A stretch of DNA of 28,676 bases from a virus, in IMG/VR virus record IMGVR_UViG_3300036761_001519, positions 1-28,676 of that record. The stretch is one strand, 5' to 3'. This document shows positions 1-28,676 of the stretch, piece after piece. Under the pieces are notes generated by a model. The model worked only from the letters and a program-made list of their open reading frames with translations, searched no databases and was not told the DNA's origin. The first letter of the stretch is position 1, and each line of letters opens with the position of its first letter. Position numbers and translations under genes: made by a program.

Positions 1-1349
1 CCAGAAAATTTATATCTTTCTTCTGATAAATAATCATAAAGGCTATGCACACTATGCCAAATTTTGCCAAAATCATAATAATAATCACAATATTTATATC
101 CTCTGGGGTCAATTAATCTAAACTGCCTTGTTTTTGCATTTACCAATATATTTGCAAAATGCAAATCAGAATGACATAATGGGGAAACAAATTTTGGAGT
201 GCATTTCTTAATAATTTCTGTATTGTTCTCAAGATAAGCCAATGCTAGTGGGGTGTTCATATATTCTTTACCATTAAATATTAATTTATCGGCATTAATA
301 ATTTTAGCAAAGGCGGAATTCATATCTCTTGTTCGTTGTAATCTAGATTTTACTCTTTTAAAATGTACCCAATCAATATAATCTGGAGGAGTATCCATTT
401 TCTGTTTTGTGTACATTTTTGTAAACATAAAATTTAATACATTGTCCAATATTTTTAAAGTTCCTTTGGCATCTATTGAACCAGAAAATAATAGAGTTCT
501 TAGACTAGGATAAGGGTATTTTGGCATTTCATAATATAATTCTTTCTTCGATTGTTTTACTATTTTAACTTCTGAAAAATATTCTTGTAATTCCGGAGGC
601 AACTTCTGTAAAAAAGCAATTTCATCTCCTAATTTAGCGGTAGCAAAATCATATGCTGTTTTCCTCACTGTCTGAATCAATTCAAGTTGAGCTTCGCTTC
701 CGCTTTGCTCTTTAGTAAATTCATAATCTATTCTAACAATTTTAAAAGTATCTTTTAATATGTTAATAATATGCATAATTTCATTGCCTGCATATTGGAA
801 ACATAGTTTCTTAAATTTCCCCGCAGAATCTTTCCCTACCTTTATCATGCCGGAATAAATTTCCCAAGGAAATTCTTCTGGTTCTTCCATACCACAATAT
901 AAGATATTACCTTGGTCATCTATTTTAATTTTTCCACCACCATCGCCATGAGTCATAGCTGTTCTACTTAATATTACATTGGGATATTTAGAATATAAAA
1001 TAGTTTCTAGTGCTTTTTTGCTAAAATAAATATCCCCATCTACTGCAATAAACCCTTCTTTTGGATTAATTGCTAAAGCAATAGAATAACTTTGAAAAGT
1101 AGTTTCGTTGTTAGGATTAACAATAACCTTTACCCCTAAATCTTTTATTTTTTGAATATTCTTTTTTGTCCAACAAATTCCATCTTTTCCCACAATTACA
1201 GTAATGTCGGTAATATGATATTCCTTAAATAATTCAATGGTACGTTTAAGTAAAGGAACTCCATTTACCTCCATTAAGCATTTTGGAATGTTCTCCCCAA
1301 GTTTGCCTAATCTTGTGCCTTTGCCTGCTGCGGGAATAATTACTTTCAT
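1..1349 (-). CDS. Nucleotidyltransferase-kinase fusion (3' end beyond window)
   Basis: The N-terminal half (about residues 1-220) is a sugar-phosphate nucleotidyltransferase: it opens with IPAAGKGTRLGKLGENIPK (G-x-G-T-R-x-PK loop) and has a VDGDIYF metal-binding segment near residue 100. The C-terminal part (from about 250) resembles an aminoglycoside/choline-kinase-type phosphotransferase, with CHSDLHFANIL (HxDxxxxN catalytic loop) followed by LIDPRG (metal-binding D). The frame is open to the left edge, so about 449 codons are seen and the C-terminus is missing. The ATG overlaps the stop of the RmlD-like gene (ATGA), so the two are probably co-translated. By family, such fusions occur in capsule and lipo-oligosaccharide loci, where the kinase phosphorylates and the transferase makes an NDP- or CDP-activated group. 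The substrate cannot be read from sequence. Confidence 0.85.
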   Translation of the reverse strand, partial: MKVIIPAAGKGTRLGKLGENIPKCLMEVNGVPLLKRTIELFKEYHITDITVIVGKDGICWTKKNIQKIKDLGVKVIVNPNNETTFQSYSIALAINPKEGFIAVDGDIYFSKKALETILYSKYPNVILSRTAMTHGDGGGKIKIDDQGNILYCGMEEPEEFPWEIYSGMIKVGKDSAGKFKKLCFQYAGNEIMHIINILKDTFKIVRIDYEFTKEQSGSEAQLELIQTVRKTAYDFATAKLGDEIAFLQKLPPELQEYFSEVKIVKQSKKELYYEMPKYPYPSLRTLLFSGSIDAKGTLKILDNVLNFMFTKMYTKQKMDTPPDYIDWVHFKRVKSRLQRTRDMNSAFAKIINADKLIFNGKEYMNTPLALAYLENNTEIIKKCTPKFVSPLCHSDLHFANILVNAKTRQFRLIDPRGYKYCDYYYDFGKIWHSVHSLYDYLSEERYKFS

Positions 1350-2215
1350 CTATCTTTCTCCATTTGATGCTTCATTATATTAAGCCCAGCAATTACATCA
1401 TTTAATTTAAAATCTGTTATCTTGTTCATATTTAAAGAGGAATTCATTGCTCTATTGCTTCTAACTTTGCACACTGCACGAAGTGATGCTGTAGGCAGAT
1501 AAAACCTCTCTGCTATTTTAAGAGCAAATTGATATTTAGTTAATGGTTCGTTATTCTGAAAATGATAAACACCAGGAAGATAATTGTGCTCAAGAAGATG
1601 AGCAATAGCTAAAACGACATCATCTAATAAGGTGGGATATCTTATTTGCGTATTATCTGCTTCTAAAAGTTCTCCTTTTTGCAAAGTATTGATAACTTTA
1701 GAAGTCCAAATTTCCCTATCTGTAACATCGTTATATCCATAAAATAGAGGAAATCTAACAATATAATAATTATCTAAAATAGTTTTAATAATATGTTCTG
1801 CGGTTGCTTTTGTACTTCCATAAAAACTAATGGGGTCTGGAACATCATCTTCATTATATCCTAACTTATTACCACTAAATACATAATCAGTAGAAATATA
1901 TATTAATTTTGCTCCTACTCTTTTACAAGCATTTGCAATATTAAATGTACCCAATATATTTGTAGATATTGCCCTAGCAATTTCTCTATCACAAGTATCG
2001 GGGTCGGGTATTGCTACCGGATGAATTACTATATTAGGTTTGTAATAATCAAATAATGCATCTACGCATTTATCGTGCGCAATGTGCATATAAGTAGTGC
2101 TTCCTCTGCACTGTGAATAATGAGTACCAAGAATTTCATATTCTGGAAAATGAGAAAATATACTTATAAATTTCTTACCAAAAAATCCAGTGGCTCCCGC
2201 AACTAAAATTTTCAT
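1346..2215 (-). CDS. RmlD-like NAD(P)-dependent sugar-nucleotide reductase/epimerase (SDR)
   Basis: This 289-residue protein is an extended short-chain dehydrogenase. Visible are the Rossmann glycine motif GATGFFG (7-13), the RmlD-type segment STDYVFSG (108-115) and the catalytic YGSTK (Y132, K136). The length matches dTDP-4-dehydrorhamnose reductases, but an epimerase or dehydratase of the same fold is possible. A good SD (AAGGAG) lies before the ATG. It overlaps the upstream small membrane ORF by 4 bases and the downstream nucleotidyltransferase-kinase gene by 4, forming a likely sugar-activation operon. Rhamnose synthesis would also need RmlA, B and C; these are not in the window, so the product may be built on a host precursor. 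Confidence 0.85.
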   Translation of the reverse strand: MKILVAGATGFFGKKFISIFSHFPEYEILGTHYSQCRGSTTYMHIAHDKCVDALFDYYKPNIVIHPVAIPDPDTCDREIARAISTNILGTFNIANACKRVGAKLIYISTDYVFSGNKLGYNEDDVPDPISFYGSTKATAEHIIKTILDNYYIVRFPLFYGYNDVTDREIWTSKVINTLQKGELLEADNTQIRYPTLLDDVVLAIAHLLEHNYLPGVYHFQNNEPLTKYQFALKIAERFYLPTASLRAVCKVRSNRAMNSSLNMNKITDFKLNDVIAGLNIMKHQMEKDR

Positions 2216-2358
2216 ATCTGCTCCTTAAAAATTAGGGTATACATTTTTTTAATATTCTTCCAATTAAATCTATCACAAAATATCCCAACTAAAAATAAAG
2301 GAATAATTAGCCAATACAGTAATAACCATACAATAAATAAATGTGATATATTTTTCAT
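2212..2358 (-). CDS. Small membrane protein, 48 aa
   Basis: This short ORF fills what would otherwise be a gap. It starts with ATG overlapping the HAD gene stop (ATGA) and ends with TGA overlapping the RmlD start. The first ~35 residues are strongly hydrophobic (LFIVWLLLYWLIIPLFLVGI), predicting one membrane span, followed by a short basic tail. It contains the SD of the next gene in its last codons. No family is recognised. The exact fit between two stop/start overlaps is the main argument that it is real. Confidence 0.55.
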   Translation of the reverse strand: MKNISHLFIVWLLLYWLIIPLFLVGIFCDRFNWKNIKKMYTLIFKEQI

Positions 2359-2852
2359 ATTAAAATTGCCTGCATAAGTTTTTTAAATTCTTCCACAGAT
2401 TTCACTCTGGTTTCTACATTTACATTTCGATTATATAAGGAATCTATTAAAATTATCCGTTCATAATATGTAAAATTAGGGTTATCCTCTACTAAAAGGG
2501 TCTGTGGTTCTGAATCTAATTTTTTTCTCTTTTGGGCGGTTGTAAGATAATATACTTCCCTATTAGGAAAATATTTATTTAACCACTTAGCAGTATAAGG
2601 TATCCAATCTTTAGGTTGATGTGTCCAAATCTCAATAGGGCTGCTTTTATGAAAAGATTGTATAATATCTAAAAATTTAGTGGGTCTACAAGTTTCAAGA
2701 ATAGAATAATCTTGCGCCACTAATTGATAAATAGTTTTTCCTTCATGCTTCCAATACCAATCAGTAATTTCAGGAACACCAAATCTTTCCTGGACTTCAG
2801 GGTCAAGGTCTCGAAGCACACCATCTAAATCATAAACTATTTTAATTTTCAT
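2355..2852 (-). CDS. HAD-superfamily phosphatase, 5'(3')-deoxyribonucleotidase-like
   Basis: A 165-residue protein with HAD motif I YDLDGVLRDL (D8 nucleophile, D10), motif II near IWTHQP (Thr), a lysine-rich stretch at motif III and motif IV LLVEDNPN. The small size and DLDGVLRDL opening resemble phage and bacterial NT5C-like 5'-nucleotidases, which dephosphorylate nucleoside monophosphates. A sugar-phosphate phosphatase acting with the downstream RmlD and nucleotidyltransferase genes is also possible. It overlaps both neighbours by four bases (ATGA), so it is translationally coupled in the same operon. Confidence 0.75.
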   Translation of the reverse strand: MKIKIVYDLDGVLRDLDPEVQERFGVPEITDWYWKHEGKTIYQLVAQDYSILETCRPTKFLDIIQSFHKSSPIEIWTHQPKDWIPYTAKWLNKYFPNREVYYLTTAQKRKKLDSEPQTLLVEDNPNFTYYERIILIDSLYNRNVNVETRVKSVEEFKKLMQAILI

Positions 2853-3400
2853 ATTTTAATTAAGTTAAAATTATCTGGTTGATTAGCCATAATTTCTATA
2901 ATATCCTGTTCCATAAGCAATCTAAATTGATTATTATCTAATCCAACATCCCATTGTTTGCCTTGTGGGGGCAATCTCCCATGAGAATGTCCATAAAGTT
3001 GCCAAGAATTGTAGTGGCTTGCACCCCAGACTCTCATAGCATAATGGCACAATGTTACGGGAGGAACACCTTTTCTACTAAATTTTATTTCTTTAATATC
3101 ATTAATAGAAGTAAATAGTCCTAAAATATTTTTAATTCTATTGGCATAATCATGGTTTCCCATAATAAGATGAATTTTACCATTTAATCTTGCCCTTATA
3201 CTTCTTACTATTTCATGTGCACCAAAACAAAAATCCCCTAAATGATAAACTTCGTCTTTTTTACCTACATAAGCATTCCACATTCTAATAATATATTCAT
3301 CGTGTTCCTGGAAGGATGCAAATCCCATCCCTCCAGAAAATGAACGCATATCTGCTATTATAGGATGACAAAAATGTGTATCTGCTGTAAAAAATCGCAT
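2849..3400 (-). CDS. Calcineurin-like metallophosphoesterase
   Basis: This 183-residue single-domain protein carries the full metal-ligand set: DTH (D7, H9), GDF (D56), GNHD (N82, H83), a histidine in LCHY (H119) and GHSH (H138, H140). It belongs to the small phage/bacterial calcineurin-like phosphoesterases, which hydrolyse phosphodiesters or phosphomonoesters. The exact substrate is unknown. It is one of three such enzymes in the window and is not the Mre11 homolog, which lies at 5752-6681. It overlaps the HAD phosphatase gene by four bases and abuts the upstream membrane-protein gene. Confidence 0.85.
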   Translation of the reverse strand: MRFFTADTHFCHPIIADMRSFSGGMGFASFQEHDEYIIRMWNAYVGKKDEVYHLGDFCFGAHEIVRSIRARLNGKIHLIMGNHDYANRIKNILGLFTSINDIKEIKFSRKGVPPVTLCHYAMRVWGASHYNSWQLYGHSHGRLPPQGKQWDVGLDNNQFRLLMEQDIIEIMANQPDNFNLIKI

Positions 3401-3825
3401 TATTTCGCCACCGGAGGAGCAGGCGGTGGAGGAGTATTCGGCTTAGGCATAGGCGCTGGCGCATTAACTTGCGCTTTTTCCCTAGTTATCATATCTCTAA
3501 GCACCTTTGTCCAATAATTCCTAGTTTCTTTTGAACCACCAAAATCCCGCCAGAAACTTTTCTTATCTACCCCGCCCAATGATTTATCAATCCAATCCAC
3601 AAACTGAACAAGAGATTGAATATTAATTTCCATTTGTTCTAATTCAGTTTTCTTCTGAAGCTTTTTTTGTTCTAACTGTCTCCTCATATTCCAAGCCATT
3701 ACGGGTTTGCTAGAGAAGATAATCTTTAATCCTACTTTTACTATTTGTTCGCCAATTAAATAAGCAATTACTGCAACAAAAACAACTAATACCAATTGTA
3801 ATACTGTTAAAGAAACATTAACCAT
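3400..3825 (-). CDS. Single-span membrane protein with proline-rich tail
   Basis: The 141-residue product has an N-terminal hydrophobic segment (about 5-35: LTVLQLVLVVFVAVIAYLIG), then a basic, Lys/Gln/Glu-rich helical region with coiled-coil character (about 48-75), and ends in an Ala/Pro-rich tail with PKPNTPPPPAPP. No family is recognised. The layout suggests an inner-membrane anchor with a cytoplasmic helical part. It abuts the decayed homing-endonuclease gene upstream and shares its stop base with the metallophosphoesterase start region. Confidence 0.6.
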   Translation of the reverse strand: MVNVSLTVLQLVLVVFVAVIAYLIGEQIVKVGLKIIFSSKPVMAWNMRRQLEQKKLQKKTELEQMEINIQSLVQFVDWIDKSLGGVDKKSFWRDFGGSKETRNYWTKVLRDMITREKAQVNAPAPMPKPNTPPPPAPPVAK

Positions 3826-4163
3826 TATTTCCTCCTATTGTTAAATTTCAATATTTTGTTAATTAATATCTTTTTCTTTATAATTAAAACTTTATATCCT
3901 AATTTCTTATATATTCTTAATTTTCTTTTATCTCGCTTCCTCCAATCTGGTAAATTATGCCAGTAATCACCAAACATCTCTATGATTTTCTTTTGCTTCT
4001 TGTTAATAAAATCTGGGTTAAACCCTTTAATTATTAATGAACGGTCTCCAACGAATTTGTTTGGATTTTTTAATCTTTCTTTTTGGGCGCATGATTGGCA
4101 TCTTTTGGCATTATAATCATTTAATGGTTTTTTACAATCTATGCACTTTGGGTAATTTTTCAT
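3825..4163 (-). CDS. Truncated Vsr-like homing endonuclease with zinc finger (probable remnant)
   Basis: The 112-residue ORF has an N-terminal zinc-finger-like segment (CIDCKKPLNDYNAKRCQSC), then FNPDFI, KKIIEMFGDYWH and GYKVLII, the core of the Vsr-like nuclease fold. Compared with the 200-residue paralog at 25613-26215, it lacks the first nuclease helix (region of KPEKFLIKLFKHL). The conserved IWEHEL end is replaced by IIKKKIL. It therefore looks like an internally deleted, probably inactive copy of a free-standing homing endonuclease. It sits directly downstream of the Rad50 C-half gene, overlapping it by four bases. Confidence 0.7.
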   Translation of the reverse strand: MKNYPKCIDCKKPLNDYNAKRCQSCAQKERLKNPNKFVGDRSLIIKGFNPDFINKKQKKIIEMFGDYWHNLPDWRKRDKRKLRIYKKLGYKVLIIKKKILINKILKFNNRRK

Positions 4164-4762
4164 TTTAATTCAATATAGTTATTAGTTGCATCAATAAGTT
4201 CTCTTTGATGTGTAACTAATATTATCTGTTTATCAAATCTTTTATTTATTTCTTTTAAAAGTGCTCTTATTTTTGGCAAATAATTAATAGAAACATGTTT
4301 AAAAGATTCATCTAAACAAACGAACCCCTCATATCGTGGTTTTATTAATTCCATCAATACTAATCTTAATCCAAAAGAAAGTACATCTAATATACCACCA
4401 CCAAGAGCATCTAATGTATCTGTAATTTCTACTCCATCAGGAGAAATTACTTTAAAATTACATTCTTGGAGATTTCCTCTTTTACCAAATTCTAATTCAA
4501 ATTTATAATCTTGTTCAAAAATATATTGAAGAATATATGTTATTAACTTATTGAACCCTTCTTTAACTTGTTGTTGTGTAACTTCAGAAATCAATGCAAA
4601 TATTTCAATAGACTTAGCAAATACTTCCCTTTTATGAGATAATTCCAGTAATTTAACCTTATTAGAATCTATCTGGAAAGCCAATAAAGATTCCTGCCCT
4701 TGCAAGGCAGAAAGGTTATTTTGAAGTTCTTTAGATTTTTTTTCTAATTGGTCTAAATTCAT
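4160..4762 (-). CDS. Rad50/SbcC (gp46-type) ATPase, C-terminal half
   Basis: This 200-residue protein has only the second half of an SMC/Rad50 ATPase head. It has an N-terminal coiled coil (about 1-65), signature segment GGGILDVLSFG (121-131), Walker B FVCLDE (D151, E152) and H-loop LVTHQ (H185). There is no Walker A. The matching N-terminal half, with Walker A, is the separate gene at 7194-9551. Mature extein (374 aa) plus this protein totals 574 aa, close to a whole phage gp46. Inference: the two associate into one functional head that works with the Mre11 homolog at 5752-6681 in end processing. The gene follows the 89-aa coiled-coil gene with no gap. Confidence 0.82.
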   Translation of the reverse strand: MNLDQLEKKSKELQNNLSALQGQESLLAFQIDSNKVKLLELSHKREVFAKSIEIFALISEVTQQQVKEGFNKLITYILQYIFEQDYKFELEFGKRGNLQECNFKVISPDGVEITDTLDALGGGILDVLSFGLRLVLMELIKPRYEGFVCLDESFKHVSINYLPKIRALLKEINKRFDKQIILVTHQRELIDATNNYIELK

Positions 4763-5032
4763 TTAATCCTCATCAGTAGGTTCAGGTTCTTCTTCTGGAG
4801 AACCATTTAAAATATTATTGGCATTATCTATTCCTACCTTAATTTCTTTATCTAGTTTGACTATTTCTTTTTCAAGTGTATCTGGGGTTAATTTTAAATC
4901 CTCTAATTGTTTTAATATTTCATTTTTGTCCTCTGTTAATTGTTTCTCTTTCTCTTGGCAACGTATAAGTTTTTCCTTATTTTCATTGATTGTTTGCTCT
5001 ATTTCTTCAAGTTTTTCTTTATAGTTTTCCAT
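4763..5032 (-). CDS. Coiled-coil protein, 89 aa
   Basis: Nearly all of residues 1-75 is Lys/Glu-rich heptad-like sequence typical of an alpha-helical coiled coil, followed by a very acidic tail (PEEEPEPTDED). No catalytic motif is present. The stop codon directly abuts the ATG of the Rad50 C-half gene, so the two are probably made together. Inference: it may pair with the coiled-coil arms of the split Rad50. No family name can be given with confidence. Confidence 0.65.
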   Translation of the reverse strand: MENYKEKLEEIEQTINENKEKLIRCQEKEKQLTEDKNEILKQLEDLKLTPDTLEKEIVKLDKEIKVGIDNANNILNGSPEEEPEPTDED

Positions 5033-5041
5033 TGTATCTCC

Positions 5042-5260
5042 TTAATTAATTTTCTTAAATTGATATTTTCCTTTTAATTCTTGATTAATGAATTTCCCTT
5101 TTGATGGCGCTACTAACATTAACTGATAAACATAAGCCGGAACATTAATATAATCATAAATACCACCATAATTAAATTTTATCCTTAATATCTTTTCCTC
5201 TATAGAATATCCGATACTTGCTACATTTGAAGATTGCACATTAATCATAACAATTTCCAT
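5042..5260 (-). CDS. KTSC-domain protein
   Basis: The 72-residue protein matches the short KTSC domain throughout: SSNVASIGYS, LRIKFNYGGIYDYINVP, then APSKGKFINQELKGKY. KTSC proteins are common in phages and plasmids; the molecular role is not established. The start at MEIVM is preferred because AAGGAGG lies just upstream; a second Met at residue 5 is possible. It overlaps the stop of the HExxH gene by one base. Confidence 0.8.
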   Translation of the reverse strand: MEIVMINVQSSNVASIGYSIEEKILRIKFNYGGIYDYINVPAYVYQLMLVAPSKGKFINQELKGKYQFKKIN

Positions 5261-5709
5261 TATTTAACCTCCTTAAAATCTTTAATTTTAGAAAATGCTT
5301 CGTAATGTATAGGAAATCTTCTTTTCCAATCCTTGTCTCTTAATGTTTTTTGCCATAGTTGTACATATGGTTTATATGCTTTTGGGAAGTATTTCTTCAT
5401 CTGTTTTACCGCAAATGATTCTGCTAGAATTTCTGATTTGATTTTATTTTTTCTTAATGTTTTTGAAGTCCATTTATATGTTCTGCATTTGATATGCCCC
5501 AACTCGTGAAAAATTGTTGAAACATTTTCTATAAAATCCTCTTTTTTCATTTTCTTTAAATTTAAAAATAATACAGGCATTCCTCCATAATTAGATACAT
5601 ATCCAATATACTTTGTTCTATTGTCCGTTCCCAATAAAAAATGAGGAATCCTTAATACTTTCTTCCAGTGAAATACTTCAATCATGATTTTATATTCCAA
5701 ATTAACCAT
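5260..5709 (-). CDS. HExxH putative metallopeptidase (paralog of 14529-14936)
   Basis: The 149-residue protein contains FHELGHIKC (H68, E69, H72) and a downstream AESFA (E97), the arrangement of a zinc metallopeptidase with a third glutamate ligand. It resembles small ImmA/IrrE- or SprT-like phage proteins. The remainder is basic (SKTLRKNKIKSE, KAYKPYVQLWQK). It shares the core with the protein at 14529-14936 (FHELGHI, then AEKFALRNLKKFLP versus AESFAVKQMKKYFP). It is the first gene after the promoter at 5727-5755, with SD GGGAG. The target is unknown. It lacks an obvious DNA-binding domain. Confidence 0.7.
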   Translation of the reverse strand: MVNLEYKIMIEVFHWKKVLRIPHFLLGTDNRTKYIGYVSNYGGMPVLFLNLKKMKKEDFIENVSTIFHELGHIKCRTYKWTSKTLRKNKIKSEILAESFAVKQMKKYFPKAYKPYVQLWQKTLRDKDWKRRFPIHYEAFSKIKDFKEVK

Positions 5710-5726
5710 TGTTCTCCCTTATATCA

Positions 5727-5755
5727 AGTATAACACATACTGTGCGCACTGTCAA
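5727..5755 (-). promoter_or_regulatory. Sigma70-type promoter (TTGACA-17-TATACT)
   Basis: Reading the minus strand, -35 TTGACA (5755-5750) and -10 TATACT (5732-5727) are separated by exactly 17 bases, with an extended TGT before the -10. The stop codon of the upstream Mre11 gene is inside the -35 hexamer. The expected start near 5720 leaves only about 11 nt before the ATG at 5709. The spacer begins GTGCGCAC, also found at 11278-11306. Confidence 0.88.
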
Positions 5756-6681
5756 CCTTTATTTTCACTATTTGTTATTCTACTAATAACTTCATCTTCT
5801 ACTTCTTTATTAACCTCTGACCGTTTGCATATTTCTTTTGCCACACCCAATAAATCCAAATCTGTGAATGTGGTGGTCTGAAGACTTTCTATAAACTTCT
5901 CTATTTCTGAATTAAATTCCTTCTTTTTCTCTATTTTAGTAAGGTCAAATACTTCTTCTTTAGCTTTGGCTGATTTTAATTTGATTATTTTATAGTTTCT
6001 TTTTTCAGTATCCAATAGAACCACTGAAGGTTCAATATCTGATTCATCAATAGATGTCCTCCCAATTGAGCCAGGATTTACATAAGTAACATCATCGTAA
6101 ATTTTAATAAATGGTTGATGCAAATGAGCGCAGAGGACTAAATTGTAATCACATTCCACATCCTTGGCTTGAATGTGGTTGATAATAGGTAAAAATGCCT
6201 TTGGAGTTATGAGGGCGTGGACAACTGCAACAGTCCATCTTTTGTCTTTGCTCACCATTTTAATTCCATCTGTTTTAATTATGGTTTCAATATCTTTCTG
6301 ATAGTCTATACCTTTAATAAAATATTCATCTCCTTCTAACCATTCCAATTTTTTAATGAGTTTACATCTCCTAAACATATGGCAAATTGTGGTTGCTTGA
6401 GATACCAAAATGTTGTGATTTATCATGGGGTGGTTTCCGACCAAAGTATAAATAGGAATTTTATATTTTTCAATAAGGTCTATAATTTCATCACAAATAG
6501 TAAGACTAATTATAGGGCTGTCTAATAAATCTCCCCCACATAAAATAAATGGACTTTTATTCTTCTTAGCTATCTGCAAAATTTCTTCTAATTTTGCCAT
6601 AGAATCAGAATAATAATTACCTACCCTGTTCTCGCTGTTTTGCCCAGAAATGTGATTGTCTGTAAAATAGGGAACTATCAT
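5752..6681 (-). CDS. sbcD: Mre11/SbcD-like nuclease (phage gp47 type)
   Basis: This 309-residue protein carries the Mre11 phosphoesterase ligand set: DNH (D8, H10), GGDLLD (D51), GNHPM (N83, H84), VVHA (H154) and CAHLH (H185, H187). The order and length match the phage gp47/SbcD nuclease subunit, which works with a Rad50/SbcC ATPase on DNA ends. The motif-III residue after GNH is Pro instead of the usual Asp. After about residue 215 there is a charged helical region that could be the capping/Rad50-contact part. It lies between the two halves of the Rad50 gene. SD AGAGGA precedes the ATG. Confidence 0.88.
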   Translation of the reverse strand: MIVPYFTDNHISGQNSENRVGNYYSDSMAKLEEILQIAKKNKSPFILCGGDLLDSPIISLTICDEIIDLIEKYKIPIYTLVGNHPMINHNILVSQATTICHMFRRCKLIKKLEWLEGDEYFIKGIDYQKDIETIIKTDGIKMVSKDKRWTVAVVHALITPKAFLPIINHIQAKDVECDYNLVLCAHLHQPFIKIYDDVTYVNPGSIGRTSIDESDIEPSVVLLDTEKRNYKIIKLKSAKAKEEVFDLTKIEKKKEFNSEIEKFIESLQTTTFTDLDLLGVAKEICKRSEVNKEVEDEVISRITNSENKG

Positions 6682-7086
6682 TTATCCTCTTTGAGATGGG
6701 TCTCTGCCCCATCTGCGTTCTGTGATATATTTTCCAGATTGTTCTGTTGAAATATTTCCTAAATTTTCTTCGGTTTTATCTATGATAGGTCTTCCGTTAG
6801 AAGTATATCCTTTAATTTTAAATTCCTTAGTAACTATTGGTTCGTTATAAATATGTTCATCGTTATCCATTACTGCATAATCAGATAAAGATTCTGAAGC
6901 AAATATAATCTTATTTTGATTTGTTCCTTCCAGTCTAATATTAACAATAGTTCCTTCGTCTAATTCTCTATAATGTTGATGTCCACAATTAGGGCAAATA
7001 ATTATCTGTCTTTCTGTGCTATCATCAAATTCATAAATAACATATTTATTACAATTATGGCAATATTCTTCTTGTCTTAATTTCAT
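6682..7086 (-). CDS. Zinc-ribbon protein of unknown function, 134 aa
   Basis: The N-terminus has two CxxC pairs, YCHNCNK and ICPNCGH, spaced like a zinc ribbon (about residues 9-34). The rest is polar with no recognised domain; the end is Arg-rich (TERRWGRDPSQRG). A strong SD (GGAGG) precedes the ATG. It lies between the Rad50 N-half and Mre11 genes, so a nucleic-acid-related role is plausible but unproven. Confidence 0.65.
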   Translation of the reverse strand: MKLRQEEYCHNCNKYVIYEFDDSTERQIIICPNCGHQHYRELDEGTIVNIRLEGTNQNKIIFASESLSDYAVMDNDEHIYNEPIVTKEFKIKGYTSNGRPIIDKTEENLGNISTEQSGKYITERRWGRDPSQRG

Positions 7087-7197
7087 TTATTCCTCCGTAG
7101 CAAATTCTTTTAAATATCTTTTTACTGTTGCTGCTTCTTTTTTAAAATCATCTTCTCCACAACCTATTGGGTCTCCAAAATATAATATTTTTATCAT
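7087..7197 (-). CDS. Small ORF, 36 aa, in the Rad50/Mre11 operon
   Basis: This short gene has a strong SD (AAGGAG) seven bases before its ATG, overlaps the stop of the Rad50 N-half gene (ATGA), and ends just before the next ATG. The peptide begins MIKILYFGDPIGCGEDDF and continues with a Lys/Glu-rich helix. No family is recognised. The SD and exact fit of both ends make it likely to be translated. Confidence 0.55.
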   Translation of the reverse strand: MIKILYFGDPIGCGEDDFKKEAATVKRYLKEFATEE

Positions 7198-9551
7198 TTT
7201 ATCTCCTTATTTAACGGGCACTCAACATTATGAAAAGGACAAATTTTTATATTCTTTAGTATCTCTTTTTTCTTTTCTTCATTATCCTTTATTTCTTTAT
7301 TATATTTGTCTACTTTAAGTTTACTGTTTTGTAAACTTTCATTTATAGTAAACAAGTTTTCTTTCCATTTTATTAACTTATCTAATCTTAATGAATCATT
7401 GATATACTTTTTTATATCTATATTTGGAATCTTAATCGTTGATAAAGATTTTTTTACTATATTTAATTCATTATTAACTTTCTTAATTTCTTTCTGAATA
7501 ACTAAATAATTGTCGAATTTAACTATATTTTGTTTTATTGCTTTAATAATATCAGCAGGAATAGATTTAATTAAACCAATAGATTTCTTAGTCTCAAATA
7601 ACTGATTATTAACCTTATTTAAACTAACTTGACATTCTTGCAACTTTACTAATTTGTCATTTAATATTTTAATTTCATTAACTTGCTTGGTAAATAAAAT
7701 GGATAATTGTTCTTGGGTTTCTCTTTGCTTCTTTATATTAACTAACGAAGTGCTTAATTCCTCAATTTGTTGTGTAACTGATTTCTCGTCTCTACCAACC
7801 TGGAGAATATCTTTATTAAGAGATTGCATTGCTTGGTCTAAAATATCGTTACCAGTGAGTTTATTAAAGAGTTTCTGCCGGAAAGTACCTGATTTGTCCA
7901 ACAAAAACGGCATGGCGATTTGATTAGCTATATTAAGAATAATCTTATCCTGGTCTATTTCTATGGGAATAAACTTAATAATGTCTTGAATATCGGCAGG
8001 TAAAGTGCCACCAGTAGCGTTATACTCTTTTTCCTCGCCTTTAATAGTAAGTTTGTATGAATTTACTGTTGAAGTTTTTATTCTCTCAATAATTATTCCA
8101 CTATCTAAGGTAACTTTAACCGAAGTTTTCTTGCTTCCGGTTTTACGAACCACTTCTCCTCTAAGTTGGTCGGGGTAAAATGTCCAACGGATAGCACGAA
8201 TAATAGTAGAATTATGAACAATAAAATCATTAGCAATGAAATTTTTATTGTCCTCAATTTGAATATCATATGTAGGTTCTTCTCCAATATATTTTATTTC
8301 TTTAATTTTATCCCAATAAATATCATTAAATACATATTTTTCTAAATTTTTTAAATTATATTGTTTGATTAATTTTTGTGCAAAATAACGTCCAAAATAT
8401 ATATCCCTTTTGTCTTGATAAAAACTTTTCCCTATTGCTTTGGTAAAAATATCTCTAATTTGTTTTGGCAAAATATAATGTTTACTATTTTGCATATTTT
8501 GTTTAATTTCCGCCCGTTTTTTTAGTAAAGATTGTTTTTTTCCAATTAAGGGTATATATTTGTAAAAAAGTTCTATATCCTCTTTTCTACTAATGAATAA
8601 TATATATGCAGGAAAAACTTTACCGGATTGATTTTTGCATTGTTTATATGAAATTCTTGATAAAATGCTAAACCTTAATAATAAGTGTTGAAATCCATAA
8701 ATTATTTCTTTAGAAGTAGAACAAAATTCCAACTGATTTAATGAATTTGGGATATATCCATCACAACTAAATAATGCTCCTAAAAAATTGGCAAGAATTT
8801 TTAATGAAGAATTATAAATTTCTTGGGGGATAAATTTTGTCCTATGATTCTTACCGTTAAGACCATATTTAACTAATAATTTTTGCAGTTCGGATGGTCG
8901 CATATGACGATTGGGAGCGTTTAATGGTTTAGAACATCTGATTTGATAAGTAATATGATGTAATCTTTTTATAATATGGTGTTCTCCGCACCCCCTTTTT
9001 AAACAATATAAAAAATCTTCTATTATTTTTTCATCTGCATTTGTAAATCCAGGAGTGGAATTAATAATACACCCATCTCCTATCAAATAACCTAATAATT
9101 TTGCTTGTTCAATTGATAAATTATTATTTTGTTGATTAGGTATAGGTATCCTTTGATTTACACCTATTAAATCTCTTGTTACAAAATTTTTCAATTCTTT
9201 CCATCCTTCGGATGATAAGAATTTATGATTATTTGTAGCTTTTATCATTCTACCCGAAGTTGTGGTGATTTGATATATAGATTTTATACCATTTGACTGA
9301 ATAGCAACAATATTTTTTTCTTCTAATAGATTTTGTTTATTTAAACTCCATACTTTCCATAAATGAGGTAAATTAATTAAATCTTTAATAGAAATTAAAG
9401 TACCATTAATGGGAGAAGGAATTAATGTGTCTCCAGATAAACATTTTCCACAATCTGTAGCACCAACAATAACATTCACTCCTTTAGTAAAGTTAAGGAT
9501 TAAATGTTCGTGCTTCTGGAAGTTATTTAATTCTAATTGAGTTATATTCAT
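7194..9551 (-). CDS. Rad50/SbcC (gp46-type) ATPase, N-terminal half, with intein
   Basis: The 785-residue precursor begins with a Rad50/SMC head: MNITQLELNNFQKHE, then GATDCGK at 30-36, interrupted by a 411-residue intein (37-447), resuming with STIIRAIRW. Splicing would restore the P-loop GATDCGKS and give a 374-residue protein. After the head lobe a long coiled coil runs to the C-terminus, which ends with CPFHNVECP, a Cys pair like a zinc hook. No signature motif or Walker B is present; these are on the separate gene at 4160-4762. Inference: the Rad50 subunit is assembled from two polypeptides joined near the hook. No clear SD precedes the ATG, so translation may be coupled to the upstream gene. 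Confidence 0.85.
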   Translation of the reverse strand: MNITQLELNNFQKHEHLILNFTKGVNVIVGATDCGKCLSGDTLIPSPINGTLISIKDLINLPHLWKVWSLNKQNLLEEKNIVAIQSNGIKSIYQITTTSGRMIKATNNHKFLSSEGWKELKNFVTRDLIGVNQRIPIPNQQNNNLSIEQAKLLGYLIGDGCIINSTPGFTNADEKIIEDFLYCLKRGCGEHHIIKRLHHITYQIRCSKPLNAPNRHMRPSELQKLLVKYGLNGKNHRTKFIPQEIYNSSLKILANFLGALFSCDGYIPNSLNQLEFCSTSKEIIYGFQHLLLRFSILSRISYKQCKNQSGKVFPAYILFISRKEDIELFYKYIPLIGKKQSLLKKRAEIKQNMQNSKHYILPKQIRDIFTKAIGKSFYQDKRDIYFGRYFAQKLIKQYNLKNLEKYVFNDIYWDKIKEIKYIGEEPTYDIQIEDNKNFIANDFIVHNSTIIRAIRWTFYPDQLRGEVVRKTGSKKTSVKVTLDSGIIIERIKTSTVNSYKLTIKGEEKEYNATGGTLPADIQDIIKFIPIEIDQDKIILNIANQIAMPFLLDKSGTFRQKLFNKLTGNDILDQAMQSLNKDILQVGRDEKSVTQQIEELSTSLVNIKKQRETQEQLSILFTKQVNEIKILNDKLVKLQECQVSLNKVNNQLFETKKSIGLIKSIPADIIKAIKQNIVKFDNYLVIQKEIKKVNNELNIVKKSLSTIKIPNIDIKKYINDSLRLDKLIKWKENLFTINESLQNSKLKVDKYNKEIKDNEEKKKEILKNIKICPFHNVECPLNKEIK
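8211..9443 (-). mobile_element. Intein with LAGLIDADG homing endonuclease in Rad50 Walker A
   Basis: The insert encodes 411 residues. It begins with Cys (CLSGDTLI, block A), has the TxxH block B (ATNNHKFLSSEGW), two LAGLIDADG-type helices (LLGYLIGDGCI and FLGALFSCDGYI) and ends with block F/G (YDIQIEDNKNFIANDFIVHN) before Ser+1. All splicing residues (Cys1, block-B His, penultimate His, Asn, Ser+1) are present, so it is probably splicing-competent. Both endonuclease motifs keep an acidic residue. It lies between K36 and the P-loop Ser, a very conserved target site. Confidence 0.93.
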
Positions 9552-9556
9552 AATTT

Positions 9557-9835
9557 TTAAATATTCACAAATCCATCTTCATCAACTTCGTCCTCTATTA
9601 AATCCCTAATTTCATTACTCATATTTCTTAAAGTACCTAAATCCCCATAAACCATTAATCTACTTGAATTCTCATCTATTTCATCACAATCGTCTCCGCA
9701 ATCAACACATTTATGTGCCGGGGCTTTCTTAAATGCGACAAAACTACATAAAAATGTTACATCCTTATGATTTGCCACATACCTTTTTATATTTTCGATA
9801 ATATCGTGCAACTCTGGATTCATAGATTCTTCCAT
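9557..9835 (-). CDS. Hypothetical protein with Cys cluster, 92 aa
   Basis: The 92-residue acidic protein has a central CVDCGDDCDE cluster that could bind zinc, plus a C-terminal stretch rich in Asp/Glu (LIEDEVDEDG). No family is recognised. SD AAGGAG precedes the chosen ATG; an internal Met at residue 5 is an alternative. It sits between the HTH-phosphoesterase and Rad50 N-half genes in the same operon. Confidence 0.6.
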   Translation of the reverse strand: MEESMNPELHDIIENIKRYVANHKDVTFLCSFVAFKKAPAHKCVDCGDDCDEIDENSSRLMVYGDLGTLRNMSNEIRDLIEDEVDEDGFVNI

Positions 9836-9848
9836 AAGTTCTCCTTAT

Positions 9849-11033
9849 TTATAGAATAAATCCTTTCGATAACTCCACACCTTTAAAATCCAATTCAAAT
9901 GCCCAAGTCATTGGTCTTTTTTTATTAGTTCCAAAAAACCATTGTTTTGGCTCTGTATAAATACCATATAATTTTCTGGCATAATCATCAAATGGTATCC
10001 ATGCTCCATTTGTTAATAATACACCTTTGTCACCAATTGGTTCTTTTTCAAGAGAATGGAAATGCCCCATCATATATACATCGTATTTTTCTTCTGGTAA
10101 ATTAATATAAGTATCTTTTGCTTTTCTAATACGAGTAGATTTCGCACCGCCTCCTGTTTCATCTCCATGAGTCATAAAAAACATATGGTCATATACTTTG
10201 GTAGAATAATATCTAGAAGTTGGAATTGTTACTGTTACTTTATCATTCTTCGCAGTTTTAAACATTAAATCAAGTGTTTTATAAATATGATATTCCAAAT
10301 AATTTTCAACTGGTAAATCTGCTTTTCTATTACTTGTTGCCATCGAATGATTTCCTACCAAACAAAATATTTCTATTTTTGGGAATAATTTGCACATTTC
10401 GTTTATTAAAAATGCAAAATCCCTTACTGCATCCCAAATTTGTTCTCCTGCAATTTTTGTTATTTTAAATTCTTGCCCTTCAAAAACATATCCATCTCCT
10501 TCAATTAAATCGCCTAATAAAAAGATATTTAATTTTTCATAGTAATAAGTAGATTTCTGTAAAGAAACTATCTCCACGACTGAATCTAAATACCTTTGTA
10601 GCATTCTTTTCCTAATATCATCATTATATGTTTCTATTTCTTTTTGCAATGGAGGATAATAAACTTTATTTGCTTTTCCTATGTGCATATCTGAAATAAT
10701 TAAATTAGCAATTTCTACTTTTTTATTCTTTTTATAGTCTATTAAACATTTAACAGGTTTTAATGCGCAAGAATATTTTTCTATATTTTCATTAATAATT
10801 TCAAATACTTGAGCATAAAGTTCTGCTCGTTCTACTTTCTGTGCTTGTTCTTTTTTATCCAGCGACCTCATTTCTACTGTATTTTTAGAATTATCTCTCA
10901 TTAAATTTGCTCTCCTATGAGCAATTGACTTAAATGAGCGAAGAAGTCTTCCTGCTATTTCTTCTGTAGTGAATCCTTGTTTAGCCATTTCTATAACTTT
11001 ATCATCTTCTTCTTTTGTCCATTGTTTAAACAT
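9849..11033 (-). CDS. Metallophosphoesterase with N-terminal HTH (SANT/Myb-like)
   Basis: Residues 1-45 form a helix-turn-helix of the SANT/Myb or phage HTH kind (WTKEEDDKVIEMAKQG, then EEIAGRLLRSFKSI). From about 108 on there is a complete calcineurin-like phosphoesterase: SDMHIG (D115, H117), LLGDLIEGDG (D175), VGNHS (N228, H229), MTHGDE (H289) and GHFHS (H324, H326). The joining of a DNA-binding-type module to a phosphoesterase suggests action on nucleic acid, but this is inference. It is the second gene after the promoter at 11278-11306, just upstream of the Rad50/Mre11 cluster. It is clearly distinct from the gp47 homolog. Confidence 0.82.
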   Translation of the reverse strand: MFKQWTKEEDDKVIEMAKQGFTTEEIAGRLLRSFKSIAHRRANLMRDNSKNTVEMRSLDKKEQAQKVERAELYAQVFEIINENIEKYSCALKPVKCLIDYKKNKKVEIANLIISDMHIGKANKVYYPPLQKEIETYNDDIRKRMLQRYLDSVVEIVSLQKSTYYYEKLNIFLLGDLIEGDGYVFEGQEFKITKIAGEQIWDAVRDFAFLINEMCKLFPKIEIFCLVGNHSMATSNRKADLPVENYLEYHIYKTLDLMFKTAKNDKVTVTIPTSRYYSTKVYDHMFFMTHGDETGGGAKSTRIRKAKDTYINLPEEKYDVYMMGHFHSLEKEPIGDKGVLLTNGAWIPFDDYARKLYGIYTEPKQWFFGTNKKRPMTWAFELDFKGVELSKGFIL

Positions 11034-11258
11034 TTATTCCTCCTTCTTATCGTCAGCTTTAGCAGGATTCTTAATTAAAGAAATCCCTAAATGCTTCATA
11101 ATAAGCGAAGTATTTGTTCTAATATTTACAAGTAACTTAAGCATGACATTATTGAAGGTAAATAACGCAATTACTTTTGAATTAACATCTGCCTTTGGGT
11201 CTACAATTATTTTGGCTGCTTTTTCCTGCTCTTCTTTAATATCTTTTGAGGTTATCAT
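11034..11258 (-). CDS. Hypothetical protein, 74 aa
   Basis: First gene after the promoter at 11278-11306, with SD AAAGGAG and a roughly 13-nt leader. The protein is helical and charged at both ends, with a hydrophobic middle (VIALFTFNNVMLKLLV) too polar to be a clear membrane span. No family is recognised. It abuts the HTH-phosphoesterase gene. Confidence 0.6.
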   Translation of the reverse strand: MITSKDIKEEQEKAAKIIVDPKADVNSKVIALFTFNNVMLKLLVNIRTNTSLIMKHLGISLIKNPAKADDKKEE

Positions 11259-11277
11259 TTTTCTCTCCTTTAATTAA

Positions 11278-11306
11278 AGTATAGCACATAAAGTGCGCAC
11301 TGTCAA
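11278..11306 (-). promoter_or_regulatory. Sigma70-type promoter (TTGACA-17-TATACT)
   Basis: On the minus strand, -35 TTGACA (11306-11301) and -10 TATACT (11283-11278) are 17 bases apart, with an extended TGC before the -10. The spacer starts GTGCGCAC, as in the promoter at 5727-5755. The expected start near 11271 gives a leader of about 13 nt containing the SD of the 74-aa gene. It would drive the phosphoesterase, Rad50 N-half and Mre11 genes. Confidence 0.88.
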
Positions 11307-11312
11307 GTTATA

Positions 11313-11528
11313 TTAATAAACAAATCCTTCCCTAGGTTCACTTTTCAACATCTCCAATACTTCTTCTCCAATCATACCATTATCTATTCTTTTTAAATAT
11401 TCTAACTTGTATATTTTTGAACTTTCCAAAAGGCGAAATACCTCCTTTAGTTGGTCTTCAGTAATTATAGATTTCATTCCTTCGCCTTCACCATTAAAAT
11501 TATCTTTGGTTATTAATATCTCAAACAT
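11313..11528 (-). CDS. Hypothetical protein, 71 aa
   Basis: The small acidic protein (MFEILITKDNFNGEGEG start) has a helical middle (EDQLKEVFRLLES). GGAGG lies at good spacing before the ATG, supporting this start over the internal Met at 18. It follows the DNA polymerase gene and is the last gene before the 11278-11306 promoter. No family is recognised. Confidence 0.6.
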   Translation of the reverse strand: MFEILITKDNFNGEGEGMKSIITEDQLKEVFRLLESSKIYKLEYLKRIDNGMIGEEVLEMLKSEPREGFVY

Positions 11529-11551
11529 TAGTCCTCCTTTTTAATCTTAAC

Positions 11552-13957
11552 TCATTTAGTTTCAATCGGTTGCGTTAAATTAGCGCTTTTTGTCTTCTTT
11601 TTAACAGGAATAATTCCTTGTTTTAGCTTATTATCGCCTTCCTGGAGCGTTCCTGTGCTTAAATCTAAGGCAATTTTAGCATTCTTTCGAGGTTTTCTCA
11701 CTTTTTGAGGCATTATTACTGATAAATCCCATTTCATAGCTTCAAAAATGGTTTCTATGATATTGTAAATATTGCGTTCCGTCATTTTTTCATAATCAAT
11801 TTCTGTAATATGAGATTTATTTTTGTCATCAAAAGCCAATGCATTTTTCTTAGGGTCTTCTGATTTAACATAAATCCACAAATAATTGTCTCCTACTCTC
11901 TTATTTAATTTTGGAGCATTTTTTAATGCTCTCACAAATACTGGAGGTTCTTTAGAATAAGTTTTGCCATGCTTATTTGTAACTTCTGTTTTATAAAGTT
12001 CTGGTGCTTGACTTAATTTAGCAGGAAAACTTATTTCTTCAATAGGCAAAGTTTTTAATCTTTCTATCTCTAATTTAATCCAATCAATAATCTGCTCCTG
12101 GGATTCTTTATTTAATATTTTATCTATTAAAGTATCTTGAAATTTGGCAATAAATATTGTAGAATCCTTCCTCTTGACTTGGATGCCCTTAATTTCTTCT
12201 TTTAAACCTTTTGTTGTTCTCATCCAACCCTTGTACCTACACATAGTGAGAATAAGTATCTTTTCAAAATTACCTTTTTTACTTATACTTATATTTACTT
12301 TTTTATTGAATCTTTCCATTGACCATTGCTGAATAGTTTTATTTAAAAAATCTGATAAATCCTGATTGCTATCTTCTACGAACACAGAATCGGTGTCTAC
12401 ATACACAACTTTATATCCGGCTTCTTCTGTTTTAGTTTTTAAATATAATAATAAATCTCTAATAGAACTTGTTATCATACTTGCCAACCGAGCATCATAA
12501 AGTCTGAAGAATCTATTTCCTAAAACTCCCCAAAATGAGTTAATTATATTTTTTATACCGTCATAAGTTAATTCGATGCCTTTAAATTCTTCTGATTCTG
12601 GATTAGTATCTTCCATTAATTTTTTAAACATTGCTTTCTTAACCAATAATTTCTTAACTGCGGAAGGCAATAAAGCATTTTCATCTTGTTTAACTAAATA
12701 TGTATTTTTAATTTCTTTGGTTTCCCTATCATTAACATTAACCTCAATAACATTATCCCCTTTTTCATTCACAATATTAGAAGAATCTAAACATAAATCT
12801 TGAAGTATCTGTGGGTATGCACTGTTTAAATCGTAGTCTCCAATATTAAATAGAGCACCAGATTGGAACGTTTCCCTGAAGGCACCCTCAAACTCATCTG
12901 TGGTTGTTTCGTACGATTTTCCGTTAGGAAGCACTATCTTCTTTTCTTTTGCTTCCTGTAATAATAAAGCATCTATAATTCTACTATTAAATCCAAAGTC
13001 TTCCCAATTGACTTTAGCAAATCTCCTAATTTCATCAAATAATGGGATAAAATGAAATTTTTCTTTTTCTAATTTAACCATAAGCTCCACATCATCTATA
13101 TTTCTTAATTTAACTTCTTCTCTTATCTTGCTAAAATCTACTTCTTTATATTTCTTGCCTACTTTTAAATATTTTTCAGCTATTGCATCTAATCCATAAC
13201 TCTTTTCACTTTTGTAAATTTTCTTCATCCAAGTTAGATAATCAACAATAGATGTTCCTGCCGGATAAAAATTATTATAATCTTTCTTGCCCCCTCTTAC
13301 TTTCCCTATAGGACTAATTGCTGTGGCAAAATTATTATAATCACTTTCCTTCTCAAACAAATATTTTTGAATTCCTTCTAATTTTTGAAATCTTGAATAT
13401 AAGTAAGGATAATCAAAATCTTCCATGTAGTATCCCAATAATAAATCGAAACATGCTTTCCTCATGTATTCAATAAAATCTTTAAATAATAATACTTCTG
13501 CATTCGCCAATTCTGCGCCATAATCGCCAATAAACCAATTCCTAATCTTATCATATTTACTGTTATAAATAGTAATTGAAGTTACCGGAAATTTAGCAGT
13601 CAATGGGTCTGGAAATTCATTTTCCCTTTTTAAAACTTCGATATCAATCATTGCCCATTTTATATTACTTTTTTCAAACTTGTCTATCTTGTCTACAACA
13701 TATTTTTTACAATAGTGAATGTCTGCCTCATAACTTTCATGACTTCTTATTTCTCTTATTTCTCTGGGGTCATTGACGGTAATTTTTCTAACTTTTTTTC
13801 CATCTATTGCAGTATATTCTCCTTTAGGGTCTAATTCATAATAGTAAGGAGCATAGGAATTATCTTTAACAATTTTCAATGCACCATCGTCCTCTCTACA
13901 AAAGAGGTATATGGTTTTCTTAGAATTATAAACATTAACTATAGAAAGGTTATTCAT
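11552..13957 (-). CDS. Family-B DNA polymerase
   Basis: The 801-residue protein has all hallmark motifs. The 3'-5' exonuclease shows MIDIEVL (D105, E107), GYYMEDFDYPYL (FD at 181-182) and NIDDVELM (near 288). The polymerase shows motif A DYDLNSAYP (D376), motif B KNIINSFWG (K469-G477) and motif C VYVDTDSV (D521, D523). It is therefore a replicative, proofreading polymerase of the phage/archaeal B type. Motif C keeps the DTD triad, so it should be active. The C-terminus has a basic tail (PQKVRKPRKNAK and KKKTKS). It starts three bases after the ClpP-like gene, with only a weak SD. Confidence 0.95.
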   Translation of the reverse strand: MNNLSIVNVYNSKKTIYLFCREDDGALKIVKDNSYAPYYYELDPKGEYTAIDGKKVRKITVNDPREIREIRSHESYEADIHYCKKYVVDKIDKFEKSNIKWAMIDIEVLKRENEFPDPLTAKFPVTSITIYNSKYDKIRNWFIGDYGAELANAEVLLFKDFIEYMRKACFDLLLGYYMEDFDYPYLYSRFQKLEGIQKYLFEKESDYNNFATAISPIGKVRGGKKDYNNFYPAGTSIVDYLTWMKKIYKSEKSYGLDAIAEKYLKVGKKYKEVDFSKIREEVKLRNIDDVELMVKLEKEKFHFIPLFDEIRRFAKVNWEDFGFNSRIIDALLLQEAKEKKIVLPNGKSYETTTDEFEGAFRETFQSGALFNIGDYDLNSAYPQILQDLCLDSSNIVNEKGDNVIEVNVNDRETKEIKNTYLVKQDENALLPSAVKKLLVKKAMFKKLMEDTNPESEEFKGIELTYDGIKNIINSFWGVLGNRFFRLYDARLASMITSSIRDLLLYLKTKTEEAGYKVVYVDTDSVFVEDSNQDLSDFLNKTIQQWSMERFNKKVNISISKKGNFEKILILTMCRYKGWMRTTKGLKEEIKGIQVKRKDSTIFIAKFQDTLIDKILNKESQEQIIDWIKLEIERLKTLPIEEISFPAKLSQAPELYKTEVTNKHGKTYSKEPPVFVRALKNAPKLNKRVGDNYLWIYVKSEDPKKNALAFDDKNKSHITEIDYEKMTERNIYNIIETIFEAMKWDLSVIMPQKVRKPRKNAKIALDLSTGTLQEGDNKLKQGIIPVKKKTKSANLTQPIETK

Positions 13958-13959
13958 TT

Positions 13960-14532
13960 TTATTTAATTACTCTGTCTACTATTCCTTTTTCCAAACAAC
14001 TATCTGCTGATAACCATAGTTCTCCGGTATTTATTTTTTGCAAATCTTTCTTTGCTAATTTGGTATGTGCAGTCAAAATTCTTTCTGTCATTTTATCCAA
14101 ATGAATTAAAAATGTAGTCCTATCCTTAATAAAGTTTAAATAATCGGCGTGCCCCTCTGATAAAGGATGATTCATCCAATAAGAATTATAATAAATTTGC
14201 CTATGTTTACCCATAACACTTATTAATGCAGCCATACTGCAAGCATGTCCACTTATAATAGTTGTTATAGGTGCGCTGCTTTGTTCCATTGCATTAATAA
14301 TACTAAATCCGCACGATACATCTCCTCCTGGGGAATTGATTTCTAATATGATTGGTTGTTTTTTATCTATAATATTCATTGCTTTAATTTTGGTAACTAC
14401 CATTTCTGCGGAACAAGGTTCTATTACGTTATAAAGAATGATATGCCTTTCTTTATTTAAAATTCTAAGATAATATTCGTCGTTGTATTTATCTTCTTTT
14501 TCTACAATTATTTCTTCTTCTGTTCTTTTCAT
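13960..14532 (-). CDS. ClpP-like serine protease
   Basis: The 190-residue protein has the ClpP/crotonase fold pattern: EINSPGGDVSCG oxyanion-loop region (about 65-75), GHACSMAA with the nucleophile (S99) and WMNHP with the catalytic histidine (H122). By eye, the Asp of the ClpP triad aligns with Glu in GELWLS (E171), a conservative change. Phage ClpP-like proteins often act as head-maturation or regulatory proteases. This one sits beside the DNA polymerase rather than head genes. No Clp ATPase is seen in the window. It overlaps the HExxH gene by four bases (ATGA). Confidence 0.8.
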   Translation of the reverse strand: MKRTEEEIIVEKEDKYNDEYYLRILNKERHIILYNVIEPCSAEMVVTKIKAMNIIDKKQPIILEINSPGGDVSCGFSIINAMEQSSAPITTIISGHACSMAALISVMGKHRQIYYNSYWMNHPLSEGHADYLNFIKDRTTFLIHLDKMTERILTAHTKLAKKDLQKINTGELWLSADSCLEKGIVDRVIK

Positions 14533-14936
14533 TTTAACTCCTTTAAAATTTTTCTAATAGCCTTTGAATGTTCCGGATATGTCATTTCCCATTGAATATT
14601 TATACATCTCTTAAGTTGATTTATTCTATGTTTAAACTTCTCTGGTAGAAATTTTTTTAAATTTCTTAATGCAAATTTTTCTGCTTTGTATTCTTGAAAA
14701 CGGCTAGTATTTCTTATTCTACAGTGATTGTAGTAAATATGTCCTAGTTCATGGAACAATACTGGTAATAAATCTTCTTCTTTCATTCCAAAAAAGGTAA
14801 TGCTATGTCCTCCTTTTTTTAACTGCGCTTGTCCATAAACCCAATCATCTTCTTTTTTAATATGAATAGAAATATTCTTAAACCCTAATTTTTTAATCCA
14901 ATATCTAGATTGTCTTAATATCTCTATTCTTTTCAT
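14529..14936 (-). CDS. HExxH putative metallopeptidase (paralog of 5260-5709)
   Basis: This 135-residue protein has FHELGHIYY (H62, E63, H66) and a downstream glutamate in KAEKFAL (E86), like a gluzincin-type active site. It shares this core and the following KKFLP segment with the protein at 5260-5709, so the two probably arose by duplication or from a common phage family. N- and C-terminal parts differ. It overlaps the HNH and ClpP-like genes by four bases each. Function is unknown. Confidence 0.7.
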   Translation of the reverse strand: MKRIEILRQSRYWIKKLGFKNISIHIKKEDDWVYGQAQLKKGGHSITFFGMKEEDLLPVLFHELGHIYYNHCRIRNTSRFQEYKAEKFALRNLKKFLPEKFKHRINQLKRCINIQWEMTYPEHSKAIRKILKELK

Positions 14937-15436
14937 TTTCCATGAATTAAATTATGGTGTTTTTTACAAAGTGTTATTAAATTTATAAGTTTATGCGCTT
15001 TGCATACATTGTACATATTATAAATAACCACTGGAAAAATATGATGCACTTCTAATTTTTTAGAAGAAAGGCACCATCTACATTTATGGTCGTCTCGTTT
15101 TAATACTTTAAGCCTATTAATCATCCATATTCCGTTGTATCTATTTTTACCTTTCCATCCCGGATTCAATTTTCCTCGTTTGAATTTGCTATCCATTTGT
15201 ATATAATGTTTTCTACATAATTTGGCAGCATATGAAATTTTTACATGGCATATCTTACATTTAAAAGGATATTGAATATGAGTAGATTCTATCCAACATA
15301 TTCTGCAAAAATGAGACCTAGATGAAAGAGAAACGGGGTGTCCGCATTTTAAACATTTTGTAATCGTATATCTTCCATGTTTATACAATGGATTTTTTGA
15401 ACTCCGTAAAATTTTTAAATATTCTTTTCTATTCAT
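14933..15436 (-). CDS. HNH homing endonuclease with zinc fingers
   Basis: The C-terminal part is a classic HNH nuclease: CRWCLSSKKLEVHHI, then NLITLCKKHHNLIH. The N-terminal half holds several Cys pairs (KCLKCGH, FCRICW, KCKICH) forming zinc-finger modules typical of phage free-standing homing endonucleases. The ATG at 15436 is preferred over an in-frame TTG two codons upstream. The start overlaps the transporter stop by eight bases and there is no clear SD. It is probably a mobile gene inserted between the MFS transporter and the HExxH gene. Confidence 0.85.
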   Translation of the reverse strand: MNRKEYLKILRSSKNPLYKHGRYTITKCLKCGHPVSLSSRSHFCRICWIESTHIQYPFKCKICHVKISYAAKLCRKHYIQMDSKFKRGKLNPGWKGKNRYNGIWMINRLKVLKRDDHKCRWCLSSKKLEVHHIFPVVIYNMYNVCKAHKLINLITLCKKHHNLIHGK

Positions 15437-16616
15437 TTTCAATTTTTATTTTGTTAATTAATGGGAGACATAAAAAACTAGTAAATGCCGATAATATTAT
15501 TAAAAATTTTAATCCAACTAAAGGAAATAGCCATGCCCCTACTAAAGAACTTGCTGTGCCTGTGGCTAAATTAGATACCCCGCATAATAAAGCAAAAGAA
15601 GTTGCTTCTTTTCCTTTTAAAGAATTTTTTGCCATTATAGAAAGCACAATTAAATGAACAAACATACCCATTATACCAAATAAAATTCCATAGACTATTG
15701 CTGATTTGGGTGTATAATAAAGGTACGCCAATGAAGTTAATGCGCCTAAGAATACTGAATAATATAACCATTTCTTAGTATTTATTTTCTTACAACATTT
15801 AAAGAAAAGGATTGCTCCTATAATTTCAAATACTGAACAAATTGCTCCCAATGTTCCCATCCATGTTCCTGACCAATGGAAATTATTGCGTTGAATAAAT
15901 TGTAAGGGCGTACCAAAAGAAGGGCTAAATTTATAAAGGAATAAGAATACGCACCCTATTAAAAATGATTTATTGGCAAATAATTCCTTATATGAAAGCA
16001 GGGTGGCAAGAGGCTTTTGATTGTTTCCAGTTGCAATTAATCGTTTCGCATTGCCACTTTTATATTTTAAAACAATCCCAATAATAATTAAATAAATAGG
16101 TATCAAACAAAGGTAAGCAAATCTATAAGACAAATGGTCGGCTATGTATCCTCCGCTTAATCCTACAATTATTGAAGCTATTGTTATTGCTATCCATTGA
16201 CAAGCCTGAATAGTATCACAAGATTTTGTTTCTTTGCCCTGCACACACATAAGACCATCAACCGAAACATCCCTAAGAGCAGAATTAAAATTACCAATAA
16301 TCCCCATCACTATAATCATGGTAACTGGCAACCATAAGGATAAACCGAAGAATAATGAAATTGCTATGCTACCAAACAGAGATAGGATAATCCACTTTTT
16401 GTTAGATAGGAAGTTATCCACAATAAATCCGTAAATTGGTTTAATAACCCAAGCCAATCCAGTAAGAGCAGAAATATACATTATCTTCTCTGGAGTAAAG
16501 CCTAATTTTTCTTTAAGATAAAAGAAAAATGCCAAGCCAGGTAAAGATTCTATGCCCTGCGTAAAATAAATACTTGCCGAAAGGACATAAATCCAGAAAA
16601 GTTTTTTATTTTTCAT
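15429..16616 (-). CDS. MFS transporter, folate-biopterin (BT1)-like
   Basis: This 395-residue protein is almost entirely hydrophobic, with about 12 predicted membrane helices. It shows BT1/FBT-family features: VIKPIYGFIVD (59-67 region, loop after helix 2), NSALRDVSVDGLM (111-123) and a polar loop before helix 5. It starts with a short cytoplasmic end, not a cleaved signal. The family transports folates, pterins or related solutes; substrate prediction here is weak. AmpG-like MFS is an alternative. The open reading frame appears complete and intact. A full-length carrier is unusual in a phage genome. It lies two bases after the 159-aa gene. Confidence 0.75.
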   Translation of the reverse strand: MKNKKLFWIYVLSASIYFTQGIESLPGLAFFFYLKEKLGFTPEKIMYISALTGLAWVIKPIYGFIVDNFLSNKKWIILSLFGSIAISLFFGLSLWLPVTMIIVMGIIGNFNSALRDVSVDGLMCVQGKETKSCDTIQACQWIAITIASIIVGLSGGYIADHLSYRFAYLCLIPIYLIIIGIVLKYKSGNAKRLIATGNNQKPLATLLSYKELFANKSFLIGCVFLFLYKFSPSFGTPLQFIQRNNFHWSGTWMGTLGAICSVFEIIGAILFFKCCKKINTKKWLYYSVFLGALTSLAYLYYTPKSAIVYGILFGIMGMFVHLIVLSIMAKNSLKGKEATSFALLCGVSNLATGTASSLVGAWLFPLVGLKFLIILSAFTSFLCLPLINKIKIENE

Positions 16617-16617
16617 T

Positions 16618-17097
16618 TTATCTTTCTAATCTAGCTCTCTCACTATAATATTTTAGTTTGCTCTGTAATACCATAATATCAATATCAATCTGTCCAATAT
16701 AACCTCTAAGTTGATTTCTTAATACTCTTAGATTTTGGACGCTCAATTCTGCTTCTCTTTCTGCCGGAGCACCTACAAATTTATCTCCCTTTTCTTCTAT
16801 TGCATGTTTTTTGTTTATATAATATACATTTGCATTTCCGTCCATCTCTGCTTCAAATGCTTCTGCAATAGGTGATAAAAATCCTCTATATCCTAATAAC
16901 TTATCCAATTTTTCATCTACTTGATTACCATCTACAACTTCTCTGGCTTTAAGTGCTAAATGAATCTTATCAAGAATGCCAAAAATATTCTCACAATATT
17001 TATATAGTTTAGCAACTCCTTCTTCATTTTTTAATGCTTCTCTTACTTCTGCTGTTGATTTTGCTTCTATTTGTTTTTTAATCGGTTGTTCTTCCAC
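16618..17097 (-). CDS. Hypothetical protein, 159 aa
   Basis: The protein is mostly helical and charged, with a long C-terminal helix (NLRVLRNQLRGYIGQIDIDI) suggesting a coiled-coil or oligomer. No domain is recognised. The start is GTG at 17097, supported by SD AAGGAG. It follows the small 44-aa gene and RecA, so a recombination-related role is possible but only by neighbourhood. Confidence 0.65.
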   Translation of the reverse strand: MEEQPIKKQIEAKSTAEVREALKNEEGVAKLYKYCENIFGILDKIHLALKAREVVDGNQVDEKLDKLLGYRGFLSPIAEAFEAEMDGNANVYYINKKHAIEEKGDKFVGAPAEREAELSVQNLRVLRNQLRGYIGQIDIDIMVLQSKLKYYSERARLER

Positions 17098-17098
17098 T

Positions 17099-17233
17099 TT
17101 ATTTCTCCTTATTTTTATAATATTGCTCTGCTAATAATGCTAATTTTAACCACTTCTCTTTTCCTATTAAATCGCCCTTTTTCTCGCATTCATCTGCATT
17201 ATGCATTGCTCTTTCCACCATTTTTTCTTCCAT
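17099..17233 (-). CDS. Small ORF, 44 aa
   Basis: The short gene starts with ATG overlapping the RecA stop by one base (TAATG) and ends just before the GTG of the 159-aa gene. The peptide is Lys/Glu-rich and helical (MEEKMVERAMHNADECEKKG start). An AAGG lies before the ATG. No family is recognised. Confidence 0.55.
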   Translation of the reverse strand: MEEKMVERAMHNADECEKKGDLIGKEKWLKLALLAEQYYKNKEK

Positions 17234-18357
17234 TATTCTACCTTAATCCCCTCTTCAAAAAAGAAGGGTATATGCATATCCTGTCCTTCTACACAATTAG
17301 AAATTTGCGATTTCTCAATCTTCAATACTAAATCAAATCCGACTTTTGTCTCTACCGTTTTTGTTTTTTCTATTTCATCACCTTCATCATTAAGTTCTTT
17401 AACTTTAATTTTTTCCTTCGTAACAGGTGCATCCGCACCTTGTCCACGTCTAAGTTTTATAATCAATCTGCAATTATGAAGTAAAGCATGTCCGCCAGTT
17501 AAAGTTTCAAGTTTAACAAATCCCGATAAGTCCATACGGGATTGTCCTATTAAAATTACGGCACATTTTGCATCAGCTACAAATGCTGTAGCCATTTCAA
17601 AAAATTGAGTTAATTTTCTGGCTCTAAGTGCCATAGTGTCCTGGGAAACCGATTTTTCTGTCTGGGCTTTGCCCTCATACAACTCACCCTTCGGGGCTAT
17701 ACCATGTAATGAATCAAAAACAATTAAATCTGCTACCTTTTCTCTGCATAATTTAATCACTATGTCTAACCCTTCTTCCAAAGTCTCTACATCAATAACT
17801 ATCAATTTTTCTGTATCTACTCCTCGCTTCTGTGCCCAAAGAGAATCATAGCTTCTCTCTCCATTTACATAAGCGCAGGTTCCACCGGATTTTTGTACAA
17901 CAGAAATTAAATCCAATACCATTGTAGTTTTGGCACAACCTTTACTACCCCAAATACAAGTGTATGTGCCCGTAGGAATACCCCCACCAGTAAAAGCAGT
18001 AAGATGTTTATTCTTAAATGGTATTCTACCCCTAGCTTCAATTGTGTTGGCAAATTTAATAGAAGTTTTTCCAAACTTCTTATTCAAATCTCTAAGAGTA
18101 TTATTAAGTCTATCCTTGCGTTCTTCCTGTTCTTTAGTTAATTGAACATTGTTTTGTTCAACTAAAGGATTGGTTAAAATTATTTCCTCTTCTTTCATTT
18201 GTATTAATCCCTTTTTAATCAATTCTTGCTCAACTTTTTTAGGAATTTTTAAATTAGGAATACCTGCTTCTACTATTTTTTTTAATTCTTTTTCTGTTTT
18301 TTCTAAAATTGATTTTTCTTTATTCTTTTTCCCTTTTGCGCCTTTTGTTCTACCCAT
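17233..18357 (-). CDS. RecA/UvsX-like recombinase
   Basis: The 374-residue protein contains a RecA-type ATPase: Walker A GSKGCAKTT (about 137-145), then ATP-site region VNGERSYD, Walker B DLIVFDSL and LIGQSRMDL at the L2/motif-4 position. It should form filaments on ssDNA and promote strand exchange. The start is placed at 18357 because GGAGG lies just upstream and the earlier in-frame ATG would run into the upstream gene. The first ~100 residues are a long Lys-rich extension beyond a normal RecA N-terminus. The P-loop has Ala where RecA usually has Gly (CAKTT versus SGKTT). Confidence 0.9.
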   Translation of the reverse strand: MGRTKGAKGKKNKEKSILEKTEKELKKIVEAGIPNLKIPKKVEQELIKKGLIQMKEEEIILTNPLVEQNNVQLTKEQEERKDRLNNTLRDLNKKFGKTSIKFANTIEARGRIPFKNKHLTAFTGGGIPTGTYTCIWGSKGCAKTTMVLDLISVVQKSGGTCAYVNGERSYDSLWAQKRGVDTEKLIVIDVETLEEGLDIVIKLCREKVADLIVFDSLHGIAPKGELYEGKAQTEKSVSQDTMALRARKLTQFFEMATAFVADAKCAVILIGQSRMDLSGFVKLETLTGGHALLHNCRLIIKLRRGQGADAPVTKEKIKVKELNDEGDEIEKTKTVETKVGFDLVLKIEKSQISNCVEGQDMHIPFFFEEGIKVE

Positions 18358-18358
18358 T

Positions 18359-18652
18359 TTATTTTCCTCCAAGGAAGCGTTGAGAACCATGACCATAATT
18401 TTTGATTGGTCTTTTTAACCAATCTTCCAAATTACTACATATCATGCTTGTTTTTGTTATAATTCTAATTTTAGTTATATTTAATTGTTGTAATTGTTGT
18501 AAAATTTCTTCTTGAATACCATACCCTTTTTCTTTTATCATAAAGTGTTTATTATTAACTATTTTTACAAATTCTTTAAATGTAGAATATTCATTTATTG
18601 CTCCGGCTAGAACATTCTTACCTTTTTTTGGGTCATAACAATATAATTTCAT
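18359..18652 (-). CDS. Hypothetical protein, 97 aa
   Basis: The start at 18652 (MKLYCYDPKKGKNV) is preferred because AAAGGA lies at proper spacing; a longer in-frame start at 18685 lies within the small zinc-finger gene. The protein is basic and ends KNYGHGSQRFLGGK. No domain is recognised. It ends one base before the RecA start. Confidence 0.6.
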   Translation of the reverse strand: MKLYCYDPKKGKNVLAGAINEYSTFKEFVKIVNNKHFMIKEKGYGIQEEILQQLQQLNITKIRIITKTSMICSNLEDWLKRPIKNYGHGSQRFLGGK

Positions 18653-18653
18653 T

Positions 18654-18785
18654 TTATTTTCCTTTATATTTTTCGTCATTCTCAATTGTTTTCTTAAAAT
18701 ATAAATTTCCTGCGGTGTGATAAATTACTATTCCTTCTTCTTGATATAAGGCACCGCAATAGGAACATTGATGATTTAATATCAT
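18654..18785 (-). CDS. Small zinc-finger-like protein, 43 aa
   Basis: Very strong SD (GGAGG) precedes the ATG, which overlaps the stop of the nuclease gene (ATGA). The peptide has a CSYC pair near the N-terminus and later GNLYFKK. It resembles the 49-aa protein at 26212-26361 (CFYC, then GNVYYH), so both may belong to one tiny family with a treble-clef-like fold. Function is unknown. Confidence 0.6.
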   Translation of the reverse strand: MILNHQCSYCGALYQEEGIVIYHTAGNLYFKKTIENDEKYKGK

Positions 18786-19105
18786 TTAACCTCCAAATTA
18801 TTGAAATAATCTTGTATTTTTAAAGTAACTGTAACTATTCCATCTGCTTGTTGATTAACAAATATAGGTATTCTTCTTGAATCTATGGGTAACTTTTTAA
18901 ATAATTTATTCCACTCTGCTATCTTAATAATGATGTTGTGATGGCTGTTATCAACTTTGCACTGAACAATAAATAATTTGGACAATACATCTTCTAATTC
19001 AGTAGAACCGCCACTGTTCTTTGTTCTCCTGCAATTAGGTTCTAATGGTTTAATATAAGAAACTACTAACTCTTCAAGCATATTTCCTACATCTTTTGTA
19101 TTCAT
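18782..19105 (-). CDS. PD-(D/E)XK-like nuclease, possible resolvase
   Basis: The 107-residue protein has the layout of a small phage Hjc-like or restriction-type nuclease: RRTKNSGG, then TELEDVLSKLF, then IVQCKVDN, where E-D and QCK match the acidic and ExK/QxK elements. The middle (KIAEWNKLFKKLP) is the usual helix after the core. It is the first gene after the 19121-19149 promoter, with SD GAGG. A Holliday-junction resolvase role is possible but the RuvC-like gene at 19377-20009 is the clearer candidate. Confidence 0.6.
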   Translation of the reverse strand: MNTKDVGNMLEELVVSYIKPLEPNCRRTKNSGGSTELEDVLSKLFIVQCKVDNSHHNIIIKIAEWNKLFKKLPIDSRRIPIFVNQQADGIVTVTLKIQDYFNNLEVK

Positions 19106-19120
19106 TTATTCCTCACTATA

Positions 19121-19149
19121 AGTATAACCTATAAACCTCGCACTGTCAA
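19121..19149 (-). promoter_or_regulatory. Sigma70-type promoter (TTGACA-17-TATACT)
   Basis: On the minus strand, -35 TTGACA (19149-19144) and -10 TATACT (19126-19121) are 17 bases apart. The spacer begins GTGCG as in the two other promoters but then diverges, and it lacks the TGN extension. The expected start near 19114 leaves about 9 nt before the ATG at 19105. It would serve the nuclease, RecA, transporter and polymerase genes. Confidence 0.86.
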
Positions 19150-19158
19150 GTTTTATTA

Positions 19159-19368
19159 TTAAATATCTTTTTCTTTCATTTTATTAATTAAACCAACATA
19201 AATCGCCCAAATATATAAACAAATTTGTTCTAAAAATTCAAATAATACTTGTGCGCCCATTTTACTATAATGAAGCATCAATACTTCTATGGTACAAAAT
19301 AAAGTATCTAGTGTTTTATTTATATCATCGAGGTCATTGAAAGTTACATTTAATTGTCGTTTTTCCAT
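19159..19368 (-). CDS. Hypothetical protein, 69 aa
   Basis: The protein has a polar N-terminus and a hydrophobic C-terminal stretch (QVLFEFLEQICLYIWAIYVG) that may be an amphipathic or membrane helix. No family is recognised. It follows the RuvC-like gene after eight bases and is the last gene before the 19121-19149 promoter. Confidence 0.55.
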   Translation of the reverse strand: MEKRQLNVTFNDLDDINKTLDTLFCTIEVLMLHYSKMGAQVLFEFLEQICLYIWAIYVGLINKMKEKDI

Positions 19369-19376
19369 TATTTATC

Positions 19377-20009
19377 CTATTTGGTTAATCCTGTTAGTGC
19401 AAGTACAAAAGCATCCATTTCGTCTAAATCTTCTATAGTAACACCAAATGTCATTGTTAAATATTCACTCACTAATTCTTTTATATCTATCTTCTTTTTT
19501 TCACCTTTTTTATGTAATAATTTTCCTGCTTTATTTTTAGTATCTCTACTATATACTGCTGCTGTAATATTGCTTTCTTCTATTTGTTTATTCTTATTAA
19601 ATTTTATTGCTGCCCTTGCGGAATTTGGTAAAATAAAAAATATATAATCTGCATATTTTCTAAATACTATCCAAACTAGAGCAGAAAATCTTGCCAAATG
19701 TTTAAGACATTCCACGTTAGCCCCGAACCAGCAATCTTCCACCGAGACTATTTTATATTCTTTATATTTTAAATCTTGTTTAAATTTATCCAATGAATTA
19801 ATAAAAAATTCCATTCGATGTATAATATCATCCTTCGGAGAAGTAGTTATTTTATCTAATTTGTCTATGTAAATTTTTGTGTTGTCTGTCCTAAGAATAC
19901 AAATACCCGTAAAATGCTCTGCTACATCAAATCCAATGCAAATAGCATTCTTACGAATTTTCTTTTCTATCGTTTCCTCAACTTCTTTTATATCAATGGA
20001 TTTATTCAT
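19377..20009 (-). CDS. RuvC-like Holliday junction resolvase (RNase H fold)
   Basis: The 210-residue protein shows the RuvC-type catalytic pattern: IGFDVAEHFTG (D28), SVEDCWFG (E91) and the C-terminal DEMDAFVLAL (D196, D199). This fits RuvC/RNase H-fold resolvases that cut branched DNA. Between the second and third motifs there is a basic stretch (KFNKNKQ and KKGEKKK) that may bind DNA. It overlaps the primase-helicase start by four bases. Specificity cannot be assigned. Confidence 0.78.
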   Translation of the reverse strand: MNKSIDIKEVEETIEKKIRKNAICIGFDVAEHFTGICILRTDNTKIYIDKLDKITTSPKDDIIHRMEFFINSLDKFKQDLKYKEYKIVSVEDCWFGANVECLKHLARFSALVWIVFRKYADYIFFILPNSARAAIKFNKNKQIEESNITAAVYSRDTKNKAGKLLHKKGEKKKIDIKELVSEYLTMTFGVTIEDLDEMDAFVLALTGLTK

Positions 20010-21946
20010 TTTTCCTCTTCTTTACCTGTACTGATATTTTCTTCTGTTAAACTTTCTGTTCTATTTTCATCTACACGAGTTAATTTCTTAGTAGTCCAAT
20101 CATATACACAAGGTATTTTTACCATTCTTTTCTTATTGGCGCTTTCTCTAATTTTAAATATTTCAAAACATCCAGAAACTCCATCAGATTCTTCGTCATA
20201 TGCATATTTTACTGAAAGAGCACTAAAATGATTAATTAAGTTAGGAGCAAAAAAACTTCCGTCTTCTTTTAACTGAACAAATACAATCAATATACCTTTA
20301 TTCTTACTTAACTGCTTGCTTAAATGTTCAAAAATTAAATGAGTATCTGCAAATGAAGTAGGGTTCAGCCAGTCCAGGATAGTAACTGCATTCTTTTCAA
20401 ATTCTACTTCCATAGGATTATAATATTCTTTATTATACACAAAATCTTTTTCCGTTAATCCAAGTTGGAGTGCAATTTTAGCAAATCTGCTTCCTGTTTC
20501 TAAGTTAATATAATACGGTTTTATTCCTTGTTTAACTAATTGCTCTATAATATTCATTGCTATATGAGTTTTTCCCACTCCGGTCTTTGCGCCAACAATA
20601 ATTAAATCCCCATATGCAAATGCCCCTAATCCATCAAAATATGGCAATTTAAAATTAATAGGTTTGGAGCAATCTATTAAATTGCTTTCCCATTCCATTT
20701 TCCGAATAAGAAACAATAGTTGCCTTTTCTGCTGAATATACTCTTCTTTTTTCAAATAGTTTATTACTTTATCTAGTCTTTGTTTTTCTTCTGCTTTTAA
20801 TCTAGTATCTCCATAAATCATTCGTTCCATATCTCTACGAGTAGCTTCTCCTACTTCTTTTAATTGTTGCAAAATTCTATTAGCCAGTTCTTTCTCATCA
20901 AAAATATTATAATCCCCAATAGAATTAATAATATTTCTCATTTCTGAATATGGTAAATTAGGAGAACAGCTAATTTTATTCATCGCACCTAAAACAAATT
21001 CTGTGTCAGATAAATTTAATTGTTTCCTTAATATACATCCCAAATGAAACAAATAATCATGCCTGCCTTCTCCTTCACCCAATAATGCTTTCTGATAAGT
21101 TTCATTAACTATAGTTTCTTTTGTTTTTTCTGAATTAGATTTTAAATCTTTGACTGTTATAAATTTATTAAGATAATCTTTTAATTCTTGGGGCATTTTA
21201 AGTATAGGATTAGAATTTATCCATTTTCTCTGAATACCATTGATAATAGAAGGATATACCACTACCTGCCCATTACCAGTTTCTATGTCTATTTTAAGAC
21301 TATCTATTCTTGTCTTTGGCATATCCTCTTCCACCTGATAAACCAAATGAAATCCTTTACTTGATTCCTGTATTAATGTTTCTCCCATAATTTTTACTAT
21401 TTCTGAAGGAATAGGTTTCTGGTCAATATCAATAATGGTTATTTTACTTAATTTACAGTTGACCCCTATATTAAGAAAACTATTTGTCCATTCTCTCCAC
21501 TCTTTCTTGTCTTTATGTTCTTTTATTTGCCATTCAGATTCAATAGGAATTTTATCATTAGGTCTAATAGGCACTAAGCTAAATCCGTATTTTTTATAAT
21601 CTTCAAATACTTTGTCTATATCTTCTTCATCTTTGGCAGTTAGAATATTATTTATTTTAAATAGTTTCTTAAGGTAAGTAATTATTTTCTCATTTTCCCA
21701 TGTTGCTTTTTCTGGCTCATTTTTCTTGACAATGGACAATAGTGTAAACTTCTCACCTTTACGAGGGCATTGCGTATGAATACATTTTATCAAATGTGTT
21801 TGTGCCACATTCTGCGCAGTAAATTCTCCGCAGAAAGGACAAATAGTAGCAAACACTTTTCCTCTACCTTCGTATTTGATTTTGAATTGCTGACAATATT
21901 TCTTAATAATCTCTACTGACAAGATTAATGCTTTGTAATTCGTCAT
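20006..21946 (-). CDS. Primase-polymerase/helicase fusion
   Basis: The 646-residue protein has three parts. Residues 30-65 form a CHC2-like zinc ribbon (CPFCG, C55, C60). Residues 115-245 look like a bifunctional primase-polymerase (PrimPol) domain: GFSLVPIRPND, IIDIDQ (D173, D175) and SSKGFHLVY (H200). Residues 430-620 form a RecA/DnaB-like ATPase with Walker A GAKTGVGKT (452-460). It is therefore likely the replicative primase-helicase. The Walker B segment (ILIVFVQLKE) lacks an obvious DE, so the helicase part may be divergent. It overlaps its neighbours by a few bases. Confidence 0.85.
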   Translation of the reverse strand: MTNYKALILSVEIIKKYCQQFKIKYEGRGKVFATICPFCGEFTAQNVAQTHLIKCIHTQCPRKGEKFTLLSIVKKNEPEKATWENEKIITYLKKLFKINNILTAKDEEDIDKVFEDYKKYGFSLVPIRPNDKIPIESEWQIKEHKDKKEWREWTNSFLNIGVNCKLSKITIIDIDQKPIPSEIVKIMGETLIQESSKGFHLVYQVEEDMPKTRIDSLKIDIETGNGQVVVYPSIINGIQRKWINSNPILKMPQELKDYLNKFITVKDLKSNSEKTKETIVNETYQKALLGEGEGRHDYLFHLGCILRKQLNLSDTEFVLGAMNKISCSPNLPYSEMRNIINSIGDYNIFDEKELANRILQQLKEVGEATRRDMERMIYGDTRLKAEEKQRLDKVINYLKKEEYIQQKRQLLFLIRKMEWESNLIDCSKPINFKLPYFDGLGAFAYGDLIIVGAKTGVGKTHIAMNIIEQLVKQGIKPYYINLETGSRFAKIALQLGLTEKDFVYNKEYYNPMEVEFEKNAVTILDWLNPTSFADTHLIFEHLSKQLSKNKGILIVFVQLKEDGSFFAPNLINHFSALSVKYAYDEESDGVSGCFEIFKIRESANKKRMVKIPCVYDWTTKKLTRVDENRTESLTEENISTGKEEEK

Positions 21947-22254
21947 TATTTTTTCCTTTTTATTAGTTTCCGTTTCTTTGTTTTAACTCCTCGAAATTTA
22001 GCTATTTTTTCTAAATAAGAATCAAAGGTTAATCCTACAACATCGCCCGTAGCATAAGATAATCCATAAACTGCTATCATCCAAAAATTATCAATATTTT
22101 TAATAATAGAATCAATAATATATGCCCATATAAAAATATTAACAAACGCAGTAATAAATGCCCATAATCTATTACTTCGTTGTCTAAATTTACTGTTAAT
22201 AGAAGTTCCAAACGCTTCTATTAACCCAATTATAAAGAGGATTAGATATTTCAT
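21946..22254 (-). CDS. DUF5698-like integral membrane protein
   Basis: The 102-residue protein has about three membrane helices and matches the membrane part of DUF2179/DUF5698 proteins: LIEAFGTSINSKFRQRSNR, then AFVNIFIWAYII and YGLSYATGDVVG. Cellular members usually have an extra C-terminal DUF2179 domain; here it is replaced by a Lys/Arg-rich tail (KTKKRKLIKRKK). Function is unknown. It overlaps the 47-aa gene by four bases. Confidence 0.7.
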   Translation of the reverse strand: MKYLILFIIGLIEAFGTSINSKFRQRSNRLWAFITAFVNIFIWAYIIDSIIKNIDNFWMIAVYGLSYATGDVVGLTFDSYLEKIAKFRGVKTKKRKLIKRKK

Positions 22255-22394
22255 TTTTTCTTCTCTTCTATAAAAACTTTAAATAATAATTTATCAACAA
22301 AATTCTTTATTTTCGTTTTTTTTGATTTACGAAAGATTTTGTCGTAATTTTCTGAATACTGTTTATCTCCACCACCCACCCAGATTTTTACCAT
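22251..22394 (-). CDS. Small basic protein, 47 aa
   Basis: The start is placed at 22394 (MVKIWVGGGDKQYSEN), whose ATG overlaps the homing-endonuclease stop (TAATG) and has GGGAG upstream. A longer in-frame start at 22442 lies wholly within the endonuclease gene. The protein is Lys-rich with a short helical C-terminus. No family is recognised. Confidence 0.5.
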   Translation of the reverse strand: MVKIWVGGGDKQYSENYDKIFRKSKKTKIKNFVDKLLFKVFIEEKKK

Positions 22395-23005
22395 TATAAT
22401 ACTCCCAGATTTTCTAATTCGGGTTTCATTAACATTTTCCATCTAATTTTTAGATATATTTTTTTAAATAATTTATGCTTTAATTTATTTTCTTTCCTTA
22501 AATATCCTTTTATTTCTATATATTCGTCTGTTTTGGGTAGGTAAAAGTCTGGAGTATAAGTAGTATTTCCCAAATCAAATGTTTTTGGTTCATATAACCA
22601 CTTTATGTGGTTTTTATCAAGATATTTGGCATATTTATATTCATAAGAACTTCTAAACCAAATATTTTTATATTTAATTCTTTTACTATAAAAATTTAAT
22701 CTGCTAAATACTGGGTTATTTCTTCCTTTATTTCTTTTTGACCGAGAAATACTTAATTTTTTTCGAGTTTTTAAAGAAAGGTTTTTTCTTTTTTTACAAC
22801 AAGAAAGACATCTTTTCATTCTTCTACTTACTATATTTCCACAATTATCTTTACAAAAATGAATATTACAATATTTTCCTATTTTATAATTTGGATTTGT
22901 ATTACCTTTAAAACTTTTAATATAACATTTTTGGCATTGTTTAGATTTATTACTCATTATACTACCACACTTACAATATTTATCTTTAGAACAATAGTTA
23001 TCCAT
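22394..23005 (-). CDS. PD-(D/E)XK homing endonuclease with zinc fingers
   Basis: The 203-residue protein has N-terminal Cys pairs (YCKCGS, QCQKCY, CLSCC), a NUMOD3-like middle and a C-terminal nuclease with RSSYEYKYAKYLDK, FDLGNTTYTPDFYLP and EYIEIKG (PD..ExK). This is the PD-(D/E)XK homing-endonuclease type found in phages. It closely matches the 27556-28284 protein over this core. It lies as an extra gene between a small membrane ORF and the 47-aa gene and overlaps both, which fits a mobile gene. The ending LKIRWKMLMKPELENLGVL differs from the paralog. Confidence 0.85.
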   Translation of the reverse strand: MDNYCSKDKYCKCGSIMSNKSKQCQKCYIKSFKGNTNPNYKIGKYCNIHFCKDNCGNIVSRRMKRCLSCCKKRKNLSLKTRKKLSISRSKRNKGRNNPVFSRLNFYSKRIKYKNIWFRSSYEYKYAKYLDKNHIKWLYEPKTFDLGNTTYTPDFYLPKTDEYIEIKGYLRKENKLKHKLFKKIYLKIRWKMLMKPELENLGVL

Positions 23006-23129
23006 GTTTTATACCTAATATTAGTTCTTCTAGTTTAAAAAATATAGACATTATAAAATATGTAAAATAAGTTATTAATGCTAAGAAAAAAATTATTAAT
23101 AATATTCCTAATAATTTTAATTTATTCAT
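22998..23129 (-). CDS. Small membrane protein, 43 aa
   Basis: The ORF starts right after the stop of the 120-aa membrane gene, with AGAGG upstream, and its last eight bases overlap the homing-endonuclease start. Residues 5-32 are strongly hydrophobic (LLGILLIIFFLALITYF), predicting one membrane span. No family is recognised. Confidence 0.5.
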   Translation of the reverse strand: MNKLKLLGILLIIFFLALITYFTYFIMSIFFKLEELILGIKHG

Positions 23130-23492
23130 TTAAAGCCTCTTTCTTAGCCGATTAGGAAGCATTGAATTTAATATAAATATGAGTATAGAAGGTCTCTTAA
23201 AATTTAATAAATTGCGGTATTTGTATGGATAAAATAGATAAACTGTATAATAATCATATATCATAGTGAATAAAGCCAAAATACTTGAAGAAATAATGTA
23301 AATATCTTTAATTATAATGCCATATCCTAATTTAACTAAATCATTAATAATTGCTGCATTGAGAAATTTACGGCTTTGTCCTTTTGCAGTTCCTACTTCT
23401 ATAATTTTTTTAGCAGCCCAATAATACTTTATTGCATCAAAAATGCTTGTTAGTATTAATAGACCACCAAATATTTCTTTTAAGTTATTCAT
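23130..23492 (-). CDS. Multi-span membrane protein, 120 aa
   Basis: The protein has about three hydrophobic stretches: IFGGLLILTSIFDAI near the start, YIISSSILALFTMIYDYYTV in the middle and PSILIFILNSML near the end. Basic residues (RKF, LRKRL) flank them. A half-transporter of the PQ-loop/SemiSWEET kind is conceivable from AKGQSRKF, but I am not confident. AAAGGAG precedes the ATG. It follows the hairpin at 23509-23534. Confidence 0.6.
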   Translation of the reverse strand: MNNLKEIFGGLLILTSIFDAIKYYWAAKKIIEVGTAKGQSRKFLNAAIINDLVKLGYGIIIKDIYIISSSILALFTMIYDYYTVYLFYPYKYRNLLNFKRPSILIFILNSMLPNRLRKRL

Positions 23493-23508
23493 ATTCTCCT
23501 TTAGGAAG

Positions 23509-23534
23509 GGAGAGGGGAAATAAATCCCCTCTCC
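23509..23534 (-). other. GC-rich hairpin between SSB-like and membrane genes
   Basis: A perfect 10-bp stem (GGAGAGGGGA with TCCCCTCTCC) closes a six-base loop in the 57-base gap. It is far more GC-rich than its surroundings. There is no U-run after it on the minus strand, so it is not a standard intrinsic terminator; it could mark an mRNA processing or stability point. It sits just upstream of the AAAGGAG that serves the next gene. Confidence 0.75.
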
Positions 23535-23549
23535 TGCCTGCCGTGCTTC

Positions 23550-24038
23550 TTACTCTTCTGGTTCTTCGTTTCCGTCTGCAACTTTTGTTTCTTCAACTCC
23601 AGGTTCTTGGTCTGGGGCTTTTTCTTTCTTTACTTCTGTTTTTGCAACTGGGGCTACCTTAATTAATTCCATGCCCTGAACAAACAATTCTTTTATTGCT
23701 TTTTTAGCAGATTCTACATCTTTTACATCTACTAGTTTCATATCCGCTAACATCCCCGTTACGGCAGCATACACTGACCTTTCATCGCTGCAAACATATG
23801 ATGCATTATTGCCACCATACGGTTTTCCACCGTATTTACCACCACCAGAGCCACCTGGCTGATTCTTAGTAACATGTTCCATTATGTATGTCTCTTTATT
23901 AAATTCTGCTTTAATACTATCCCCTGCTTTAAATTCTTTGGCTTCAGCAAGGGCGGTAGAAGTAGCTTTAAACCATTTCTTTGTTCCATCTACCTTTTCA
24001 CAATAAATCTGTTTCTCTCCTACTTTTATTAATTTCAT
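23550..24038 (-). CDS. Putative single-strand DNA-binding (OB-fold-like) protein
   Basis: The 162-residue protein has a short beta-rich N-terminal domain (IYCEKVDGTKKWFKAT, then GDSIKAEFNKE, about 1-58), a Gly-rich linker (GGSGGGKYGG), a helical region from SDERSVYAAV to ELFVQGMELI, and a very acidic C-terminus (EEPEE). OB-domain, Gly linker and acidic tail is the layout of phage ssDNA-binding proteins, whose tail contacts partner enzymes. No decisive motif is present, so the call is tentative. It has its own promoter and structured leader upstream, with SD AAGGAG. Confidence 0.5.
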   Translation of the reverse strand: MKLIKVGEKQIYCEKVDGTKKWFKATSTALAEAKEFKAGDSIKAEFNKETYIMEHVTKNQPGGSGGGKYGGKPYGGNNASYVCSDERSVYAAVTGMLADMKLVDVKDVESAKKAIKELFVQGMELIKVAPVAKTEVKKEKAPDQEPGVEETKVADGNEEPEE

Positions 24039-24062
24039 TGTTCTCTTCTCCTTTTTATTTTT

Positions 24063-24163
24063 GGTCTTAGAATATTAACTTCTTTCCACCCTACGGTAGA
24101 GGCAGTGTTTAACGTGTTCGGATAATTACTGCCCTATCCAAGCGTTCTTCACGCAATAAGACC
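24063..24163 (-). ncRNA. Structured RNA leader with possible pseudoknot
   Basis: The minus-strand RNA beginning at 24163 can fold fully. The ends pair (GGTCTTA with TAAGACC). Inside are a hairpin GCGT-GAAGA-ACGC (24154-24142), a hairpin CTACC-GTAG-GGTGG (24099-24086) and two crossing helices: GGATA (24139-24135) with TATCC (24124-24120), and GGCAGT (24133-24128) with ACTGCC (24106-24101). The crossing order 1-2-1'-2' is an H-type pseudoknot. It ends about 24 bases before the SSB-like ATG. Regulatory action is inference, by analogy with the T4 gene 32 leader. Confidence 0.5.
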
Positions 24164-24168
24164 ATTAA

Positions 24169-24177
24169 ATTATAGCA
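24169..24177 (-). promoter_or_regulatory. Extended -10 promoter (TGCTATAAT) for SSB-like gene
   Basis: On the minus strand TGC precedes a perfect TATAAT at 24174-24169. No good -35 is seen 17 bases upstream (TTTTTA), so it would be an extended -10 type. The predicted start at about 24162 coincides with the first paired base of the structured leader. It overlaps the stop codon of the 47-aa gene. Confidence 0.6.
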
Positions 24178-24313
24178 TCCTATCTGCTACATAAAAACCT
24201 GCTACTCCAACAACTATCATTGCTACCAATACCGGATGAGATGAAACTACAGCTAACAATCCTACTACCGCCAACACTATGCCTACGCCTTTAACGATAT
24301 TCTTTGTATCCAT
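24170..24313 (-). CDS. Small membrane protein, 47 aa
   Basis: The ORF follows the acyl-carrier-protein gene with SD AAGGAG and ATG at 24313. Residues 8-42 are Val/Gly/Ala-rich and hydrophobic (GVGIVLAVVGLLAVVSS, then VLVAMIVVGVAGFYVA), predicting two short membrane helices in a hairpin. Its stop TAA falls inside the -10 of the next promoter. No family is recognised; a holin-like or proteolipid-like role is only a possibility. Confidence 0.6.
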   Translation of the reverse strand: MDTKNIVKGVGIVLAVVGLLAVVSSHPVLVAMIVVGVAGFYVADRML

Positions 24314-24329
24314 GGTTCTCCTTTTATTA

Positions 24330-24581
24330 TTACTTTCCTTCTCCACTTTCGGGAGTTAATAGTTTCTCTATATTAGCCACCATATCGCCTACAGTTACAA
24401 ATTTCTCTGCGTCTTCATCTAATATAGAAATGTTAAATATATTTTCACATTCCATGATTATCTCCACAGAATCCAATTCGTCAATGTTTAAATCTACTAA
24501 TTTGGATTCTGCTTTGATATCTTCTACTTTTAAATTCATGGTTTGTGCAATTATTTCTATTACTTTAGCCAAAGTTTCCAT
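24330..24581 (-). CDS. acpP: Acyl carrier protein
   Basis: The 83-residue acidic helical protein has the carrier signature NIDELDSVEII with the phosphopantetheine serine (S38), ending in a normal helix (DEDAEKFVTVGDMVANIEKLL). The start is placed at 24581 because GGGAGG lies just upstream; an in-frame TTG 18 bases earlier contains this SD and is unlikely. By family it carries acyl groups on a 4'-phosphopantetheine arm added by a host transferase. No fatty-acid or polyketide synthesis partner is visible here. It lies between the 5'-3' exonuclease and a small membrane-protein gene. Confidence 0.88.
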   Translation of the reverse strand: METLAKVIEIIAQTMNLKVEDIKAESKLVDLNIDELDSVEIIMECENIFNISILDEDAEKFVTVGDMVANIEKLLTPESGEGK

Positions 24582-24606
24582 TATTTTACCTCCCTTCAAT
24601 TAAAAT

Positions 24607-25611
24607 TTATCTATCACCATATAAATCAGATTGAGTATCATCCCGAACTTCATCTCTGTCAATTGGTTCTGATACTTCTTTTGTTTTCTTCGACTTTTTA
24701 GGTTTTATTGTTGTCTTCTTCTCTTTCTTTAATTTTCGTTCCATTTTAAGTCGGCAAGCCTCATAAGTAATGATGTTTTCTGTGCCAAAAATAGATGGTA
24801 ATCTTTTTGCTATCCCTGGACTAAATGCCTCTGGATAAAAGAATTCTTTACCCGTAACATTGATTTTTTCTAATTCAGGTCTTATTTTATCTTTAATTTC
24901 TTGAGGCAAGTCAAGTAAGGACACACACATAAGTCTTTTATCATAATCCTCTTCATTTAATACAGGAGAGCAAAGATTATCTGTTTTTTCAATTTCAACT
25001 TTCTTCATCAACTCTTTATATGCCAATTCTTTTTCTCTATTTCTGTCTAGTGATAATATTTTATAAGGATGGTCTTTATAAACACGATGAGTAGAATACC
25101 ATCTAACATTGTCGTAAGTAAGCAATTGAGTAAAATCTTTATCAGAAGAAACTACAATACATAAATTATTTGCGAAATATCTTGTTGCTTCCGAAATAAT
25201 ATCATCTGCTTCTATTCTATCTAATTTAATAACAAACATAGGTAAATTCTCTTTTATTCTTTCTAATTGTTGATTATGATTTTCAAATTCTTTATCAAAA
25301 TCAACAAATCTAAGTTTACTTCTTTGTTCTTCTCTGTTGCCTTTGTACGATTTTTCTATTTCTTTTCTCCAACAATTTCTCCCATCCCCACACAAAATAA
25401 TTTTATCGCCTTCTTCATCCGAATAACCAATTTTTTTAAGACTTCCTATAATAGAAGTCATGGTTATGTATGTAGAAGGAAGAGCAAGAATTTGTTCTGC
25501 TTCTTCCCTTCTTCCTTCTTGAATTAATTTATCCTTCTTTTCCATAGTTGCATTATAAGAATTAATAGCTTGAAACATTAAGATTGAGTAATCTATCAAT
25601 ATTATTTTCAT
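24607..25611 (-). CDS. 5'-3' exonuclease / flap-nuclease (T4 RNase H-like)
   Basis: The 334-residue protein matches the FEN/5'-nuclease superfamily: LIDYS (D7), CGDGRNCWRKE (D76), EADDII (E134, D136, D137) and SSDKDF (D157, D159). These acidic residues bind the two metals that cleave RNA primers and flaps. The middle has the YKGNRE helical-arch region and the C-terminus is a long Lys-rich tail (KLKKEKKTTIKPKKSKKTK). This fits removal of RNA primers after lagging-strand synthesis. The gene starts one base after the Vsr-like endonuclease stop and uses an SD inside that gene's end. Confidence 0.88.
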   Translation of the reverse strand: MKIILIDYSILMFQAINSYNATMEKKDKLIQEGRREEAEQILALPSTYITMTSIIGSLKKIGYSDEEGDKIILCGDGRNCWRKEIEKSYKGNREEQRSKLRFVDFDKEFENHNQQLERIKENLPMFVIKLDRIEADDIISEATRYFANNLCIVVSSDKDFTQLLTYDNVRWYSTHRVYKDHPYKILSLDRNREKELAYKELMKKVEIEKTDNLCSPVLNEEDYDKRLMCVSLLDLPQEIKDKIRPELEKINVTGKEFFYPEAFSPGIAKRLPSIFGTENIITYEACRLKMERKLKKEKKTTIKPKKSKKTKEVSEPIDRDEVRDDTQSDLYGDR

Positions 25612-25612
25612 A

Positions 25613-26215
25613 TTAAAATTCCTTTAATTTTATTATTAATTTATCTAAATCCTTTAACTCGTGTTCCCAAATAATTAGGGTTTTATAATTTTGATGTATA
25701 TATCCTTTTATGCGAATTTTATCTCTTTTCTTATTGTCTACTCTATTATGCCAATAATCTCCAAACATTTCTATAATCTTTTTATTCTTAATATCAATAA
25801 AGTCTGGATTAAAATTAAATTTTTTAAATTTAATCCAAAAACTGCCATTTCCTACGAATTTATACGGTAATTTTAGATGTTTAAATAATTTAATTAGAAA
25901 CTTTTCGGGTTTGGATTTTGTAAATTTAAAAGATTTTAAATTAATTTTAATTCTTTCTTCTCTAAATTTCTTGTTTTTCCATAATTTTAAAAGTTTTATA
26001 TGATTGGAGCAAGATAAACATCTTTTTTGACCATATAACCAATTTGGGTATGTAATTTCTCTACCACAACCTTCTACACAGAAGTGTTTGGCGGATTTTC
26101 TGCCATCTATATAATTTGCAGCGGTTACACCTTTCATTTCTCCTCTAATCATTTTACAGACACCGCAAGGGCAGTTGTTTTTGTGAATTCTTTCTTTTGA
26201 ATTTTTGTATTTCAT
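25613..26215 (-). CDS. Vsr-like homing endonuclease with zinc fingers (full-length)
   Basis: The 200-residue protein has N-terminal Cys motifs (NCPCGVC, FCVEGCG, RCLSCS), then a Vsr-like nuclease with KPEKFLIKLFKHL, FNPDFI, KKIIEMFGDYWH and TLIIWEHEL. These elements identify the Vsr-like/EDxHD-related homing-endonuclease group seen as free-standing phage genes. It is an intact relative of the shortened copy at 3825-4163. It lies just upstream of the 5'-3' exonuclease gene. It overlaps the small zinc-finger gene by four bases. Confidence 0.83.
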   Translation of the reverse strand: MKYKNSKERIHKNNCPCGVCKMIRGEMKGVTAANYIDGRKSAKHFCVEGCGREITYPNWLYGQKRCLSCSNHIKLLKLWKNKKFREERIKINLKSFKFTKSKPEKFLIKLFKHLKLPYKFVGNGSFWIKFKKFNFNPDFIDIKNKKIIEMFGDYWHNRVDNKKRDKIRIKGYIHQNYKTLIIWEHELKDLDKLIIKLKEF

Positions 26216-26361
26216 TCTTCCTCTTCAATAAAATAGCAATTTTCTAATTTATTTTCCTTAGAGTAATGATAATAAACATTCCCTTTCTTAATATAATCTT
26301 CGCCTTCTAAGATAGGAGATTTACAATAGAAACAGATTTTTTCTTCGTTATTTTCTGTCAT
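26212..26361 (-). CDS. Small zinc-finger-like protein, 49 aa
   Basis: The ORF stops inside the homing-endonuclease start (ATGA). The peptide has CFYC, then GNVYYH, a later Cys (ENCYF) and an acidic end, so a single zinc site is likely. It resembles the 43-aa protein at 18654-18785. The SD is weak. Function is unknown. Confidence 0.5.
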   Translation of the reverse strand: MTENNEEKICFYCKSPILEGEDYIKKGNVYYHYSKENKLENCYFIEEEE

Positions 26362-26366
26362 TTTAT

Positions 26367-26936
26367 TTATTCATTCTTTTTCCAAATTTCCGATGTTAAA
26401 AATGGAAAATCATCTAGTTCGATTGGTAAATAACCATGCGACACATCTAATTTAGTTTGAATAATAGCAAATAAATTCCATAGCAATGCTGAAGAATGCG
26501 GTTCGTCTTCTTTTTTATCAATACATGCCCATAAATGGCGCATTGCTGAATCATACATCCTACTAATTGGCTGCCCTTTTCTCCAATTATTTTTAGCATA
26601 TTTTTTTGCACCTTGTTGAAAATGAATTGCTACTGCCCTCATAGGAGAAGAATAACAACCATCTGTAGTTTCTTTAATATATTCTATCGTATATTCAATA
26701 GCGGTATAAAGATAATTAAGAGTATCTTCTCTTACAATAGAAACCTTTGAAAACATTAATAGATTGTTTTCAATCAAATCTAAAGTAGAGGGAAAATTAT
26801 CTTTAGTGTTATGATTAGTCTTATAATGAAACAATGCTTCTCCTGGAATCAAATGTGGCTGCCCTTTTCCTTCATCTGTATCTCTTACACTTCCAGAATT
26901 AAATTCTTGCCTTTTTCCTGAATCTTTTATTTCCAT
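26367..26936 (-). CDS. dATP/dGTP diphosphohydrolase-type protein (DUF5664-like)
   Basis: The 189-residue protein contains HLIPGEALFHY near residue 28 and the conserved GAKKYAKNNWRKGQPISRMY block, then AMRHLWAC and a downstream helix (SALLWNLFAII). This is the dGTP_diPhyd_N/DUF5664 pattern, an all-alpha NTP pyrophosphatase-related family found in phages. It probably acts on purine deoxynucleotides. Between the two blocks is an insert of about 70 residues (KVSIVREDTLNYLY and on) not typical of the family. It overlaps the 2-deoxyribosyltransferase-like gene by one base. Confidence 0.75.
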   Translation of the reverse strand: MEIKDSGKRQEFNSGSVRDTDEGKGQPHLIPGEALFHYKTNHNTKDNFPSTLDLIENNLLMFSKVSIVREDTLNYLYTAIEYTIEYIKETTDGCYSSPMRAVAIHFQQGAKKYAKNNWRKGQPISRMYDSAMRHLWACIDKKEDEPHSSALLWNLFAIIQTKLDVSHGYLPIELDDFPFLTSEIWKKNE

Positions 26937-27559
26937 TATTTCTTCTCCTCTGTTAATATATATTTTTCCTTAATAAATTTAATTGTTTCATTTACTGTGT
27001 AAAATATTTGTCCTCCAGAAAGCATATTGCCAAATATCATAGTAGAATTAGCATCCGTTTTACTGTGGTCTGGTAATATTAAATATACTGGAATTTTAAA
27101 TAAAGCAGCTACGAACATTTCCCAATGAGTGCCTACTGTTAAAATATCTTTAGGAAGATATGCGACAATAAAATCAGACCTTATTACTGCCTCGAAATCT
27201 CCAAAAAACTCTAAATCTCTTTCCCTATTACCATCTATAAATTTTCTTGTTCTCATTGCTCGAAATACTTCGATTAATTCAGTATTATTATTTGGTTCTA
27301 TTACACCAAACCAAATTTTCCACATGGCTTCATAAAATTTTTCAAAATGTCCACCTTGTTTCAATCCTTTTATGTATTCGCAATTAGATGCAGTAATTTT
27401 TCCGGTCTTGGCTGCTTCTTGGCGAACCGGACAATAAATAAGCAAATCTTTATTTTTTAATGACTCATAAACAATATTTCTCCAATTGTCTGCATTTTTA
27501 GGAGAAGATTCTATATATCCTGCCAAATAAGTAGTATATTTTATTCTATCATTTATCAT
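26936..27559 (-). CDS. Nucleoside 2-deoxyribosyltransferase-like protein
   Basis: The 207-residue protein has the family layout: YLAGYIE near the N-terminus, DFEAVIRSDFIVAYLP in the middle and GTHWEMFVAALFKIPVYLI with the candidate nucleophile E147. These enzymes exchange bases on deoxynucleosides or hydrolyse deoxynucleoside monophosphates. It sits beside a deoxynucleotide diphosphohydrolase, consistent with control of the nucleotide pool. It overlaps the upstream homing endonuclease by four bases. Substrate is uncertain. Confidence 0.75.
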   Translation of the reverse strand: MINDRIKYTTYLAGYIESSPKNADNWRNIVYESLKNKDLLIYCPVRQEAAKTGKITASNCEYIKGLKQGGHFEKFYEAMWKIWFGVIEPNNNTELIEVFRAMRTRKFIDGNRERDLEFFGDFEAVIRSDFIVAYLPKDILTVGTHWEMFVAALFKIPVYLILPDHSKTDANSTMIFGNMLSGGQIFYTVNETIKFIKEKYILTEEKK

Positions 27560-28284
27560 ATTATTTTCTCCTTTTTTAAGAATTTTCTATTTAAAATTTT
27601 TATATTTATATTGGGGTATAACTTTTTAAATAATCTAAATTTCTTTTTTGCATCATCTCTCCACCAACCTTTAATCTCAATATATTCATCTGTTTTTGGC
27701 AAATAAAAATCTGGAGTGTAAGTGGAATCTCCTAAATCAAAGGTCTGTTGTTCATATTGCCATTTGATTTTGTTCTTATCCAAATACTTGGCATATTTAA
27801 TTTCCCACGTGCTGCGCATCCAAATAGATTTATAATAAGAACCTTTGCTGTGCGTAATTTTCCCAAACATCGGATTACCTTTCCCACTCATTCTTTTACT
27901 AAGTTTTAATTTTGTTTCTATTGTTGGTTTATATTTTTTATGCGAAACGCTTGCTTTTGCCCTTGTTTTTAAACTTTTCATACAATTGTTATTTCCTAAC
28001 TGGCAGCATGATTTGCAATATTTATATGTATAATTGCTTAATTTTTTATTGCATATTTTACAATGTGGCAATCCACCTTTGAAATGATGGTGCTCTATGC
28101 CTATACATGTTCCTTTTATTTGTTTAGAATGAAATTTGTCGTTGCACTGTTTGCATCTCTTTGCATTATAACTTATTTTTCTTTTAATACCTTTGTTCAA
28201 ACAATCTATACAGTAATTTATTTTTAATGTTCTACCGTCTATGTAATTGGGATTGTTTATTCCTTTGTTATTTAATTTTTTCAT
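27556..28284 (-). CDS. PD-(D/E)XK homing endonuclease with NUMOD3 and zinc fingers
   Basis: The 242-residue protein has three Cys-pair modules in the first half (CIDC, RCKQC, CKICNKKLSNYTYKYCKSC), a NUMOD3-like segment (GKGNPMFGK) and the nuclease core RSTWEIKYAKYLDK, FDLGDSTYTPDFYLP, EYIEIKGWW. It is the intact relative of the 22394-23005 protein. It is located between the protease and 2-deoxyribosyltransferase genes and overlaps the protease end by 17 bases, as expected for a recently settled mobile gene. Confidence 0.87.
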   Translation of the reverse strand: MKKLNNKGINNPNYIDGRTLKINYCIDCLNKGIKRKISYNAKRCKQCNDKFHSKQIKGTCIGIEHHHFKGGLPHCKICNKKLSNYTYKYCKSCCQLGNNNCMKSLKTRAKASVSHKKYKPTIETKLKLSKRMSGKGNPMFGKITHSKGSYYKSIWMRSTWEIKYAKYLDKNKIKWQYEQQTFDLGDSTYTPDFYLPKTDEYIEIKGWWRDDAKKKFRLFKKLYPNINIKILNRKFLKKEKII

Positions 28285-28676
28285 TTGTGTTTTCTAAAAA
28301 AAATTTTATGGTATTTAATCTTATAATTCCATATGTCATCCATGCCGGAACATCTGATTTCGGCTGATAAGGATAAAGATGGGATACAATTCCAAGCAAT
28401 TTTCCTTCTTTTGAATATACTCCACCACCCGAATTTCCAAAATAAATATTGTCTGAAATATACATATAATTTCCGATATATTTTAAAATTCTTCCTTCAC
28501 TTACAACATCTTCAATTCCCATTGGATTTCCAACTATATAAACATCAGCACCAATCCTAGGTTCATATTCCGCAAGTTCTGTATATATTTTAGGTTCAAT
28601 TGAATCATCTTTTGGTTTAAGAAGCATCAAATCATTTGAATTATAGAATTCTTCTTCTGTAGTAACTTTATTATCA
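28268..28676 (-). CDS. Trypsin-like serine protease (5' end beyond window)
   Basis: The frame is open to the right edge, so only the C-terminal ~135 residues are seen. They contain NDLMLLK (catalytic Asp region), GNPMG followed by SEGRI, and YFGNSGGGVY with the nucleophile Ser. This is the S1/HtrA-like trypsin pattern. The catalytic His should lie upstream of the window. No PDZ domain follows, and it ends soon after IVSHLYPY. The substrate is unknown. Confidence 0.8.
   Translation of the reverse strand, partial: DNKVTTEEEFYNSNDLMLLKPKDDSIEPKIYTELAEYEPRIGADVYIVGNPMGIEDVVSEGRILKYIGNYMYISDNIYFGNSGGGVYSKEGKLLGIVSHLYPYQPKSDVPAWMTYGIIRLNTIKFFLENTNEKIK

Follow-up and report, generated by a model that had tools for sequence, protein, structure and literature searches.

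A BT1-type MFS carrier encoded among the replication genes of an uncultured tailed-phage lineage

The stretch of viral DNA analyzed here (the window: 28,676 bases, representing a single IMG/VR virus record) encodes an intact BT1-like MFS carrier with 12 helices, whose gene is part of a tight string with replication genes and is conserved in a tailed-phage lineage, where it is subject to purifying selection. We lean, if only modestly, toward the view that this protein is a phage-maintained accessory secondary carrier of the BT1/FBT branch that is made together with the replication proteins and takes up a small organic nutrient or cofactor.

Results

The carrier gene and its surroundings

The carrier gene (15429..16616, minus strand) starts with an ATG codon and codes, with no internal stop codon, for 395 amino acids. 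Judged by its open reading frame, by Pfam, PHROG and NCBIfam profiles, and by hydropathy, the product is an MFS carrier of the BT1/PHROG 2034 type with 12 predicted helices, and the family average calculated from 28 homologues likewise displays 12 hydropathy peaks. Since both motifs highlighted in the initial annotation, KPIYGFIVD (residues 59-67) and NSALRDVSVDG (residues 111-121), are present as well, its description of a complete carrier with about 12 helices is borne out. All 28 sequences compared share residues Y17, G21, W56, K59, D67, D116, D120, Q137, E337, and N349.

The gene resides in a tightly packed string of minus-strand genes between those for a UvsX/RecA-like recombinase (17233..18396, minus strand) and the phage family B DNA polymerase PolB (11552..13957, minus strand), both recognized by profile. 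The position originally noticed, between the RecA and polymerase clusters and co-directional with them, is thereby confirmed. A PrimPol-helicase replication protein (20006..21946, minus strand; assigned by profile), a 5'-3' exonuclease, and homing endonucleases are encoded on the same strand around it. On its upstream side, a gap of just 1 nt separates the MFS start from the gene for a conserved phage protein of 159 amino acids with no assigned function (16618..17097, minus strand), the stop and start codons being joined in the sequence TAAAATG; homologues of this protein are found near PolB in related phages. On the other side, an HNH homing-type endonuclease ORF (14933..15442, minus strand), which contains an internal ATG at 15436, overlaps the 3' end of the MFS gene. 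It is followed by the genes for a small M48-like metalloprotease-type protein (14529..14936, minus strand; family F16), whose homologues lie near the MFS gene in seven contigs when the window is counted in, and for a ClpP-type protease (13960..14532, minus strand), identified by profile and a recurrent neighbor of the carrier.

The window also holds genes for RmlD, an NTP transferase, and an acyl-carrier-type protein with a phosphopantetheine attachment site (24330-24599). A match to the N-terminal domain of dATP/dGTP diphosphohydrolase (26367-26936) hints at a possible link to nucleotide pools or base modification, and an apparent intein interrupts the Walker A motif (GATDCGK/CLSGDT...VHN/ST) of an SbcC/gp46-like nuclease (7194-9551).

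Family assignment

The Pfam BT1 profile (PF03092) aligns with residues 19-384 of the carrier over profile positions 1-407 of 432; the score of 60.5 bits (1.6e-16) exceeds a gathering cut-off that, at 22 bits, is low and is also reached in control genomes such as E. coli. The BT1-like label of the initial annotation consequently stands. BT1 is matched by all 28 carrier members scanned (best value 1.1e-44), four distant members scoring 123-153 bits, and MFS membership is evident from a score of 50.9 bits against the MFS_1 cut-off of 33.4 bits in combination with the 12 hydropathy peaks. PHROG 2034, a cataloged phage protein family to which no function has been assigned, is matched over its full length (6.6e-24; residues 2-387 on profile positions 8-394 of 406), and 27 of the 28 members match it too. 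Given these values for BT1 and PHROG 2034, and the homologues in 28 further contigs, chance is excluded as the source of the match.

Neither of the two curated NCBIfam cut-offs is reached, as the carrier scores 43.8 bits with the folate/biopterin transporter model TIGR00788 (cut-off 216.4 bits) and about 34 bits (34.2 and 33.7) with the AmpG model TIGR00901 (cut-off 350 bits). Hence, the protein is BT1-like but belongs to neither the curated FBT nor the curated AmpG set. Its similarity to the AmpG muropeptide permease is distant and spans residues 51-363; an identity as AmpG is ruled out by the score. With the FBT family (PF03092, TC 2.A.71), represented by BT1, FT1, and AdoMetT1 of Leishmania and by Slr0642 of Synechocystis, the carrier shares the full-length profile match and the 12 predicted helices, and the FBT motif positions KPxxG...D and DVxxDG show no or almost no variation in the phage carrier set. 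Unlike the FBT family, it is encoded by a phage, falls far short of the curated cut-off, and has no assigned cargo. In Slr0642, residues critical for transport have reportedly been mapped by mutagenesis.

Distant profile matches of the carrier family to proteins in the PDB comprise EmrB, VMAT, and SLC37A4. The first two of these, and the weak secondary similarity that some members show to MFS models for drug efflux, would be in keeping with a protein that removes a toxic metabolite or a drug-like host compound, or that alters the physiology of the host membrane. As such matches are weaker and occur in fewer members than the match to BT1, we regard a role in efflux or permeability as very unlikely.

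Distribution and recurrent neighborhood

Carrier homologues with 28-67% identity are present in 28 viral contigs besides the window, with contig sizes of 14-180 kb. A PolB search yielded 21 related IMG/VR contigs, nine of which hold a carrier homologue (G020 and G021 being near-duplicates), and alignment searches extended the set to the 28 contigs; the carrier family considered here comprises 29 sequences, one of them split. Two of the long relatives, of 97 and 96 kb, have the carrier gene at a central position within a tailed-phage-like genome. Profiles detected tail-fiber matches and a phage deformylase in the 96-kb relative, while its presumed terminase and portal, named from the appearance of their sequences, gave no profile match; the terminase profile PHROG 2 was matched in only two contigs.

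Among GenBank phages, tblastn returned no match to the window carrier at E <= 1e-5, with sub-threshold matches appearing only at E <= 10, and none to three of its relatives at E <= 1e-3. The earlier notion that such a carrier is rare as a phage gene thus needs qualification: GenBank phages yielded none, but in the uncultured lineage studied here the gene recurs. It is missing from the long relatives G006 (101 kb), G015 (104 kb), and G008 (54 kb), and it must therefore be viewed as accessory; most contigs are fragments, and its lack in a short contig carries no meaning. Because the gene is missing from the 101- and 104-kb relatives, any benefit that it confers should be conditional.

The order peptide deformylase, M50 protease, MFS, ClpP, metallophosphatase recurs among the relatives. 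At a distance of at most four genes from the MFS gene, a metallophosphatase is encoded in 14 contigs, ClpP in 11, the M50 protease and peptide deformylase in nine each, an M48-type protein in seven, an M42 aminopeptidase in six, a LOG-type protein in four, and PQ-loop and LicD proteins in three each. Of 37 contigs considered over their whole length, 24 encode deformylase and 20 encode M50 (one M50 match lying below the cut-off); strict co-occurrence is lacking, which rules out an obligate tie of the carrier to either of them. The recurrence of deformylase, M50, and ClpP, joined in one branch by the M42 aminopeptidase and the LOG-type protein, suggests that the carrier is part of a host-remodeling and salvage set and not of the replisome. 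In five relatives, a small transport-type gene follows directly downstream of the MFS gene, coding for a PQ-loop protein in three and for a weakly NMN-transporter-like protein in two of them. Separately, we noted an MgtC-family membrane protein (L053:12723-13181) that recurs in several relatives (six loci), and an amidoligase-like protein into which a LAGLIDADG/Hint (intein-type) domain is inserted (L048:6336-7997).

In the initial annotation, the cargo was surmised to be folate- or pterin-like. A specific folate/pterin importer of the FBT type would feed one-carbon metabolism (purines and formyl-Met-tRNA) during infection, and the peptide deformylase so often encoded nearby would suit a formyl-dependent host. 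The BT1 match, which is above the cut-off in the singly scored members and extends to all 28 scanned, speaks for such a function; so does the stretch KPxYGxxSDxFPxFGYRR found by alignment in L049 and L050, which is known from FBT proteins. While folate carriers do exist among FBT proteins (PMC1971073, PMC5114424), these proteins also carry S-adenosylmethionine (PMC5114424). Furthermore, the score with the curated FBT model is far too low, no thymidylate synthase gene was found in 28 of the MFS-carrying contigs, and no pterin or folate gene was seen among the annotated genes around the carrier. Deformylase is also encoded by the MFS-less relatives G006 and G008, so that its link to the carrier is unspecific. 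The proposed cargo thereby finds no support, and we consider a dedicated folate/pterin importer unlikely.

Several members of the window clade possess LicD, IspD-like, and glycosyltransferase genes only a few genes away from the MFS gene, and the window contributes RmlD, the NTP transferase, and the acyl-carrier-type protein. These genes could be taken to indicate a flippase or exporter of lipid or glycan precursors that serves surface-modification genes (LicD, IspD-like, RmlD, and glycosyltransferases) and would remodel the envelope, for instance against superinfection. However, in a distant branch the MFS gene is placed beside those for the M42 aminopeptidase and LOG, with no sugar module among the nearest genes, and the 101-kb relative G006 has LicD but no MFS gene. 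A function of this kind appears quite unlikely to us.

Inheritance, exchange, and origin

In a tree of 28 carrier proteins, all of them from phages, the window carrier is paired with that of L081 (95/85), and the pair is nested in a phage-only clade of about 12. Values for dN/dS of 0.08-0.30 across ten carrier pairs, several of which have a high dS, attest to purifying selection. Distances between the MFS proteins are correlated with those between the PolB proteins (Mantel r 0.44, 20 contigs; reached in none of 5000 permutations). At the same time, the window departs from this pattern: its MFS, RecA, and ClpP proteins are nearest to one branch, whereas PrimPol (clearly) and PolB (slightly) are nearest to the other, which rules out strict vertical inheritance. 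Taken together, the correlation and this discordance indicate that the carrier gene has been both inherited and exchanged among these phages, within which it moves as part of mosaic modules.

In one relative (L076:6882-8972), an HNH endonuclease ORF (7126-7869) splits the MFS gene into ORFs of 84 and 368 amino acids at a point after the conserved KPxxG...D motif. A group I intron can be dismissed, as Rfam gave no match at a threshold as loose as E <= 1 and there is not enough non-coding sequence. In its C-terminal part (L076:8420-8972), the encoded MFS protein is identical to that of L048, while the N-terminal parts clearly differ, a pattern suggesting that the two phages have recently recombined.

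Hosts commonly possess MFS genes and some viral contigs can be contaminated, so that the possibility of a host fragment acquired recently and by accident, or of a contig from a host chromosome, deserves consideration. Yet the carrier has homologues in 28 other viral contigs, falls into a phage-only clade, and evolves under purifying selection; this evidence rules out a host fragment, to which we assign only a minute probability. Moreover, phage replication genes are located on both sides of the carrier gene, its GC3 deviates by no more than 1.2 SD from that of the other genes, and the carrier-bearing 96-kb relative also has tail-fiber genes. Neither of the two findings named at the outset as speaking against a phage gene, a contig derived from a host chromosome or a stray fragment without phage relatives, was made.

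Cellular relatives were sampled poorly. A genome_contigs pattern scan with a five-sequence alignment of distant carrier members detected no cellular relative, which is weak evidence of absence, and a plasmid search gave weak matches only. The BT1-type MFS proteins of Asgard archaea, the only cellular group sampled otherwise, are distant from the carrier. A contig from a Lokiarchaeota MAG bin (L086:1-14405) holds a PolB gene (44% identity) along with further genes of the phage lineage, reflecting either contamination of the bin or an unexpected host link. A bacterial host is indicated, on the other hand, by the recurrent deformylase, which the archaeal controls lack.

Discussion

The arrangement of the carrier gene among replication genes, and the fold family to which its product belongs, lend themselves to a simple model for its role in infection. 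The carrier would be translated during the replication phase, would insert into the inner membrane of the host, and would operate there as an alternating-access secondary transporter. It might then import a small organic nutrient or cofactor at a time when the phage makes heavy demands on host metabolism. Characterized FBT proteins transport folate, biopterin, or S-adenosylmethionine (PMC5114424, PMC1971073), and by this token folate/pterin-type molecules or S-adenosylmethionine are the first candidates for the cargo, a proposal that we put forward tentatively and with well under an even chance of being right.

A more far-reaching and rather doubtful idea is that this uncultured tailed-phage lineage possesses a dedicated module for cofactor import, in which the FBT-type carrier, accompanied in some branches by a small PQ-loop- or NMN-type carrier, would act alongside deformylase and protease genes. 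If this were true, the phage would set the vitamin or one-carbon supply of its host during infection. In the literature searched, we came across neither an FBT-type phage carrier nor such phage-encoded cofactor import.

Phages carry metabolic genes, and other phage-borne transport genes, for instance of the phosphate-binding or PnuC type, are thought to aid infection; they belong to different protein families. An intact 12-helix carrier under selection suggests that the phage changes host uptake during infection, and the maintenance of a full-length secondary carrier across a phage lineage, within a recurrent neighborhood, suggests nutrient uptake as a target of infection. The 29 sequences assembled here, one of them split, provide a testable protein family for a PHROG with no assigned function, and they offer a lead to the metabolite that limits these phages.
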